Program-made: the position numbers and the translations under genes
The notes under the pieces: generated by a model
The model's input: only the letters and a program-made list of their open reading frames with translations
Database searches by the model: none
What the model was told of the DNA's origin: nothing
In this document: one piece after another, positions 1-64,000 of the stretch
How the letters are laid out: the number at the start of each line of letters is the position of its first letter
Numbering within the stretch: position 1 is the stretch's first letter
NCBI GenBank assembly: GCA_029936675.1
Contig: JAPYSB010000002.1
Coordinates: forward strand, 1-64,000
DNA from: Dehalococcoidia bacterium
Lineage (GTDB): Bacteria > Chloroflexota > Dehalococcoidia > Lucifugimonadales > UBA826
Length of the DNA: 64,000 bases
Reading direction: 5' to 3'

Positions 1-40
1 TTACTTCCTTAAATTTGGGTCCACAAGCCGATTCGGCCAT
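1..40 (-). CDS. 5' end of a gene running off the left edge
   Basis: An ATG at 40-38 on the minus strand opens a frame of 13 codons (MAESACGPKFKEV) that is still open at base 1. A GAGGT Shine-Dalgarno sequence sits about six bases upstream, which is the main reason to call it. The rest of the gene lies outside the window, so no function can be given. It is the next gene downstream of the dehalogenase-like unit, separated from it by a strong hairpin at 97-143. Confidence 0.45.
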   Translation of the reverse strand, partial: MAESACGPKFKEV

Positions 41-96
41 TTTTTCGACCTCAAATTATCCTACTTAGGAGATATTTAGCGCTGGCATTATATATG

Positions 97-143
97 ACAA
101 GCCCCTGCTGTCCCAGTGTTAAACTGGGACAGCAGGGGCTTGT
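97..143. terminator. Perfect 21-bp inverted repeat, probable terminator
   Basis: Arms at 97-117 and 123-143 are perfectly complementary over 21 bp around a 5-nt loop (gttaa). It lies just after the stop codon of the small minus-strand ORF ending at 159 and before the minus-strand gene starting at 40. There is no T run on either side, so a Rho-independent terminator is likely but not canonical. An mRNA-stabilising hairpin or a repeat unit are alternatives. Confidence 0.6.
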
Positions 144-158
144 ATTAAGGAGTCGTTT

Positions 159-368
159 TTAGGTATTTGTTGGCCCGTATCTGGCTATTAATGCAATCAC
201 TCTGGGATCTATTGAATCCGGTATTTGCCTTCCTGAATCATGGTAGGCAATTGCTAAGTGAGCATCTCTATGTAGTTGCTCACTTTCTGGCATCCCTTTG
301 TAGTCGGTATTAAGTTCACCAAAAAGTCCATCTATGTGTTCTTTTTCAAATGTACTCCGACTAGTCAT
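159..368 (-). CDS. Small hypothetical protein downstream of dehalogenase-like gene
   Basis: This 69-codon ORF starts with ATG at 368, 27 bases after the stop of the reductive-dehalogenase-like gene and on the same strand. It ends 15 bases before the 21-bp hairpin. The product is soluble, mildly acidic and rich in His/Asp (for example EQLHRDAHLAIAYHD), with no signal peptide or membrane segment. No clear Shine-Dalgarno sequence is visible. I do not recognise a family. Its position between a gene and its apparent terminator favours a real small gene, but an accidental frame cannot be excluded. Confidence 0.45.
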   Translation of the reverse strand: MTSRSTFEKEHIDGLFGELNTDYKGMPESEQLHRDAHLAIAYHDSGRQIPDSIDPRVIALIARYGPTNT

Positions 369-395
369 GCCGATATCACTTGTATCTCAAAACCT

Positions 396-1649
396 TTATA
401 ATCCGGCATCGAAAATAGAGTCTTCGGACAAGATGTCTCCCAATTTCTCCACGAATTCCTGTTTCTCGTCTTCGCTGACTTTGCCTTTTTCCTCGATTTT
501 CTGTTTGAACTGAGTGAATAGCCATTCATCTTTTGTTCCGTGGGGAATCTCAAAAAATTCTCTGTCAAACGAAGGAAGTTTGCCGGGGCCGTAGTAACCT
601 TTGCCCCGAATTTCATAGCCTTCCAAGTTATCCGTTCCTTTTCCTAGAACTTCTCCTGTCTCGACAAAATGGTCCATCACCGGGGCCATACCATAGCGCT
701 GTACGGGACAGACTAGCATGCAAACCCCGCAACCTTCGTAGGTAGCCATTACAGGTCGGCATCGATCGTACATTAATTTGTGCTTTTCAACACCCCTCCA
801 AAAGACCTTCTCTTTAACCAAAGCTCTTCCAGGGCATCGATTGACACAAACCTGACACATTTCACAGAACTTATGTATACCGTAATCGACTGGTTCATCG
901 TACGTTACTATTGCATCTGTACTAATAATAATAAGTCTAGATCTGTTACCAAAATGGGGTGAGAGTAGCTGTCCATTAGCACCAAGTTGTCCCAGACCCG
1001 CCTCGACAAACATCGGTATGTACGCAGCACTATTATCGTTTGGACTATGTATCTGAGCTCTGTAACCTAAATCCCTAATGAAGTCAGCAAGATCCAGGGC
1101 TAGTGCACCCTCTTCCTCATATGTCCCAAAGTGGGCAAATTCAGCTTCCATACTTGGTATAGTTTGGGTTTGCCAATAATCCTGTTCAAGTGCCAAGCAT
1201 ATCGCATGCTCATACTTGACCCAGGCTTTTTTGCTTTTGTAAGCATATTTTCTATCGTATTTTGTAAACCCTACCTCACCAAACCCAAGTTTCCTTGCTT
1301 TCTCTCTGATCTCTTCAGTCACATCCTTAGCGGGAGTGACATCTCCAGTTGGCTGTTTATTTCCTGATACATATGCCGCTTCAACAAGGGGTTTATTGAC
1401 CTCATCGTGATGTTTACGGTATTCATACATCTCCCCGGTATAGACCGTCCACGTCCATTCCCTATCCGCAGCCTTCTCGATGTTCTGGCTAACAATTGGA
1501 TAGTTTCGAGAGTACCAAGCTACATCATTATCCTTTTTAACTATACCTGGTACCGTCGCTAGTTCCTCTGCCACTGGAATCTCCACGGAATCGTGATCTT
1601 GAGTCCTTCCTGGCCTCTTAACGGTATGGTGAATTTCCTTTAAGGTCAT
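396..1649 (-). CDS. Reductive dehalogenase-like corrinoid/Fe-S protein (COG1600 relative)
   Basis: The product carries two ferredoxin-type [4Fe-4S] motifs near the C-terminus: Cys262/265/268/272 (CxxCxxCxxxC) and Cys297/307/310/314, followed by CP. An RdhA-like segment (EAGLGQLGANG, about residue 216) lies before them. This order matches reductive dehalogenases and the related epoxyqueuosine reductase QueG, which use cobalamin plus two Fe-S clusters. There is no Tat signal and no rdhB-like anchor gene next door, so a cytosolic, non-respiratory enzyme is likely. The ATG at 1649 has GGAGGG seven bases upstream, while the in-frame ATG at 1688 has none, so I choose 1649 (417 aa). Substrate is unknown. 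A QueG-like or other corrinoid reductase role is the main alternative. Confidence 0.75.
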   Translation of the reverse strand: MTLKEIHHTVKRPGRTQDHDSVEIPVAEELATVPGIVKKDNDVAWYSRNYPIVSQNIEKAADREWTWTVYTGEMYEYRKHHDEVNKPLVEAAYVSGNKQPTGDVTPAKDVTEEIREKARKLGFGEVGFTKYDRKYAYKSKKAWVKYEHAICLALEQDYWQTQTIPSMEAEFAHFGTYEEEGALALDLADFIRDLGYRAQIHSPNDNSAAYIPMFVEAGLGQLGANGQLLSPHFGNRSRLIIISTDAIVTYDEPVDYGIHKFCEMCQVCVNRCPGRALVKEKVFWRGVEKHKLMYDRCRPVMATYEGCGVCMLVCPVQRYGMAPVMDHFVETGEVLGKGTDNLEGYEIRGKGYYGPGKLPSFDREFFEIPHGTKDEWLFTQFKQKIEEKGKVSEDEKQEFVEKLGDILSEDSIFDAGL

Positions 1650-1852
1650 TCCAAATCCCTCCAAAGACGACTTTTCGATCTTAACCATTGATTTGTGATC
1701 ATAATAAATATTATCTACAAAAGTGAAGTCTAGTAATTTTACGCCTACAAGTCAATAAAATACTGTTGATTTATCCTCAAATGATTATTTCTATCATCAA
1801 ATTTTGGATCTGATTTCCTCAAACCCTACTTAGGAATCTTTCCAAGTGCAAT

Positions 1853-2959
1853 TTAACTCACATTGCCGATAGACATCATTTTTGATCTTTTTTGAAACCA
1901 TGCCTGATATAGCAAAAATGTAATCCCACCTAAAATTAACACACTTAAATAAGTTATTGACCTATCCAACAGGGTAATGGAAGCAGCATCAGAGCTTGAG
2001 ACCGATATTATAAGAATTCCCGTTAGTCCAGGTTCCACGATCCCTATTCCACCCGGCGTTGGAAAAGTTGATAGGACAGCGTTGCTCATCGTCGCCAAAA
2101 TAATAAGGTATATGGATATATCAACATTCAGGGAGTCGGCAACAAACAACAGTCTTGTGATCTCCATAAACCATGCTGCCAACCCCAAAGAAGTGATCAT
2201 AAAAATGTTTTTGAAGCTATTTAAAACTCCGATTTTGAATTGGGAATAATGTGACCTTACTGAGTTAGGTAGCCTAGAAACCAAACTCTTCCCTGCAAGT
2301 GCAAGAAGTAAAACAAAAGCAGCGAGGGTCGCAGTTATTATGAAAGCGAAAATTACGAGAAAGTCTAAAGCTTGGTTTTTTACATCAGACGAAAGCATCA
2401 TTACGGAAACTAAAATCATTGTAAATACAACAATCATATCCAAAAATCTTTCAGCCACTAATGTGCCAATTCCCCAAGAAAACCCCAATTTCGAGATCAC
2501 ACCCAGACAATAGGCCCTGTATACATCTCCCAACCTTAACCATGTAACTGAATTAACAAACCATCCAGATAAAACAAGAACGCTATATTTAAAACTAGAA
2601 GTGTGGCTCAGTAGTGAATCACAACCAGAAGATATACCTAGCACAGATGCGTTTAAAGAAATGGTTTTCCATCTGAGCCCTCTAAATAAAAAACTCAGAT
2701 AGTATGCAGCAAAAGCAATGAAATATTTAACAATATCCAGGGTTCTAAAGGTGTCCAAAGTAGAGGTCCAATCGACTCTGAAAATCTTAAAGGAAAAGTA
2801 AATCAGGAAAAAGGCTCCCAAAAAGGTGAATCCGGTACGAAGTGAAAGGACAGTACCTAAAATCTGATTTTGGCTGCCTGCAATAAAATCATTTTCGATG
2901 TCATTTTTTTTTGATAGCTTTCCTAAAAGTAGAGAACCAAATTCTATCGGCAATTTCAA
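1853..2959 (-). CDS. YbhN/UPF0104-family flippase-like membrane protein
   Basis: A 368-residue polytopic membrane protein of the lysylphosphatidylglycerol-synthase transmembrane-region (YbhN, TIGR00374-like) family. The family signature PTPGGIGIVEPG is present near residue 300, and roughly eight hydrophobic helices can be seen. Family members are linked to lipid or glycolipid translocation. The TTG start at 2959 overlaps the rsmG stop in a TTGA four-base overlap, so it is translationally coupled to rsmG. Its exact substrate cannot be read from the sequence. The two polyprenyl-phosphate-type glycosyltransferases at 20885-22406 could be functionally related, but this is conjecture. Confidence 0.8.
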   Translation of the reverse strand: MKLPIEFGSLLLGKLSKKNDIENDFIAGSQNQILGTVLSLRTGFTFLGAFFLIYFSFKIFRVDWTSTLDTFRTLDIVKYFIAFAAYYLSFLFRGLRWKTISLNASVLGISSGCDSLLSHTSSFKYSVLVLSGWFVNSVTWLRLGDVYRAYCLGVISKLGFSWGIGTLVAERFLDMIVVFTMILVSVMMLSSDVKNQALDFLVIFAFIITATLAAFVLLLALAGKSLVSRLPNSVRSHYSQFKIGVLNSFKNIFMITSLGLAAWFMEITRLLFVADSLNVDISIYLIILATMSNAVLSTFPTPGGIGIVEPGLTGILIISVSSSDAASITLLDRSITYLSVLILGGITFLLYQAWFQKRSKMMSIGNVS

Positions 2960-3720
2960 AGGGGCCTCTTTTTAGGAATTCCCGCCTTTCTAGGATAAAT
3001 GTCAGGAGTTTCTGCTATTTTTCGTATAACCACCAGCTTACCTGGTAACAACGGTAGTTTATCCCCAACATTGACGACACTGTCTATTTGCCCACCTAAT
3101 AAATTCAAAGCAGTCTCTGATCGATCAATTTCAGACTCAACCCGTGAGCTTTTCATAGCAATGAATGTACCTTCAACCCTACAGAATGGTAAAGCAAGCT
3201 CAAGTAAAACAGGAAGGGTCGCAACAGCTCTTGATACAACAACGGAATACTTTTCTCTATGTTTTCTGTTTTTTGCTATATCTTCTGCCCTCCCTACAAC
3301 TGTATCCACATTAGGAAGGTTCATTTCTTTTACAGCAAAATCGATGAATCCAATTTTTTTCTTAACAGAATCCAACATAACCAGGTCATTTCCGGGAAAC
3401 ATCACCTTTAATGGAATCCCGGGTATACCGAACCCTGAACCTATATCCAGTATATTTTCCCTTTCATCAAATAGGGATGGAACTGCCATGACAACGCTGA
3501 GCGAATCCAAGTAATGTCTGAGAACCACCTCAGGCCAGTCCAAAACTTTAGTCAGGTTAACCTTAGAGTTGGCATCTACCAGTAAATCGTGGAAAAGCAT
3601 CAGTTTGGATATAGAAGTCCTCTGGGGGATTATCCCTAATGAAGAAAGACCAGAAAAGAACCTTCCTATATCCCGATCCTCAGGAGATTTTGAGCCTTTT
3701 TGCCTGGGAACAGAAAACAA
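2956..3720 (-). CDS. rsmG: 16S rRNA (guanine527-N7)-methyltransferase RsmG
   Basis: A Rossmann-fold SAM-dependent methyltransferase that modifies G527 of 16S rRNA. The SAM-binding glycine loop (LDIGSGFGIPG, residues 91-101) and the RsmG hallmarks VNLT (about 54-57) and RAVA (downstream) are all present. Length (254 aa) is slightly above the usual 210-240 because of an N-terminal extension. The start is TTG at 3720, supported by AGGTGG five bases upstream; the next Met (residue 41) would cut into the fold. It is the first gene of a two-gene operon with the YbhN-like gene. Confidence 0.93.
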   Translation of the reverse strand: MFSVPRQKGSKSPEDRDIGRFFSGLSSLGIIPQRTSISKLMLFHDLLVDANSKVNLTKVLDWPEVVLRHYLDSLSVVMAVPSLFDERENILDIGSGFGIPGIPLKVMFPGNDLVMLDSVKKKIGFIDFAVKEMNLPNVDTVVGRAEDIAKNRKHREKYSVVVSRAVATLPVLLELALPFCRVEGTFIAMKSSRVESEIDRSETALNLLGGQIDSVVNVGDKLPLLPGKLVVIRKIAETPDIYPRKAGIPKKRPL

Positions 3721-3876
3721 CTATTCCACCTATTCCTTAATTATTTATGAAACAAAATCGTCTCTTTTTAACCGAAATTAACCAACAGCAACAATATCTA
3801 AACATATTGTACGATGTGCCTAAACCAGTATTTCCAGTATTCTTGTAGCAGTTTCTATTGGAATCTTCACCTCTGA

Positions 3877-3950
3877 AGTGCTACTATGCGGACCATGTTT
3901 GTGGTAGTGTTACTACTACGCGTAACTAAATAACTAAGACTGACTCAGTC
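3877..3950. promoter_or_regulatory. Repeated dyad elements upstream of the surface-protein gene
   Basis: The core AGTG(C/T)TACTA occurs twice, at 3877-3886 and 3906-3915. The second copy sits in a perfect dyad GTAGT-GTT-ACTAC at 3904-3916. A third perfect dyad, GACTGA-C-TCAGTC, lies at 3938-3950. All are within 106 bases upstream of the plus-strand gene starting at 3983, in the 262-base divergent gap. They may be operators, but no regulator gene is adjacent. Confidence 0.3.
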
Positions 3951-3982
3951 AAATCATTGGTCAAGGAGGCAGCGTGTAAGCT

Positions 3983-5104
3983 ATGTTCAGGACCAAGACA
4001 TTAATAATTATGACCGCATTGATGGTGTCGTTTTTAATACCGACAGTAGTCTTTGCAGAATCCGGTTCTGTTACTTTCGGTACAGCCGTAGTAACGAATG
4101 ATCAGGCCGTTAACGACTCCTTAGTCGTTTCGATGTCGGGGGTTACTCCCCCTGCCGAAGGTAGTGCATATAATGCAGTGCTCGTATCATCAGATGGTAC
4201 TAAATCTTTAGATTTAGGTGAGTTATCTGTAACCCAGCCAGTTATTCAAGGTGTTATCCAAGCGACTGGAACCATAAATTTCGTTTACGACAGTACCTCG
4301 GAAGGATATGACGGTGAAGATCTCCTAGTGACCTATAGCCGGATTAAATTGACGATCGGGCCGGGTGGATCTACAGCCTACAGTGATAACGTGCCAGTGA
4401 ATGCTGCCGTTTATATCAATTCCGTAATGGCTGATATTAATAGCATAGATGCGCATTTAGCAGCAGCAATAGCTAGCGCTTTCTCTGCTCAATCGTCATC
4501 AGACATTGATGAGATAAAAGCTCAGATAGGTGCTGCCGTTGCGGATGCCCCCGCAATTAGCGGTCTCGCGGATGGATTAGGAGCTAACGCCACTGCCGCA
4601 GCTGCTGAAGATGCTGAAGACAGCAATCTAGCTGAAGGTGCTGCCGGAGTAATAGCGTCTGCAGCCAACATTTCATCGTGGGTTAATGCTGCGAAGGCTA
4701 CTGCGGACGATGACATTGCCTCCCAAACCAGTGCAGCGGTCGCAAGTATTTTCGCATCGAAAATTTTCAACGAACTGTTGGCAGCTAGGAATGGTTGGGA
4801 TGGGAATACAGATGGAACCATTTCTTCCTCTACCGGAGAGGGAGGGGTCGCGCAGGCTAGAGCCAGCGCCCAGCAAATGGCCACTCTAACCTTAGAAGCT
4901 AAGGATCTCGGAGGAAGTGAAGTATCAACCGTGCCGGGGGCAGCAGATGGAGATGGATCTAGTGGCGGTAGTGATAGTGTCCTAGGGCTTGGACTGCCAA
5001 GCGTTGGGGAAAGAATAATTAGAGATCTTATGTTACTGTCATGCCTGCTTGGCATCGCGATGGTAGGAGTTGGTTCTGTTATCCTTTCAAGGAACAGAAC
5101 ATAA
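3983..5104 (+). CDS. Secreted, membrane-anchored Ala-rich surface protein
   Basis: The 373-residue product begins with a clear signal peptide (Lys-containing n-region, hydrophobic core, VFA cleavage site near residue 25). It has a beta-rich first third, then a very Ala/Ser/Asp-rich central region (about 145-300), a Gly/Ser linker and a C-terminal hydrophobic anchor (about 346-367) followed by a short basic tail. This is the layout of a single-pass extracytoplasmic surface protein. I do not recognise a family. AAGGAGG at 3963-3969 is a strong ribosome site but 13 bases from the ATG, which is long. The gene is monocistronic and ends at a textbook terminator. Confidence 0.75.
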   Translation: MFRTKTLIIMTALMVSFLIPTVVFAESGSVTFGTAVVTNDQAVNDSLVVSMSGVTPPAEGSAYNAVLVSSDGTKSLDLGELSVTQPVIQGVIQATGTINFVYDSTSEGYDGEDLLVTYSRIKLTIGPGGSTAYSDNVPVNAAVYINSVMADINSIDAHLAAAIASAFSAQSSSDIDEIKAQIGAAVADAPAISGLADGLGANATAAAAEDAEDSNLAEGAAGVIASAANISSWVNAAKATADDDIASQTSAAVASIFASKIFNELLAARNGWDGNTDGTISSSTGEGGVAQARASAQQMATLTLEAKDLGGSEVSTVPGAADGDGSSGGSDSVLGLGLPSVGERIIRDLMLLSCLLGIAMVGVGSVILSRNRT

Positions 5105-5130
5105 TTCAGATATAAAATTCCTTTGGATGA

Positions 5131-5165
5131 AAAAAACCCCGCTCGCTTGAACGGGGTTTTTTTTT
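5131..5165. terminator. Rho-independent terminator
   Basis: An A run (5131-5136), CCCCG (5137-5141), a ten-base loop, CGGGG (5152-5156) and a nine-T run (5157-5165) form a canonical, bidirectionally usable terminator. It ends the surface-protein transcript 27 bases after its stop codon. Confidence 0.93.
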
Positions 5166-5175
5166 GCCTACCGTA

Positions 5176-5898
5176 GTGAATAATAATGGTAAGAATAATT
5201 TCTACATTATTCTAGTAGCAATTTACCTGGTCGGTATATTGAATCTATCTTGTGCATCAGGTAACCCACTTTCGACCGCAAGCCAAACCAGGACGCCAAG
5301 GCAAATACTAGACCAGAGCGGAACAATAATGAAGTCTGTCTCGTCTTTTGAATTCCAATTGTCGCACAAGAATATTAGCGGCACCCGAATTGGTGATTTG
5401 GTCTTCTCGAAAGCAACCGGATTAATATCTGATAATAATTCAATGTTTATTGAAGCCAAATTTTTGTTTGGCAACTTGACCCTTTCTGGCGGTTTCTTAA
5501 CGGTCGACAATATTACTTTTTTCTTAAACCCACTTACTCAAAAATGGGAAGTGACTGAAGATTCTGTAACCCCTCTTTCCTTTTTTGATCCCGAGAAAGG
5601 AATCGAGAAAATACTATCCAGCACTACTTCCCCGAAATTCAGATCTAACAGCGAGAAATATTGGAACATAGAAGGATCTATGCCGGCTTCATCACTTTCT
5701 AATTTGATCGGAGACACAAGTGATAATAACGTTGAAATAATTGTGTGGATAGACAAAGACTCCCTCTATCTAACCAGAGCAGTTATTTTTGGTCAATTGA
5801 ATGGATATGATGATTCAGTAAATATAAATGAAATCCAAAGAATAATTGACATATCCAGATTTAATGAAGAAATAGTTATTGAGAACCCTTTAAACTAG
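5176..5898 (+). CDS. LppX/LprG-family lipoprotein
   Basis: A lipoprotein of the LppX_LprAFG type, whose mycobacterial members carry acylated lipids in a hydrophobic cavity between the membrane and the outer envelope. The N-terminus has a hydrophobic signal ending in LNLSC; the lipobox is imperfect because Asn occupies the -3 position. The mature part opens with the family-like pattern ILDQSGTIMKSVSSFEF and continues as an all-beta protein. The frame is open from a TTG at 5164, but that codon lies in the terminator T run, so GTG at 5176 is more plausible; neither has a clear ribosome site. It is followed after 17 bases by a DHA2-type MFS carrier, the same order as lprG-p55. Confidence 0.72.
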   Translation: MNNNGKNNFYIILVAIYLVGILNLSCASGNPLSTASQTRTPRQILDQSGTIMKSVSSFEFQLSHKNISGTRIGDLVFSKATGLISDNNSMFIEAKFLFGNLTLSGGFLTVDNITFFLNPLTQKWEVTEDSVTPLSFFDPEKGIEKILSSTTSPKFRSNSEKYWNIEGSMPASSLSNLIGDTSDNNVEIIVWIDKDSLYLTRAVIFGQLNGYDDSVNINEIQRIIDISRFNEEIVIENPLN

Positions 5899-5915
5899 TA
5901 TTTACAGATAAGTAC

Positions 5916-7454
5916 ATGAGGAAACTTACCAATAAAAATGTAATTCTAATACCTATTTTTGCAGGTATATTTTTTGCTGCAGACGATCAAACTGTGATCG
6001 TAACGATACTTCCCCAGATAATGTCGGATTTAATGGTGGATGTGACCGAACTGGATAAGGCCATGTGGACAGTTACGGGTTACTTATTAGGGTACGTATC
6101 TGTAATGCCTATTATGGGCAGGGTTTCTGATATATATGGACGTAAATTTATCTACGTAGCTTCTATGTCAGTTTTTATGCTGGGGTCAGTTGGTACGGGA
6201 TTGACTAATTCCATGGGGTTTTTAGAATCTTATGCCTACCATGACAGTACTTTAGTCAGAAGTTGTGTATCTGGCATTTTAGAAATCACGACCTCCCTAG
6301 ATTGGGTCATTGGCACTCGAATAATCCAAGCTGTCGGGGCTGGCGCCTTGATCCCAATTACGATAGCAATCATTAGTGATTTTTATTCTGGCAATGAAAG
6401 AGCTATCCCTTTGGGTTTAACCGGGGCGGCCGCAGAAGCCGGCGCAGTCACAGGTCCTTTATGGGGGGGAATAATCACTCAGTTTTTTTCATGGCAGTGG
6501 GTGTTTTGGTTAAACATACCAATCGGATTACTCGTAATAGCGGGTATTTTATTTCTTGTCCCTAACTCTAAAGGCACCACACATAAAATAGATTACCTTG
6601 GCTCAGGCATAATAGTCGCCGCAATCTGCTTTATCACGTTGGGATGCTCACAATCTGGAAGTAACACATCATTTTTAGTAATTTTTGTATCTGTTGGGGT
6701 GTCTTTGTTAATCGGTTATTACCTACTATCAAAGCAGAATGATAATTCAGTCGTACCAATTGAACTATTTAAAAACATCCAATTCTTAGCTGCGAACACT
6801 TTACATTTATTCTATGGAGCAGCCCTTATCATAAGTATGGTGACAATACCACTGATGGTAAATACCGTCCTATCTGGCACCTCTCTTGAGGGGGGGTTAA
6901 TTCTAATGAGAATGACAATCGCTATCCCCGTAGGGGCGGTGATGGGGGGCTGGCTTAGCAAACATTATGATCTCAGGATACCAGCGATTTCCGGGCTTAT
7001 ATTTTGTTTTGTAGCTCTACTATTTATGAGCCGCTGGAACGAATTAATTGGGGATCCACTGATGTCATATCATTTATTAGTGGCTGGGTTTGGCTTTGGC
7101 TTGATGATAGCCCCAATTACGACATCGGCTATCAATAGCTCCAGTAAACGTTACCAAGGTTCAGCGGCTGGAATAATCAGCTCTTCACGATTCCTGGGGA
7201 TGACTTTTGGAATTGCTGCCCTATCAGCTTGGGGATCTCAAAGATTCCAAGATTTACTACTAGGTATAGATTTAAAATTTCCTGAAACTGGAGTTCTTGG
7301 CAACCCCACGTCGGGATTTGAAAATCAATTAATCCAAGCAGGAGTAAATTTATTCCATGATTTCTTTATGATTGGTTCCGTACTCTGTTTAATAGGAATA
7401 CTCCCATGCCTTTTTTTGGTGAAAACCAGAATTACCAAAGATCCTTTAGAATAG
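5916..7454 (+). CDS. DHA2-family (14-TM) MFS exporter, P55/EmrB-like
   Basis: A 512-residue major-facilitator protein with about 14 hydrophobic helices, the MFS motif A (GRVSDIYGRK) in the first cytoplasmic loop, and the DHA2-type motif C region with glycines (GAAAEAGAVTGPLWGG). DHA2 carriers export drugs or lipids by proton antiport. A hydrophilic insertion of about 30 residues lies between helices 3 and 4 (around residues 105-135). With the LprG-like lipoprotein immediately upstream it mirrors mycobacterial lprG-p55 in order, size and spacing, so lipid or triacylglyceride export is a reasonable hypothesis. General drug efflux is the alternative. Confidence 0.85.
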   Translation: MRKLTNKNVILIPIFAGIFFAADDQTVIVTILPQIMSDLMVDVTELDKAMWTVTGYLLGYVSVMPIMGRVSDIYGRKFIYVASMSVFMLGSVGTGLTNSMGFLESYAYHDSTLVRSCVSGILEITTSLDWVIGTRIIQAVGAGALIPITIAIISDFYSGNERAIPLGLTGAAAEAGAVTGPLWGGIITQFFSWQWVFWLNIPIGLLVIAGILFLVPNSKGTTHKIDYLGSGIIVAAICFITLGCSQSGSNTSFLVIFVSVGVSLLIGYYLLSKQNDNSVVPIELFKNIQFLAANTLHLFYGAALIISMVTIPLMVNTVLSGTSLEGGLILMRMTIAIPVGAVMGGWLSKHYDLRIPAISGLIFCFVALLFMSRWNELIGDPLMSYHLLVAGFGFGLMIAPITTSAINSSSKRYQGSAAGIISSSRFLGMTFGIAALSAWGSQRFQDLLLGIDLKFPETGVLGNPTSGFENQLIQAGVNLFHDFFMIGSVLCLIGILPCLFLVKTRITKDPLE

Positions 7455-7468
7455 CACCGGCAATCATT

Positions 7469-8275
7469 TTAATTAGTAAACCTACCCCCATCCACGTTAA
7501 TAGCCTGACCTGTAATATTTTCGGCGAGATCGGATGCTAAAAAGGCCACCATATTTCCAATATCTTCCGGAGTCTGCTCTCTTTGAAGCGGAATCCAAGT
7601 TTTAACAATTTGATCGAAAAGCTTTTTACCTTCAAGACCTTCGGTTTTAAGACTGCCTCCAAATTGAGATCTTTTTCTTGCGATCGATTCCCATATTGGA
7701 GTCCATATGAGCCCCGGGCAGACGGCATTTACATTCACATTATATTCAGCCATTTGTAAAGCATGCGATTGTGTCCAACTGACAACTGCTGCCTTCGAAG
7801 TACTGTAATGTGGTGAATCTGGGCTTCCCTGCCGAGCGGATATTGAAGCAATGTTAATAATTTTGCCGTGTTTCTGGGTCTGAAACTCTTTGCTAACTCT
7901 TTCGGAAACCTTTACAACCCCTCTTACATTAACTTCATATACCTCAGTCCAATCTTGATTATTCGGAATTTCTCTATCCGACCAACCTTCAGATCCGATT
8001 ATTCCAGCATTGTTGACCAATATATCAATTTTTTTTCGATCCCTGATGTGTTCTGAAACAATTTCATCAACTGAATTTTCATTAGTGACATCCATTTGCC
8101 TTGCTCTTAATTTGTCGCCGGAACCGCAATGTTGTAGTGTGTCCTCTGCGCTTTTCTCAGATATATCTGTCACTAACACATTTGCCCCTGCCAAGACCAG
8201 AACCGAACATATACCCCTACCTATACCGCTCCCTCCACCCGTGACTATAGCTTCTTTACCAGACAAATTAATCAT
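7469..8275 (-). CDS. Short-chain dehydrogenase/reductase
   Basis: A classical SDR with the cofactor motif TGGGSGIG (residues 12-19), the NNAG motif, catalytic Ser144/Tyr157/Lys161 and a C-terminal GQAINVDGG. It is an NAD(P)H-dependent oxidoreductase of unknown substrate. The frame extends to an ATG at 8305, but the ATG at 8275 has GAGGT about ten bases upstream. That ATG also lies just two bases after the TAA of the preceding selenoprotein gene, so I take 8275 (268 aa). It is the last gene of the rpsF-ssb-rpsR-ppiC-hom-arsC-like operon. Confidence 0.88.
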   Translation of the reverse strand: MINLSGKEAIVTGGGSGIGRGICSVLVLAGANVLVTDISEKSAEDTLQHCGSGDKLRARQMDVTNENSVDEIVSEHIRDRKKIDILVNNAGIIGSEGWSDREIPNNQDWTEVYEVNVRGVVKVSERVSKEFQTQKHGKIINIASISARQGSPDSPHYSTSKAAVVSWTQSHALQMAEYNVNVNAVCPGLIWTPIWESIARKRSQFGGSLKTEGLEGKKLFDQIVKTWIPLQREQTPEDIGNMVAFLASDLAENITGQAINVDGGRFTN

Positions 8276-8277
8276 AT

Positions 8278-8622
8278 TTAGTCCGACCTCAAAATCTTTT
8301 TCCATTCCGAAGTTACAAATCTTTTGCCCTGGTACATTACGATGGGTCTTTTGATTAACCTAGGTTCTTTAATCATTAGATCCAACATTTCGGAGGCAGT
8401 CATATTTGATTTTTCCAAACCTAACTTTTTGAAAGAGGGGCTCCTCCACGAAAATAGCTCCGAAGGATTATCTCCTGATAAAACCTCCTGAAGTTCCTCT
8501 AAAGAAAAGGGGTCGTTGAAAAAATCTCTTATCCCACATTCAAATCCAGCCTGCGAAAGCTCCGCTTTCGCTTTTGTACAGCTACTTCAACGATTCCAAC
8601 CGTAAAACAGCAAATGCTGCAT
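8278..8622 (-). CDS. ArsC/Spx-family selenoprotein with in-frame UGA (Sec12)
   Basis: Ordinary ORF calling misses this gene because codon 12 is TGA (8589-8587). Read through as selenocysteine, it gives 114 residues from ATG 8622 to TAA 8280. The N-terminus is MQHLLFYGWNR-U-SSC, a thioredoxin-fold active site where Sec replaces the first Cys of a CxxC (U12, C15). The rest follows the ArsC/Spx/YffB pattern: KAKAELSQAGFE, DPFSLEEL, a WRSPSFKKLGL segment and the conserved EPRLIKRPI (residues 86-94). GGAGG lies five bases before the ATG. The gene starts 25 bases after the hom stop, and its TAA is two bases before the SDR ATG. A SECIS-like hairpin follows the UGA. Likely a thiol/selenol oxidoreductase or arsenate-reductase-like enzyme. 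A nonsense pseudogene is the alternative but fits poorly. Confidence 0.87.
8553..8571 (-). promoter_or_regulatory. Bacterial SECIS-like hairpin in the selenoprotein mRNA
   Basis: On the minus-strand mRNA a perfect 8-bp stem GCGAAAGC/GCTTTCGC closes a GGA loop. The loop starts 23 nucleotides after the UGA at 8589-8587. As I recall the bacterial SECIS model, it asks for a 3-14 nt apical loop about 16-37 nt after UGA with a G in the first two loop positions; all are met. Such hairpins recruit SelB to insert selenocysteine. Confidence 0.8.
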
Positions 8623-8647
8623 GCAAACCTCCAACGTTACAAGCCGG

Positions 8648-9940
8648 TTATTCGACCACCCTGATCACATTGCCTATCATTCTAACAACTTCTAGTCCCC
8701 GCAAGCTCGATACAGCCCTCGTTACAGAACTTTCGCTGGCTTCGTGAGTCATAATGACCAATTCAGCATTTGTAGATTGATCACCCAATCCTTTTTGGAT
8801 AAAAGATGAGATGCTGATCCCGCAATCTCCTAGCACAGCAGCAATTCTAGCTAGTACTCCTGGTTGATCCTCAGCTTCAAGTCTAAAATAATATTTGGTT
8901 ATCAATGTATCTATTGATCTAATCTCTATCTCATCCGATAACCGGACCGGGTCTAGTAAGTCAGTGCCGCCAGCAATGGTTCGGGCGATGTTGACAATAT
9001 CTGCCACTACGGCACTACTGGTGGGCATAGAGCCTGCGCCCGGGCCATGAAACAATACCTTATCTAACAAATCCGTCTCTACTTCCACGGCATTCAGAGC
9101 ATCATCCACCTTAGCTAACATTTGCTCCTTTGGTATCAATGCAGGATGAACTCTTCCTAATACACTAGAATCGGTTCGAGTAGCTATGGCTAACAGCTTT
9201 ATCGAATATCCTAATTCTTTAGCGTATGAAAAATCCTTATCAGTAAGGCTGGTTATCCCTTCAGTAAATATATCAGTATCTTTCACGCTAGCCCTGAACG
9301 CTAAAGTAGACAATATCGATAATTTATATGCCGCATCTATCCCCTCTACATCACTAGTTGGATCTGATTCAGCATAGCCCAATTCTTGGGCCTCCTGCAG
9401 CACTTGCTGATAATCAGCTTGTTCGTTCGCCATTCGAGTTAGAATATAATTGGTAGTTCCATTGATGATTGCTTTAATAGATTTGATGTCGTTAGCCACC
9501 AAATCACGCATCAAGGGTGAAATAATTGGTATTCCTCCGCCCACACTTGCTTCGAAAAGTACTCTAACATTATTCTCTCTAGCCAAAGAAAATATCTCAG
9601 AGCCATGTTTTGATATCACTTCTTTGTTCGCGGTAACTACATGTTTCCCATTTTTTACCGCTGCCAAAATCAATTCCAATGCTGGGTGTTCACCACCCAT
9701 CAATTCCACGACAATATTTACTGATTCATCATTTATTAATTCTTCAGGATTATCGCCTAAAATATTTTGAGAAACCATGAATTCTCTTTGCTTCGAGGTA
9801 TCACGAACCGCTACCCTTATTAGCTTTAGTGGCGACCCAACGTGACTATGCAATGCGGTAGAGTTTTCAGTTATTGCCCTCGCTACCCCTGATCCAACTA
9901 CTCCCATTCCAATGAGTCCAACCCCTATAGAGCTTCTCAT
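8648..9940 (-). CDS. hom: Homoserine dehydrogenase
   Basis: NAD(P)-dependent homoserine dehydrogenase, which reduces aspartate semialdehyde to homoserine in the threonine/methionine branch. The N-terminal Rossmann motif is GLIGMGVVGSG (residues 8-18). The conserved NKEVISKHG and the GTTNYILTRM and AYKLSILSTLAF segments follow, and a C-terminal ACT domain (about 350-430) provides likely feedback control. Length 430 is typical. It lies ten bases downstream of the SurA/PpiC-like gene and 25 bases upstream of the selenoprotein gene. Its pathway partners lysC and thrB are in a separate cluster at 22431-24575. Confidence 0.95.
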   Translation of the reverse strand: MRSSIGVGLIGMGVVGSGVARAITENSTALHSHVGSPLKLIRVAVRDTSKQREFMVSQNILGDNPEELINDESVNIVVELMGGEHPALELILAAVKNGKHVVTANKEVISKHGSEIFSLARENNVRVLFEASVGGGIPIISPLMRDLVANDIKSIKAIINGTTNYILTRMANEQADYQQVLQEAQELGYAESDPTSDVEGIDAAYKLSILSTLAFRASVKDTDIFTEGITSLTDKDFSYAKELGYSIKLLAIATRTDSSVLGRVHPALIPKEQMLAKVDDALNAVEVETDLLDKVLFHGPGAGSMPTSSAVVADIVNIARTIAGGTDLLDPVRLSDEIEIRSIDTLITKYYFRLEAEDQPGVLARIAAVLGDCGISISSFIQKGLGDQSTNAELVIMTHEASESSVTRAVSSLRGLEVVRMIGNVIRVVE

Positions 9941-9949
9941 AATAAGCCT

Positions 9950-11059
9950 CTACCTCGAATTCAATATTGATTGGAGTGGGTCCGGTGTCGGGGTTGGGGC
10001 ACGAGATGACAGCCGTAACTGTTGAAAGACCCAATTGTAAATATCCGAATTGAAAATCGCATAGACGTCATGATTGCTTCTTTCGTCGTTAATCCAATCT
10101 TGTAGTGCCTTCGATTTTAATTCCTCGCGAACTTCAGATGACAATTCTTTCGCCGGTTGGCGCTCGGAGATCATAAAAAAGAAAGTCTGGGTGAGGTTGT
10201 CTTTATTTTTGACAGGCTCACTTAGTTCTCCAGGTTCTAGTAAGAAAAAGTCACGCTCGTAATCTAGAATAACTCCTTTGGCAACCCAACCCATGTCTCC
10301 TCCCAACCTGATTTTTTCTGGTATATCTACTGAAAATTCTCGTGCTATTGCAATATAAGCCAACTGAAATTGGTTTGGATCTGTGATGTCCCTGACCGCA
10401 TCCTCATACTTGAGTTGCATTATGTCCATTTCACCAGTTTGCGGCATCACAATCCGAAAAAGGTGAACTTGCTCCGCTAAAAACGGAACCGACTCTCCGA
10501 CCTGTTGTCTAAATTTTTCCCTAAGGATCGCCTTCTGCACTAACGACCTATGCGTTGATTCATCTATCTGAATAGTATTTAAATAGCTCAAATGTCGCTC
10601 AGAGGTTTCTCGGGCAATCTGTTCCTCCGATTTACCTAAAGCCATTTGATTGTCCGGACGCATAATGAGAGCGATTTGGTCATCTATCTCCTCGTCAGAA
10701 ATAAAAATTCCCTGAGATGGGCCCATTTGCATCAAAATCTCATTTTCTACCAACAATTGCAGAGACTCAAATATTCCAGTGCTAGCATCAAATGTGCTTC
10801 CCATAAATTCCGAACTTTTTTGTCTTATTCTCACTAACTCAACCAGATCCCCTCTTGTGTACTCGACGCCATCTACTTTCACCACTAGCTCCCTATGTGG
10901 CATTACAAACACCACAATGTACCCGGCTATGAATATTGAGATCACTAACAGAAAAGATATTCCTAAAAGGCCTATAGTTAGTTTTTGACGACGCCTTAGC
11001 ACGGGTTGCTGCATAGCAACTCTTCTTTTATCTACACGTAGAGGACGACCAGAACTCAC
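9950..11059 (-). CDS. Membrane-anchored SurA/PpiC-type peptidyl-prolyl isomerase
   Basis: The 369-residue product has a basic N-terminus, one transmembrane helix (about 28-52), a SurA-N-like helical segment and a parvulin-like region (about 190-320) with family features such as GGDMGWVAKG and FFLLEPGELSEPVK. It probably assists folding of secreted proteins outside the membrane. A Pro/Thr-rich tail (APTPTPDP) follows. The frame opens with GTG at 11059; an ATG at 11014 with AGAAGAG upstream is an alternative start. It sits between rpsR and hom in the same operon. Confidence 0.85.
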   Translation of the reverse strand: MSSGRPLRVDKRRVAMQQPVLRRRQKLTIGLLGISFLLVISIFIAGYIVVFVMPHRELVVKVDGVEYTRGDLVELVRIRQKSSEFMGSTFDASTGIFESLQLLVENEILMQMGPSQGIFISDEEIDDQIALIMRPDNQMALGKSEEQIARETSERHLSYLNTIQIDESTHRSLVQKAILREKFRQQVGESVPFLAEQVHLFRIVMPQTGEMDIMQLKYEDAVRDITDPNQFQLAYIAIAREFSVDIPEKIRLGGDMGWVAKGVILDYERDFFLLEPGELSEPVKNKDNLTQTFFFMISERQPAKELSSEVREELKSKALQDWINDERSNHDVYAIFNSDIYNWVFQQLRLSSRAPTPTPDPLQSILNSR

Positions 11060-11119
11060 TTGATTTAAGACTTTCCTGGAATGATTAATTATTTACACGA
11101 AGGGGAACATACAGGTTGC

Positions 11120-11422
11120 CTATGACCTAGGCCTGTAATGAACGGGCATGGCACCTTTCTGGGCAGGGGAAAAAGGAAGTAAAGCCAAGTGGCGGGCCTT
11201 CTTCACAGCTGTTGCCAAAGATCTTTGGCATTTCGCACACATTCCACTTTTTCGACGAGCCTCTATCATGTACCTTTCAGAAAGAAATTTCTTAAGGTAA
11301 TCAACATCCTTATAGTCCAATTCTTTTTTATCCACGCAAGGCTGGCAAACCTTCCGGCGCGAATAAAAACGTGGCCGGCCTCCAGGCCTTCTTTGTGGGG
11401 TACTTTCTCTTTCTGTTGTCAT
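11120..11422 (-). CDS. rpsR: 30S ribosomal protein S18
   Basis: A small basic protein of the S18 family, which binds 16S rRNA with S6 in the platform of the 30S subunit. The core DYKDVDYLKKFLSERYMI is clear. It carries two CxxC pairs (VCQPC and MCAKC), so it is the zinc-binding form. A GTG at 11425 directly precedes the ATG at 11422; I choose the ATG, which has GGAG at a good distance. It lies after ssb in the conserved rpsF-ssb-rpsR order. Confidence 0.95.
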   Translation of the reverse strand: MTTERESTPQRRPGGRPRFYSRRKVCQPCVDKKELDYKDVDYLKKFLSERYMIEARRKSGMCAKCQRSLATAVKKARHLALLPFSPAQKGAMPVHYRPRS

Positions 11423-11476
11423 CACTAGACTCCGATTTGGTTACTATACTTACGAAAGGTTATAAATGCTCATCGA

Positions 11477-11929
11477 TCACCAAGGCAAATCATCTTCCAC
11501 TTCCCCCCCATCTTCAATTGAGGGGACTGTAGGGGAAGACCCTGCAGAATCAGGAATAGATCCTCCTTCCGAAAATCCTCCTGATGAACTCGTATTAGCA
11601 CTCCTACTATCGATGAATCGAACCTCAGAAGCATTCACGTCAAGAGACACCCTAGTTTCTCCATCATTCCCAACATATGTTCGGCTACTGAGGCGGCCTT
11701 CTACATACACCTTACTACCCCGTTGTAGATATTGATTGCATGTTTCTGCCAACCTATTCCAAGCGCTAATCCGAAACCATTCAGTTTCTTCTTTATTCTC
11801 TCCATCAGCGGCCTTGTATCTGCGATTTGTTGCGACAGTGAATGAGGTCACCGGGTTTCCATTAGGCGTGTATCTCATTTCAGGATCAGATCCCAAATTC
11901 CCAATTATGAGTATTTTATTCATAGTCAT
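11477..11929 (-). CDS. ssb: Single-stranded DNA-binding protein
   Basis: An SSB with an N-terminal OB fold (MNKILIIGNLGSDPEMRYTPNG, shared family pattern, residues 3-24; WFRISAWNRLAE further on). A flexible Ser/Gly-rich linker follows (about 110-140), and an acidic tip ending DDLPW matches the usual DDIPF interaction tail. It protects single-stranded DNA and recruits repair proteins. At 150 residues it is of typical size. It lies between rpsF and rpsR, 24 bases after rpsF, with a G-rich ribosome site just before the ATG. Confidence 0.95.
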   Translation of the reverse strand: MTMNKILIIGNLGSDPEMRYTPNGNPVTSFTVATNRRYKAADGENKEETEWFRISAWNRLAETCNQYLQRGSKVYVEGRLSSRTYVGNDGETRVSLDVNASEVRFIDSRSANTSSSGGFSEGGSIPDSAGSSPTVPSIEDGGEVEDDLPW

Positions 11930-11953
11930 ATCAAACCCCCTCTCTAACGAGAA

Positions 11954-12247
11954 TTACACTTTTGAAATCAAATGTACCAATACATCTTGATTTGCGTTCA
12001 AAGTCCGTTCCAACTCTTTGACGTCAGATGAATCCATTGAAATATCAGCTTTGTAATAGCTTCCTTCCTGAAAGCTGTTTACCAAGTAGGCAAGCCTTTT
12101 CACACCCCATTCTTCGCGGCCTGTAACCTCTCCACCCGACGAGGTAATAACATCGGCGATATTGTCCACAATTACTGTAGCCTCAGCCTCGGTTGAAACC
12201 GGAGACAGCGCCATAACCAACTCATATTTTCGTTTTCTCTCAGCCAA
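11954..12247 (-). CDS. rpsF: 30S ribosomal protein S6
   Basis: A 97-residue S6-family protein (KYELVMALSP start, GREEWGVKRLAYLVNSFQEGSYY motif) that pairs with S18 on 16S rRNA. The start is TTG at 12247 with GGAG about ten bases upstream. It is the first gene of the long minus-strand operon rpsF-ssb-rpsR-ppiC-hom-selenoprotein-SDR. It is divergent from thyX across a 173-base gap that should hold both promoters. Confidence 0.94.
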   Translation of the reverse strand: MAERKRKYELVMALSPVSTEAEATVIVDNIADVITSSGGEVTGREEWGVKRLAYLVNSFQEGSYYKADISMDSSDVKELERTLNANQDVLVHLISKV

Positions 12248-12420
12248 AGCCAGAACACTCCAATGATTATTTTTTAGCCAACCGTCAGTATATCACGCTG
12301 AAGGCATACTCAACAATTTCAATTCCAGCATAAAATCCCCTCTATTTCATACCCGAAGAATGCAAAAGTCTAAGGCTAAATGATAAGATTCCTTGAAATT
12401 AAAAGTTCCTGGAGATATTA

Positions 12421-13221
12421 ATGGCCTTCAAAGAAAATCCTAGCGTTTATCTGGTCACTAAACCAGCTATTAATTGGCCCCAAATCGCTAATTTTTTTGA
12501 AGAAGAAAATGTACCTCCCATTCCTGACTCGGTGAGGGCTGGTGACGACGAATCAGCTGCTGTTATAGAGATATCGGCAAGAATGTGTTACATGAGCTAC
12601 GGCAGGGGTCGCAGGGACATCACTGATTTTATAAACAATCTATTGAGCTCAAAAGACGGGAGTGTTTTTGAACACGTAAATTACGGTTTGATCGTGACCG
12701 GCGTTTCCAGAAGCCTTACTCACGAATTAGTTCGGCATCGAGCAGGATTTGCTTACAGTCAAAGATCTCAGAGATACGTGGATGAAACAGAGGGAACATT
12801 TGTTATCCCACCAGCCTTGTCCTCAGAAAGAGATTTCACAAAGGAAGCGAGAAAAGTATTAGATGACGCGTTGGTACATGCATCTGAAAGTTATACTGAA
12901 CTAGTGACTGCCCTAGAAAAATCATTGCCGAAATCAATATTCGACAGCAATACCGATAGAAGGAAAGCTATAAGGCAAGCAGCCAGATCGGTTTTACCAA
13001 ATGCAACTGAAACGAAAATTTTCATTACAGCAAATGTGAGGGCATTAAGGCATTTCATTGAATTAAGGGGTGCCAGTTTTGCTGATTGGGAAATAAGATT
13101 TCTCGCAATTGAAATACTTAAATTACTTCAGGTCGAAGCTCCATTATTATTTGGTGATTTTCTAATTGAGGACCTTGAGGACGGCACCCAGATAACATAT
13201 CCAAAATACTCCAAAGTTTAA
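12421..13221 (+). CDS. thyX: Flavin-dependent thymidylate synthase ThyX
   Basis: An FAD-dependent thymidylate synthase that makes dTMP from dUMP using methylene-tetrahydrofolate and NADPH. The ThyX signature is present at residues 101-119 (HELVRHRAGFAYSQRSQRY), with one extra residue compared with the common RHRx7S form. The second half contains RQAARSVLPN and the RALRHFIELRG segment typical of the family. Length 266 is normal. GGAG stands about eight bases before the ATG. A thyA gene is not visible in the window. It appears to be monocistronic. Confidence 0.95.
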   Translation: MAFKENPSVYLVTKPAINWPQIANFFEEENVPPIPDSVRAGDDESAAVIEISARMCYMSYGRGRRDITDFINNLLSSKDGSVFEHVNYGLIVTGVSRSLTHELVRHRAGFAYSQRSQRYVDETEGTFVIPPALSSERDFTKEARKVLDDALVHASESYTELVTALEKSLPKSIFDSNTDRRKAIRQAARSVLPNATETKIFITANVRALRHFIELRGASFADWEIRFLAIEILKLLQVEAPLLFGDFLIEDLEDGTQITYPKYSKV

Positions 13222-13305
13222 CTGGCCCAGTATTTTAATTAGGGGCCTTGATCCTCGTTATGTTCCATAATGTAATAAACCCACCGCAGTAGGGAGAACA
13301 TACAA

Positions 13306-14421
13306 TTGTCAGAGATATTTGAACCGCGAGGCAAACCTAAGTTTGATTGGTTCATACCTATCGATGGAGATGGGGAGCACATAGGCACAGACAAGGCAGA
13401 AATACCTCCAACATTTGATTACCTGAAAAAAGTCGCGCTCACAGCAGAAAGAAACGGCTTTTACTCACTCCTTGTGCCTACCAGGTTTTCAAACGGCCTC
13501 TTTGACGAAAACGCTCCTCTTGCAGAAACCTGGACAACAGTTGCTGCTTTAGCTTCAGTCACGAAAAAAATAAGATTCCTAGTTGCAGTAAGACCGGGGT
13601 TTATTTCGGTAGGGTTATTCGCACAAATGGCAGCCACGTTGGATCAGATTTCAGGTGGTAGATTAGATCTGAACATAGTTCCAGGCGGAATAGAAGGGGA
13701 TATGGAAAGATTGGGAGAAAAGACCGATCACGACACTAGATATGAAAGAGCCTCTGAATTTATCTCTGCTTGCAAAAAACTATGGGACAAACCAGAGGCA
13801 ATTCATTTTAATGGTGAATTCATCAATCTGAACGGAGCGGTTTGTTCTCCTGGTCCAAAAGGTACCCCAGCATTTTATCTTGGTGGGGCATCGGAGGCTG
13901 CACTGAATTTATCGGCCGATAAGGCTGATACATATTTGGCGTGGATTCTTCCTCTGGAGACCTTGGGGCCCCATCTGAAAAAAGCGCGAAAGAAGTATAT
14001 GGATAAAGGACGATCTCCTCGTTTCGGTTTAAGAACCCACTTAATAGTCAGGCAATCCGAAAAAGAAGCATGGAAAATTGCAGATGAACTGCTATCTCAA
14101 ACTTCTAAATCTGTTTTGAAACAAAGAAATAAGTCCTCCGAAAACACCAGTATGGTAGGTCAACGATCTCAATCTCAACGATATGAAAATAACCAAATGG
14201 GTACACATTTGTGGAATGGCATATCCAATGTTCGAGTAAATTGCGGGACAGCCATTGTCGGAAATGTGGAACAGGTTTCAGAAGAACTACTTAGCTATTG
14301 GCAGCTTGGAATAGATGAGTTTATATTGTCCGGATTCCCTCATGTGACTGAATGCAACATAGTTTCAGAGCAATTATTGCCTGTCCTTATAGACAAAATA
14401 AACGAGGAGTTAAGCGTATGA
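13306..14421 (+). CDS. LLM-class flavin monooxygenase (SsuD alkanesulfonate-monooxygenase-like)
   Basis: A luciferase-fold TIM-barrel FMNH2-dependent monooxygenase. Its pattern is SsuD-like: FDWFIPIDGDGEH at the N-terminus, GFYSLLVPTRF, LDQISGGRLDLNIVPGG near residue 120 and YLGGASEAAL. SsuD-type enzymes cleave the C-S bond of alkanesulfonates, but the group is broad, so the substrate is open. The start is TTG at 13306 with AGGGAGA about ten bases upstream. Its stop overlaps the FAH-family gene (ATGA), giving a three-gene operon with the FAH hydrolase and the phosphotriesterase-like hydrolase. No flavin reductase is adjacent. Confidence 0.86.
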   Translation: MSEIFEPRGKPKFDWFIPIDGDGEHIGTDKAEIPPTFDYLKKVALTAERNGFYSLLVPTRFSNGLFDENAPLAETWTTVAALASVTKKIRFLVAVRPGFISVGLFAQMAATLDQISGGRLDLNIVPGGIEGDMERLGEKTDHDTRYERASEFISACKKLWDKPEAIHFNGEFINLNGAVCSPGPKGTPAFYLGGASEAALNLSADKADTYLAWILPLETLGPHLKKARKKYMDKGRSPRFGLRTHLIVRQSEKEAWKIADELLSQTSKSVLKQRNKSSENTSMVGQRSQSQRYENNQMGTHLWNGISNVRVNCGTAIVGNVEQVSEELLSYWQLGIDEFILSGFPHVTECNIVSEQLLPVLIDKINEELSV

Positions 14422-15200
14422 GATGGCTAAGGTGCCAGACAAAAGATGAGACGTTCTATGGTATTTTGAACGATGATATCGTATCCAAAGTTCATGGATC
14501 ACCATTTGATGGTTATGAGCAAACCACTCAAACATTTTCGGTTGAAGAAGTGAAAATACTGCCTCCAGTTATACCTAAAACTTTCTACGCCGCGGGGGTA
14601 AATTACAAAAAACATGTTTTAGAGGCGGCATCCCTACTGAACAGGGAACCCAATTTACCTGAAAAGGCCGATATTGGATATAGAGCTAATAATGCAATCA
14701 TAGGCCACGGAGATCCTATAGTCATACCCAAGGACGCAACAGATAAAATTCATTACGAAGCTGAGCTGGTAGTGGTTATTGGGAAAGTCGCCAAAAATGT
14801 TTCGATGGAAGATTCCCTAAAGTGTGTTTTAGGATATACAGTGGGTAATGACGTCAGTGAGAGAACATGGCAAGCTTCTGATAGAACTTTATGGCGTGCC
14901 AAAAATACCGACACCTTTAAGCCTATGGGACCTTGGATTGAAACGGAAGCAACCCTCAATGACATGATGACAACCGTAAGGCTTAATGGTCAGGAAACCA
15001 TTTCATTTGACACCAACGACATGATTTTTGGAGTAGAAAAATACATATCAGAAATTACCAGGTACCTAACTTTATACCCTGGAGACGTGATCTGGATGGG
15101 AACTGATGGTACATCCAAGGATATGAAAAATGGCGATACATGTGAAATTGAGATTTCAGGTGTAGGCACACTTAGTAATCCCGTCATCAGGGATAGTTAG
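14418..15200 (+). CDS. Fumarylacetoacetate hydrolase (FAH) family protein
   Basis: A member of the FAH family, which hydrolyses or isomerises beta-diketone or 2-hydroxy-muconate type intermediates in aromatic catabolism. The core begins at AAGVNYKKHVLEA (about residue 57). The metal-binding acid region is HYEAELVVVIG, and GYTVGNDVSERTWQ and GDVIWMGTDGTS follow. The ATG at 14418 overlaps the previous stop as ATGA and has GAGGAG upstream. The frame is open further upstream to 14352, but that lies inside the preceding gene. 260 aa. It probably acts on a product of the adjacent monooxygenase pathway. Confidence 0.88.
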   Translation: MRWLRCQTKDETFYGILNDDIVSKVHGSPFDGYEQTTQTFSVEEVKILPPVIPKTFYAAGVNYKKHVLEAASLLNREPNLPEKADIGYRANNAIIGHGDPIVIPKDATDKIHYEAELVVVIGKVAKNVSMEDSLKCVLGYTVGNDVSERTWQASDRTLWRAKNTDTFKPMGPWIETEATLNDMMTTVRLNGQETISFDTNDMIFGVEKYISEITRYLTLYPGDVIWMGTDGTSKDMKNGDTCEIEISGVGTLSNPVIRDS

Positions 15201-15237
15201 GCGCCGTCAAAAAATACGATTTATGGGGGAAGGTACT

Positions 15238-16194
15238 ATGAGCAAGATAGAATCAGTTTTGGGCCCAATGGAGACTTCTGATTTAGGTTTCACCCTATCG
15301 CATGAACACATCGTAGTCAGCTCTGCCGGCATACCTCAAATATATCCGGAATTCATAAACCGAGAAGATTCAATAACTGAGGCAATAAAGGTCCTTTCCG
15401 AAGCAAAAGATGAAGGGCTTGATTCGATAATTGATGTGACGACACTCGACCTCGGCAGGGATATAGATATGTTGGCGAAAGTGTCAAAGGAATCGGGTGT
15501 AAACATAATATGTGCTACTGGAACATGGAGGGACATACCTAGAGTATTTTGGAATGCTTCTGTAGGTAGTGTTGCCACCCTGTATAAGAGAGAAATAACA
15601 ACAGGAATTGAAGGTACCAATATAAAAGCTGGGATAATTAAGGTGGCTAATGATGTTGGAGGAGTTACCAGAGAGGGAGAAATCATACTCAGGGCAGCAG
15701 CACGGGCCCAAAAAGAAACCGGGGTTCCAATATCCACCCACACCTGGGCTCCTGATCGTGTTGGCGAGCAACAGGTCAGAATTTTTGAAGATGAAAAGGT
15801 TGACTTAAATAGGGTTTACATTGGACACAGCAACGACACTATGGACATACATTACCTAGAAAGTCTACTCGATAAAGGTGTTTGGATAGGGCTGGATCGG
15901 TATCCAGGGGGCAAAGCTACGGGAACTCCGGATTGGGAGCAAAGAACCGACACTGCCATGAGACTGATAGCGGATGGATATGGAAAAAGAATCATGCTAG
16001 GGCATGACTGGTCAGTCAGGCTCAGCATAGATTCAAAAGAAGGGCAAACGAGTCGATCAAAGTATAATCCAGACGGATATTTATTCATAACCCGACAAGT
16101 TTTACCTAGACTTAAAGACTTGGGAGCATCAGAAGAAGATATACAAAACATTATGGTTAACAACCCAAGAAGGTTTTTTGAGGGCAAAAACTAA
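15238..16194 (+). CDS. Phosphotriesterase-family metal-dependent hydrolase
   Basis: An amidohydrolase-superfamily TIM barrel of the phosphotriesterase/lactonase group. The expected binuclear-metal ligands are visible: His22 and His24 (SHEH), Lys135 for carbamylation (AGIIKVA), His168 (THTW), His197 (IGHSND) and Asp257 (GHDWS). Many members are lactonases, and a lactonase step would suit the neighbouring FAH hydrolase and monooxygenase. The ATG at 15238 has GGGGGAAGGT upstream and is preferred to the in-frame ATG at 15223. It is the third gene of the operon. Confidence 0.88.
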   Translation: MSKIESVLGPMETSDLGFTLSHEHIVVSSAGIPQIYPEFINREDSITEAIKVLSEAKDEGLDSIIDVTTLDLGRDIDMLAKVSKESGVNIICATGTWRDIPRVFWNASVGSVATLYKREITTGIEGTNIKAGIIKVANDVGGVTREGEIILRAAARAQKETGVPISTHTWAPDRVGEQQVRIFEDEKVDLNRVYIGHSNDTMDIHYLESLLDKGVWIGLDRYPGGKATGTPDWEQRTDTAMRLIADGYGKRIMLGHDWSVRLSIDSKEGQTSRSKYNPDGYLFITRQVLPRLKDLGASEEDIQNIMVNNPRRFFEGKN

Positions 16195-16230
16195 AAGCGC
16201 CCGCAGCAGTAAACCTACTCCGAGCGCTTT
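16194..16230. terminator. Weak inverted repeat after the three-gene operon
   Basis: AAAGCGC (16194-16200) and GCGCTTT (16224-16230) can pair across a 23-base loop directly after the phosphotriesterase-like stop. The loop is long and the T run is only three bases, so terminator function is uncertain. In the rest of the gap to 16429 I see no gene or RNA I can name. Confidence 0.3.
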
Positions 16231-16429
16231 ACATGTGGAGGCGTTCCAGTGAACACCTACCCGGTCGACCTCCTACTACTACTATCCAACGCTACTTACC
16301 TCCTTTTAGAAGACCCTCTGTAAACTTTCATCCACCCATGCGTTTCTGTCTTCCATGATCATTATATACATGGGCCTAATAAAATTGGAAATCGATTATT
16401 GATCAAATTCAAAGTAAAATAGAGGAATC

Positions 16430-16789
16430 ATGATCAAATTTTCAGGAGCAATCATATGGACATATGACTTAGCCCGCCTAAGGTATTTTTATGAGAATAC
16501 CCTAGGTCTTAAACCCCACTCTGTGAGAGAACATTTCATTGCCTACAAATGGGGGGATCTCAAATTTAGCATCGGATCGCATTCAGAGATAACAGGTAAT
16601 TCCATAGAACCTCTAAGAATAATGTTGAATTTTGATGTCAAAGATATCAAAAAATTCACCAATAGGCTCAAAAGTAACGGTATAAAGTTTCTTAGGGAAC
16701 CGGAAGAAGAACATTGGGGTGGGTGGGTCTGCACATTTCAAGACCCAGACGGAAATACCATCCAACTTCTTCAACAACCTGAACGCTAA
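16430..16789 (+). CDS. VOC-superfamily (glyoxalase/bleomycin-resistance) protein
   Basis: A 119-residue vicinal-oxygen-chelate domain protein. It has the beta-alpha-beta-beta-beta pattern with an opening FSGAIIWTYDLARLRYFYENTLGL and a closing TFQDPDGNTIQLLQ, both typical of the fold. Members include glyoxalases, extradiol dioxygenases and antibiotic-binding proteins, so no substrate is assigned. AGAGGA precedes the ATG. Its stop overlaps the convergent aroH stop by four bases. It is a single-gene unit. Confidence 0.8.
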   Translation: MIKFSGAIIWTYDLARLRYFYENTLGLKPHSVREHFIAYKWGDLKFSIGSHSEITGNSIEPLRIMLNFDVKDIKKFTNRLKSNGIKFLREPEEEHWGGWVCTFQDPDGNTIQLLQQPER

Positions 16790-17157
16790 CCATCCCCAAC
16801 CTCTCGCTTCCTCAGGTTTACAGCATCTCGAAGATATACATTCATAATATCTGTGGAATTCTTGTCAGTATTCACGTGCACCATAACACGAATGCATTTT
16901 TGCAATGCCCCAGGGACTTTCATTTCGTGAGAACACATTAGGGCAACATTTATCCACCCCATTTGCCTAGCAGCTACGGGAGGAAATTCAGCATTTAAAT
17001 CTTCAGTGGTTGTAAAAAATGCACTAATAATGTCATCAACCTTAAGTGAGTTTTCTTTTGTCATCAAATCCAACATTTCGGCAGTAGCAGCGAGAATTTC
17101 TTCCGAACTGTTACTGGGGGATGTTGTTGCACCCCTTATGGCCCGTACTTCAGACAT
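16786..17157 (-). CDS. aroH: Chorismate mutase, AroH type
   Basis: A monofunctional AroH-class chorismate mutase, which rearranges chorismate to prephenate for phenylalanine and tyrosine. The family opening VRAIRGATT and the segments ISAFFTTTEDLNAEFPPVAAR and CIRVMVHVN are clear. 123 residues is the usual AroH size. It follows trpA after 15 bases, grouping the two branches of aromatic amino-acid synthesis. In the absence of other aro or trp genes nearby, the remaining pathway genes must lie elsewhere. Confidence 0.93.
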   Translation of the reverse strand: MSEVRAIRGATTSPSNSSEEILAATAEMLDLMTKENSLKVDDIISAFFTTTEDLNAEFPPVAARQMGWINVALMCSHEMKVPGALQKCIRVMVHVNTDKNSTDIMNVYLRDAVNLRKREVGDG

Positions 17158-17172
17158 TACAACCTCTCCGTT

Positions 17173-17964
17173 TTATTTCACCAATATACTCTCGATGAAT
17201 GCTCCAGCTGCCGATATTTCACTCCCGTCGCCGGAACTCGCTATGTGATCCAAAAACGCACTACCAACGACCGCACCGTCTGCAAATTTAGATATCATCT
17301 CAACATCTTTTTTTTGAGAAACTCCAAACCCAACCAACACAGGCAAATCCGTGTGAACTCTGATTCTCCCAACCAAACTTTCTACACCAATAGATAACCC
17401 GTCACGGGCTCCCGTTACACCTGTGAGGCTGACGCAATATATGAATCCACCTGCATGTTCACAAGAAGATTTTATTCTTTCCTCGGTACTGGTCGGAGCC
17501 AGTAAAGGAATATGGTGTATTCCGTTTTTCCTGCACTGTTCAGATATAACTACCGACTCTTCCATTGGTAGATCAGGAATTATCAAACCATCGAGACCGC
17601 GATCCGATGCTTCTTCCATAAAACGTTCTAGCCCAAATTGAAGAAATGGGTTGAAATACCCCATGAATATAATAGGGGAGGCATTGTTTTCTTTCCGAAT
17701 TTTAGTTAAAACATCCATACATACGGAAAGGTTGACACCGTTTTCGAGGGCTTTGAAGCCGGTTTTCTGAATAGTTGGCCCGTCAGCTATGGGATCGCTA
17801 AAAGGTATTCCTAATTCCAACATATCAGCCCCGGATCCAAGGGTCTTCAAGGCTATTTCAGCTGACAGTTTTATAGTGGGATATCCAACAGTTAAATAAG
17901 GCACTAAAGCCGGCCTATTCGCTGATTTCACATCGAGGAGTTTTAAGTCGATTCTATTTTCCAC
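17173..17964 (-). CDS. trpA: Tryptophan synthase alpha chain
   Basis: The alpha subunit cleaves indole-3-glycerol phosphate and channels indole to TrpB. The catalytic acids Glu50 and Asp61 lie in the signature LELGIPFSDPIADGP (residues 49-63). The phosphate-binding regions (CVSLTGVTGAR and VGFGVS) are intact. At 263 residues the size is standard. No trpB is adjacent, which is unusual, since trpB normally precedes trpA. Upstream on the same strand, 52 bases away, is a CPBP-protease gene, and downstream is aroH. Confidence 0.95.
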   Translation of the reverse strand: MENRIDLKLLDVKSANRPALVPYLTVGYPTIKLSAEIALKTLGSGADMLELGIPFSDPIADGPTIQKTGFKALENGVNLSVCMDVLTKIRKENNASPIIFMGYFNPFLQFGLERFMEEASDRGLDGLIIPDLPMEESVVISEQCRKNGIHHIPLLAPTSTEERIKSSCEHAGGFIYCVSLTGVTGARDGLSIGVESLVGRIRVHTDLPVLVGFGVSQKKDVEMISKFADGAVVGSAFLDHIASSGDGSEISAAGAFIESILVK

Positions 17965-18016
17965 TTGGTTACCCTCCTGATCAATAAAGGATTACATGCA
18001 CAACATTCTGCCCAAT

Positions 18017-18724
18017 TCAAGCAGAAGCCGCAACTATCACAACTAACAAATTCAGAGCTGCATGTGATAGAAAGGCCGGCCACAAAGACTTAGTCTTTAT
18101 GAAAAGATATGAGATCAATAGGGAACTCATAAACACTGGAAAATACAATCCTGGGTGCGAATGTACAAACATAAATACCAATGAAACTAGCAATATCGAT
18201 TTCACATGACCATATTTGGGAATCCAGGAGGTTAACAAAAAACCTCTAAAAAAAAGTTCCTCGACGAAAGGCACCCAAACCACTATTGCGAATAAATTAA
18301 CCAACGTAAATCCATTCTCACCTAGTATATTCTTAGGGACTTGAGGCGGCATCAAATAAGAAACATCTATTTTATAGATAGCGAATGAGTATAGAAATAT
18401 CGCGACAATAATAGCTAAAACGGTCATTATTGAGCGGCGGATCCATCCTTCGCTATATGGTATGTGAAGAACTGCTCTTATCGGTTTACGCTCATCCTTA
18501 GAAATTGAAACTACAAACAACAACAGAATCAATTGAGGTACAGCTAATGCCCATGGATAATACCAAGGAACCGGTAAATATAGAGTAGTAGAACCAAAGG
18601 CTATCCTTAACGAAATTGTAACGGTTAGTGTCACCAATAGAGCAAGGAGAGCAATTAAATTCAAATTAGGTGAAAGAAGCAATTGCCATATAAAAGGCAA
18701 ATGGAATTTTAGCTTTTTAGCCAC
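18017..18724 (-). CDS. CPBP-family intramembrane metalloprotease
   Basis: A multi-helix membrane protein of the CAAX-protease/Abi (CPBP) family. The three family motifs are present: EExxxR (Glu155, Glu156, Arg160), FxxxH (His188) and HxxxN (His221, Asn225). Members are glutamate-type intramembrane proteases, some with roles in protein maturation or bacteriocin immunity. Here the function is unassigned. It overlaps the metallo-beta-lactamase gene by 16 bases, which indicates co-translation. Confidence 0.85.
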   Translation of the reverse strand: MAKKLKFHLPFIWQLLLSPNLNLIALLALLVTLTVTISLRIAFGSTTLYLPVPWYYPWALAVPQLILLLFVVSISKDERKPIRAVLHIPYSEGWIRRSIMTVLAIIVAIFLYSFAIYKIDVSYLMPPQVPKNILGENGFTLVNLFAIVVWVPFVEELFFRGFLLTSWIPKYGHVKSILLVSLVFMFVHSHPGLYFPVFMSSLLISYLFIKTKSLWPAFLSHAALNLLVVIVAASA

Positions 18725-19353
18725 TCAACATCGCCAAATAAATCGTCCGGGTGGGTTTTAGAGGAATATATTTCATATTCTTTTCTTGCTGTGCCCAACA
18801 AACCATCATCCCCATGCCCTGGGTAGAAAGAAACGTCGTCTCCCAAAATAAATAGCCTGCTTGTTATGCTCTCAATTATCTCTCTTAGGTTATCAGGCGC
18901 TTTAGTTTTACCTGGACCACCAGGGAAAAGAGTATCTCCAGTAAACAGATGCCCGTTCAGAAGTAAACATGTAGACCCCTTAGTATGACCAGGAGTGTGA
19001 ATTGCTCTAACCGATAAATCACCTACCCTTATCTCTTTACCATCTTCTAAGAACAAATCAGGAGCTACAGAAAGCTCGCTAGAATCAGATTCTCCAATTG
19101 CAACTTTAGCTTGAAAAGCTTTCGTAACTTCTTCAAAACCAAGTAAATGATCCATATGATTATGAGTAATTGCGATATATTTAACTTGGGTAGTGGATGC
19201 TATAGCAACCAAAACGGAAGGTTCAGCTGGAGTATCTATCAAAAGGCTTTCGTTGGTTCGATTACATATAACTACATAGGCATTATTATCGTATGGTCCG
19301 CATGTAATTTTATGAATAGTAAACTGGGAGTTAGTGTAATGTGGTTTCATCAT
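18709..19353 (-). CDS. Metallo-beta-lactamase-fold hydrolase (glyoxalase II-like)
   Basis: An MBL-fold hydrolase with the zinc motif THNHMDH (His64, His66, Asp68, His69), followed by HTPGHTKGST, FTGDTLF and FYPGHGDD. This full ligand set is typical of the glyoxalase II-like branch, which hydrolyses thioesters or related compounds. 214 residues is standard. It starts with two adjacent Met codons, either of which could be used. It is the first gene of the four-gene minus-strand string MBL-CPBP-trpA-aroH. Confidence 0.87.
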   Translation of the reverse strand: MMKPHYTNSQFTIHKITCGPYDNNAYVVICNRTNESLLIDTPAEPSVLVAIASTTQVKYIAITHNHMDHLLGFEEVTKAFQAKVAIGESDSSELSVAPDLFLEDGKEIRVGDLSVRAIHTPGHTKGSTCLLLNGHLFTGDTLFPGGPGKTKAPDNLREIIESITSRLFILGDDVSFYPGHGDDGLLGTARKEYEIYSSKTHPDDLFGDVEWLKS

Positions 19354-19480
19354 TTAATCCTAGATTTTTTTATATTAAAATTTACGTTGCCTTAGTAGTC
19401 AACGGAATTATAGCAGTCAGTTTTTTTAATTACTCAAATGGCCCTGCGAAACCGCATAAACAAAGCCGTAAGGAAGGAAA

Positions 19481-19729
19481 ATGAGCACATATGGAATCAC
19501 AATAAAAAATGCCTCCGAAGGGAAACGTATCACTCTCGCATGCGAGCACAGCGGCGGAGTAATATACATAGTTCCTAGCGATTCAAGTTGGGTGTGCAGC
19601 AAGGAAAATATTGGCGCTCATGCAATCTCTGGCTTTTTTAAGGATCTTACTAGCATAGAAAACACACAGATAGCGGCGCTAATGCAAAAGTGGGGGCTTT
19701 ATTATCGGACACTGGATGTTATCGAATAA
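19481..19729 (+). CDS. Small conserved-looking hypothetical protein
   Basis: An 82-residue soluble protein with a good ribosome site (AAGGAAGG) just before the ATG. It contains two cysteines (CEHSGG and WVCSKEN), a central short hydrophobic strand (GVIYIVP) and an amphipathic helix near the C-terminus. There is no signal peptide or membrane segment. I do not recognise a family. It stands alone between the MBL gene (divergent) and the TPR gene (convergent, 14 bases away). The ribosome site and codon pattern support a real gene. Confidence 0.6.
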   Translation: MSTYGITIKNASEGKRITLACEHSGGVIYIVPSDSSWVCSKENIGAHAISGFFKDLTSIENTQIAALMQKWGLYYRTLDVIE

Positions 19730-19743
19730 TGACGTGTCCAAAT

Positions 19744-20787
19744 TCAGTCCAATACACCCCGACCATCCAAGGCTGAATCACCCAACAAAATTTTAGGAAT
19801 CATAGGTAAAAACACCTCATCATCTCCAGATTCTGTATCATCATCAGACCAATCCTTAAGGTCTGCTAGTTTACCTACGTCGTTGAGCCCATAACCCAGA
19901 GCTGCCATGGGAACATCACCCAAAATGCTAGATTTGGCAGGGAAGGAGGGTTTATTGGATTGAGCTGGATGCCTATAAGTTTCTCTAATAATAACGGTGA
20001 CACCGTCTTCTCCTGCGCTTGTTATATTTGCAGAATAAGTATTCCCTCCCTCCACTAATTTTTTCAGCCGTAGGGCAAGCTTTGGTTCTATACTACCGAT
20101 TTCCTTCCCTTTTCTATCCAATATCCTCATCCCTCTATCTACCGAGATCAAATCTACGCTATGGCCAGCAATCAAATCAGTCACATCAAAACTTCGGAGA
20201 ATATTTACTAATTTCGTTATCCCGGTACGGCCTGTCTCCTCAATAAACGACCTCCCTGCCGTTGTGGTTGAAACTGCCATACTTGCTTTAAGTCCAGAGG
20301 TTTTCTCTAGGCGTTTCATATTCTTTTTGGCTATCGGGCTGTTAGGAGAAATAACAAGAGCACACTGAAAAGCTTGGATCGCTTTTTTATTTTGCCCCTT
20401 TTCATTCAAAGCTTTTCCAAGTCGATTGTATGGCTCTAGATCCCATGGGAATTTGTCAATGATGTCAGAATTGATTTGAATAGCTTTGTTCCAATCAGAT
20501 CGCATGGCGCTATCTACCGCGATTTTTGTGTTTTCCTTCTTTGCTTTTTCTAGGTATATGGAGGATTGGTAAGCGTCATGGGCTTCCGCACTTTTCTCTA
20601 TCTTGAGTAGAGCATCTCCAAGTCTGTTGTATGCCTTCTGATCACCATGATTGATATCAATCATAGTTAAATTCACATCTATCGCTTCTTGAAAAAGACC
20701 GTAATGCATCAGTTGATCCGATTCTTTAGATTTTTCTTTTCTAAGACTTAAAATAGAAGATAATTCTTTTGCGTTCACTTCATTCAC
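19744..20787 (-). CDS. TPR-repeat protein with an uncharacterised C-terminal domain
   Basis: A 347-residue soluble protein. Residues about 20-160 hold tetratricopeptide repeats (for example KAYNRLGDALLKI and EPYNRLGKALNEKG), a protein-interaction scaffold. Residues about 185-275 form a second, mixed alpha/beta domain (FIEETGRTG to GVTVIIRETYRHP), and the C-terminus is acidic (DDDTESGDDE). There is no signal peptide. I cannot assign a function. It is separated from the glycosyltransferase genes upstream by about 100 bases and may be its own unit. Confidence 0.78.
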   Translation of the reverse strand: MNEVNAKELSSILSLRKEKSKESDQLMHYGLFQEAIDVNLTMIDINHGDQKAYNRLGDALLKIEKSAEAHDAYQSSIYLEKAKKENTKIAVDSAMRSDWNKAIQINSDIIDKFPWDLEPYNRLGKALNEKGQNKKAIQAFQCALVISPNSPIAKKNMKRLEKTSGLKASMAVSTTTAGRSFIEETGRTGITKLVNILRSFDVTDLIAGHSVDLISVDRGMRILDRKGKEIGSIEPKLALRLKKLVEGGNTYSANITSAGEDGVTVIIRETYRHPAQSNKPSFPAKSSILGDVPMAALGYGLNDVGKLADLKDWSDDDTESGDDEVFLPMIPKILLGDSALDGRGVLD

Positions 20788-20884
20788 CCTTTCAACTCAT
20801 GTTTCGAATTCATGAGGGCATTCTAATCAGGGTTTTTTTATCAGTGCAATATATTTTGCGCCCATAATCGCAGCAAACTTGGAA

Positions 20885-21649
20885 TTATGTGTTAGGTTTC
20901 AAGAATTTAATAACTTTAAAAATTTTAAATCTTTCACAAATTATCTTAAATATTGCTTCTAACACTATTGCAATAGACATCTTTGAATCCCCAGATACCC
21001 GATCATTGAAAATGATCGGGTACTCTTGAATTCTAAAACCATGATTCTCACATTGCATGGCAATTTCGATTTGAAACCCAAACCCGGAACAACGAATTTC
21101 ATCCCAAAAAATATCTTTTAGAACGTGTGACCGAAAAACCTTAAACCCGGATGTACAGTCATTCACTTTCAACCCAGAAACAAATCGAATCGCCCAATTA
21201 CCACCGGCGCTTAACCCTTTTCGATATACACTCCATTTCTCATCAGATCCTCCTTCTTGACAGTAGCGGGACCCTACTACGACATCATTTCTGGCAAGCA
21301 GTTCAATCATTCCCGGTAAATAACTAGGGTTGTGAGACATATCTGCATCCATTTGCACAACGAAAACTTCCTCTTCAGAAAGTCTCTGCAAAACCTCTTT
21401 AAAGCCTTCAACATATGCGGAACCCAACCCTTTTTTTGTAGGGCGATTTAATATTGAAACTGAAAGCTGGTTGTTGCGAGCATAGCATCGAGCCACTTTG
21501 GCGGTGCTGTCTGGTGAATTATCGTCAACAATTAAAACATTGATATTTTTTATCCCCAGTTCGAAAATTTCTCTCAACAGAACCGGTATGCTCTGAGCTT
21601 CATTGTAGGTGGGTACTACCACGTAAACAGGAACCCGATCAACATTCAT
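20885..21649 (-). CDS. Family 2 glycosyltransferase, dolichol/polyprenol-phosphate mannosyltransferase-like
   Basis: A GT2 enzyme of the Dpm1/Ppm1 type that would transfer a sugar from a nucleotide donor to polyprenyl phosphate. Characteristic motifs are VVPTYNEAQSIP, VDDNSPDST, the metal-binding DADMSH (DxD-like), and GSRYCQEGG with a conserved CTSGFKVFR segment. At 254 residues it is the short, soluble form without membrane helices. It is the last gene of the string thrB-lysC-GT2-GT2; 34 bases separate it from the upstream GT2. Confidence 0.88.
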   Translation of the reverse strand: MNVDRVPVYVVVPTYNEAQSIPVLLREIFELGIKNINVLIVDDNSPDSTAKVARCYARNNQLSVSILNRPTKKGLGSAYVEGFKEVLQRLSEEEVFVVQMDADMSHNPSYLPGMIELLARNDVVVGSRYCQEGGSDEKWSVYRKGLSAGGNWAIRFVSGLKVNDCTSGFKVFRSHVLKDIFWDEIRCSGFGFQIEIAMQCENHGFRIQEYPIIFNDRVSGDSKMSIAIVLEAIFKIICERFKIFKVIKFLKPNT

Positions 21650-21683
21650 ATTCTATTCCCAAATCAGCTTTATTTATGAAACT

Positions 21684-22406
21684 TCACTTCCTATAGAACA
21701 TCAATAATCTGACTCTCGTAAGAAATATGTCCCTTATCATCTGTAGAGCTGCCGACCTGAGATCGACTTTACTATCTTCTCCATGGTGCCAATCAATTGG
21801 TACCTGAGAGACTGAAAATCCATACTTGTCAGCCAACAATAAAACCTCCACATCAAATGCCCAACCGTTAGTCCTAACCAATGGGAAAATTTTATCGCCG
21901 GCCTCAGAGGAAAAACATTTAAAACCACATTGAGTGTCTTGATATTTTCTAATGGCAACAAATTTTACAAATAAATTAAAAACCCTGCCTGCAAAATAGC
22001 GGAGCATGGGCTCCCCAAATCTTTTTGAATCGGTTAATTCCCTTGATCCTATCGCAATATCGCAATCGTTCGTCATTTCTTTGAGGAACCTTTCAATTTG
22101 ATCGAATGGCATTGCCAGATCAGCATCACACATAAACCTATACCGGCCCTGGGCAGTCACCATTCCTGACTTCACAGCTGATCCTTTTCCTTTATGAGGA
22201 AGGGATAGAATTTGAAAATTACTTTTTTTTCCGAAAGATTCCTTCGCTATCTTGGTGGTTAAATCATAACTACCATCGTCACACAATATAACTTCATAGG
22301 AATAATTTTGATTACCAAGATATTCATAAATAGCATCAAGAGTATGTTTTATCTTATGCGATTCATTATAGGTGGGAATCACTATGGAAAGATAAATATC
22401 AGTCAC
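21684..22406 (-). CDS. Family 2 glycosyltransferase, dolichyl-phosphate beta-glucosyltransferase-like
   Basis: A GT2 protein similar to ALG5-type dolichyl-phosphate glucosyltransferases: VIPTYNESHKI, CDDGSYDLT, DADLAMP (metal/nucleotide site), IAIGSREL and a QCGFKCF segment followed by DVEVLLLADKYG. It likely charges a polyprenyl phosphate with a sugar for cell-envelope glycans. It lies 24 bases downstream of lysC and upstream of a second GT2, suggesting that the two cooperate in polyprenyl-linked sugar supply. Confidence 0.88.
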   Translation of the reverse strand: MTDIYLSIVIPTYNESHKIKHTLDAIYEYLGNQNYSYEVILCDDGSYDLTTKIAKESFGKKSNFQILSLPHKGKGSAVKSGMVTAQGRYRFMCDADLAMPFDQIERFLKEMTNDCDIAIGSRELTDSKRFGEPMLRYFAGRVFNLFVKFVAIRKYQDTQCGFKCFSSEAGDKIFPLVRTNGWAFDVEVLLLADKYGFSVSQVPIDWHHGEDSKVDLRSAALQMIRDIFLTRVRLLMFYRK

Positions 22407-22430
22407 TTCATTAACTAATAAGTTTTGATA

Positions 22431-23663
22431 TTAATCAGATTTCTCCAACTCAAACGCTGCATGCAATACCTCCGCTGCTTTTGCTACCTGATCTGATCCA
22501 ATTATGCAGGTAATCCTAATTTCCGAGGTGGTGATCATTTCGATGTTAATCTTAGCCTCGGCAAGAGACCTAAACATAGTCGAGGCATACCCAGGAGAAT
22601 CTTGCATACCAGTACCAACTATACTAATTTTGGCCAAGTTTTCAGCTTTGCCAACATTAGTTGTACCAAGGTCCTGGGCGACTTTCTCAACCACTTTCAT
22701 AGCTCTATCTACATCAAACTGTTTTATCGTGAAAGTCAAGTCTGTGGTACCTGATACACTAGCGTTTTGTACTATGACATCTACGCTAATATCAGATTCA
22801 GCCAAAGGGTCAAATAATGCCGCTGCAATTCCCGGCCTATCAACCACCGAAAAAACCGTTATTTTGGCAACATCTTTATCCGTAGCTATACCTCTTACCC
22901 TATTTCGTATTTCCCCAACTGTAGTATCCATATTTTCTCCATCATGAATTAGAGTACCTGGTTCATTATTAAAACTTGAAGCAACTAATATTGGCACCTG
23001 GTAAACCATGCCCAATTCAATTGAACGAGGATTCATTTTGGCACCATAGCTCGCCAATTCCAGCATCTCTTCAAATCCGACCTGAGTCATTTTCCTAGCA
23101 TTTGAGACTAAACGAGGATCGGCGGTATAAATTCCCTCCACGTCAGTATAAATCTCACAACGATCAGCATTTAGCCCTGCAGCTAAAGCCACAGCAGTTA
23201 AATCTGATGCTCCCCTCCCTAAGGTTGTAATATCACTATCATTAGTCACTCCTTGGAAGCCCGCAACAATTACTATATTCCCTTTCTCTAACTCCTCATT
23301 AATCCTGCCGGTATCTATACCAGCGATTTTAGCTTTCCCATAAGAAGAATCAGTCCGAATCCCGGCTTGAGCACCGCTTAAACTAACAGCCTTTTTGCCC
23401 ATAGCTTTAAGGGCCATAGCAACAAGCGCACACGATTGAAGTTCCCCCGTTGATAGCAACACATCGAGTTCCCTCAAATCAGGCGTTTCTGATACCTTGG
23501 AAGCAATAGACAATAGATTATCCGTGGAGTCACCCATGGCAGAAACAGTTGCAACCACATTTCCTTCTGAGTCATGTGCCGATCGTATTCTGGCAGCTAC
23601 ACTTTTAATCAGCTCAGGGGTAGCTAAGGATGATCCACCGTATTTCTGTACTACGAGCGACAA
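22431..23663 (-). CDS. lysC: Aspartokinase
   Basis: Aspartate kinase, the first step to lysine, threonine and methionine. The N-terminal QKYGGSSLA motif (residues 6-14), the GFQGVTNDSDITTLGRGASD core and the Asp-rich EIYTDVEGIYTADPR segment are complete. Two C-terminal ACT domains (about 265-410) bind the feedback inhibitor. Length 410 matches the single-function class. The start is TTG at 23663 with AAAGGA upstream. It is the second gene after thrB, ten bases apart. Confidence 0.95.
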   Translation of the reverse strand: MSLVVQKYGGSSLATPELIKSVAARIRSAHDSEGNVVATVSAMGDSTDNLLSIASKVSETPDLRELDVLLSTGELQSCALVAMALKAMGKKAVSLSGAQAGIRTDSSYGKAKIAGIDTGRINEELEKGNIVIVAGFQGVTNDSDITTLGRGASDLTAVALAAGLNADRCEIYTDVEGIYTADPRLVSNARKMTQVGFEEMLELASYGAKMNPRSIELGMVYQVPILVASSFNNEPGTLIHDGENMDTTVGEIRNRVRGIATDKDVAKITVFSVVDRPGIAAALFDPLAESDISVDVIVQNASVSGTTDLTFTIKQFDVDRAMKVVEKVAQDLGTTNVGKAENLAKISIVGTGMQDSPGYASTMFRSLAEAKINIEMITTSEIRITCIIGSDQVAKAAEVLHAAFELEKSD

Positions 23664-23672
23664 GGTAATCCT

Positions 23673-24575
23673 TTAATCTTTTTCTATATATGCGCCCCTT
23701 GCAGTAGGGGTCGTGAAAACAATCTCTCCGTCAAGACCAGATTTCATAGCTGCATCAGCCATTTCATAGCCGATCGTATATTCTCTACCTTTAGTAAGGG
23801 CCATTATTGAACTTCCAGCACCTGATAAAAAAGCACCCAATGCTCCTGATGCCATAGCAGCTCTAATGATATTTTTCATCGGGAAAAATTGTTTTTGCCG
23901 ATCAGGCTGATGAAGCATATCTTGTGTAGCATACTTAAGATTATCCAAATCTCCTGTCATCAGGCATTGGACTAGCAGAGCTACCCTTCCGATATTATAA
24001 ACGGCGTCTTTTCTTTGTATTTCTGGAGACAGTATATTCCTAGCCTGGTCCGTTGGCATTTTCTGGGAAGGAACGTACAAAACGACGTTAATATCTTCCG
24101 GAAACGGAACGCTAGCGGTGACTAATTCTCCTTGATCGTAAATCCCAATTTGAACCCCACCCAACAAAGCTGGCGCCACATTGTCGGGATGTTTTTCAAT
24201 CTCTGCCCCCATTCGCAGTATCTCTGGAGCAGAGAGTGGAAATCCTGCAATGGCGTTCCCGCTCATCAAACCACCTATTAATGCAGCAGAGCTGCTACCC
24301 ATGCCACGAGTCAATGGTATTCCGTTGGTGCATTCCAGTCTGACTTCAGGAACAGCTTCGCCAATTTTCTCAAATACTTTGCAAAAACTTTTATAGACAA
24401 AATTGTTTTCGTCGGTAGGTAATTCATCTTGTCCTTTTCCAATTATTTTAATGGAAAAGGGGCCTTTGGTAACTTTTACTTCGTTCCAAACATTAAGGGC
24501 AATCCCAAGGCAATCAAAACCTGGTCCCATATTGGCGGAAGTTGCCGGCACTTTTACTACAATGTTCTCAATCAT
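23673..24575 (-). CDS. thrB: Homoserine kinase
   Basis: A GHMP-family homoserine kinase, which phosphorylates homoserine for threonine synthesis. The N-terminal PATSANMGPGFDCLG and the GHMP ATP loop LTRGMGSSSAALIGG (about residues 88-102) are intact, as is the C-terminal GAFLSGAGSS. Length 300 is normal. It is the first gene of the thrB-lysC-GT2-GT2 operon and divergent from mutS2. The substrate-forming enzyme, hom, is in the other operon near 9 kb. Confidence 0.95.
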   Translation of the reverse strand: MIENIVVKVPATSANMGPGFDCLGIALNVWNEVKVTKGPFSIKIIGKGQDELPTDENNFVYKSFCKVFEKIGEAVPEVRLECTNGIPLTRGMGSSSAALIGGLMSGNAIAGFPLSAPEILRMGAEIEKHPDNVAPALLGGVQIGIYDQGELVTASVPFPEDINVVLYVPSQKMPTDQARNILSPEIQRKDAVYNIGRVALLVQCLMTGDLDNLKYATQDMLHQPDRQKQFFPMKNIIRAAMASGALGAFLSGAGSSIMALTKGREYTIGYEMADAAMKSGLDGEIVFTTPTARGAYIEKD

Positions 24576-24671
24576 TTCAATCCCAAGATTATATCATTCA
24601 TAACTATACATATCAGTGCTGATAAAATAGCACTATATGATCCAATCTATACACCTATACGGCAAAAACCA

Positions 24672-27101
24672 TTGGCTATAAAACGAAGTACAGAGCCTGA
24701 TCAGTCCTATAGAAAAAAACAAGTCCTATCCAGAAGTCTAGATTTGGTTGACTATGACTTCATCAAACAGAAATTAGGGGATTTCTGTACTTTCTCTGGG
24801 TCCAGAAAGATCGCTAGTGGAATGTTCCCTTCATATTTCCAACCAACAGTTTCTCAACTCCAAATCGAGACGGAAGAAGGGATAAGGTTGATTTCAAACA
24901 CCGGCTCTTTTTCACTGCGAGGAATTAAAGACCATGGGGATAGTATAAAAATAGCCGGCTTAGGAGGTATCCTAACAGGACAGGAACTTCTAATAATCGC
25001 AAATACTATCGAGGCCTTATCCAACGCTAGAAGTACCCTTATGGAGTACCCAGAGGAATTACCGGTTTTATTGGAGTTGGCAAAAGAAATACCTGATCTT
25101 TCCTATCTCGCGTACTCGATCACATCAAAAATTGCTGGTAATGGTTTGGTGTTGGATAATGCAACACCTAACCTTGGTAATATTCGACGACAAGTTAGAG
25201 AATCTTACTCTAGAGTCACCGGCGCACTTGAATCTATTATCTCCGAATCAGAAATGTTAGGAACAATTCAAGATGATGTGATATCCACCCGCGGAGATCG
25301 TTTGGTGGTGCAAGTAAAATCAAATATGCGAAGCCGCGTACCTGGCATTGTCCATGATGCCTCCAACACAGGGATGACCTTATTTATCGAACCTTTCAAA
25401 ACAGTCAGTTTGTGTAATTCTTGGAGAGAATTCACATTGGAAGAGGAGCGTGAAGTTCAAAAAGTTCTTCAAGATTTATCTTCACAGGTCGGATCATTAT
25501 CAAATGAGATAGATTCAGCGATTACAAGTGCCGCAAACTTAGATTTTGTGATCGCTAAATCAAAATACAGCATCTCATTAAATAGGTTAGAACCAGATGG
25601 TGAAATAAATGGTCATTCAGGTAAGAAGGATGCGATAAATCTCATTGATGCTCGTCACCCTATGCTGGGTGAAGACGGAGTCCCTTTATCATTGCAAATG
25701 GGTCCGAACTGGACTGTTTTAGTCATAACCGGCCCAAACACTGGCGGTAAAACTGTAGCAATCAAGACCGTTGGGCTTCTGGCAGCCATGAACCAATCTG
25801 GCATACAAATTCCTGCTGCTGCTGGTAGCGAGCTCCCAATTTTCGACGGTATATATGCAGATATAGGAGATCAGCAGAGTATAACAAATTCAGTATCCAC
25901 ATTCAGTTCCCATATTACGAATCTTAATGATATTTTGGATAATTGTTCTTCCCAATCTCTACTACTTTTAGATGAGGTAGGCTCCAGTACAGATCCTGAG
26001 GAAGGATCCGCAATAGCCAAGGCAGTTTTGGAGTATTTAGCTGAGAACAAAATACAAACGTTAATTACGACTCATCACAACACAGTTACTTTAATGGCCG
26101 AATCAGACGATAGGATGAGAAATGCAAGTTTTCAGTTAGACCCTAAAGATTTAAAACCAACCTACAAAATGGTTCTAGGCCTACCTGGTCAAAGCTATGC
26201 TATGGCCGTTGCCACAAGATTAGGGCTGAAAGACGAAATAGTTAAGAAGGCAGATAAGTATTTATCTGCTGAGTTTAAGGAAATATCAGATTGGATCACG
26301 AGAGTAACTGATGAAAAGAACAGCATTTCAGAAACCATGGGTGAAATCGAAAACCAGTATAAAGAAGTTGCATCTATAAGATTTGAGTTAAATGAACAAG
26401 TCGATTACCTAATCCAGAATAGACAAAAGATATTAGATTCAATTCATCACACTGCCAAAGAAAAATATAAGGATATTGAAACCCTTCTGAAGAAAACTCA
26501 AATGGCCTATTCTTGGGTAAAACATACCAACGAAAACCCAGATAGCATTAAGCAAAACATTGACGAAGCTGAAAAAGAATTAAAGCGTATACGAATTGAG
26601 AAACCCGAATCTACTATCGAGAAACCCAACGATGAGGCTTTCCACACTGGTGACACGGTCACTGTGAGAGGGTTGAACCTGACAGGTGTGATCACTAAAT
26701 ACAATCAATTGACTCAGATCGCAGAGTTGAAAATCGGCAACCTCAGAATGGATGTAGACATTTCAAGATTGACTAAAAATGAGTCTGAACATAACCTTCA
26801 CAGCTCTGCCGAGCCTGCCAAATTAGGCCAGAATAAAAGTCTAATTGAACATATTTCATACAGTAATAAAATAGACATAAGAGGCATGAGGGCAGAGGCT
26901 TCATTGAAGGTAATGGAAACCTTTTTAGATGAATCTCTGAAAAATGGGTTGAGTAAAGTATTCATTGTCCACGGAAAAGGAACAGGTGCTTTAAGAAAAG
27001 CGATACGAGAGTCCCTGGAAGGGCATCCCTTGGTTAATAGTTTCGGTTCAGAGCCTGACGCTTTAGGTGAGGATGGAGCCACATACGTCATACTGAACTA
27101 A
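24672..27101 (+). CDS. mutS2: Endonuclease/ribosome-rescue factor MutS2
   Basis: A MutS2 protein: an N-terminal core region, coiled-coil clamp, ATPase with Walker A GPNTGGKT (about residue 354), Walker B LLLDEVGSSTDPEEG (about 432) and TTHH, a KOW-like segment and a C-terminal Smr nuclease domain (DIRGMRAEA ... VHGKGTGALR, about 735-809). MutS2 acts on recombination intermediates or collided ribosomes. The open frame extends to 24429 but would overlap thrB on the other strand. TTG at 24672 gives 809 aa, near the usual 780-790. No clear ribosome site supports any single start. Confidence 0.9.
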   Translation: MAIKRSTEPDQSYRKKQVLSRSLDLVDYDFIKQKLGDFCTFSGSRKIASGMFPSYFQPTVSQLQIETEEGIRLISNTGSFSLRGIKDHGDSIKIAGLGGILTGQELLIIANTIEALSNARSTLMEYPEELPVLLELAKEIPDLSYLAYSITSKIAGNGLVLDNATPNLGNIRRQVRESYSRVTGALESIISESEMLGTIQDDVISTRGDRLVVQVKSNMRSRVPGIVHDASNTGMTLFIEPFKTVSLCNSWREFTLEEEREVQKVLQDLSSQVGSLSNEIDSAITSAANLDFVIAKSKYSISLNRLEPDGEINGHSGKKDAINLIDARHPMLGEDGVPLSLQMGPNWTVLVITGPNTGGKTVAIKTVGLLAAMNQSGIQIPAAAGSELPIFDGIYADIGDQQSITNSVSTFSSHITNLNDILDNCSSQSLLLLDEVGSSTDPEEGSAIAKAVLEYLAENKIQTLITTHHNTVTLMAESDDRMRNASFQLDPKDLKPTYKMVLGLPGQSYAMAVATRLGLKDEIVKKADKYLSAEFKEISDWITRVTDEKNSISETMGEIENQYKEVASIRFELNEQVDYLIQNRQKILDSIHHTAKEKYKDIETLLKKTQMAYSWVKHTNENPDSIKQNIDEAEKELKRIRIEKPESTIEKPNDEAFHTGDTVTVRGLNLTGVITKYNQLTQIAELKIGNLRMDVDISRLTKNESEHNLHSSAEPAKLGQNKSLIEHISYSNKIDIRGMRAEASLKVMETFLDESLKNGLSKVFIVHGKGTGALRKAIRESLEGHPLVNSFGSEPDALGEDGATYVILN

Positions 27102-27118
27102 TTCTATTCCGGGTTATT

Positions 27119-29899
27119 TTACTTTTCTAGTTCTGGTGTGACCAACGTTAAAAGCGCAGGTAATACCACCAGGGAAGATACTAAAGCGAAAAATATCATT
27201 AGAGAGGTCAGCTGACCATAGGAAGCGAACATAGGCATAGGAGCAAACCCCATTATAGCGAACCCAACTATACTTGATGCTGCTGAGGCAACCAAAGCGA
27301 CTCCGGTTCCACCCGCCGCTTTTTGAACCGCTAATATTTTTGATTCATTTCTGTTCAATTCTTCTCGGAACCTTATGGTCATGTGGATGGAATAATCAAT
27401 TCCAACCCCTATAGAAATTGCCCCTATCATGGCTGTCACGAAATTTAGAGAAAATCCAAAAACATACATAACACCATAAAGCCAAGCTACAACCAATCCA
27501 ATAGGGATTACTGTAACTATCGCATACCGGAAAGATCGCATGGTTATTAAGAGTAATATCGTGGCAGCCACTATAGCTATTGGAAGAGAGGTATATAAAG
27601 TGCGGGTAGACTCAGATAATTGAACCTCTCGTTGGAATGCTGACCCAGTCAATGCCACTTTAGACAGAGATGGGTGATTTTCCAATTTCAGGACTGAGGG
27701 AGTAATTTCCTTAAGGGCAGCAGTCACAACAGCCTGATCCCTAGTACCTGGCATCTGGAACTGAATGGTGGTTAGTGCTTCTTCGTTTCTTCTGAAATAT
27801 ACTGCGCCCTGTACCTGATCAGGTCTTAGAATTAAATTTTGGCCATCACCCCACACACCTTCGAGTAGAGAATATTCGAATATAGTCGATATCTGTTGTT
27901 TTGTGTCGGGAATACCGTTCGAATTGAAATCGGTAATTGTTATTCCCGTAGCTTCCTCAATTGACGCAACGGAAAACGGGTTATGCACTATGGTAGTCAA
28001 CACATTAAGAGCATTCAGACCAAAAGTAACGTCTCCACTTGGAGTTTCCCCTACAAACCCAATTCCCCTTAGGCTGTCAATATAGACATTTATATCGTCA
28101 TAAACTGTAGGGTCTGTCAAATCACCTTTAACAAAGGTAACCCCCGGTTCACCTCCAGCTATGTGTTCATCAAACTTATCCAATCCCACCACGAAATCTG
28201 ATTCAGAATCAAAAAAATCTTTTACGTCAAAAGAAGGTGTCAACTGTAAAGCAAAATAGACTGCATATGCGGTTATCAGCGCAGTTAAAAAAATTACTTT
28301 ACCCGAATTTTCAGCTGAGTAGGTGACAATTTTGGCGACAATTTTGGCAAATCTGTCCTGGCGTGGCGCTATCGTTCCCATATTTTTCATGTTTTCAAAA
28401 ACTACATTAGACCCACTTCTCCTTAAAATAAAAATAGGTAGGAGAATCAATAAAAGAATGCAGCCTACGAGGAGTGTCAACCCTATCGACTTACTCACGG
28501 CCACCATCATAATTATTGAAGTTCCCGATACTGAGGCGACTAGGATTGAACCTAAGATTCGATAAAACAACCATCTTCTAGATTGAAAATCATACCGACT
28601 TTGAATAATCAATTGATCAACTTTCATGGTTAGAAGTGGAGCGGCGACACCTAAAATCCAAAAAGAAGCTATCACTGCGATGGCAGCAGCACATCCAAAG
28701 TGAATTACGGTTTCAATATTGGACGATAAATTCGAGAGGAAAGCGATACTATCACTCGCCATAGCCAGAAGGAGGGCCCCGAGAACTGAGGCATAGCCCA
28801 AGGTGAAACTAATTTGAGGATTATTATCTTGAAGTAACTCCTCACGGTATCTGCGAACCGCATGTACAACAAAATCAACACCTAATGAAATCATTCCTAT
28901 CGGAACCACCAGATCTATGACCAGGCCGCTTTTTAAACCTATTAAGGCTGAAAATCCTTTTAGCCACACCATCAGTATTGCAATCCCGACCCCAGTGATC
29001 GCTGTAGCCCAATAAGAACCAAGGCTAAACCCAACTACTAAAACTGCAGCAATAGCTGTAAACATTATGAATATGCCCGCTGTTTTCCCTTCGTCCAGTG
29101 ATTCCAGATTTGCATCTATTGCAATTCCCCATATTTCATAGTTTTGGCTGGAACCTGACATAACCGAACCTACGCTTCGGTTCAAATGTTCCTTATTGAT
29201 AACATCTGGACCTCCTCCCACGCCGATCTCCAAACCGGCCCCACCAAGTTTGGAATTATCGGCTATAACATAAAAAACCATCGCTGGAGAAACCCAATAA
29301 TCAATCTCTTGACCTAGAACAACTTTTTTTGTTGAAGAAGCCTGAGTCGAGATCAAATCTTTTACACTAGCCACTCGGGAATCAGACATTATGTGATGGA
29401 AAACCGTCTTTACCTGGTCCTCATTGGCTGATTCCAGATTCAACCCTTGAGCGGCAAGAAAAACCTCAACAGTATCCAAAACAGAAATGATCCCATTGAC
29501 TTGCGTTGCTAAATCAACATCATAATAGCTAGCAAGGTATGATTGTTTTTCTAAAGTTCCCCTTGGTTTATCTTCTTCTGTGACAGATAATTCGCCCTCA
29601 ATATCTAATGCAATTAAACGATCCTTATTTAAGCTCAACTCCAAAAGCACTTCCCGAGACATAACATCGCCTTTTTTTGCCTCCAACACAAAACTAGCAA
29701 AATGAAATGGGGTAGGAAATTTATCATCGATTTCTTCCTGAAGTTCATAAACTTCACCTGGAGGATTGGGAGAGGCTTGTTCTTTAGGAGCCCAAAAAAA
29801 CAACGGGAAAGCCAAAATCAAGGTCATAAACAACGTTATTATTAAAATCAAATACGGGTGATTCGCAAGAAAGTTGGCTATAGCTTGATTTAATTTCAA
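27119..29899 (-). CDS. MMPL/RND-superfamily exporter with two sterol-sensing-like blocks
   Basis: A 926-residue exporter of the MMPL/HpnN-like RND group. It has a helix near the N-terminus, a large extracytoplasmic domain (about 35-255), six helices, a second helix-plus-domain block and six more helices ending at the C-terminus. The characteristic IDLVVPIGMISLGVDFVVH and AISIGVGIDYSIH segments contain the acidic residues of the proton relay. Such proteins move lipids or hopanoids. It is convergent with mutS2 and appears to be a single-gene unit, so its cargo is unknown. Confidence 0.87.
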   Translation of the reverse strand: MKLNQAIANFLANHPYLILIITLFMTLILAFPLFFWAPKEQASPNPPGEVYELQEEIDDKFPTPFHFASFVLEAKKGDVMSREVLLELSLNKDRLIALDIEGELSVTEEDKPRGTLEKQSYLASYYDVDLATQVNGIISVLDTVEVFLAAQGLNLESANEDQVKTVFHHIMSDSRVASVKDLISTQASSTKKVVLGQEIDYWVSPAMVFYVIADNSKLGGAGLEIGVGGGPDVINKEHLNRSVGSVMSGSSQNYEIWGIAIDANLESLDEGKTAGIFIMFTAIAAVLVVGFSLGSYWATAITGVGIAILMVWLKGFSALIGLKSGLVIDLVVPIGMISLGVDFVVHAVRRYREELLQDNNPQISFTLGYASVLGALLLAMASDSIAFLSNLSSNIETVIHFGCAAAIAVIASFWILGVAAPLLTMKVDQLIIQSRYDFQSRRWLFYRILGSILVASVSGTSIIMMVAVSKSIGLTLLVGCILLLILLPIFILRRSGSNVVFENMKNMGTIAPRQDRFAKIVAKIVTYSAENSGKVIFLTALITAYAVYFALQLTPSFDVKDFFDSESDFVVGLDKFDEHIAGGEPGVTFVKGDLTDPTVYDDINVYIDSLRGIGFVGETPSGDVTFGLNALNVLTTIVHNPFSVASIEEATGITITDFNSNGIPDTKQQISTIFEYSLLEGVWGDGQNLILRPDQVQGAVYFRRNEEALTTIQFQMPGTRDQAVVTAALKEITPSVLKLENHPSLSKVALTGSAFQREVQLSESTRTLYTSLPIAIVAATILLLITMRSFRYAIVTVIPIGLVVAWLYGVMYVFGFSLNFVTAMIGAISIGVGIDYSIHMTIRFREELNRNESKILAVQKAAGGTGVALVASAASSIVGFAIMGFAPMPMFASYGQLTSLMIFFALVSSLVVLPALLTLVTPELEK

Positions 29900-30032
29900 T
29901 TAACTGGCATTCCCTGACAAACTAGAAAAGAACCATCAGCAAAAGTCTTATTTTAATGGTCCCACAAAATATCCACAAAGGGATAGAGGGTCTTATAATT
30001 CATAAGTCCGACCGCAGGAGTTAATTTTATTT

Positions 30033-30959
30033 ATGAAAATAGTATTTATGGGTACACCCTATTTCGCCATCCCTGTTCTAGACAAAATTTCAGCCGATGG
30101 CCACGACATAGTAGCTGTTTACACCCAACCGGACAGAACGTCAGGTCGAGGAAGAAAAATCACCATGAGTGCGGTAAAGGAGCATGCTATATCTAAAAAT
30201 TTCCAGGTGTTACAGCCGGGAAATTTCCGAGATGACCTCTCCCAGATTCCTATACTAGATGATTTTAAGGCCGATATCGCTGTGGTTGCCGCATATGGAA
30301 CACTCCTGCCCTCTGAAATATTGGATATGTTTCCATATGGTTGCATAAATCTCCACCCATCCCTATTACCAAAATATCGAGGAGCTTCACCCGTATCAAC
30401 AGCTATTCTTGAAGCGGAAAACATTACTGGGATTACAATTATTCAACTAGATTCCGGAATGGATTCAGGCCCTATTCTAGCCCAAAAAGAGGCACCAATT
30501 GGTGAAGGGGCACTGTGTAATGAATTAACAGAGAAATTATTTTATATAGGTGCCGATTTAATTGTAGAAACAATTTCAAAATTGGCTAAAGGAGTAATAA
30601 TACCCAGACTACAGGATAATGAAAATGCGACGTATACGAAAAAATTAGTCCGTAAAGACGGTCTGGTAGATTGGAAGGATGGAGCTGACGTAATATGGAG
30701 AAAAATCAGGGCACATCACCCCTGGCCCGGCTCGTACACTCATTTCAATGGGAAAAAACTGAAGATCATAGAAGCAAGGATTTCAGAAAATTGCAAATTG
30801 CCTCCCGGATGTGTCTCAATTCATGCTGACGCAGTGTATATTGGCACTTCCGATGATTCCTTAATCGTATCGCACCTACAAAGCGAGGGTTCAAAAATCA
30901 CATCGGCAACTGACTTTGCCAGAGGTCACAGGGATTTTGAAAATTCCATTTTGAGTTAA
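30033..30959 (+). CDS. fmt: Methionyl-tRNA formyltransferase
   Basis: Fmt formylates initiator Met-tRNA. The catalytic residues Asn106, His108 (CINLHPSLLPKYRG) and Asp144 (LDSGMDSGPI) fall at exactly the positions known from E. coli Fmt. The 308-residue length and C-terminal OB-like domain are standard. An AGGAG ribosome site precedes the ATG. The def gene, a frequent partner, is not next to it. Its end overlaps the convergent ABC-permease gene by four bases. Confidence 0.95.
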   Translation: MKIVFMGTPYFAIPVLDKISADGHDIVAVYTQPDRTSGRGRKITMSAVKEHAISKNFQVLQPGNFRDDLSQIPILDDFKADIAVVAAYGTLLPSEILDMFPYGCINLHPSLLPKYRGASPVSTAILEAENITGITIIQLDSGMDSGPILAQKEAPIGEGALCNELTEKLFYIGADLIVETISKLAKGVIIPRLQDNENATYTKKLVRKDGLVDWKDGADVIWRKIRAHHPWPGSYTHFNGKKLKIIEARISENCKLPPGCVSIHADAVYIGTSDDSLIVSHLQSEGSKITSATDFARGHRDFENSILS

Positions 30960-33900
30960 GTGTCTCCAAGCCTCAACATTTTGTTTAATACGAGTCTCCG
31001 TGCTAAGAAAACCAGGGATCCTATGACGGCAGCAAAAATTAGGATCATCACCCCATAAGTTATCAATAGATTAATCCAATCTACTTGTATCACAAACGGT
31101 GGAATTACCTGATTCCCATAATCATCACTACTCAAAAACGGCATAACCGCCTCTGATAACCTTCCTCCCATCCAGGTTCCAATAATCATACCTAGCGTGA
31201 TTATTAAAACCTGTTCCACCCAAATAGTTGTTATGAGCTGACGAGTGGAAAACCCAAGGGTTCTAAGTAACGCGAACTGGAACCGCCGGTTTCTATATGA
31301 TATGTAGGCATGAGAAAAAAATCCGATCGCGCTTAGAAGCAAAATGGAACCAAAGGCGATTACCAATATGGCATGCCAGCCAGCTTTGACTAATGGGTCA
31401 ACGCGATTGATCTCAAGCATGGATTCTGTATCCCATAATTTGCCATAGGGAAAAGGAGGATCATTAATCAAATTCTCTTTGAGGCCCCTCTTCGTTTCAT
31501 TTGTGATTCCGTCCTCGTAATCGATCCAAAATTCATTTGGATCGGTACTTCCAAACAAAGAACCAATATTAAGCCTGTGAATCAGTGGATCCAGCCCAAC
31601 TACTATAAAATTGTCCTCGATAGGATTAATGGTAGGAAAATACCTGACTTTATCACGTAATACCACGTCAATTCGGTGACCATCTACCGATAACTTTAGC
31701 TGATCGCCCAAAGAATATTGGGTGTTAATTAAGAAATCGGAATTAACGATGGCGGAAATAGGTTTTAATTTCGTAGAAGGATAAATACCTCGCATCGTAA
31801 TTGGAGGACCTTCCGACCAGGTAAAAATAGCTGAAGAATCTGATTTCGCACTTATTTCTGAAATTCCTACCCTATCGTTTGAGGATGAGATTGATGAATC
31901 TATTATTTGCCAATCATCAATATCTCTGAAATCTTCCAAATTAACCACTTCACCGGTTGCCAGCCTTACCCTCACGCTATCTATCAAAATAGAACCGGAA
32001 GTTAATCTTTTTTGGGGAATAGTTTCAACTATACCTATCGACATCAATGTCAGTGGTCGCGTAGGAAACAGTTGGAATCTTCCTCTATCACCGAAGATTT
32101 CGACTTCCTTAAGAGTCCATCCTCCACTGTCCAACTTGCCTAAATCGTATGAAAAATATCTACCATTCTTGTCTTTCATTCTAGCTATCAACACTGTAGT
32201 TGGCCTGCTTTTATCGGATTTAACCAATACTCCAAATGATCGGGATTTATCCGGCAATTCAATTCCTTTGGTATCTGTGTCTTGTAATGTATTGGAAATT
32301 TCTGCAGGTGAAGATTCTGAGAAATCGTCTCTGTACCACGCACTTTGTTCAAACTTATTAGTGTCAATTCCAAGGACAGTTATAGAGTCAGACCCAAATG
32401 TTTTTGTCACATCAGTGCCTATCAATCGAACCGACGGGCTAACGGCCGACACACCACTCATGGATTCTATTTCTTTTGTGAGGGGTTTACTTCTCCCTCT
32501 GGCATTAAGTGAAACTGAACTTAGCCTGACATCAGAGCCATGGGAATAGTAAACACGGTCTTCAAAATTCTTATTGAGGGTTCCACCAAAACTAGAGACA
32601 AAAATACCAAGCCCCGTCATCAAAATTAAAAGTAAAACCAGTCTTGAATAATTGGAAGGATTACGTGAAATTTGCCACATGATCAAAGTAATACCAACCG
32701 GTAAATATCTAGATAGCACCCGACTTGCAATACTCATGACAAGTGGAAATATCCTCAAGATAACGAGAGCGGAAGCAATCAGCATAATGGCTGGGACAGC
32801 TAACATAATTTGATTGACATTACCATCACCCAAAAGTCCCTGTGCTGCCATAGAACCTTGCTCATTCAATTGATTAAATAAAAATAAGGAAACTATTAGG
32901 ACTATGACATCAATATAGTATCTAGATATAAACGTAAGTCGATTTGGCCTGTTCGATTTGGTTCTTTCGTCAGAGACCGTCAACCTTGAGGCCTGGATAG
33001 ATGGAATCATTAAAGCAAGGAAACTTAAAATGCCCCCCAATATACTCATAAATAAGGCTTGATAAGTTAATCGCGCAGAGAGAAAAGCACCATCATTAAT
33101 TTCATGGAACCCTGGTAAAAATCCCAACAGGCTGATTCCGCCTACGGCAATCAATGGGCCGAGCAAGGTGGCAAAAAATGAGATGGTAGCTCCTTCAATG
33201 ACAAATACACTCAATATTTGTGCCGAGCTAGCACCCCTACTTCTAAGCTTGGAAACCTCATGACGTCTCTCTTCAACTACCAGTGAAGAGAGTGCCACTA
33301 CATAATAAAGCACCACAAAAGTGATCATTATTAGGACAACATACATTTGAAGTTTTGTGAACAAAATACGTGTGTCATATCTTTGCAAAGACTTATCTAG
33401 CTCAGTGCGAATGACAAACCTGTTTAGCTCTGAATCTAATCGGTTCCCAAAATAAATTATATTCGATGCCAAATTCGAGGCATTTGAGGAATTTATACTT
33501 TCCCTATCTATATCAAACATCCAAACATAGGTGGTTTCTAAATCAAGAAATTTTGAGGCAAGGTGCTCCATATAAACATCCTCCTTCAAATACAACGGTA
33601 TGGTTTTGAATGAATCGCTGGCTGAATACATGAATGCCTTTTGTTCAATAGTCCAATACAAATCATCTTGGTTATTTTTTTCAAAGGTTCCGGCAATTTC
33701 CGCTATCACATGGGAAACAGAATCGTCCCAATAAGGTACTGCTGATATGCGATCACCAACCTGAAGTCCAAAATTTGCAGCATCCTGGACATTTACTAAT
33801 ACTTTAATAACAGAAATCTCTTTTGATGTTAATTCCCCGAGCCCATCCCCCCCCCCAAATCCATTAGTAATGGTTATATGGGATTGTAAGTTTGGTAGGT

Positions 33901-34312
33901 AAGCGAAAAATGTTCGCGCATTATCTTTTCCGGCATTTTGTTCCTGGCCTGGGTAGCTAAAAAAAAGTGTTGTGGTTCTTCCTCCATGTAAAACTTCATT
34001 AACATGAGAAGAAAGCAATCCTTCGGAAAAAGAATGGATCCTTTCATTTAAAATCGATGCTTCCTTAACGTTAGTTGGACCCTTTTCAGCCTGCACCAAT
34101 ATGTTTATCTCTTCCTTATCTAAGGATTTAAGAACATCATCGAGGGCTATCTCTTTAAGTGAATCGAAAAATACCACTGTGCCAGACATAATTGAACAAG
34201 CCAAAACTACCCCAATGATCACGGTAGACAGGGTTCTCCAATTCACTATCAATCGTTTTACTATTAGGGGCCAAACCCTGATGATTTTCGCAAACCCCTC
34301 GATCTCCATCAC
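30956..34312 (-). CDS. Large FtsX-type ABC transporter permease (second of a tandem pair)
   Basis: An 1118-residue membrane protein with two FtsX-type permease blocks (around residues 315-440 and 970-1110). Extra helices lie in the middle (about 470-590), and large extracytoplasmic regions follow the first helix and the central helices. One region looks like a jelly-roll module (VVNLEDFRDIDDWQI), also present in its upstream paralogue. Such permeases belong to the MacB/LolE-type ABC exporters and need a separate ATPase, which is not encoded nearby. It starts directly after the stop of the upstream permease (TAA then GTG-ATG); the ATG at 34309 is an equally good start. Confidence 0.85.
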   Translation of the reverse strand: MMEIEGFAKIIRVWPLIVKRLIVNWRTLSTVIIGVVLACSIMSGTVVFFDSLKEIALDDVLKSLDKEEINILVQAEKGPTNVKEASILNERIHSFSEGLLSSHVNEVLHGGRTTTLFFSYPGQEQNAGKDNARTFFAYLPNLQSHITITNGFGGGDGLGELTSKEISVIKVLVNVQDAANFGLQVGDRISAVPYWDDSVSHVIAEIAGTFEKNNQDDLYWTIEQKAFMYSASDSFKTIPLYLKEDVYMEHLASKFLDLETTYVWMFDIDRESINSSNASNLASNIIYFGNRLDSELNRFVIRTELDKSLQRYDTRILFTKLQMYVVLIMITFVVLYYVVALSSLVVEERRHEVSKLRSRGASSAQILSVFVIEGATISFFATLLGPLIAVGGISLLGFLPGFHEINDGAFLSARLTYQALFMSILGGILSFLALMIPSIQASRLTVSDERTKSNRPNRLTFISRYYIDVIVLIVSLFLFNQLNEQGSMAAQGLLGDGNVNQIMLAVPAIMLIASALVILRIFPLVMSIASRVLSRYLPVGITLIMWQISRNPSNYSRLVLLLILMTGLGIFVSSFGGTLNKNFEDRVYYSHGSDVRLSSVSLNARGRSKPLTKEIESMSGVSAVSPSVRLIGTDVTKTFGSDSITVLGIDTNKFEQSAWYRDDFSESSPAEISNTLQDTDTKGIELPDKSRSFGVLVKSDKSRPTTVLIARMKDKNGRYFSYDLGKLDSGGWTLKEVEIFGDRGRFQLFPTRPLTLMSIGIVETIPQKRLTSGSILIDSVRVRLATGEVVNLEDFRDIDDWQIIDSSISSSNDRVGISEISAKSDSSAIFTWSEGPPITMRGIYPSTKLKPISAIVNSDFLINTQYSLGDQLKLSVDGHRIDVVLRDKVRYFPTINPIEDNFIVVGLDPLIHRLNIGSLFGSTDPNEFWIDYEDGITNETKRGLKENLINDPPFPYGKLWDTESMLEINRVDPLVKAGWHAILVIAFGSILLLSAIGFFSHAYISYRNRRFQFALLRTLGFSTRQLITTIWVEQVLIITLGMIIGTWMGGRLSEAVMPFLSSDDYGNQVIPPFVIQVDWINLLITYGVMILIFAAVIGSLVFLARRLVLNKMLRLGDT

Positions 34313-37300
34313 TTAATCTTCCAGCCTAGACAAAGTCCCGAGATTCAACCGGAAAAAATAAAAACTAATCCATATGACCATAAACGTAAATAGGACCAAA
34401 AATATGCCTCCACATACTAACAATGAGAAAAAATCGATCGTGATTAAGGCAGGAGGAGTCAAGGGGCCAGCATTGTCTGTAGTTGTAATTGCTGAAATCA
34501 TAAGGTGAGTCATACCCACTCCGGTCCAGCTTCCTAAACCTACACCCAAGAGAATTATTAGCACCTGCTCAACAAAAACCATTCTAAAGCTTTGCGATAA
34601 AGTCATACCTAAGGATCGTAAAGTACCCATTCTAGATTTAATCTGACCCGACAAAAAGATCATATGAATAAAATACCCTAGAGCTGCTATGTAAAGAGCA
34701 ACAGTGATGGAAATTGATGCCATCAATTTCCATCCTGCTGAGATAAGAGGATCATTATCTAATTTTTCTAATAAACCTTTTGTAGCATAGATTTGTCCTC
34801 CTCTACCAACTTCGTTGGAAATAGTAGTCATCGTGTCATCCACCGAATCATTTAGGTCCAGAAAAATCTCGTTCACAGAGCTCAGCACATGCGGATTAGT
34901 CAAGGAAGATAAATACATAACAGAATCAAGATCTGCAATCAAAAATCCTGCGGTTCCAGGATTTAGTGTTGGAAAAAAATCTACTACACCTGTTATTTTG
35001 CCAATAACTAGAGTTTGCGAGATATCCAACAATAAATAGTCTCCAAACCCAAACCCGCTATTGTCAATAAATGTCTGACTTACAAGAACAGGCAGATATG
35101 ATCCATAGATTCCCCAAAATAAACCTCTGATTCCATTGTTCATCTCTTTGCCAAATTCGAATGAGAATCCATATCTACCTGATACAGCAGCGTCCTCTTG
35201 AATGGAAACAGAATCACCTGGCCCATTGGTGGTAGGGATGACCACCCATTCAGAATAATCTTCAAAATCCTCCAATATGATCTCTTCGCCGTTCAAAATA
35301 ACAAACAAATCGTCAAAAAACATCTTTCCGGGGGTACCCGATGCGCCAAGGCCTGGCTCGCTTATTTGTACAGAAACCAGCTGAATAGGTTCGGTGAGGG
35401 AGTCCGGAATCGTGGCTTTGTTCTTCGACCAGCCAGAAGGATCAGGCGTACCCAATGTTATAACTTTATGTTTAAGGTTCGCATCTCTTAGTATCAACCA
35501 TAAAGATACGAGTGGATAATTTGAGTCAGGCTTAACATTTATACCTATTTCTTTCGTGCCGATCGGTATCTCGATAGCTGGAGTCTTTACTTCATTTGAT
35601 ATCTCAGCGAGCAGGATGTCGGTCGACCTCACCGAAAAATCTTCCCTTCCCCACAAGGCAATTTTACCTGTTTCAAAAGCTAAATAATCAAATGTAAAAG
35701 AGCCCGCCCCTTGGCCGATATTTCCAATCCCTCTCTTAGCTTTTGAAAATTTATGCACACCTGAAAGGTTGTCAAAAAAATTGGAGGGACTAGGGGAAGC
35801 TAAAGAACCGTCAGGCATGGAAGGAGTCAGGCCTGTTGACCCAAGCGAAGAAAAAATTATCCTCGCATCTGACCCTACATCGTAGGCGATTTTATCCCTA
35901 TAGCTATGATCTAAAGTTGACCCCAATGTAGCCGATAAAACTGCCACTCCAGATGACAATACCAAAAGAACGACTAACCACGTGTATTGTAAAGGGTTCC
36001 GGGACATGTTCCACAACATAAGAGATATCCAAGGCGGGTAGTATTTTTTAAGGCTACTCAACAAAAAGAAAATCCCGGTCAGCATACTAGAAGAAAACAA
36101 GACCCATTTTGTAAGGGAGAAAGGTATGACATCCCCTTCAGAGGCATAAAATCGGTATATCAATGATGCCCCTAGCATGAAAGTAAAAGAACTAAATTTG
36201 CCATATTTATTTGATACTTTAAAACAGGTCAACAAGCCAATTAAAAGTAATAGGAAAACAAATACTGGTAATAACAACCCCAATTTATCTGGATCAGTTA
36301 ACAGGTTATAAAAAATATTTAATAACAAAGATATTACAGAAAGAGTACCCATAAGCAAGATGAGCTTTGAAGATTCTCCCGTCATAAATTTAACAAGGAT
36401 AGGAAATATTCTGAAAGACAGAATGGCCACGGAGAAGAGCAGTAAAATCGGAGCAAATAACATGGCTTCATTTATACCTGAAACTCCTTCTACTCCTCCT
36501 GATGAAAGCTGCCCTCTGGCTTTAATTTCATACAAGAGAACAGAACAAATGAACAGAAATGCCAAATCAAGATAATACCTTTGAATAAAGGTCACAGATT
36601 CAGGCCTGCCTAAGTAACGTCGCCTAGTAACTATTCCTCCTGAAGTTCGTAAAATAGGCGGTAATAAAAAAGCAATGAAACACAATGCCCCAAACCCAAA
36701 TGAAAGTATAAAGGGAGTCCAAGACAACGTTGCCGGCAATAATTTACCATCTGAAATATTGTGAAAATAAGGCAATATACCCGACAAAGATACGAGGCTG
36801 AAGGCAAGAATTGGGGCGAGAATGATTGAGGTCAAAAACAACAAAAGCCCTTCCAACCCATATTGCCTGAAAACAGCGAATCGGGAAGCACCGCGAGTCT
36901 TTATTAGGGCGATATCTGATTCTCTGGCCGGCATCAGGTATGAACTTATCATAAATACGAAATATAAAAGGGAAGAACCTATCACAGCAAAAAGTAACAA
37001 CAGAGGAATGCTGGAAAAAAAACTTTGGGTTTTAAATTCCTTTAACATCAGAATTATCCCAGATCTAAGTTGAAACCCCGGTATTCGTTTAGTAAGCAAT
37101 CCGTCAAGGCCATCAATAGAACTGACGATTTCAGCCCTAGTCCATTCTCTTAAAATGAGGTTATTGATTTGCTGATCCCAACGTGCCTCAACCATTGACC
37201 CTGGGTAGGCCAGTGGAATCGAATTCATCATAGCTTCTTCAGATATAAAGAAAGCTAGATAATATTTTTGGTCCTCCCACCATTTATCCGACACTTCGGA

Positions 37301-38008
37301 GCCTTCATCTTTGGGAATCACTGGCATTAAAAATCTATCTAAATCGCCCTTCCATATGGCATCATATGGATCCAAGGGCTCAAAAATTCCGCTCACTCTA
37401 ACCCCCAATTTGATCCTGCTTTCAGGATAGGGAGCCCCCAGTAAAACATCTCCGAATTCAATTGAAAGTTTTTCCGCCAGATCTGTAGACAGAGAGACCT
37501 CTAGTAACGGCCCATCAGGGTGGTATTGGAAATCAGAAGTCGGTGATGATCCTATGATGTAATCAACCTCTCTTCCCATATCCTGGAAACTCTGAAAATA
37601 CCCCTCAAGTGATACCGCAGGACCATCCTTTAGGTCCCTTACTGCCGATCCCGATGACCTGTAGAAACTAAATCCGTCCGTTTTTAGATACCGATTTAAA
37701 CCAGCAATTGCTTCTGACCAATACAAGTTCAGAGCTTCCTTTATCAATTCATCTGAACGAACAATACGTTCCTCATCCAGAACCATCGAAGACACGAACA
37801 TTTCCAGTGCCAGATAGTTTTCAGATTTATTTTTGATAGTTAAATCTACTGTCTGCCTTACACCCTGTTGATCCAAAGCGGCCAGATACATTGGTGCGGA
37901 AGACGTCAAGGTAGTAGCCACAAGCATGCCTGATAATATGGGTAAAATGAGACGGCGGTCATTGAATGATCGCCTTACAACTAGGGAGAAAAAACTTAGC
38001 GATGCCAA
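34313..38008 (-). CDS. Large FtsX-type ABC transporter permease (first of a tandem pair)
   Basis: A 1231-residue paralogue of the following gene. It has an N-terminal helix, an extracytoplasmic domain, an FtsX block (about 335-460), several further helices (about 475-700), a second large extracytoplasmic part with a jelly-roll-like module (LEDFEDYSEWVVIP) and a final FtsX block (about 1085-1225). The start is TTG at 38008, overlapping the upstream Kelch lipoprotein by 13 bases, so expression is coupled. It likely helps move or shed an envelope component together with the Kelch protein, but no ATPase partner is present in the window. Confidence 0.85.
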   Translation of the reverse strand: MASLSFFSLVVRRSFNDRRLILPILSGMLVATTLTSSAPMYLAALDQQGVRQTVDLTIKNKSENYLALEMFVSSMVLDEERIVRSDELIKEALNLYWSEAIAGLNRYLKTDGFSFYRSSGSAVRDLKDGPAVSLEGYFQSFQDMGREVDYIIGSSPTSDFQYHPDGPLLEVSLSTDLAEKLSIEFGDVLLGAPYPESRIKLGVRVSGIFEPLDPYDAIWKGDLDRFLMPVIPKDEGSEVSDKWWEDQKYYLAFFISEEAMMNSIPLAYPGSMVEARWDQQINNLILREWTRAEIVSSIDGLDGLLTKRIPGFQLRSGIILMLKEFKTQSFFSSIPLLLLFAVIGSSLLYFVFMISSYLMPARESDIALIKTRGASRFAVFRQYGLEGLLLFLTSIILAPILAFSLVSLSGILPYFHNISDGKLLPATLSWTPFILSFGFGALCFIAFLLPPILRTSGGIVTRRRYLGRPESVTFIQRYYLDLAFLFICSVLLYEIKARGQLSSGGVEGVSGINEAMLFAPILLLFSVAILSFRIFPILVKFMTGESSKLILLMGTLSVISLLLNIFYNLLTDPDKLGLLLPVFVFLLLLIGLLTCFKVSNKYGKFSSFTFMLGASLIYRFYASEGDVIPFSLTKWVLFSSSMLTGIFFLLSSLKKYYPPWISLMLWNMSRNPLQYTWLVVLLVLSSGVAVLSATLGSTLDHSYRDKIAYDVGSDARIIFSSLGSTGLTPSMPDGSLASPSPSNFFDNLSGVHKFSKAKRGIGNIGQGAGSFTFDYLAFETGKIALWGREDFSVRSTDILLAEISNEVKTPAIEIPIGTKEIGINVKPDSNYPLVSLWLILRDANLKHKVITLGTPDPSGWSKNKATIPDSLTEPIQLVSVQISEPGLGASGTPGKMFFDDLFVILNGEEIILEDFEDYSEWVVIPTTNGPGDSVSIQEDAAVSGRYGFSFEFGKEMNNGIRGLFWGIYGSYLPVLVSQTFIDNSGFGFGDYLLLDISQTLVIGKITGVVDFFPTLNPGTAGFLIADLDSVMYLSSLTNPHVLSSVNEIFLDLNDSVDDTMTTISNEVGRGGQIYATKGLLEKLDNDPLISAGWKLMASISITVALYIAALGYFIHMIFLSGQIKSRMGTLRSLGMTLSQSFRMVFVEQVLIILLGVGLGSWTGVGMTHLMISAITTTDNAGPLTPPALITIDFFSLLVCGGIFLVLFTFMVIWISFYFFRLNLGTLSRLED

Positions 38009-40392
38009 TTTTGCGATATTCCCTTCACTATCCTGGTTAAATTATCCTTTGTGGGATCTTGAACGATAGACTCAAAGGCAGACCAACCTCCACCACCCGG
38101 CCTATAAACCTCTACAGAGTCCATCACACTCAGACCATATCCACCCATGATAAATACCTCGCCATGAATATTTAAATCGGGGCAGTTAAACCCATTTTTA
38201 CTATCAAACTGATAAGACACATGGCCCATCCTTGCTTCCCTCATGCTTCCAGCCGATTTCCATTGCCCAGATTTCATATCAAATAATTCTGCGGTACCTG
38301 AAGGGGTGTTATAGTCCCGGGTTCCTCCAGTGATGAGAATATTTTCATCCTTAAGAATTATCCCGGAATGGTGTGACCTTGCTTCTGACATATCAGGTAA
38401 TTTATTCCATTGATTGGAATTTACATGATATTTTTCGAATGACGACAAAGAAGTACTATCGGAACCATATCCGCCGATCGCATAAACATCCCCATTTTTG
38501 TCTTTAAGAAGTCTGTGGCCACTACGGGCTTCCTGCATCGAAGATAATAACTCTATAGAAGAGTTCATTGAATAGTATTTTTCGACCGATGACAACGGCA
38601 ACCCATCGGTCCCAACACCACCCGAAATCAAAACGGTTTTGTCATCAAGCGCAACCATTGAATGGCCCCATCTCGCGTCTTTCATTGGGGGGCCAACATT
38701 CCATAAATTTTTATCCGAATCGAAAATCCACGTATCTGAGGCAGCACTTGAACCATTCCAACCACCGGTAAGAAATAGTTTTCCGCCTCCAATATAAATA
38801 GCCGAATGCCTTTCAAGGGGTATCGGCATTGGCTTAGCAAGGATCCACTCATAAGAACCAGATTTATTCAGCTTTAGAATCTCCACTGAATCTGATTGCA
38901 ATGAGGGTTTAATGTATCCACCAGCTAATACCACGGACCCATCTGCAATTTTGGTAGCTGTGTGGCCAAATCTAGGTACATTCAATTTTCCTGTCGTTTG
39001 ATATCCACCAGTAGTTGCATCAAACAAATATGCTGAATTAAAAGAGCTACCGTCATTTCGTTTGCCTCCCACTATTAGTACATTTTCACAGTTCAAAGGA
39101 ATTGCGGTGTGACCCCATAAAGCGACAGGCATTTTCCCTCTTATACTCCAAGAACCTGAGTCAGAATCGTACAGTTCCACTCTCGTTAAATTAGTAAACA
39201 GGCCTGCTTTTCCAGCAATTATTAAAACTTGCCCGTCATTTAGGGGAACAGCAGAATGCATGTGTCTAGGGCCCATTAGGTTTTCAGTTTTTACCCAACC
39301 TTTTTCCACATCATAAATTTCGGAGTAACTGATCGGTACGTACGTAAAGCCACCAGCTATCAAAACCCTTCCATCAGAAAGCAAAGAAGCGGTATGGCCG
39401 GTTCTTTCATATAACATTTGCCCTGCCGACACCCAGGTTTCCGTGTCAGGATCAAAAATTTCAGACTCGACAACAGACGAATAATTATTTGTTCCGCCGG
39501 TCACGAGGACTCTACCGTCATCAAGCAAAGTAGCAGTATGTCCCCATCGAGGGGTCAACAAAGAGGATGATTTCCCCCAGCTGTCGTTAGTTGGATCATA
39601 AATCTCAGTTAAGGCCGCAGCACCATCTTCACAGTGATATCGCTTAGTTACCCCAGCTGATGGAGTTGCCTCATTTGAATTTTCACACAGTACTAGGGGA
39701 TTCTGATTTGATTTTTCTGTTGGTATCTGGCCACCAACCACTAATATCATTCCATTCTTCAATGCAGTTACAGAATGACCAATTCTTGGCAAAAGAGATC
39801 CTCCTGAGGATGTCCAATGCTGAAGAACCGGGTCATATATTTCTGCAGAATAAAGAGCCCCCGAACTATTGGTGCCTCCAACTACAATTACTCTCCCATC
39901 TGAGAGAACGGAGGATGTATGTTTCGTTCTAGGCTGTAGCATATCTAAAGAAGAAGTCCATGTGTCGGCATTTGCATTGTATATAACTGTAGATGCCGTT
40001 GGATTTTCTCCATCCTCCCCTCCTGCGATTAATAACGATTCTCCACTAATTAGATTGGCGGTATGCCCAAATCTAGGATTTGGCAATGGCTGTCCATTAA
40101 CCCAACTACCTTTTTCAATGTCATATATTTCAAGGGAACTTATCCCTCCGTTATTAGATTCACCCCCCACAACCAAAATTTTCCCACTCCTTAAAAAAGT
40201 GGCTGTGTGATTAATTCGTGGGTTGAATATACTCCCTGGCGCAACAGAAGAACCTGGGCTAGAGATTGGATTAGAGGTCTGCGTAAGATCATGGTCATCA
40301 TGTTTTATAAATTCATCACACCCTAGAATACCGAGTAAGAAACACAAAACTGTAGTTAAAATCAGGTGTCGAAGTTTTGACTGATAGGGCAT
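37996..40392 (-). CDS. Kelch-repeat lipoprotein with 14 repeats
   Basis: A predicted lipoprotein: the hydrophobic signal ends in a lipobox ILGC (Cys25 from ATG 40392). Residues about 60-770 hold fourteen Kelch-like units, each with H[ST]A-x(n)-DGxVLxxGG, such as HTATLLDDGRVLVTGG and HTASLLSDGRVLIAGG. Fourteen units would fit two seven-bladed beta-propellers. It probably sits outside the cytoplasmic membrane and binds proteins or glycans. The frame is open to 40443, but the ATG at 40392 has GGAG upstream and gives a proper signal peptide. It is the first gene of the Kelch-permease-permease unit. Confidence 0.85.
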   Translation of the reverse strand: MPYQSKLRHLILTTVLCFLLGILGCDEFIKHDDHDLTQTSNPISSPGSSVAPGSIFNPRINHTATFLRSGKILVVGGESNNGGISSLEIYDIEKGSWVNGQPLPNPRFGHTANLISGESLLIAGGEDGENPTASTVIYNANADTWTSSLDMLQPRTKHTSSVLSDGRVIVVGGTNSSGALYSAEIYDPVLQHWTSSGGSLLPRIGHSVTALKNGMILVVGGQIPTEKSNQNPLVLCENSNEATPSAGVTKRYHCEDGAAALTEIYDPTNDSWGKSSSLLTPRWGHTATLLDDGRVLVTGGTNNYSSVVESEIFDPDTETWVSAGQMLYERTGHTASLLSDGRVLIAGGFTYVPISYSEIYDVEKGWVKTENLMGPRHMHSAVPLNDGQVLIIAGKAGLFTNLTRVELYDSDSGSWSIRGKMPVALWGHTAIPLNCENVLIVGGKRNDGSSFNSAYLFDATTGGYQTTGKLNVPRFGHTATKIADGSVVLAGGYIKPSLQSDSVEILKLNKSGSYEWILAKPMPIPLERHSAIYIGGGKLFLTGGWNGSSAASDTWIFDSDKNLWNVGPPMKDARWGHSMVALDDKTVLISGGVGTDGLPLSSVEKYYSMNSSIELLSSMQEARSGHRLLKDKNGDVYAIGGYGSDSTSLSSFEKYHVNSNQWNKLPDMSEARSHHSGIILKDENILITGGTRDYNTPSGTAELFDMKSGQWKSAGSMREARMGHVSYQFDSKNGFNCPDLNIHGEVFIMGGYGLSVMDSVEVYRPGGGGWSAFESIVQDPTKDNLTRIVKGISQNWHR

Positions 40393-40498
40393 AACGATGC
40401 ACTCCAAGTGCATGTTCAAAGCACTTAGCGAGCATTTTAACATCTGCTTAGCAGTTACCTACGATATGGACAACGGTTTATACTTAAGGTGTACATTG

Positions 40499-41152
40499 AT
40501 GTGGGCTAAAAAGTTGGCAGTAATAAAAATGACGAATTCATTAGCGCAAGCAACATACGAACTTTCAAGTGAATCACTCCAAAATATGACCTTGGATTTG
40601 GGTCAGCTTCCAAATGAGCTAACTGAATTCTCACTACTCAGAGAGAGTATTTTGGATAATAAAACCATGGCCACTCACGGATTCCCTGGTAATACAAAGG
40701 AAAGATATGATGAGGCAGGTCGACTTACTGGGTACTTAAGGGAATTCGCATCACCGTCTGCCGTACCACAGAGTGAAGATGGTTCAGATATTGTGGCCGC
40801 TACAGTTGTTCACCTTTTCAAAGACCAAAAATTTTCTGAAAAATGGATGACAGATACGTTTGTTGCACAATTTAGAAATAATGTAGGTAATGAAATTGGA
40901 GAAAACCAAATTTTAGTTGCTGTTGAAGAACTCGAAATCGATGACTTTTACGACAAATCTGTTGGGATAAGAGCAGTTCAATCTGGTGAGGAGGGGGTAT
41001 TATCCACGACTGTCATCGATTTTAAAATTGGCCGTCTTTTAGGAGTTTCTTTTGTGGTAACCATTGGAGACCATGGTCGGACAGAGCTCACTACCATGCT
41101 GGGCCTGGAACTTGAGAGAAATATTGTGAGAGAACTTTTAGCCACCAGCTAG
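40499..41152 (+). CDS. Hypothetical soluble protein, divergent from Kelch gene
   Basis: The product (217 aa from ATG 40499) is soluble, acidic and has no signal peptide. The middle contains ASPSAVPQSEDG, and the C-terminal half alternates strands and helices (for example VAATVVHLF and VSFVVTIGDHGRTELTTML). I do not recognise a family. AAGGTG seven bases before 40499 supports this start. The frame also opens at 40397 (which would overlap the Kelch promoter) and at ATG 40529. It is convergent with the dnaE2 gene. Confidence 0.65.
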   Translation: MWAKKLAVIKMTNSLAQATYELSSESLQNMTLDLGQLPNELTEFSLLRESILDNKTMATHGFPGNTKERYDEAGRLTGYLREFASPSAVPQSEDGSDIVAATVVHLFKDQKFSEKWMTDTFVAQFRNNVGNEIGENQILVAVEELEIDDFYDKSVGIRAVQSGEEGVLSTTVIDFKIGRLLGVSFVVTIGDHGRTELTTMLGLELERNIVRELLATS

Positions 41153-41171
41153 ATATCTCTCTAACTGGAAA

Positions 41172-44100
41172 TTAGTACCAATTATGTGCAGAAGGTAATC
41201 CAATCTTCGGTTCTAGGGTTTCTAAATGAGATACAACCACACTAGTAGTACCGTCCTGTTGTGATATTTTCCCTGTAGCCAAAATAATAGGGTCTTCTAA
41301 AACTCTCATATATTTTTTGTGTATGTCCGGCCAAAGTATTAATTGAATATCTGAACTTTCATCCTCTACGGTAACAAAGATGGTCCCCTTATGCCCTCTT
41401 GGATGTTGCCTAGCAATTCCTATTCCACACACAGATACTAATTCGCCCTCTCTCATTGAATAAACCTCGTAAGTACTCGAAACATCCGAAGGCAGAAGAG
41501 GCCTAATAAAATCCATGATATGGCCTTTAGGGTACATATTTAGGACCTTATATTCTAATATCATTTTTTCATAGCTGGAAAAGTCAGCTAAACTAGGTAT
41601 ATTGTCATCCATCGAAATAGGTAAAGTTATTTGCGCCCCAGATGGACCTTTATAAAGTCCTGATTCCCATAAAGCCAATCTACGATTAGATATAAGCGAA
41701 TCAAATGCTCCAGAAAAAATTAATGATTCCACTGAATCTGGTTTTATTTGAACCCTACGAATAAAATCACCCATAGAATTAAAAGGACCTCGAACATCAC
41801 GCTCATCTATAATATTTTTGGAATTCTGTATCCCAATATCTTTAACAAATTCCAACCCAATTAGAAGTGAATTACCATTAACCGTACATTTGTTTTGGCT
41901 ATGATTAATATCAGGGTTATAAAAATCGACTCCAAATTTCCTCGCATCTTGTTTAATAGTCTCCAAAGGATAAAATCCCATAGGCTGATTATTCATAAGA
42001 CTGACATAGAACTCTAATGGATAATGAGTTTTTAACCACGCTGACTGGTACGCTGAAACAGCAAAAGCATGAGAGTGAGACTCCGGAAACATATATTGCC
42101 CGTTTATTTTAGAAAATATTTTGTAAGCTATCTCTTCTGAAACCCCATTTTTAATGGCACCTTTTACAAATTTCTGCCAGTAAGCTTTAATAAGACCCTC
42201 ATTATTAGTTTTAGCAAATCCTCTCCGCATCTCATCTGATTCAGCCTGACTTATTCCTGATATATCCGATATTAGCTGTACTACCTGTTCCTGCCACACA
42301 ATAATCCCACAAGTCCGCTCAAGAGCACGTTGTTCTAGATGATGATCATATTGCCACGATATTCCATGTTTATAGCGCTCCACAAATTGTGAAACTGAAT
42401 TACCCTGCACACCTACTCCAGGCCTTATTAAAGCAACTTGATAAGCAAGGTCATTTAAACTTCTTGATAGAAGACGTTGGCCCATCTTTAACTGCGCAGG
42501 TGACTGGAGAAGAAAAACACCTTTTGATAAACCTGTGTTTATCATGTCAAAAACCTCATTATCTTTTGGATCTACCTGGCTAATATCAACTAACTTACCT
42601 GTTGTATCTCGAATTAAAGATATGGATTCATCTATTTGATCCAAAACAGGAAGGGAAAGTATGTCTATTTTTGCAAACCCTGCATCAGCAACACTATCTT
42701 TATCCCAATCAATGATGTATCTACCTTCGAGTGCACTCTTTCTAAAAGGGACCATATCTGAAATGGGAGAAGAGCTTAGAATCATTCCCCCTACATGCTG
42801 ACCCAAAGCCTTGGGAGCATCTTTAAGCTGAGAGGCAAGAGAAATAATATTTTTCCATTCTGGTAAATCAACAACATTTTTAAATTCTGGAATAGATAAC
42901 ATCTCATCTTTCAAGGAGGTAGGGTCTGAAGTATGAATTTTTTTTGAAAGATTGCTGATATCCCCGTCTGGTATTCCAAAAACTTTCCCTAAATCTTTCA
43001 AAATTCCCTTTAGTTTATACCTAGTTATCATACCTGTGAGCACTGCAAACTGAGGTCCAAAATACTCATGGATTCTAGGTATTAATTTTTCTCTTATTGA
43101 CCTAGGAAAATCTATATCTATATCAGGTAATGTTTTTAAATCCTCTGGTACAAATCTCTCTAATGTTAAGTTGTACAGTAGAGGGTCGACATGAGATATA
43201 CCTATTAAATACCCAATTAGCATGGCAACCGAAGATCCTCTACCTCTTCCAGGTGACCTAATTTCTATAGGTTCCTCTGAATCCAATTTACCCATATCAA
43301 CACTTATTTCTCGTGCTATAAGAACGATTTCCCGGTATAAAAGCATGAAACCTGCTAAGTTATGTTTTTTTATAAGTCTCAACTCTTCTCTCAATCTATT
43401 GTCTACAGAATTGTTCACCTTGCCATAGCGTCTTTGTGCAGCTTCATAACAAAGCCGACTAAGGTACGTAAGAGGAGTAAATCCATCTGGAACACTGGGT
43501 GAGGGTAGTTCATAACCAAGACCAGAAGACAAATTGAACTCACACATATCAGATATAGCAAGTGTATTTGTAAGGGCCTTGGGTATAGATTTAAACAACT
43601 GTTGCATTTGTGATTCTGATTTTAGATAAAACTCGGAATTTATCTTAAGAAGGTGGGTTAATTTATCTAAATTCGTATTACTTCTAATTGAAGTGAGTGT
43701 ATTTTGTAACTTGTATCTATCAGCAATATGGTAATGAACATTATTTGTTGCAACCAGCGGAAGTTTCATATCTGACCCTATAGAAATTAACGAATTTATA
43801 CGATTAGAATCGCCATACATAAAATTACGATTTAACTCGATATAGATGGAATCATCTTCAAAATACTCCCTGTATTCATCAAGCACGATTTTTGCTTTTT
43901 CTATTTTGTGCTCTTTAATAGCATTGGAGATTAGGCCATTCTGTGCACCAGTGAGTAGTATGATTCCAGAGGCATATTCAGGTATATGGATAGGATCTAA
44001 CCTAGGTTCCCTACGATCCGATCCATTAGCTAAAGTGAGTAATCGTGATATGTTGGAATATCCGATCCTGTTCTTAGCTAGTAAAATTATGTGAGAATTA

Positions 44101-44321
44101 TCCTCGAGAATGATTTCAGCACCCGTTATAGGTTTTATCCCGAAATGATCAGATTGCCTAGAAAATTCTAAAGCCCCACACATGTTGTAATCCGTAAGCG
44201 CCATCGCAGGATAGGCTAGTTCATAAGCTCTAGTAAGGAGTTCATCTATATGAGAAGCCCCTTCACCAAAAGAGTAAAAACTATGCGCATGTAGTTCCAC
44301 ATATTTAGAGCTAGCGTACAT
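41172..44321 (-). CDS. dnaE2: Error-prone DNA polymerase III alpha subunit, DnaE2/ImuC
   Basis: A C-family polymerase of the DnaE2 type. It has an N-terminal PHP domain (YVELHAHSFYSFGEGASH), the polymerase active-site acids in PDIDIDFP (about residue 400), the thumb/fingers segments including GRGRGSSVAMLIGY, and a C-terminal OB fold. Length about 1049 matches DnaE2 and is shorter than DnaE1. It performs mutagenic lesion bypass with ImuB. The ATG at 44321 shares a base with the imuB stop (TGATG), indicating coupled translation; an upstream ATG at 44342 exists. The gene is visibly AT-richer than its neighbours: 60-base lines at 42421 and 43621 hold only 22 and 15 G+C. Confidence 0.92.
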   Translation of the reverse strand: MYASSKYVELHAHSFYSFGEGASHIDELLTRAYELAYPAMALTDYNMCGALEFSRQSDHFGIKPITGAEIILEDNSHIILLAKNRIGYSNISRLLTLANGSDRREPRLDPIHIPEYASGIILLTGAQNGLISNAIKEHKIEKAKIVLDEYREYFEDDSIYIELNRNFMYGDSNRINSLISIGSDMKLPLVATNNVHYHIADRYKLQNTLTSIRSNTNLDKLTHLLKINSEFYLKSESQMQQLFKSIPKALTNTLAISDMCEFNLSSGLGYELPSPSVPDGFTPLTYLSRLCYEAAQRRYGKVNNSVDNRLREELRLIKKHNLAGFMLLYREIVLIAREISVDMGKLDSEEPIEIRSPGRGRGSSVAMLIGYLIGISHVDPLLYNLTLERFVPEDLKTLPDIDIDFPRSIREKLIPRIHEYFGPQFAVLTGMITRYKLKGILKDLGKVFGIPDGDISNLSKKIHTSDPTSLKDEMLSIPEFKNVVDLPEWKNIISLASQLKDAPKALGQHVGGMILSSSPISDMVPFRKSALEGRYIIDWDKDSVADAGFAKIDILSLPVLDQIDESISLIRDTTGKLVDISQVDPKDNEVFDMINTGLSKGVFLLQSPAQLKMGQRLLSRSLNDLAYQVALIRPGVGVQGNSVSQFVERYKHGISWQYDHHLEQRALERTCGIIVWQEQVVQLISDISGISQAESDEMRRGFAKTNNEGLIKAYWQKFVKGAIKNGVSEEIAYKIFSKINGQYMFPESHSHAFAVSAYQSAWLKTHYPLEFYVSLMNNQPMGFYPLETIKQDARKFGVDFYNPDINHSQNKCTVNGNSLLIGLEFVKDIGIQNSKNIIDERDVRGPFNSMGDFIRRVQIKPDSVESLIFSGAFDSLISNRRLALWESGLYKGPSGAQITLPISMDDNIPSLADFSSYEKMILEYKVLNMYPKGHIMDFIRPLLPSDVSSTYEVYSMREGELVSVCGIGIARQHPRGHKGTIFVTVEDESSDIQLILWPDIHKKYMRVLEDPIILATGKISQQDGTTSVVVSHLETLEPKIGLPSAHNWY

Positions 44322-45790
44322 CAGTAGTTTTGACGATACCAACGTTTTCCAACGCTATCTTTAAATATCGTCATGATCTTATGGTCAGATGTACTGATAC
44401 TATAATAGGTACGACTAATCGGATCCGGAATCCACCATAAGTCAATCTTCCAGATGTCCAAAACTTTAATTTTTAGATTATCTCCATTAGATAAAGATAG
44501 AAATTTAGGAATATTATTTAGCTCTTGAACTGTGATTTTTTGAGGTAGATTAATAGACATAACAGAAAATTTTGTATCAGGATCTATAGAAATCTGCAGT
44601 GCCCTTCGCTCAGGAACCGGATGCTCTGCATTCACAGTAAGGAGCTTGTAAAGAGAGTTTTTAGCAGGAATTTTCTTGCGAATGTGACGGTCTATTTTAA
44701 TCAACTGATCTCTCTTTTCGTCAAGGTGATCGCGAATTTCTTTGAAGGCTCGATACTGAATACCGTGCTCTCCAACAAAATCTGAAATTGTAATCGAGAT
44801 ATCTTCAACTGATCCGGGCAATTCCAAATCTTCTAACTCTGATCTAAGCAATAAACATAAATCATTGGAATTACCAAGCGGTCTTTTTAAGATCAAATTC
44901 TTGGCCCAAACCTGAGATCCAACAAGTTCAAGCAAAATAGATATTTTTCTAACATATTTACTTTTCAACACAGGTCGCATAAAAGCCCTCTGTATCAAAA
45001 ATTCTAACGTTGTAAAAAGAACTGAAAGAGAATCAGAAGGAAATGGTAAAGATACGTGTTCGGTTATATTCTGAACAGGTTTATTAAAAGAAATGTAATC
45101 ACTATTTTCAGCGCGAGACAGCGATAAAGCTCTACAACCGTCATCTCCAAATTTAGAATAAATCAACCCGTAATCTTGAGCCGCTATATCACCAATTGTA
45201 TGCATTCCAAATTTATGGAAATTAATAATGGTGCTTCTTTTAACAGGTAGTATATCTACACTGAAAGTAGCTAAAAAAGCATCGATGTTTTTCAATATTT
45301 TTGTAGACCCACCGGGGGTAGAAGAAAGGGCTGCGGCATATGCAGAAAATTTATTTACAGATATCCCAAATCTTGGTTCTAGAAAATATGGGATTGAATC
45401 CAATATATGAGTAACTAATTTAGCTTCACCTCCATACATTTCACTCAACCCATGGATATTTATATAAATAATCCCCAAACTTGATCTCTCAATTTTTGGA
45501 GTTATTCGTGCAATATTTGATATGACTGAAGCGAAGATTTGTTCATAATTTTTACGGTCAAATTCAAATCTTACGGAATCTGGATATCTAGACAATGCCG
45601 ATGAAAGTGGATTTCCTTTTGAAATATTTTTTATAGTTTTAGAAAAATCTTCAACTACAGGTAATTTAGAAGATTCGCAAGAATATAAAATAACCTCATT
45701 ATCGGAGAGTTCAGGGTTTTTATTAACCTCTGATTTAACCCCAAAATGAGTTATTAAAAGGCATCCGATTTTAGAATTTCTGTTAGCCAT
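44321..45790 (-). CDS. imuB: ImuB-like inactive Y-family polymerase subunit
   Basis: A 489-residue Y-family-related protein. The N-terminal motif where active enzymes have DxDxFFA reads LLITHFGVKSE, and the second catalytic motif (normally SxDE) reads YINIHGLSEMYGG. All catalytic acids are therefore absent, as in ImuB scaffolds. The finger/thumb region is recognisable (RPVLKSKYVRKISILLEL), and the C-terminal WW-x-PDPISRTYYSI ... RWYRQNY resembles the tail domain of actinobacterial ImuB proteins. ImuB recruits DnaE2 to the clamp. No imuA is adjacent. A LexA-type box lies 51 bases upstream. Confidence 0.85.
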   Translation of the reverse strand: MANRNSKIGCLLITHFGVKSEVNKNPELSDNEVILYSCESSKLPVVEDFSKTIKNISKGNPLSSALSRYPDSVRFEFDRKNYEQIFASVISNIARITPKIERSSLGIIYINIHGLSEMYGGEAKLVTHILDSIPYFLEPRFGISVNKFSAYAAALSSTPGGSTKILKNIDAFLATFSVDILPVKRSTIINFHKFGMHTIGDIAAQDYGLIYSKFGDDGCRALSLSRAENSDYISFNKPVQNITEHVSLPFPSDSLSVLFTTLEFLIQRAFMRPVLKSKYVRKISILLELVGSQVWAKNLILKRPLGNSNDLCLLLRSELEDLELPGSVEDISITISDFVGEHGIQYRAFKEIRDHLDEKRDQLIKIDRHIRKKIPAKNSLYKLLTVNAEHPVPERRALQISIDPDTKFSVMSINLPQKITVQELNNIPKFLSLSNGDNLKIKVLDIWKIDLWWIPDPISRTYYSISTSDHKIMTIFKDSVGKRWYRQNY

Positions 45791-45841
45791 ATTGTTAAAT
45801 TCATTTTTATGTGCGAATAAAGTTAAGAGTGTAATTATAAT

Positions 45842-45855
45842 AGAACTTATGTTCT
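45842..45855. promoter_or_regulatory. LexA-type SOS box upstream of imuB-dnaE2
   Basis: AGAAC-TTAT-GTTCT is a perfect 14-bp palindrome and matches the GAAC-N4-GTTC consensus of LexA boxes in Gram-positive bacteria. It lies 51-65 bases upstream of the imuB ATG, an ideal operator position for DNA-damage control of the mutagenesis cassette. It also lies in the shared gap before the NHL-repeat gene on the plus strand. Confidence 0.75.
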
Positions 45856-45972
45856 GTTTTCAATACTAGAATAATAGGCTGTTTTTGTGTATTTCAACAA
45901 AAATTGACTGTGTTTCTAGCTAATGTTATGTTCAGCGTAGAAAAATATATTTTCACAATAGCGAGGGACAAA

Positions 45973-46926
45973 ATGAGTGTTACTGTAGGCACTGGTAATT
46001 TTAAATATGAAGCCGTAGATTCATGGCCAACACTCCCTGATGGAGCCACACTGATAGAAACGCCCGGAGTGGCAGTGGACTCACAAGATGAAATATACAC
46101 ATTCAGCCGTAATACTGACCATCCAGTGATGGTTTTTAATAGAGATGGCAACTTCTTAAGAGGATTTGGGGCAGGTATATTTAGCAATAGGACACACGGT
46201 ATCTTGATAGGCCCTGACGATACTGTCTACTGCGCGGATGATGGGATCCACACAATAACTAAGTTCACTAGGGAAGGTGAACTACTCATGACAATAGGTA
46301 CTCCAGGTAAATCCTCAGAAATATGGAAAGGCGACCCTTTCAACCGCCCAACACATGCGGCGGTATCAAAAAAGAGTGGAGATATATTCATAACCGACGG
46401 ATACGGAAATTTTCGAGTTCATAAATATTCAGCTGAGGGTCAATACATCAAATCATGGGGAGAACCCGGTATAGAGCCTGGTCAATTCCTCAGACCTCAC
46501 AATATAGCTGTAGACGACAACGACAGGGTCATTGTGGCCGATCGTGAAGCCCATCGAGTGCAGGTTTTTGATACAGATGGCAATGTTATAGACGTTTGGA
46601 ACAATATATTCATGCCCAACGGGCTGACTATCGGCCCAGACGGAAATATATATATTGGCGAACTACCAGGTATGACACAAGCAGATCCTACTCCTCCTAA
46701 CCATGGACACAACATAAGTATCATCAGTCCTTCTGGTGAAAAACTCGGTAGAATTGGTCATCCTGAAGAAGGTGAAGAACCTGGTAAATTCATAGCACCT
46801 CATGGTATTGGTGTAGATTCACACGGAGATATATATGTTGGTGAAGTTTCATATACGATCAGGGGCAGCCATATGACTCCACCAAAGGAACTTCGTAGCC
46901 TAAGTAAACTTAGAAAAGTAACTTAG
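45973..46926 (+). CDS. NHL-repeat six-bladed beta-propeller protein
   Basis: A 317-residue NHL-repeat protein (from ATG 45973) built of about six blades, each with a GVAVDSQDEIY- or NIAVDDNDRVIVADR-like unit. It is similar to the lyase domain of peptidyl-alpha-hydroxyglycine alpha-amidating enzymes and to bacterial lactonase-like propellers. No signal peptide is seen with this start. GAGG six bases upstream supports ATG 45973; the frame extends to 45904 without a ribosome site. Its role is unknown; it may be an enzyme of the catabolic island that begins here. Confidence 0.82.
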   Translation: MSVTVGTGNFKYEAVDSWPTLPDGATLIETPGVAVDSQDEIYTFSRNTDHPVMVFNRDGNFLRGFGAGIFSNRTHGILIGPDDTVYCADDGIHTITKFTREGELLMTIGTPGKSSEIWKGDPFNRPTHAAVSKKSGDIFITDGYGNFRVHKYSAEGQYIKSWGEPGIEPGQFLRPHNIAVDDNDRVIVADREAHRVQVFDTDGNVIDVWNNIFMPNGLTIGPDGNIYIGELPGMTQADPTPPNHGHNISIISPSGEKLGRIGHPEEGEEPGKFIAPHGIGVDSHGDIYVGEVSYTIRGSHMTPPKELRSLSKLRKVT

Positions 46927-46930
46927 CCTT

Positions 46931-47473
46931 TTAAGCCAGATCGTCAGGTATAGGCCACCCATCGGGTATATGTTGAAAGTCATCTTCTACCTTGTACACA
47001 TTCATTCCGCGCGCCTCGTAATTGGACAAAGCGTATGGATGATCTAGACTACAAGTATGCAGCCATACCCTAGATGCTCCCATGGAAAATGCGTCGTCTA
47101 AAGCATTTGTCAGAAGGTGACCACCCAACCCGCTTCCAAGGTATCCCGGAATTAATCCGAAGTAGGATACTTCCACATTGTTATTATCTTGGGGATCCAA
47201 CATATAAAACCCAATGGGTTTACCTGAGAGTTCCATGATCCACAAAGATATGCATGAATCTGAAATCCATTCTTCCCATTCACTTAAACTCCAGTAATAC
47301 CTATCAACCCAGTACCATTCCCTACCAACTGTCCTATAGAGCCATTGAGCAAAAGCAGAATCTGGTTCTCTGACTTGGGTTATTTTCAAATCGGTTTGAA
47401 CAACCAACTTTCGATTGATATTTTCCCGAGAAAGTATTTCCAGATAATGCACGGTCATAGGAAAATCTATCAT
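46931..47473 (-). CDS. GNAT-family N-acetyltransferase
   Basis: A 180-residue acetyltransferase. The GNAT core includes the acetyl-CoA loop in GLIPGYLGSGLGGHLLTNAL (motif A, about 110-130) and the flanking strands VEVSYFGL and RVWLHTCSLDHP. The ATG overlaps the stop of the enolase-superfamily gene as ATGA, so the two are co-translated. It is the third gene of EamA-enolase-GNAT. The substrate is likely an amine or amino acid related to the compound handled by this operon. Confidence 0.85.
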   Translation of the reverse strand: MIDFPMTVHYLEILSRENINRKLVVQTDLKITQVREPDSAFAQWLYRTVGREWYWVDRYYWSLSEWEEWISDSCISLWIMELSGKPIGFYMLDPQDNNNVEVSYFGLIPGYLGSGLGGHLLTNALDDAFSMGASRVWLHTCSLDHPYALSNYEARGMNVYKVEDDFQHIPDGWPIPDDLA

Positions 47474-48588
47474 GACAATTTGTACCTATCCAGCAGCTCC
47501 ATATTTAATTCAAATCCAATCCCGGGTCTGTCAGGCACAGTAACATATCCATCAGTGTCGGGGGTCATTCGTGGTATAAACATCTCTGACCTAAGTGGGT
47601 CAACCGCAACTGGATAGTATTCCAAGAATTCCCCATGAGGTATACCAGCGGCAAGAGGTAATTGAAGTTCTTGGCAGCCATGCGGAGCTATCGATACACC
47701 TTTTTCTTTAGCTAGATCGGTTATATCTTTAGCAATGTCATATCCAGGGCAAATTGCAACGTCAACGTTCAGAATATCAGCTCCCTGATGATCAAGGAGG
47801 GTTTCGAAATGAGAAAGGTGGTATCCGTTTTCACCAGTAGCAATTTTCACCTTCGAGTTTTCTTTCAAAACACCATGTTCTCTATACCGATGTATTGGCA
47901 TAGGTTCCTCAAACCAATACACTCCAAATTTATCTAGTTCATGAGCAAAGTCTAATGACTGATTCAGATCTAAAGCACAATTTGCATCAACCATCAAAAC
48001 CACATCATCCCCTACAGCCTTTCTAGCCGCCTCCACCCTGAGCATATCACCCCTAATACCTTCATTTGGATCACCGATTTTAATCTTCACAGCACCAGCA
48101 TTCATTTCATTAATATTGAAAAGAACCTCATCTTGAAGTTCTTTGAGTCCTTTCCCCTCGGCATAATAACCTCCAGCAATATATGTTCTGATGCGGTCTT
48201 GGCTCCCTCCTAGTAATTCATGAACTGATTTTCCTAAGGCTTTACCTTTTATATCCCAACAGGCGATATTTATTGCTGCTAAAACTTGTGTGTTAACTCC
48301 CCCTGGACCAAATATTTTTATGTGTTTTTCACCCAAATCTTCCGCTATCTTCCTAGTTTCAAGCGGGTCTCTTCCAATCAACAAGTCACGAAAATAATCG
48401 ACAAAAGGAGGAAACACATTCAAAGGCCTTTCAGCAGCAGTACCACCATTCCAACCAAACCCATCGATTCCTTCATCCGTTTTAACTGTGACTTTATGGA
48501 GCCTGCCTGGGCCATAAAAATGGCCTCCATTCCAAATCCCTGGCCTTTCCCACTCAAAAACTTCACTTATTACATCAGTAATTTTCAT
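47470..48588 (-). CDS. Mandelate racemase/muconate lactonising enzyme family (enolase superfamily)
   Basis: A 372-residue member of the enolase superfamily. The catalytic framework is complete: Lys168-x-Lys170 (VKIKIG), metal ligands Asp201, Glu227 and Glu253, and His303 (APHG). KxK with a His on the other face is the mandelate-racemase subgroup pattern, typical of acid-sugar dehydratases and racemases acting on carboxylates. It overlaps the EamA gene by one base (TAATG) and GNAT by four. It probably dehydrates or racemises a carboxylate taken up or exported by its neighbours. Confidence 0.9.
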   Translation of the reverse strand: MKITDVISEVFEWERPGIWNGGHFYGPGRLHKVTVKTDEGIDGFGWNGGTAAERPLNVFPPFVDYFRDLLIGRDPLETRKIAEDLGEKHIKIFGPGGVNTQVLAAINIACWDIKGKALGKSVHELLGGSQDRIRTYIAGGYYAEGKGLKELQDEVLFNINEMNAGAVKIKIGDPNEGIRGDMLRVEAARKAVGDDVVLMVDANCALDLNQSLDFAHELDKFGVYWFEEPMPIHRYREHGVLKENSKVKIATGENGYHLSHFETLLDHQGADILNVDVAICPGYDIAKDITDLAKEKGVSIAPHGCQELQLPLAAGIPHGEFLEYYPVAVDPLRSEMFIPRMTPDTDGYVTVPDRPGIGFELNMELLDRYKLS

Positions 48589-49541
48589 TAGGCTAAAACC
48601 TTCCGTCTCTTGGCTTTAATGAACGACTCAGAACCAAACGTAATAGCACCCGCACCTACAAATACAAGGCCTCCTAGCAATCCTCGGCCTGGATCCTCTG
48701 AAAGAACCAACCATGCCAATAGAACCCCCGCAGGCGGTTGTATAAATGAGTAAAATGTTACTGTCGAAGGTAAATATTTCTTTACCAACCATGCATTGGC
48801 AAGAAATCCGAATCCAGCGATCACAAATCCTTGATAGGCAAGCGCTAACCAAAATCTTAACTCAATGGTGTATTGTGGGGATTCAAAAAGCAAACTGCCT
48901 ATGAAAAACAACGTTATTCCTATAACAAGTTGCCCAAACATGATTTTCGCCTCAGACATTTTTTGTGCAAAATTGGACATCAAAACCAACCGCAACCCCA
49001 ACAAAATGGCTGACAAAAGGCTCATCAAGTCACCTTCTATGGAAACACCTGGTATGACAATTCCCGCATCCCCAAAAACTATCGTCAGTATACCTATGTA
49101 GGACAGAACAATTGCCAATATTTTCCATCGAGTAAGAGTATCGGTTGGAACTAAGAAATGGGCTATTACTGCCGCCCAAATGGGGTAAGTGGAATTTAGC
49201 GCGGTGGCATGCCCAGCAGTAGTCAAATATTGACCTACATTCATGAACATAATCTGTACTGTGAAAAGAGCCCCTACTATCAAAATTGGGCAAATTTCAT
49301 TTTTGTTAACTTTAAAAGACTCTTTTCTGAGGAGCATATAAGCAAAAGTTACCGTCCCTCCGAGCACAAATCTCATCCATCCCACTTGCAAAGGTGATCC
49401 ATACTCAAGAGATGCTTTTATACTTACGTGATTACCTCCCCAAAGCAAAGAGAGGAATATCTGAAAAACAGTGGGCATCAGCCCCGCTGGCTTTCTTTTT
49501 TCAAGCGTATCTACTTTTTCTTCCGGTTGTGGGGATAACAT
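48588..49541 (-). CDS. EamA/DMT-superfamily transporter
   Basis: A ten-helix drug/metabolite transporter with two EamA repeats (the first begins about residue 27, the second about residue 170). The conserved LNSTYPIWAAVIAHF and a C-terminal TVTFYSFIQPPAGVLLAWL segment are present. It could move an amino acid or organic acid. It is the first gene of the operon with the enolase-superfamily enzyme and GNAT, and divergent from the luciferase-like monooxygenase gene; the 73-base gap likely carries both promoters. Confidence 0.87.
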   Translation of the reverse strand: MLSPQPEEKVDTLEKRKPAGLMPTVFQIFLSLLWGGNHVSIKASLEYGSPLQVGWMRFVLGGTVTFAYMLLRKESFKVNKNEICPILIVGALFTVQIMFMNVGQYLTTAGHATALNSTYPIWAAVIAHFLVPTDTLTRWKILAIVLSYIGILTIVFGDAGIVIPGVSIEGDLMSLLSAILLGLRLVLMSNFAQKMSEAKIMFGQLVIGITLFFIGSLLFESPQYTIELRFWLALAYQGFVIAGFGFLANAWLVKKYLPSTVTFYSFIQPPAGVLLAWLVLSEDPGRGLLGGLVFVGAGAITFGSESFIKAKRRKVLA

Positions 49542-49614
49542 AAAAAAGGATTTTACCTCACCCAGCTCAATGGAGACAGCTAGGTGGGTACTTTGTTATC
49601 CTTTCTGTACAAAT

Positions 49615-50685
49615 ATGGCATCTATAAAAGACATAAAGCTAACGGTGGTAGACCAATCACCGATTCGGCGTGGCGGCACCCCTGCCGATGCGTTAAATGA
49701 GTCAGTTGACCTAGCAGTACATACAGAAAACCTTGGATATTCTAGGTATTGGGTAGCGGAACACCACAATTCCAACTCTTTTTCCGGAACGAGTCCAGAA
49801 ATTCTAATAGGGCAGATAGCAGCAAAAACCTCAACTATCCGTGTCGGAAGCGGCGGTGTTATGTTAAGCCATTACTCTGCACTTAAAGTGGCTGAACAAT
49901 TTAGTGTATTGGATTCTTTCCATCCAAGCAGAATTGACCTCGGAATTGGCAGAGCCCCCGGTAGCGATAGAAGAACTGCCGCTGCTTTAACATACCCAAG
50001 ACCAACAATGGACGTTTTCAGTGACTTTCCTCAAATGGTCAAAGACCTGTTAAGTTTTCTAGAAGATGCCGTGGAAGATGATCATCCTCTCTCAGGTATT
50101 AGAGCTCAATCTTCGGGTAAAGATACATACCCGTCAGTGTGGCTCCTAGGATCGAGTGATTATAGTGCTAGATTAGCAGCAGAAATGGGCCTTCCGTTTA
50201 GCTTCGCGGATTTTTTTGGAAACACCTCAGAATACGGTCCTCAGGTTACTGATTTCTATAGAAATAACTTCAAACCATCTGACTATTTATCAGAACCCAA
50301 AGTAAATGTAAGCCTGCAGGTGATATGCGCCGATACAGAGGAAAAAGCTAAATTCGTTGGATCTTCAAGGAGTATTAACAAAATTATATCGACAATGGGA
50401 ATCACAACGAAAGGTTTGTTGCCCCCAGAAGAAGCTTCCGTATGGCCATTAGACGATCAGGCCAAGGCCTATATGGAACAAACCACCCAAAGCTATATAG
50501 AAGGTGACCCCGACCAAGTAAGAGAAGGAATTATCTCATCATCAGAACGCTATCAAACCCCTGATATAGGGATAGTATCCAATTGTTACTACTTTGATGA
50601 CAGAAAAAAATCATACTCTTTAGTTGCAGAATCTGTGGGTGTTCATCCGAATTCAAAAACCAATGTAGCAACTGCAGAATTTTAG
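49615..50685 (+). CDS. LLM-class flavin-dependent oxidoreductase
   Basis: A luciferase-like flavin monooxygenase (356 aa from ATG 49615). The family pattern includes LGYSRYWVAEHHN, IRVGSGGVMLSHYSALKVAEQF, RIDLGIGRAPGSD and SVWLLGSSDYSARLAAEMG. These enzymes oxidise organic substrates with reduced FMN and O2; the substrate is unknown. The frame is open to 49471, but the earlier part would overlap the EamA gene, and similarity begins near 49615. It is convergent with the next MFS gene, overlapping by four bases. It belongs to a different subgroup from the SsuD-like enzyme at 13306. Confidence 0.87.
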   Translation: MASIKDIKLTVVDQSPIRRGGTPADALNESVDLAVHTENLGYSRYWVAEHHNSNSFSGTSPEILIGQIAAKTSTIRVGSGGVMLSHYSALKVAEQFSVLDSFHPSRIDLGIGRAPGSDRRTAAALTYPRPTMDVFSDFPQMVKDLLSFLEDAVEDDHPLSGIRAQSSGKDTYPSVWLLGSSDYSARLAAEMGLPFSFADFFGNTSEYGPQVTDFYRNNFKPSDYLSEPKVNVSLQVICADTEEKAKFVGSSRSINKIISTMGITTKGLLPPEEASVWPLDDQAKAYMEQTTQSYIEGDPDQVREGIISSSERYQTPDIGIVSNCYYFDDRKKSYSLVAESVGVHPNSKTNVATAEF

Positions 50686-52022
50686 TTGGGATTGGCTATA
50701 TAGGCATCAGGATGAGCAGGCTTTTTTGCAAACAGGAAACAAAATCCTCCAATGACTGCCAATACGCCAAGTACGGCGAACGCTGTTTGATAGGTGCCGG
50801 TCGAGTCACGCATTACCCCAGCAAAAACCGGTCCGATCAGCAACAGCACGTTCATTGGTACCTGAGATATCCCCATTATCTTGCCATAATTTTTTCTGCC
50901 AAAATAATCTCCTCGTATGGAAGAAGATATAGGATTCCTTCCACCAAATCCTATCCCGAACAGCAAAGCAAACCCGTAGGCCGCAAAAAGATTGGAAGGC
51001 CCGAAAGTTAAAATAAAAACCCCAAGGGCCTGACATAGGGTAAACATCATTAGTGCCACATTTTTGGGCATCCGATCCCCAACATACCCTCCAACCAATT
51101 GGAATACCATAGAAACCGCTGTATAGGCCGAAACAACAAATGCAGCCGTCTGCAAACTGTATCCTTGATCTGTCATCATAGGCGCAAGATGTAACATAAA
51201 TGCCAACAAAACCATCGATGTGAATCCATGGCCAAGACTTATAAACCAAAAGGCCGGGGCTCTCAAAGCCTGTGATACCGTGAAGTCATACTCTTGCTCG
51301 ATTGTTACACCACTGATTAAAGCTTCCTTGTTCCGTCTTTCAATGCCTTCTTCCGTATCGCCGTCCGGAAGCAATCCATAATCTTCCGGTTTATTTCTAA
51401 GGAGGCTAGTCAACGGAAGGGCCAGCAGTATAGTGACTATCCCTAGGATGAACGCAGTTAAGCTCCAGCCTGGCCTATCTAAAAAGTCTGGGTCTACAAG
51501 CCAGGCCAACAGTGGTACAAGGAATAGTGCCCCAAACCTAGAAAGGGCATTAGACAGGCCCATGGCAAACGATCGTCTTCTGACAAACCAATTGTTCATC
51601 ATAGTATTTAAAGCCAACCAACTACCTAGTCCCTGACCAAGAGCTATAACCAGGTAAGAAAAATAGAAGATTAACAAATGATTTATACGGCTAAACACTA
51701 TCCATCCACACCCCATGATTATCATTCCTATTAAAACCATGCGTTTAGTGCCAAACCTATCCACTAGGTAACCTTCCACAGGGCCTAAAATACCGCCTTC
51801 AACCCTCGTAAACGATAACGCTAGAGACAGTTGAGTCCTGTTCCACCCAAAGGCCCTTTCCATTGCAACCGCCCAGATACCCATGGCATGGAAAAGAGGG
51901 GTAGTGGCTACCAACATTACAGCACCAAAGACTGGAACTAGATACCAACCATAAAATGTGTTTTTTCGCCTGTTGCCTAATTTATTTTTGGCATTTTGAA
52001 ACAAAGCTTGGGCACTTTCCAA
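50682..52022 (-). CDS. MFS transporter, monocarboxylate/oxalate-type
   Basis: A 446-residue major-facilitator carrier with about 12 helices. It resembles the oxalate:formate/monocarboxylate group: YGWYLVPVFGAVMLV at the start and GYLVDRFGTKRMVLIG as motif A, with GGYVGDRMPKN in the matching position of the second half. It likely imports an organic acid for the catabolic enzymes nearby. It is related in layout to the carrier at 56840-58159. A tandem 14-bp repeat and hairpin lie upstream. Confidence 0.86.
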   Translation of the reverse strand: MESAQALFQNAKNKLGNRRKNTFYGWYLVPVFGAVMLVATTPLFHAMGIWAVAMERAFGWNRTQLSLALSFTRVEGGILGPVEGYLVDRFGTKRMVLIGMIIMGCGWIVFSRINHLLIFYFSYLVIALGQGLGSWLALNTMMNNWFVRRRSFAMGLSNALSRFGALFLVPLLAWLVDPDFLDRPGWSLTAFILGIVTILLALPLTSLLRNKPEDYGLLPDGDTEEGIERRNKEALISGVTIEQEYDFTVSQALRAPAFWFISLGHGFTSMVLLAFMLHLAPMMTDQGYSLQTAAFVVSAYTAVSMVFQLVGGYVGDRMPKNVALMMFTLCQALGVFILTFGPSNLFAAYGFALLFGIGFGGRNPISSSIRGDYFGRKNYGKIMGISQVPMNVLLLIGPVFAGVMRDSTGTYQTAFAVLGVLAVIGGFCFLFAKKPAHPDAYIANPN

Positions 52023-52091
52023 TTACAGAATTTTTTGGTGGAACTATTAGTCTGCCGGTATGAATATGTCATTAGATACAGGAATTAAGAT

Positions 52092-52119
52092 TCACAAATA
52101 CTAACTCACAAATACTTAC
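52092..52119. repeat. Tandem pair of 14-bp direct repeats
   Basis: TCACAAATACTAAC (52092-52105) is immediately followed by TCACAAATACTTAC (52106-52119), with one mismatch. The pair lies about 70 bases upstream of the minus-strand MFS gene starting at 52022 and could be an operator for it. Confidence 0.5.
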
Positions 52120-52126
52120 TGGTAAA

Positions 52127-52153
52127 GTTCAGTCCTACGGCATGGAGCTGAAC
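52127..52153 (-). terminator. Hairpin downstream of MFS gene 52178-53428
   Basis: GTTCAG-TCC and GGA-g-CTGAAC can form a nine-pair stem with one bulge around an eight-base loop. It lies 24 bases after the stop of the minus-strand MFS gene and is followed on that strand by only three T residues, so it is a weak terminator candidate. Confidence 0.4.
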
Positions 52154-52177
52154 CTCACGAGGGAGTTAATATAGAAT

Positions 52178-53428
52178 TTAATCCTGATTTCGCACCGAAG
52201 GGGAGAAGATCCAAAAAACTATTGAAATAACAACCCCAAGAGCCCCCATGAACACTAAACTTGATCGAACCGACGTGATCCCTGCCATCCAACCCACAAA
52301 AAGGCTAAAGAAGACGACCATACCCATACCAATTCGGTAAGCGCTCATCGCCCGGACCCTGTATTGGTCTTCCGCCAATGTTTGAGTTAAAACACCATTT
52401 GTCGTTCGAAATGCGGTCTGGGTAGCACCAAAAATTGCGAGGACCAAAAAAGCTGGAACTATCCACAAAGATTGACTCAATAAAAGAGTCATAATGGCAC
52501 CACCAAGAGCAGAAAGAATACAAAGCATGCCCCGCCATTTTGGAAATCCAAATGCAGAAAATACAAACACCATTAGCAATCCACCAGCTCCATTAACCGC
52601 CATCATGTAGCCGCCATAATCAACATCTCTATGAAGCACGTCTGTAGTAAACAAAGGCAACAAAAATATGACGGGATGCAAAACAACATTTGGTGCAGCA
52701 GACAACATATAAATCAATGTCAAAGGACGCTGTTGTTTCCACAGATACTTAAACCCATCCACCATATCGGTAAACATCTGTGAAATTCCAAAACTCGTAA
52801 CAAATTCTCGTTTTATGAAATAAGGAGTGGACATCGGGATTAGAGCCACTATGACCCCTAGATAGAGGAGTGCTTCAATGGTGAAATTCCAAAAAAATCC
52901 CACATTTGAAACGATGATGCCGCCAATGAATGGGCCAATCATTCTGGTACCAGGTATCGTAAGAACACTAGTAGCATATGCGTTGCTAAGAGCATGGGAG
53001 GGAACGGTATTGGCAATAAGTGCTTGGCGTATCGGCATTTTTAGTGCTTCGCAGCACCCTGCCAGCAGTGCAAATGTATACACATGCCACACAAGGACGG
53101 ATCCTGCCCAAAGCAACAAAGCAAAGGAAAGAGCCAGCAGAACCATAAATATTTCAAGGGAAATGACCAGCTTCTTACGATTTAACCGGTCGCCTAAAAC
53201 CCCACCCCAAGGGCAAATAATAATCCCAGGTAGAGCTGCGGCACCGCCTACGCCCACTACAAGCAAGGCAGAATTAGAACCACCTTCAGTAAGGGATTTT
53301 ACCAGCCATCCTAAGGTAAGTAGCTGCAGCCATTGTGCAGTATTCGCGCAAAAATTTGCCGTCCACAAATAACGATAATCAGGATAAGCCCGCAATGAAT
53401 CTAAGGTGTGTATGGTGGGTAATTTCAT
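52178..53428 (-). CDS. MFS transporter, MFS_3/enterobactin-exporter-like
   Basis: A 416-residue MFS carrier with about 12 helices, starting with the group's usual lead-in (RAYPDYRYLWTANFCANTAQW). Motif A is GGVLGDRLNRKKLV and the following MPIRQALIANTVP is characteristic of this exporter-type subgroup. It is similar in layout to the carrier at 62131-63399. It likely exports a small molecule. It is separated from the enolase-superfamily gene upstream by 76 bases and may share its transcript. Confidence 0.85.
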   Translation of the reverse strand: MKLPTIHTLDSLRAYPDYRYLWTANFCANTAQWLQLLTLGWLVKSLTEGGSNSALLVVGVGGAAALPGIIICPWGGVLGDRLNRKKLVISLEIFMVLLALSFALLLWAGSVLVWHVYTFALLAGCCEALKMPIRQALIANTVPSHALSNAYATSVLTIPGTRMIGPFIGGIIVSNVGFFWNFTIEALLYLGVIVALIPMSTPYFIKREFVTSFGISQMFTDMVDGFKYLWKQQRPLTLIYMLSAAPNVVLHPVIFLLPLFTTDVLHRDVDYGGYMMAVNGAGGLLMVFVFSAFGFPKWRGMLCILSALGGAIMTLLLSQSLWIVPAFLVLAIFGATQTAFRTTNGVLTQTLAEDQYRVRAMSAYRIGMGMVVFFSLFVGWMAGITSVRSSLVFMGALGVVISIVFWIFSPSVRNQD

Positions 53429-53504
53429 ACCCGCTCAAACACGGTCAAAGGCTTTCCCAAACTAAATGATGTCTTAATTTTCAATCGAACCTGACAGGCT
53501 TTTT

Positions 53505-54605
53505 TTATTCGGCTGTAGCTGTATATTCGTTTTTCAGCATATCCCAGTCAATCTCATATCCAAGCCCCGGTTTTGTCGGTGCATGAACCACACCACCTTC
53601 AAATTGGATATCCTCCGCAAGTCCAAACATATTGGCCCCTGTACATGGAAAAAATTCAAAAAATTCACAGTTAGGTACTGCCATAGTTACGTGCAAATTC
53701 GCCACGTTGTTTAATGAATTACCACCATGGTGAATCTCACATTTCATATTGAATCCTTCGGCAAGATGGCAAAGCCGAACCATCGGGGTAATTCCTCCAG
53801 TCACGGCCACATCTCCCCTTAGTATGTCAGTTGCATACTGGGTTATCCACTGGGTCATTCCGTAATATCTTCCTGGAGCATATTCAGTAGACATAATTGG
53901 TATGTCTAATTTATCGTGCAATTTTACATAGTTATAAATATCTTCTTCTACCAAAGGATCCTCGTACCAATAGAAATTCAGTTCTTCAATGGCCCTCCCT
54001 ACTCTCATTGCATCTTCATATTGGTAGGCCCACATTGAGTCCAACATGAGTTTCATATCACCTCCCACCGCTTCCCGCACTGCCTGCGATATTTCAATAT
54101 CGTAAGCAGGATTCCCATGTGGATGGATCTTGTGTGCAGTCCAACCCATCTCCTTAAATTTGATTGCTTCTTCCGCATATTCTTCTTTTGTGTCGTGAAA
54201 TGCGGTACTAGAGTAAACAGGAACCAATTCTTTACAAGTACCTAATAATCGATGTATTGGCTGCTGGGCTATTTTCCCATTTATATCCCACAGGCAAATA
54301 TCGATAGCCCCAATAACATTCGTGGACACAGACCGATTCATTTTCCACATATCCCACCAGATAGCACCGATATCCTGAGGATTCCGACCCATGATCAATG
54401 GTTTGATAAATTCTATTAATGCTGGAGCAAAATGGTCCGCCCCAACCCGTGAAGAACCCAAAAACGAATTGCCACTTATACCTTCATCTGTCTCGACAGT
54501 AACGATCCCAAGTTGGCGTGTGTTGCCAAATGAGGTGCCCACACCAGTTTTCCAAGCTTCTGTGGTCCAATTGAACATTTCAACTTTAACATTCGTTATT
54601 TTCAT
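53505..54605 (-). CDS. Enolase-superfamily dehydratase-like protein with KxH motif
   Basis: A 366-residue relative of mandelate racemase. The metal ligands are Asp189, Glu215 and Glu241, and a His pair (His292/293, IHHGGN) lies where the acid/base His is expected. The usual KxK is KxH (Lys159-x-His161, AHKIHPHG), so the second general base differs from the paralogue at 47470. Such changes occur in specialised acid-sugar dehydratase groups and imply a different substrate. It is divergent from the deiodinase-like nitroreductase gene. Confidence 0.87.
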   Translation of the reverse strand: MKITNVKVEMFNWTTEAWKTGVGTSFGNTRQLGIVTVETDEGISGNSFLGSSRVGADHFAPALIEFIKPLIMGRNPQDIGAIWWDMWKMNRSVSTNVIGAIDICLWDINGKIAQQPIHRLLGTCKELVPVYSSTAFHDTKEEYAEEAIKFKEMGWTAHKIHPHGNPAYDIEISQAVREAVGGDMKLMLDSMWAYQYEDAMRVGRAIEELNFYWYEDPLVEEDIYNYVKLHDKLDIPIMSTEYAPGRYYGMTQWITQYATDILRGDVAVTGGITPMVRLCHLAEGFNMKCEIHHGGNSLNNVANLHVTMAVPNCEFFEFFPCTGANMFGLAEDIQFEGGVVHAPTKPGLGYEIDWDMLKNEYTATAE

Positions 54606-54719
54606 AATATGCCTTTCGCATCTGGATTAGCAGTGTGTATTTCACCTAGGATAATATCAGCGTGATGAGAAATCGTACAGGATGATAGAAGAATCTAAGA
54701 ATTGCTATGACCTAATTTA

Positions 54720-55400
54720 ATGGAGGACAAAGTGGATGCAAGATTAATTCCATTGCCTAATGCAAAACATTTTAGTAATAAAGAGATGGAATCTAGATCT
54801 GAAGAATTCTATATGCACATCAGACAGCGTCGAACTGTGCGAGATTTTTCTTCGGAAGGAGTATCCAGGTCCATAATCGATAATTGCATTTTAGCCGCGG
54901 GAACAGCTCCAAGCGGAGCAAATATGCAACCTTGGCATTTCGCTGTTTCGGGTCAGGGGGAGGCTCGTAAAATCATTCGGGAAGAAGCTGAGAAAGAAGA
55001 ACGGGACTTCTATCAAACAAAAGCGTCCCCAGAATGGCTAAAGGCTTTGGAACCGTTGGGGACAGACGCCAATAAATCTTTTCTAGAGACCGCACCATTC
55101 CTGATTGCCATATTTGTTAAAAGTTACGGGATATTGCCGAACGGTTCCCGGGTAAAACACTATTACGCAACAGAATCGGTAGGTATAGCGACTGGCATTC
55201 TAATAACCGCCCTGCATAATGCAGGGTTGTCCACTCTTACGCATACTCCCAGCCCAATGGGGTTTCTAAACAAAATATTCAAGCGACCAAAAAACGAACG
55301 CCCATTCTTACTCCTTGTGGCAGGCTACGCAGAAAAAGGAGCTCAAGTCCCGGATATCCAAAAGATGTCACTTGGAGAGATTTCATCCAACATAATTTGA
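54720..55400 (+). CDS. Iodotyrosine-deiodinase-like flavin reductive dehalogenase (nitroreductase fold)
   Basis: An FMN nitroreductase-fold protein that follows the iodotyrosine deiodinase (IYD) pattern closely. It has the FMN-binding RRTVR (37-41), AGTAPSGAN (60-68), ETAPFLIAIF and HYYATESVGIATG. The lid residues that bind halotyrosine in human IYD (Glu157, Tyr161, Lys182) are matched by Glu94, Tyr98 and Lys119 with identical spacing (+4, +21); I compared with the human sequence from memory. IYD removes iodine or bromine from halotyrosines. The ATG at 54720 lacks a ribosome site; GTG at 54732 has GGAGG five bases upstream and may be the true start. Confidence 0.85.
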   Translation: MEDKVDARLIPLPNAKHFSNKEMESRSEEFYMHIRQRRTVRDFSSEGVSRSIIDNCILAAGTAPSGANMQPWHFAVSGQGEARKIIREEAEKEERDFYQTKASPEWLKALEPLGTDANKSFLETAPFLIAIFVKSYGILPNGSRVKHYYATESVGIATGILITALHNAGLSTLTHTPSPMGFLNKIFKRPKNERPFLLLVAGYAEKGAQVPDIQKMSLGEISSNII

Positions 55401-55404
55401 AACA

Positions 55405-56823
55405 TTAAGGGCAGACAGAAGGGATTGATTTCCAAAACCCAGTGGCGTCTTCGAAAGCTTTAGCAAGTTGTAAGACCCCAAATTCATCCCTATATCTCCC
55501 AACGATCTGAACTCCAACTGGAAGGCCTTCAGGGGTAAATCCACAAGGAACCGAAATCGCAGGATGTCCCGTGGCTGTTATGTAATAACAGGATTTCATC
55601 CAAGCAATAAAGTTTTCCATTTCCACACCGTTTATCTCAGAAACCCATCTTTGCTCAATATTAAAAGGGGGTCTTTGGCTCACAGGACATATAAGAAATT
55701 CATGTTCATCCATAAATTGGTTCATGCGTTGGAACAATTCCATTCTTTTGGCTTCGGCCCATCCTACATCTGGTCCAGATAATTTGACCCCCTGCTCAAT
55801 ATCCCAAATCATTGTATCTTTCAATTTATCTCTGTTGTTCCTTAGAGTATCTCCCTGATTTATTTCCCTTCCCCAACCCCGCCAAATCAAAAACTGCTCG
55901 TTTACATCCGAAAAATCTGGCTCCGTTTCCTCAATTAAGCATCCTATATCTTTAAAAACTGACCTCTGAGATTCAATTACAGCGGTGGTTCGGGGATCAA
56001 TTGGTAATCCTCCCAAATCTTGGCTCCATGCAATTTTCACATTCTTAAAATCTCTGTCCAGCGATTCCAAAAAAACTTCACCCTTTTCACTTATTGATAT
56101 CGGAACCCTAGAATCAGGCCCGGCTATAGCTGCCAGAAAAAGGGCACAGTCAGAAACAGTTCGGGCCATAGGACCTTGTACTGATATTGGACTCCAACCC
56201 ACCTTAGATGGATAAGTAGGAACTCGGCCAGGAGATGTTCTAAATCCGACAACATTACAAAAATTTGCTGGGTTACGTAGAGACCCTCCAGTATCACTTC
56301 CATCAGCAATCGGGACCATTCTAGTAGCGAGGGCTACAGCTGCACCGCCGCTACTGCCGCCGCAGGTTGTGCTGGTGTCATAAGGATTCAGCGTTTCTCC
56401 AAAAACCTCATTGTAAGTTTGAGATCCCGCTCCAAACTCTGGCGTGTTGGTCTTGCCAATTGTGATAGCCCCAGCCTTCTGCATCCTCTCCACTATTAAT
56501 GCGCTGTAGTCAGGTATGTAGTCAGCATACAGAGGTGAACCGTATGTTGTCCGAATACCTTTAGTCGGAACCAAATCCTTATGGGCGGTAGGAAGTCCGT
56601 GTAATATCCCTAAATTTTCTCCTTTGGCAATTGCTTCATCTGCGAGTCTGGCCCCATCAATTCCTAGCTCGGGATGAAGAGTAACAATGGCGTTGACCTT
56701 AGGATTCACAGAATTTATTTGACTTAAGTGGGCATCCATCACCTCTGATGCTGAAATGCCCTTATTTTTAATTAATCTAACCATTTCAGTGGCTGTCATA
56801 TTAACTATTTCCGATTTAGACAT
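55405..56823 (-). CDS. Amidase-signature family hydrolase
   Basis: A 472-residue amidase-signature enzyme with the Ser-cisSer-Lys triad: Lys82 (AHKDLVPTKG), the cis-Ser in CGGSSGGAA (157/158) and nucleophile Ser181 (GSDTGGSLR). It hydrolyses amides or related bonds; GatA is in the same family, but no gatB or gatC is nearby and the C-terminus differs, so a catabolic amidase is more likely. It lies 16 bases downstream of an MFS carrier gene, so the two probably import and hydrolyse one compound. Confidence 0.9.
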   Translation of the reverse strand: MSKSEIVNMTATEMVRLIKNKGISASEVMDAHLSQINSVNPKVNAIVTLHPELGIDGARLADEAIAKGENLGILHGLPTAHKDLVPTKGIRTTYGSPLYADYIPDYSALIVERMQKAGAITIGKTNTPEFGAGSQTYNEVFGETLNPYDTSTTCGGSSGGAAVALATRMVPIADGSDTGGSLRNPANFCNVVGFRTSPGRVPTYPSKVGWSPISVQGPMARTVSDCALFLAAIAGPDSRVPISISEKGEVFLESLDRDFKNVKIAWSQDLGGLPIDPRTTAVIESQRSVFKDIGCLIEETEPDFSDVNEQFLIWRGWGREINQGDTLRNNRDKLKDTMIWDIEQGVKLSGPDVGWAEAKRMELFQRMNQFMDEHEFLICPVSQRPPFNIEQRWVSEINGVEMENFIAWMKSCYYITATGHPAISVPCGFTPEGLPVGVQIVGRYRDEFGVLQLAKAFEDATGFWKSIPSVCP

Positions 56824-56839
56824 ATAAATAACTCCATTC

Positions 56840-58159
56840 TCATGTGGCGATTTTCAAATTTTGTTCAAATTCCTCTTCCGCCTTTCGCCAATCCGGTATC
56901 AATAGTTTGGCAGGATTCTCTAGCAAAAGAATACTCACCGCGCCTGCGAAACTAGCTACCACACTAATAGCGAATGCGGCATTATAGGAATCAAAAATAT
57001 CAAAGACTGGGCCTCCAACCCAACCTCCCAACGCCATGCCTATGCCGGCTCCCAGCATTTGAAACCCATGGGCTCCTCCCATAGGTGCATGCCCGAAATA
57101 TTTCCTATTAAGAATTGGGAATCCTCCAGTTTCGCCCCCGTATCCAACCCCAAAACTGACAGCAAATATTAAGAAAACCCCATCCATCGATGAGAATATC
57201 AAAAGTAATACTGGTGCTCCCTGCAAGATGTAAAAAACAGTCATTACAGTTCGCACGCCCAGCCTTTCACATAAAACCGGAGTTGTTAACCTGGTGACTA
57301 TGCTGACTGCCGAAAACAATGTGAAAATTAGCGAAGCATCTATTGCACTCATACCTTTACTAGTGGCCATTGGGATTATCCAAATCAAGATCACTGCATG
57401 CCCCACGCAACCAAGGAAATGAATAGAGCTCATATTCCAATAAGCTGCGGTTTTCTTCATATGTCCCTTGAACTCATCAAGAAGAATAGCAGGAGGTAGT
57501 TTGTCACTAAATGGTGGATCATTTTTTAAAGTACCATACGCCAGAGCTCCTACATCTGCGGGTCTGTTTTTGAATACAGAAACCAAGGCCAGCATCATTA
57601 ATGTGGAAGCAATTCCTATGGAAACAAAAGCGAAAGTCCAACCAAATGTCTGAATCATAAAAGCTACAAGAGGGGTAGCCAAGGCAGGACCTACTCCCCA
57701 GGAAGCCATAATGAGGCCCATCGCCAAACCTAGATGCCTTCTGAACCAAATCATAGCTGCGGGTATGAGTGGTACAAGAAAAATTGCCTGAGCAATACCG
57801 AGTATGACCCCGTATGTAAGCCAAAATTGCCACAGATCTTTTACAAAAGCGGTAGCCAACATACCAATTAAATAAACAAAGATTCCGACAAGCATCGATT
57901 TTTTTGCCCCAAACCTATCACCCAGGTTGCCTGCCCACGGAGCCACAACAGCTGACACCATGCTACAAATTGCATAGGCGAATCCTATACCACCCTGACT
58001 CCATCCAAATTGAGCCTGCAATGGATCGATGAACACCCCAAAAGCCATTCTGATAGATGAGCCAACTATCTGCATCCCGGCAATAATCACAACTATTACC
58101 CATGCATAATGCCAGTAGAATGTATTGGAACCAGGACCCTTAATAATTGTTTTTAGCAT
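56840..58159 (-). CDS. MFS transporter, monocarboxylate/oxalate-type
   Basis: A 439-residue MFS carrier with about 12 helices: YWHYAWVIVVIIAGMQIVG at the start, motif A GNLGDRFGAKKSMLVG, and the group's RRHLGLAMGLIMASWGVG. It is organised like the carrier at 50682 and probably imports a carboxylic or amide substrate. It is 16 bases upstream of the amidase gene and 21 bases downstream of a small membrane ORF on the same strand. Confidence 0.86.
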   Translation of the reverse strand: MLKTIIKGPGSNTFYWHYAWVIVVIIAGMQIVGSSIRMAFGVFIDPLQAQFGWSQGGIGFAYAICSMVSAVVAPWAGNLGDRFGAKKSMLVGIFVYLIGMLATAFVKDLWQFWLTYGVILGIAQAIFLVPLIPAAMIWFRRHLGLAMGLIMASWGVGPALATPLVAFMIQTFGWTFAFVSIGIASTLMMLALVSVFKNRPADVGALAYGTLKNDPPFSDKLPPAILLDEFKGHMKKTAAYWNMSSIHFLGCVGHAVILIWIIPMATSKGMSAIDASLIFTLFSAVSIVTRLTTPVLCERLGVRTVMTVFYILQGAPVLLLIFSSMDGVFLIFAVSFGVGYGGETGGFPILNRKYFGHAPMGGAHGFQMLGAGIGMALGGWVGGPVFDIFDSYNAAFAISVVASFAGAVSILLLENPAKLLIPDWRKAEEEFEQNLKIAT

Positions 58160-58180
58160 TTAAGTGAAAATTCTCCAGTC

Positions 58181-58381
58181 TTAATGAAGCGGGCACATCC
58201 ACAGTGCCACCGATTCCCAGGCATAAATTTCAGTTTGTGTCGATTCTATCAGGGCATCATTACGGTTTTCTATTCGGGTAGAAGCAGACATCGCAACAAC
58301 ATAAACGACAAACAATATTGCAGTAATTGCGACTATTACAAACTGCAAAGGCATCCCTAAGATAAAAGTATTTCTTATCAA
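58181..58381 (-). CDS. Possible small single-pass membrane protein
   Basis: A 66-codon frame starting TTG at 58381, or ATG at 58354 with a weak AGGG. The product has one hydrophobic helix (about residues 9-31) followed by a polar tail ending in MCPLH. It lies 21 bases before the MFS gene on the same strand, so it could be a small companion subunit like those of tripartite carriers. No family is recognised and the ribosome site is weak, so it may be spurious. Confidence 0.4.
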   Translation of the reverse strand: MIRNTFILGMPLQFVIVAITAILFVVYVVAMSASTRIENRNDALIESTQTEIYAWESVALWMCPLH

Positions 58382-58512
58382 TTGGTCACTATATTTAAGA
58401 AAGAATGGAAGGCAGTTTCATGAAATTTATGTGAGGATTATATTCCGTAACTGTCCCCCATGACTAGGTTAAAAATGGTGTGTTTACAGTCTTAATTTGA
58501 AACAGATGAACT

Positions 58513-58537
58513 GTAGGTAATCTTTCTGATAACCTAC
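58513..58537. promoter_or_regulatory. 25-bp operator-like dyad before the HpcH-aldolase gene
   Basis: GTAGGT-A-ATC, a five-base spacer (TTTCT), then GAT-A-ACCTAC form a 9-bp dyad with one central A/A mismatch per arm. It ends 36 bases before the preferred start of the aldolase gene at 58574 and is a plausible operator. No regulator gene of a suitable family is adjacent. Confidence 0.45.
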
Positions 58538-58573
58538 CGATACCATAGAAAGATAAATATCATGGAGGATGCG

Positions 58574-59365
58574 ATGCTTAGGCCTAACTTAATCAGACAA
58601 AAATTAAATGCGGAGGAACCCACCCTTAGTACCCATATACACAGTGTGTGGCCCGCAGAAATAGAAGCCATCGGGCATGCAGGCATATATGACTATGTTG
58701 AATTCGTGGCCGAGTATGGACCATCAGATTTACACGACCTTGACAACATGTGCCGAACATCCGAACTCTACAATCTTGGAAGCATGATTAAGATAGATCA
58801 AAGCCTTATGCCTTTCCTTGCTCAACGAGGAATAGGATCTGGTTACGAAAGTGTGCTATTTACAGACGTACGAAACATAGAAGAAGTCAGGGAATGCATC
58901 AAATCAGCCAGGCCCGACCACCCTGATCATGGAGGCCTCTATGGTGTTGCCACCAGGAGAAATTCCTACATGGGATATGGCGGTACCCAAGAGTATGTAG
59001 ATATGCTTGGGGACGTGGTATTAGCCTTCATGATTGAAAAAAAAGGCGCTGTCGACAATCTCGAAGAAATTTTATCTGAGCCAGGTGTGGAGATGATCCA
59101 ATGGGGCGGTGCAGATTTTTCAATGAACATAGGTAAACCAAGACAAATGAACGACCCGGAAGTACAAGCGGCAAAAAAGAAGACTTTTGAATTAGGAATA
59201 AAAATGGGAGTTCCTCCAAGGGCTGAAATACAATCGGCCGACGAAATGAAAGAGTATCTAGATATGGGAGTAAGAGATTTCTCGCTAGGTACAGACATAT
59301 CAATACTTTACTCATTTTGGAAGAACGAAGGAGAGAAAGTACTAAGGGCAATGCAGGGAGAGTAG
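58574..59365 (+). CDS. HpcH/HpaI-family aldolase/citrate lyase-like protein
   Basis: A TIM-barrel class II aldolase family protein (263 aa) similar to HpcH/HpaI 2-keto-3-deoxy acid aldolases, with FVAEYGPSDLHDL near the substrate site, GLYGVATRRN and FMIEKKGAVDN (carrying the metal-ligand Glu). It probably splits a hydroxy-keto acid to pyruvate and an aldehyde. The codon string ATG-GAG-GAT-GCG-ATG shows GGAGG ahead of the ATG at 58574, so I prefer that over 58562. It leads an apparent operon with dienelactone hydrolase and a DUF6295 protein, under a 25-bp dyad. Confidence 0.87.
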   Translation: MLRPNLIRQKLNAEEPTLSTHIHSVWPAEIEAIGHAGIYDYVEFVAEYGPSDLHDLDNMCRTSELYNLGSMIKIDQSLMPFLAQRGIGSGYESVLFTDVRNIEEVRECIKSARPDHPDHGGLYGVATRRNSYMGYGGTQEYVDMLGDVVLAFMIEKKGAVDNLEEILSEPGVEMIQWGGADFSMNIGKPRQMNDPEVQAAKKKTFELGIKMGVPPRAEIQSADEMKEYLDMGVRDFSLGTDISILYSFWKNEGEKVLRAMQGE

Positions 59366-59450
59366 GTGTCAATAATTGAACCCTATGAAACGATGAGTTT
59401 TAAGTTTAAATAGCTGCAAATACCCCCAAAGAAACTAAAGGAGTACGTAA

Positions 59451-60206
59451 ATGTATACAACAGAACAATACGAAGGGATCATCGCTGAGACTATCACTAT
59501 CAATGGAACGGGCGGCGACGCAATTCACACCTACCTTGCAAGGCCTATGGGGCCGGGGCCGTTCCCTGCAGTAGTTCTAGCTCATCATTTACCAGGATGG
59601 GATGAACTGTATCGTGAATTTACCCGCAAACTAGCACATCATGGGTACCTTGCGATTTCCCCAGACCTGTATTGCAGAGAGGCACACGGTACCCCCGAAG
59701 ATGTTGCAGCTGCCGTCAGGGCAGATGGTGGAGTTTCAGACGATCAAGTGATAGGGGATCTAGAAGCCGCAGCTAAGTACATTAGATCGCTGCCAAGTTC
59801 AAATGGCAAAGTGGGAATATTCGGAACATGCTCCGGCGGTAGGCACGTATTTCTAGCTGGATGTAGACTCGACTGTTTCGATGCCATAGTGGAATGCTGG
59901 GGCGGAAACGTGATTATGTCTGACGACCAACTTACCGACAAACAACCTGTATCTCCAAATTCATATACAAAAGATTTGAATGCACCGCTACTAGGACTTT
60001 TCGGAGATCTAGACCAAAGCCCTACCCCTGAACAAGTTAATCAACATGAAGAAGAGTTGAAGGCAGCAGGAAAGGACATCGAATTTCATAGGTATCCTGA
60101 AGCAGGCCATGGTTTCTTTTATTTTGACCGACCTATTTACCATCAAAGTTCTGCAGTTGACGGGTGGAGCAAAATGTTAACGTTCCTGGGTAAAAAATTA
60201 GCTTAA
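59451..60206 (+). CDS. Dienelactone hydrolase family protein
   Basis: An alpha/beta-hydrolase of the dienelactone hydrolase family with the Cys-Asp-His triad: Cys127 (GTCSGG), His220 (PEAGHGF) and an acid near FGDLD (186/188). These enzymes open lactone rings in chloro-aromatic and related pathways. AAAGGAG lies before the ATG. It is the second gene after the HpcH aldolase, in line with a lactone-opening step before the aldol cleavage. 251 residues is close to the family norm. Confidence 0.9.
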   Translation: MYTTEQYEGIIAETITINGTGGDAIHTYLARPMGPGPFPAVVLAHHLPGWDELYREFTRKLAHHGYLAISPDLYCREAHGTPEDVAAAVRADGGVSDDQVIGDLEAAAKYIRSLPSSNGKVGIFGTCSGGRHVFLAGCRLDCFDAIVECWGGNVIMSDDQLTDKQPVSPNSYTKDLNAPLLGLFGDLDQSPTPEQVNQHEEELKAAGKDIEFHRYPEAGHGFFYFDRPIYHQSSAVDGWSKMLTFLGKKLA

Positions 60207-60222
60207 AAGGGAAAGATACGCT

Positions 60223-60501
60223 ATGTGCACAATGATATGTGAAAGAGCTGAGATGGAAGGAAGCGCCAAAGGCAGGGATGGCTGGTTTCCATTAGAAATG
60301 GCAAACGTATCCTATGATCATCCTTTTAATGCCCCTTGGGAGTATGGATTGAATATAGATTTTGTTAACCAATCTCAGGGAGTTGGATCGAGAGTCGCTG
60401 TGGAATTAAGTCCCCAGTCGGCAAAAAGGCTTGCTGAAACCATAATGGAGGCACTTAAGAGGGGAGAAGCTGACCCACAAATCAAAGTTTCGATTCTATA
60501 G
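60223..60501 (+). CDS. DUF6295-like small protein
   Basis: A 92-residue soluble protein starting MCTMICERAEMEGSAKG with DGWFPLEMANVSYDHPF and FVNQSQGVGSRVAVELS. The opening MCTMI and this layout fit what I recall of DUF6295, a family without known function. It follows the dienelactone hydrolase gene after 16 bases, in the same transcript. The early Cys residues (2 and 6) could bind metal. Function unknown. Confidence 0.75.
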   Translation: MCTMICERAEMEGSAKGRDGWFPLEMANVSYDHPFNAPWEYGLNIDFVNQSQGVGSRVAVELSPQSAKRLAETIMEALKRGEADPQIKVSIL

Positions 60502-60511
60502 TAAGCAATTT

Positions 60512-60907
60512 CTATTTGGAAGTTGGACGCGTCAATATATACAACGTACCTATAACGGCAAGAGAGATGACTGTAGCTTTAAATATCCAACCATAAGGCG
60601 TTATAGGAGATATTGATACTGCTGAAAAAAACCATATACAGCTAACAGAGATTATTTTGGCTCTTTTAGGCATAGCGCCCGTTTCCATAAATTGTTTTAC
60701 CTGGCTTCCAAATAGCCGGTGTTCTGTAACCCAGCGATACATTTTCTCGTTTGACCGCATGAAACAGACCGCAGAAAGAATAAGAAAAACTGTGCCAGGC
60801 AACCCGGGAAGAAAATATCCAGCTATTCCTATTCCCAAAAACATCAAACCGAGGAAATAAAGAATTATCTTCTTAAATTTAATAAACAGAACAGTCGAAC
60901 TCCTCAT
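60512..60907 (-). CDS. YbaN/DUF454-family membrane protein
   Basis: A 131-residue membrane protein of the YbaN/DUF454 family with the signature GIAGYFLPGLPGTVFLILSA and FMRSNEKMYRWVTEH. Four short hydrophobic helices are visible. Family function is unknown; some members are encoded near envelope genes. It stands alone, convergent with the DUF6295 gene (10 bases apart). Confidence 0.85.
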   Translation of the reverse strand: MRSSTVLFIKFKKIILYFLGLMFLGIGIAGYFLPGLPGTVFLILSAVCFMRSNEKMYRWVTEHRLFGSQVKQFMETGAMPKRAKIISVSCIWFFSAVSISPITPYGWIFKATVISLAVIGTLYILTRPTSK

Positions 60908-61255
60908 GGTATCTTACTCAAACAGCCTACCACGAATCATTACAGCTCGAAACAACTCTAAATAAACTCCAAAATAGTAGTTTACCCATCATTTAATTCA
61001 AACTGCTTAGAGGCTTTGGAAGAGTTATTCAGCCGAGATCAAGAATATTTCACGGCGATCGGTGGAGACCAATTGTCTTTGGCCTAATCTCTTAATGTTT
61101 CAGCCAATCAGGTGTCAGGATTCGCAGAATTTATGGCAGACCAAATGAACTAACTTCTTACGCCCATTTTTAGTGAGGGATTAAGTGATTTTTCCAATAT
61201 ATCAACCTAATTTTTAGAATTTATAAATACTAATACTCTCAATAGGAGCGAATTA
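60908..61255. other. 348-base gap without a confident gene
   Basis: No tRNA, hairpin or complete ORF is apparent. A plus-strand frame from about 61007 (LEALEELFSRDQEYFTAIG) reads like protein but is broken by TAA at about 61084 and again by TAA near 61149, so this may be a decayed gene. The 3' part holds the promoter and GGAG ribosome site of the SDR at 61256. Confidence 0.3.
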
Positions 61256-62038
61256 ATGAGGTTACAAAACAAGGTTGCCGTTATAACAGGAGGCTCGTCG
61301 GGAATGGGGAGAGCTACAGCTGAACTTTTTGCTTCGGAAGGGTGCACAGTAGTTATAGCTGGACGCAGAAAAGATTTAGGAACCGAAGTGGCCGATAAAA
61401 TCAACGGAAATGGAGGGGAATGTATATTCATCAATACCGATGTATCCGTGTCGAAAGATGTGGAATTTTTGGTAAATAGCACAATCAATAACTTTGGAAA
61501 AATAGATGTCCTATTTAACAATGCTGGTATAAATAACGAAGCCCAAGGCGATCCTCACAAAGAGGATGAAAACTTATTTGACTCAGTGTTGAATGTGAAT
61601 CTAAAAGGGGCTTTTTTGTGCACCAAATATGTAGTAGAAAATATGATGGAAAACCGTTCAGGTTCGATAATAAATAATTCCTCAGTTTTGGACAGTCGAG
61701 CCGCCAACAGTTCGTCAACTTCATATCATGTATCGAAGGGGGGGTTGGCAATGTTGACCAAAAAATCATCTCTTTCATATGCTAAATACAACATCAGGGT
61801 AAATTCCATACAGCCTGGAGCAATTGCAACAGAAATGTCAGGTGTCAATTGGAATGACCTTGAGAATGAAAAAGTGAATCAGGAGAGGAGTAAAATGCAG
61901 CCGATCGTACGAATGGGCCTACCGGTTGATGTTGCATATGCAGCTTTATTTTTTGCCTCTGAAGAGTCCTCTTTTATAACAGGGGCGAGCCTGCTCGTAG
62001 ACGGGGGAACAAGCGCAGCATATAACTGGGCACCTTGA
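61256..62038 (+). CDS. Short-chain dehydrogenase/reductase
   Basis: A classical SDR (260 aa) with TGGSSGMG (residues 11-18), NNAG (88-91), Ser143/Tyr157/Lys161 and a C-terminal SLLVDGG. It is an NAD(P)-dependent oxidoreductase of unknown substrate. AGGAGCG precedes the ATG. It is separate from the SDR at 7469 (only the family framework is shared). It stands upstream of the last MFS carrier, 92 bases apart. Confidence 0.9.
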   Translation: MRLQNKVAVITGGSSGMGRATAELFASEGCTVVIAGRRKDLGTEVADKINGNGGECIFINTDVSVSKDVEFLVNSTINNFGKIDVLFNNAGINNEAQGDPHKEDENLFDSVLNVNLKGAFLCTKYVVENMMENRSGSIINNSSVLDSRAANSSSTSYHVSKGGLAMLTKKSSLSYAKYNIRVNSIQPGAIATEMSGVNWNDLENEKVNQERSKMQPIVRMGLPVDVAYAALFFASEESSFITGASLLVDGGTSAAYNWAP

Positions 62039-62130
62039 ACTATAACTTAGTCTATAATTACTCTCCGTGAAACCATATAAATATCGGAGTCGACCACACG
62101 AGTTAAATGCACCTGTAGGTTTTATACTTT

Positions 62131-63399
62131 TTGGGTAATACAGAAGACTCTACCAATATAAAACCTTGGTCTGCTTTCAGGTTTCCAAATTTCAGGATGC
62201 TATGGATATCCGGATTATGTGCTTCAGTTACCATGCAGATCCGGCTGCTTGGATTTGGTGTGTGGCTTTATGAGGAGACAGGTTCAGGGATACAACTCGG
62301 ACTACTAGGATTGGTACAACTCGCTGTCCAAATGCCAGCCTCATTGTTTGGAGGAGCATTCGCTGACCAGTTTGATCGAAAAAAGCTAATAGCGATCACC
62401 CAATGTTTTAGCTTCTTCTTAATAACCCTTGCCGCAATTCTATTAATTAGTGATTCCTTGAGGCCATGGCACATATATGCCATGGTCGCAATACTCGGAG
62501 TTACCAGCACAATGGGAGGGCCAGCCCGTTCTGCTATTACAGCCAATGTAGTACCCACTTCCCACCTGCTGCATGCTGTTACTTCTAATACAGCTACATA
62601 TCAAATAAGCTCCATCCTAACACCTTTATTATTTTCCGTTGCATATAAATTAGTTGGGTTACCTGCTGTATTTTTAATAGGTGTCTGCTTCTCCCTACCA
62701 GCCTCAATAATACCTTTGTTTATTAATGCCAAATACGGTACTGATGGAACTGACAAACCATCAGAAGGCTCTATGATTTCAAGATTATGGGAAGGATTCA
62801 CATTTGTTAGAAACCACCCCATACTTCCTGGTCTATATATCATGGACATAGGGGTTACCGTCGTAAGCTTTTACCGAGAAATCATGCCTTTGATAGTCGA
62901 TAAATTATTCAAGCAGGGTGCCTGGGCTATAGGACCTCTCTCAGCCGCCAATTCTCTGGGCGGAGTTTCTGGTAGTTTCCTTGTCCTTTTCTTGGCTAAA
63001 TATCGCTCCAAAGGAATGCTGGTTCTATACGCTACAGGAATATATTCCCTTTTGTTATTCGGCTTCGGCTCAATTCAGTTCCTTAACGTACACCCATTGT
63101 TTTTATTATTAATCGGGGGAGGAATAATTTCCGGACTGGGTGCGACTGATGCAATAGGTATGACTACCAGACAAACTACGGTGCAATTAACAACTCCTGA
63201 CCATATGAGAGGTAGAGCTGTAAGTTTTCATTCTTTTTGCGCGATGGCAGCAAATAATATAGGAACATTTGAGGTTGGTTTCATGTCCGAACGAATTGGA
63301 GCTGGAAACACTATGCTATTAGGCGGAACAGTATCTGTTTGCGTGGTCCTTCTTGTATGGCGCCTAATAACCGGGTTAAGAAGTTATAGATACCCTTAG
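62131..63399 (+). CDS. MFS transporter, MFS_3/enterobactin-exporter-like
   Basis: A 422-residue MFS carrier with about 12 helices and the same lead-in style (FPNFRMLWISGLCAS), motif A GGAFADQFDRKKLI and GGPARSAITANVVP as the carrier at 52178. It probably exports a small molecule. The start is TTG at 62131 with no strong ribosome site. Its stop overlaps the convergent aldo/keto reductase stop by four bases. It could be co-transcribed with the SDR upstream. Confidence 0.84.
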   Translation: MGNTEDSTNIKPWSAFRFPNFRMLWISGLCASVTMQIRLLGFGVWLYEETGSGIQLGLLGLVQLAVQMPASLFGGAFADQFDRKKLIAITQCFSFFLITLAAILLISDSLRPWHIYAMVAILGVTSTMGGPARSAITANVVPTSHLLHAVTSNTATYQISSILTPLLFSVAYKLVGLPAVFLIGVCFSLPASIIPLFINAKYGTDGTDKPSEGSMISRLWEGFTFVRNHPILPGLYIMDIGVTVVSFYREIMPLIVDKLFKQGAWAIGPLSAANSLGGVSGSFLVLFLAKYRSKGMLVLYATGIYSLLLFGFGSIQFLNVHPLFLLLIGGGIISGLGATDAIGMTTRQTTVQLTTPDHMRGRAVSFHSFCAMAANNIGTFEVGFMSERIGAGNTMLLGGTVSVCVVLLVWRLITGLRSYRYP

Positions 63400-64000
63400 A
63401 TTATTGCTAATTTGGGCTCTGGATCAATGGAAACCCTTGTTGAAGTTATGTTTTCTTGGGCCTCTGTTGATAACTGTTGAAACCGTGACCCAGCATCCAA
63501 AACTTTTTCAAGTAATGAGAACTCTCCACAGCTAGGGGCCGTATCTATTTTTTGCGATAACTGCCACCACAAAGCTTCATCTATTTCTTTCTGTTCCCTA
63601 TAGGGGTCGTACCAGGTAGCACAGTCTTTTTCTTTATCGGCCCATCCCCCTCTGGCAATCATCTTTATTGTCTGAATTCCTACATCATTTTGATTGCAAA
63701 ATTGAATTAATGTATCTGAATCTTTCCGGTACTCAGGATTTCTATACATCGAAGCATTCACCGGAAACATCACAGTATCGAAATCAAACCTCCTCAGCGC
63801 CTCCAGATGTGTAGCCGGTGAAGAAGGGCCATGTCCAGTAATACCAAGCCATTTCGTAAGCCCTTGTTCCTTCATCTCTACTAACGCCTCCAAGGCCCCA
63901 CCTTTTCCTGTCACCAGATCTAAAGTTTCAAGATCTATTACAGAATGCAATTGGAACAAATCAAAAGAGTCCACCTTCATTCGGCCCATTATGTCTTGAA
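63396..64000 (-). CDS. Aldo/keto reductase, N-terminus cut by window edge
   Basis: The C-terminal two-thirds of an aldo/keto reductase-like TIM barrel. The frame is open to the window edge (reading QDIMGRMKVDSFDLFQLH at the boundary), so the internal ATG at 63989 is not the start. The VDSFDLFQLH strand, GALEALVEMKEQGLTKWLGITGHG and a C-terminal helix set are characteristic of AKR proteins. The catalytic Tyr and Lys would lie in the missing part, so activity cannot be checked. The gene is convergent with the MFS carrier. Confidence 0.82.
   Translation of the reverse strand, partial: QDIMGRMKVDSFDLFQLHSVIDLETLDLVTGKGGALEALVEMKEQGLTKWLGITGHGPSSPATHLEALRRFDFDTVMFPVNASMYRNPEYRKDSDTLIQFCNQNDVGIQTIKMIARGGWADKEKDCATWYDPYREQKEIDEALWWQLSQKIDTAPSCGEFSLLEKVLDAGSRFQQLSTEAQENITSTRVSIDPEPKLAII

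Follow-up and report, generated by a model that had tools for sequence, protein, structure and literature searches.

The minus-strand gene at positions 8278..8622 of the window, the 64,000-nucleotide stretch of Dehalococcoidia bacterium DNA analysed here, very probably encodes a selenoprotein. Its sequence predicts a 114-residue protein of the ArsC/Spx fold in which the UGA at codon 12 is likely read as selenocysteine (Sec), giving a U-x-x-C motif. A preliminary description of this DNA had proposed such a reading, and it is supported by the column of TGA or Cys codons found in relatives, a conserved hairpin behind the UGA, Sec machinery encoded in the same genome, and selection that continues past the UGA. 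Direct reading bears out the layout described there, which comprised a minus-strand frame led by GGAGG and closed by TAA next to the ATG of a short-chain dehydrogenase/reductase (SDR) gene, a single internal stop, TGA, at codon 12 (8589-8587), and an 8-bp hairpin with a GGA loop; every detail of that observation that was checked proved correct. The frame 8622-8278 opens with ATG and runs for 11 codons to the TGA, its sole internal stop, then through 102 open codons to TAA, which ends at 8278, and the SDR ATG (8275) begins two bases past it. The features, all on the minus strand, are as follows.

8278..8622, minus: predicted selenoprotein coding sequence, 114 aa, predicted Sec at position 12, TAA stop (read from the sequence)
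8622-8620, minus: start codon ATG (read from the sequence)
8628..8632, minus: ribosome-binding site GGAGG, 5-nt spacer to the ATG (read from the sequence)
8587..8589, minus: in-frame TGA, codon 12, predicted Sec, first position of the (U/C)xxC
8578..8580, minus: Cys15 codon, predicted resolving Cys of the UxxC; Cys in 30/30 aligned rows
8553..8571, minus: bSECIS-type hairpin, stems 8571-8564 and 8560-8553, loop GGA 8563-8561
8648..9940, minus: upstream neighbour, homoserine dehydrogenase (Pfam PF00742, PF03447, ACT)
7469..8275, minus: downstream neighbour, SDR (Pfam PF13561/PF00106)

Relatives of the gene carry the same codon at the same place. Matches were found in 41 of 60 genomes, its own included, and 30 loci drawn from the longer list of matches in that search were aligned (alignment A1). 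At the column of codon 12, a single TGA is present in 27/30 loci, the window's own among them, and TGC (Cys) in 3/30, while the column of Cys15 holds Cys throughout. Across the order, 177 of 250 genomes, again including its own, match the gene at E <= 0.001. Among the match rows listed (150; more exist), 140 have exactly one TGA, where the preliminary description had named random stops in relatives as the result that would speak against it, and 10 have no stop. A Cys codon was read in five of these ten (G055, G056, G046, G101 and G107), and the remaining five, whose codon was left unread, belong to the same genus as G101 and G107. The best 80 of 202 named loci divide into 73 with TGA and 7 with Cys. 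Pooling the 30 loci with these 80, minus duplicates and N-containing rows, leaves 85 distinct active-site segments, with TGA in 77 and a Cys codon in 8 at the same column. Homologues had been expected to show Cys or U here, and only TGA or Cys codons were read. Four genomes (G009, G012, G022 and G083) contain two matches each, with one TGA apiece where listed (the second match of G083 is absent from the listed rows), and these may be paralogues or strain mixtures.

The hairpin behind the UGA, GCGAAAGC-GGA-GCTTTCGC (8571-8553, minus), has an 8-bp stem and a 3-nt loop, begins after a gap of 15 nt, and places the start of its loop 23 nt after the UGA. The bSECIS consensus sets the distance of the hairpin from the UGA and calls for a G among the first two bases of the loop. 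Both window strands were scanned for stop codons of any kind that lie 8 or more codons downstream of a start and are followed by 60 or more open codons and by a stem of 7 or more bp, with a loop of 3-8 nt, a G at one of its first two positions, and a loop start 15-31 nt past the stop; the scan returned one TGA, codon 12 of the selenoprotein gene, and no TAG or TAA. The folding energy of the single sequence is ordinary against dinucleotide shuffles (z of -0.06, -0.89 and -0.93 over three stretches), and Rfam gave no match on the window at gathering scores. Support for the hairpin rests in its conservation, not in single-sequence fold energy.

In the 27 TGA rows, 208/216 hairpin cells are paired (96.3%) and 22 rows are perfect, while synonymous re-coding of the same rows gives means of 122 and 124 paired cells and a maximum of 142. 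Registers slid along the alignment pair in 32-57% of cells; 25 cells are changed on both sides in the true register and at most 5 in the slid controls. Three of five covariation measures were unmatched by any of 500 shuffles, and the other two lie near the shuffles, with 22 and 74 of 500 as high. The extended set behaves likewise: its 77 TGA segments have 582/616 cells paired and 54 perfect hairpins (re-coding mean 378, maximum 410), all 77 carry a G within the first two loop bases, and the badly paired ones in this register are two with 4 pairs and one with 5. In contrast, the three aligned Cys rows pair in only 8/24 cells, and the 8 Cys segments of the extended set in 20/64, against a simulation mean of 23. 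Because it is paired in TGA rows and not in Cys rows, the hairpin tracks the UGA rather than the amino-acid sequence.

Purifying selection goes on past the UGA. In a sample of the window gene and four genus-mates, pN/pS is 0.17 downstream of the UGA and 0.05, from few sites, upstream of it, compared with 1.44 and 1.55 in the other two frames; ten pairs were pooled, so that a given change can enter the count repeatedly, and third positions hold 198/301 of the differences after the UGA in the same pooled pairs. These values bear on a rival explanation, in which translation genuinely ends at the UGA and the gene is a pseudogene or an artefact of start and stop assignment, its 3' part dead or re-initiated. 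Such a reading could draw on the use of UGA as the terminal stop of the selenoprotein gene in 9/30 loci, and on database proteins that lack the active site: of 87 found with the window protein, only P0031, a Cys form, has a CxxC in its first 30 residues, the segment being missing from the other 86, and 10 of 11 that were read start inside the gene, downstream of the UGA. However, the frame is under purifying selection on both sides of the UGA, the single TGA is conserved among the listed matches, Cys is the codon read where the TGA is missing, and the hairpin is retained with the TGA and absent with Cys. We therefore reject a pseudogene on the selection, the conserved single TGA and the Cys counterparts, and regard the rival as a whole as highly improbable. 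A general reassignment of UGA was also rejected, since the nine loci that end the gene with TGA indicate that UGA is an ordinary stop elsewhere.

The selenoprotein reading needs a host able to insert Sec, and the components that the preliminary description had said to look for (selA, selB, selD and tRNA-Sec) are all present in the same genome above cut-offs. The tRNA-Sec scores 65.5 bits and is also called by ARAGORN, while selB, selD and selA score 351, 384 and 530 bits, respectively. The selD gene (L045, C10:144035-144958) bears one in-frame TGA of its own and so is probably itself a selenoprotein gene here; a crude pattern search for a SECIS in it gave no match. From these machinery genes and the conserved hairpin, SelB with Sec-tRNA(Sec) would bind the hairpin behind the UGA and Sec would be inserted in place of termination.

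Across the order, selA is above cut-off in 201/250 genomes, and selB and tRNA-Sec were tested in 20 chosen genomes, 10 stop-less and 10 of the TGA form, six of the latter having been picked for missing selA. Neither selA nor selB rises above cut-off in two Cys-form genomes, G046 (97% complete) and G056 (91%). Their best tRNA-Sec matches score 44.7 and 50.7 bits against an Rfam cut-off of 47; the G056 match, though above it, is set aside as apparently tRNA-Ser-like, because many genomes show matches of 48-53 bits beside one of 65-75 bits, and these weaker matches are read as tRNA-Ser. Loss of the machinery is not the sole road to Cys, since G055 and five of the seven genomes of genus g62, all stop-less forms, retain a tRNA-Sec of 66-70 bits. 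As for the other two g62 genomes, G104 has selB, and in G102 (76% complete) selB is missing and no tRNA-Sec match exceeds 53 bits. Among TGA-form genomes without selA, G011, G039, G076 and G082 have both selB and tRNA-Sec. G188 (79% complete) has selB, with selA and tRNA-Sec not over cut-off, and in G014 (55% complete) selA, selB and tRNA-Sec all fall short. Draft incompleteness is the likely cause of the machinery missing from TGA-form genomes.

The seven nearest named records (68-94% identical) come from SAR202, Chloroflexi or Dehalococcoidia bins, and more distant TGA forms from Syntrophaceae, Smithella and other delta-type bins. Sec forms in bins of the Syntrophaceae/Smithella type have the same kind of hairpin (L100, L105, L108, L113-L115, L117, L119-L125 and others). 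In a tree of 87 rows and 112 columns, in which 34/84 inner branches are open and the root is arbitrary, 27 delta-type rows make one starred group beside the Chloroflexota rows. The tree requires at least four changes between U and C, three of which the starred branches make unavoidable, and it does not group the Cys row of G055 with G016, a U row from the same genus. Transfer of the gene between phyla is only a suggestion from these sequences, given the arbitrary root and the weakness of the tree.

The flanks of the best 80 among the 202 named loci show no constant gene partner. Homologues of the homoserine dehydrogenase and SDR genes occur at 18/80 loci each, and by eye the flanks hold MutS-like genes at 9, MutL-like genes at 9 (both at 8), IspH-like genes at 7 and PrsA-like genes at 8; the flank ORF lists also contain shadow frames of the selenoprotein gene. 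At eight loci (L110, L133, L139, L142, L155, L156, L157 and L160), genes that look mutS- and mutL-like by eye flank the selenoprotein gene on both sides. Elsewhere in the window, the minus-strand frame at 396-1688 encodes a 430-aa protein with cysteine clusters that resembles, by eye, a reductive-dehalogenase-like or QueG-like Fe-S protein, and for which no Pfam family was found at 1e-5.

With Cys replacing Sec, the window protein matches the Pfam family PF03960 (ArsC) at 59.8 bits against a cut-off of 24 (3.4e-16). Its predicted structure (pLDDT 88.2) aligns with Z of 13-15 to the top-scoring structures of ArsC, YffB and Spx, and in this model Sec12 sits just ahead of helix 1. Among the 11 NCBIfam families listed, the window protein reaches no cut-off. 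The best of them is TIGR01617 (Spx/MgsR) at 61.3 bits against 75.05, a model matched by 30/30 rows (best 1.1e-21); TIGR00014 (ArsC) gives 48.1 against 106.05. By profile, the family resembles Spx more than it does E. coli ArsC, and the closest solved structures are six Spx chains (3.6e-22 to 6.4e-20). The preliminary assignment to an ArsC/Spx family thus stands as the name of a fold; 'arsenate reductase' says too much, because the protein reaches neither family's curated cut-off, and neither 'arsenate reductase' nor 'Spx' was adopted as a family name.

From fold and motif, a general thiol-disulfide (selenol/thiol) or oxyanion reductase working through a UxxC selenenylsulfide cycle fits best, and we hold it with modest confidence. 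Two observations favour it, the gene's wide distribution across the order and the absence of a constant partner gene from the flanks searched. By analogy with the chemistry of Grx, ArsC and Spx, Sec12 is predicted to attack as the selenolate and Cys15 to resolve it through a selenenylsulfide, with the invariant Arg92-Pro93 close to the active site; glutaredoxin, thioredoxin or a small thiol would then return the protein to its reduced state.

A more specific role as a Sec arsenate reductase (ArsC), feeding an arsenite exporter, is unlikely. Besides the TIGR00014 score, the profile match to E. coli ArsC (1i9d) spans only chain residues 1-99 of 141. The window protein also differs from that enzyme in having a second Cys at +3. 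Arg60 is a catalytic residue of E. coli ArsC; the window protein has R at this position, and the aligned rows vary there (R in 20, N in 7 and K in 3 of 30). The exporter gene acr3, the only exporter searched for, is matched in 3/16 genomes, so that the selenoprotein is far more widespread than Acr3. All three matches lie in the window's genus, two of them over cut-off, in two of the four genus-mates searched, and the third, in its own genome, in two pieces below cut-off (G000:C45:3-713 and C22:3942-4271). By eye, no arsC-like ORF of 90+ aa lies beside acr3 in the two genus-mates, one of which offers a 4.5-kb contig with N.

The nearness to Spx invites another specific role, that of a redox regulator that binds the alpha C-terminal domain (alpha-CTD) of RNA polymerase and whose switch is Sec-Cys rather than Cys-Cys. 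The Spx chains lead the profile search, TIGR01617 is the best NCBIfam match and is found in every aligned row, and the (U/C)xxC lies at the same place as in B. subtilis Spx (1z3e/3gfk). However, the window protein stays below the TIGR01617 cut-off and Spx models fall far below theirs. Gly52 of Spx contacts the RNA polymerase alpha-CTD; the window protein is two residues shorter before this place and has no Gly there, with G in 1/30 rows at position 52. Spx also runs about 22 residues past the matched part, compared with about 5 in the window protein, which has no such C-terminal tail. We consider this regulator distinctly improbable. Also improbable is the proposal that the protein is a core selenoprotein for the SAR202/Dehalococcoidia order, a Spx-fold Sec-Cys redox switch with Sec kept throughout the greater part of the order and among Syntrophia-like bacteria and Cys where Sec machinery was lost, which would do a redox-sensing job of no described ArsC/Spx family.

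As a general reductase or otherwise, the protein is of an ArsC/Spx fold with Sec as the rule and Cys as the exception in the rows examined. The Cys-form genomes G046 and G056, in which no Sec machinery was found, and their Sec-form relatives offer a natural comparison for the contribution of Sec. The absence of the active-site segment from nearly all database relatives found and the lack of a reached NCBIfam cut-off among the families listed together mark an annotation gap. PMC12013277 and PMC5029168 contained no match to the ArsC/Chloroflexi terms looked for.

UxxC selenoproteins of the ArsC family are already known as a kind, having been tabulated from ocean reads in 2008. The preliminary description was right about ArsC-like selenoproteins in marine metagenomes, which were reported from the Sargasso Sea in a UxxS form (PMC1088965) and from GOS in both UxxS and UxxC forms (PMC2398784). 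Later review tables or lists include an arsenate reductase-like UxxC protein (2022; PMC9312934) and an ArsC family selenoprotein with UxxC (2026; PMC13188914). NF041106 (ArsC_rel_Se_1) describes a related ArsC-family protein, also with UxxC, yet its model misses the window protein (14.3 bits against a cut-off of 85), while 18/30 rows match it at E <= 1e-3 (best 1.7e-10). The Sargasso Sea and GOS UxxS proteins share with the window protein a Sec for the catalytic Cys and differ from its UxxC in the last residue of the motif (PMC1088965; PMC2398784). Closest in kind, by family and motif, is 'Arsenate reductase 2' of GOS, listed in Table 2 of the 2008 study under cd03032 with UxxC, 42 selenoprotein sequences in 21 samples and 238 Cys homologues (PMC2398784). 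It comes from aquatic metagenome reads and shares with the window protein the ArsC family, the UxxC motif and the existence of Cys homologues; the lineage described here is a probable host for this selenoprotein type.
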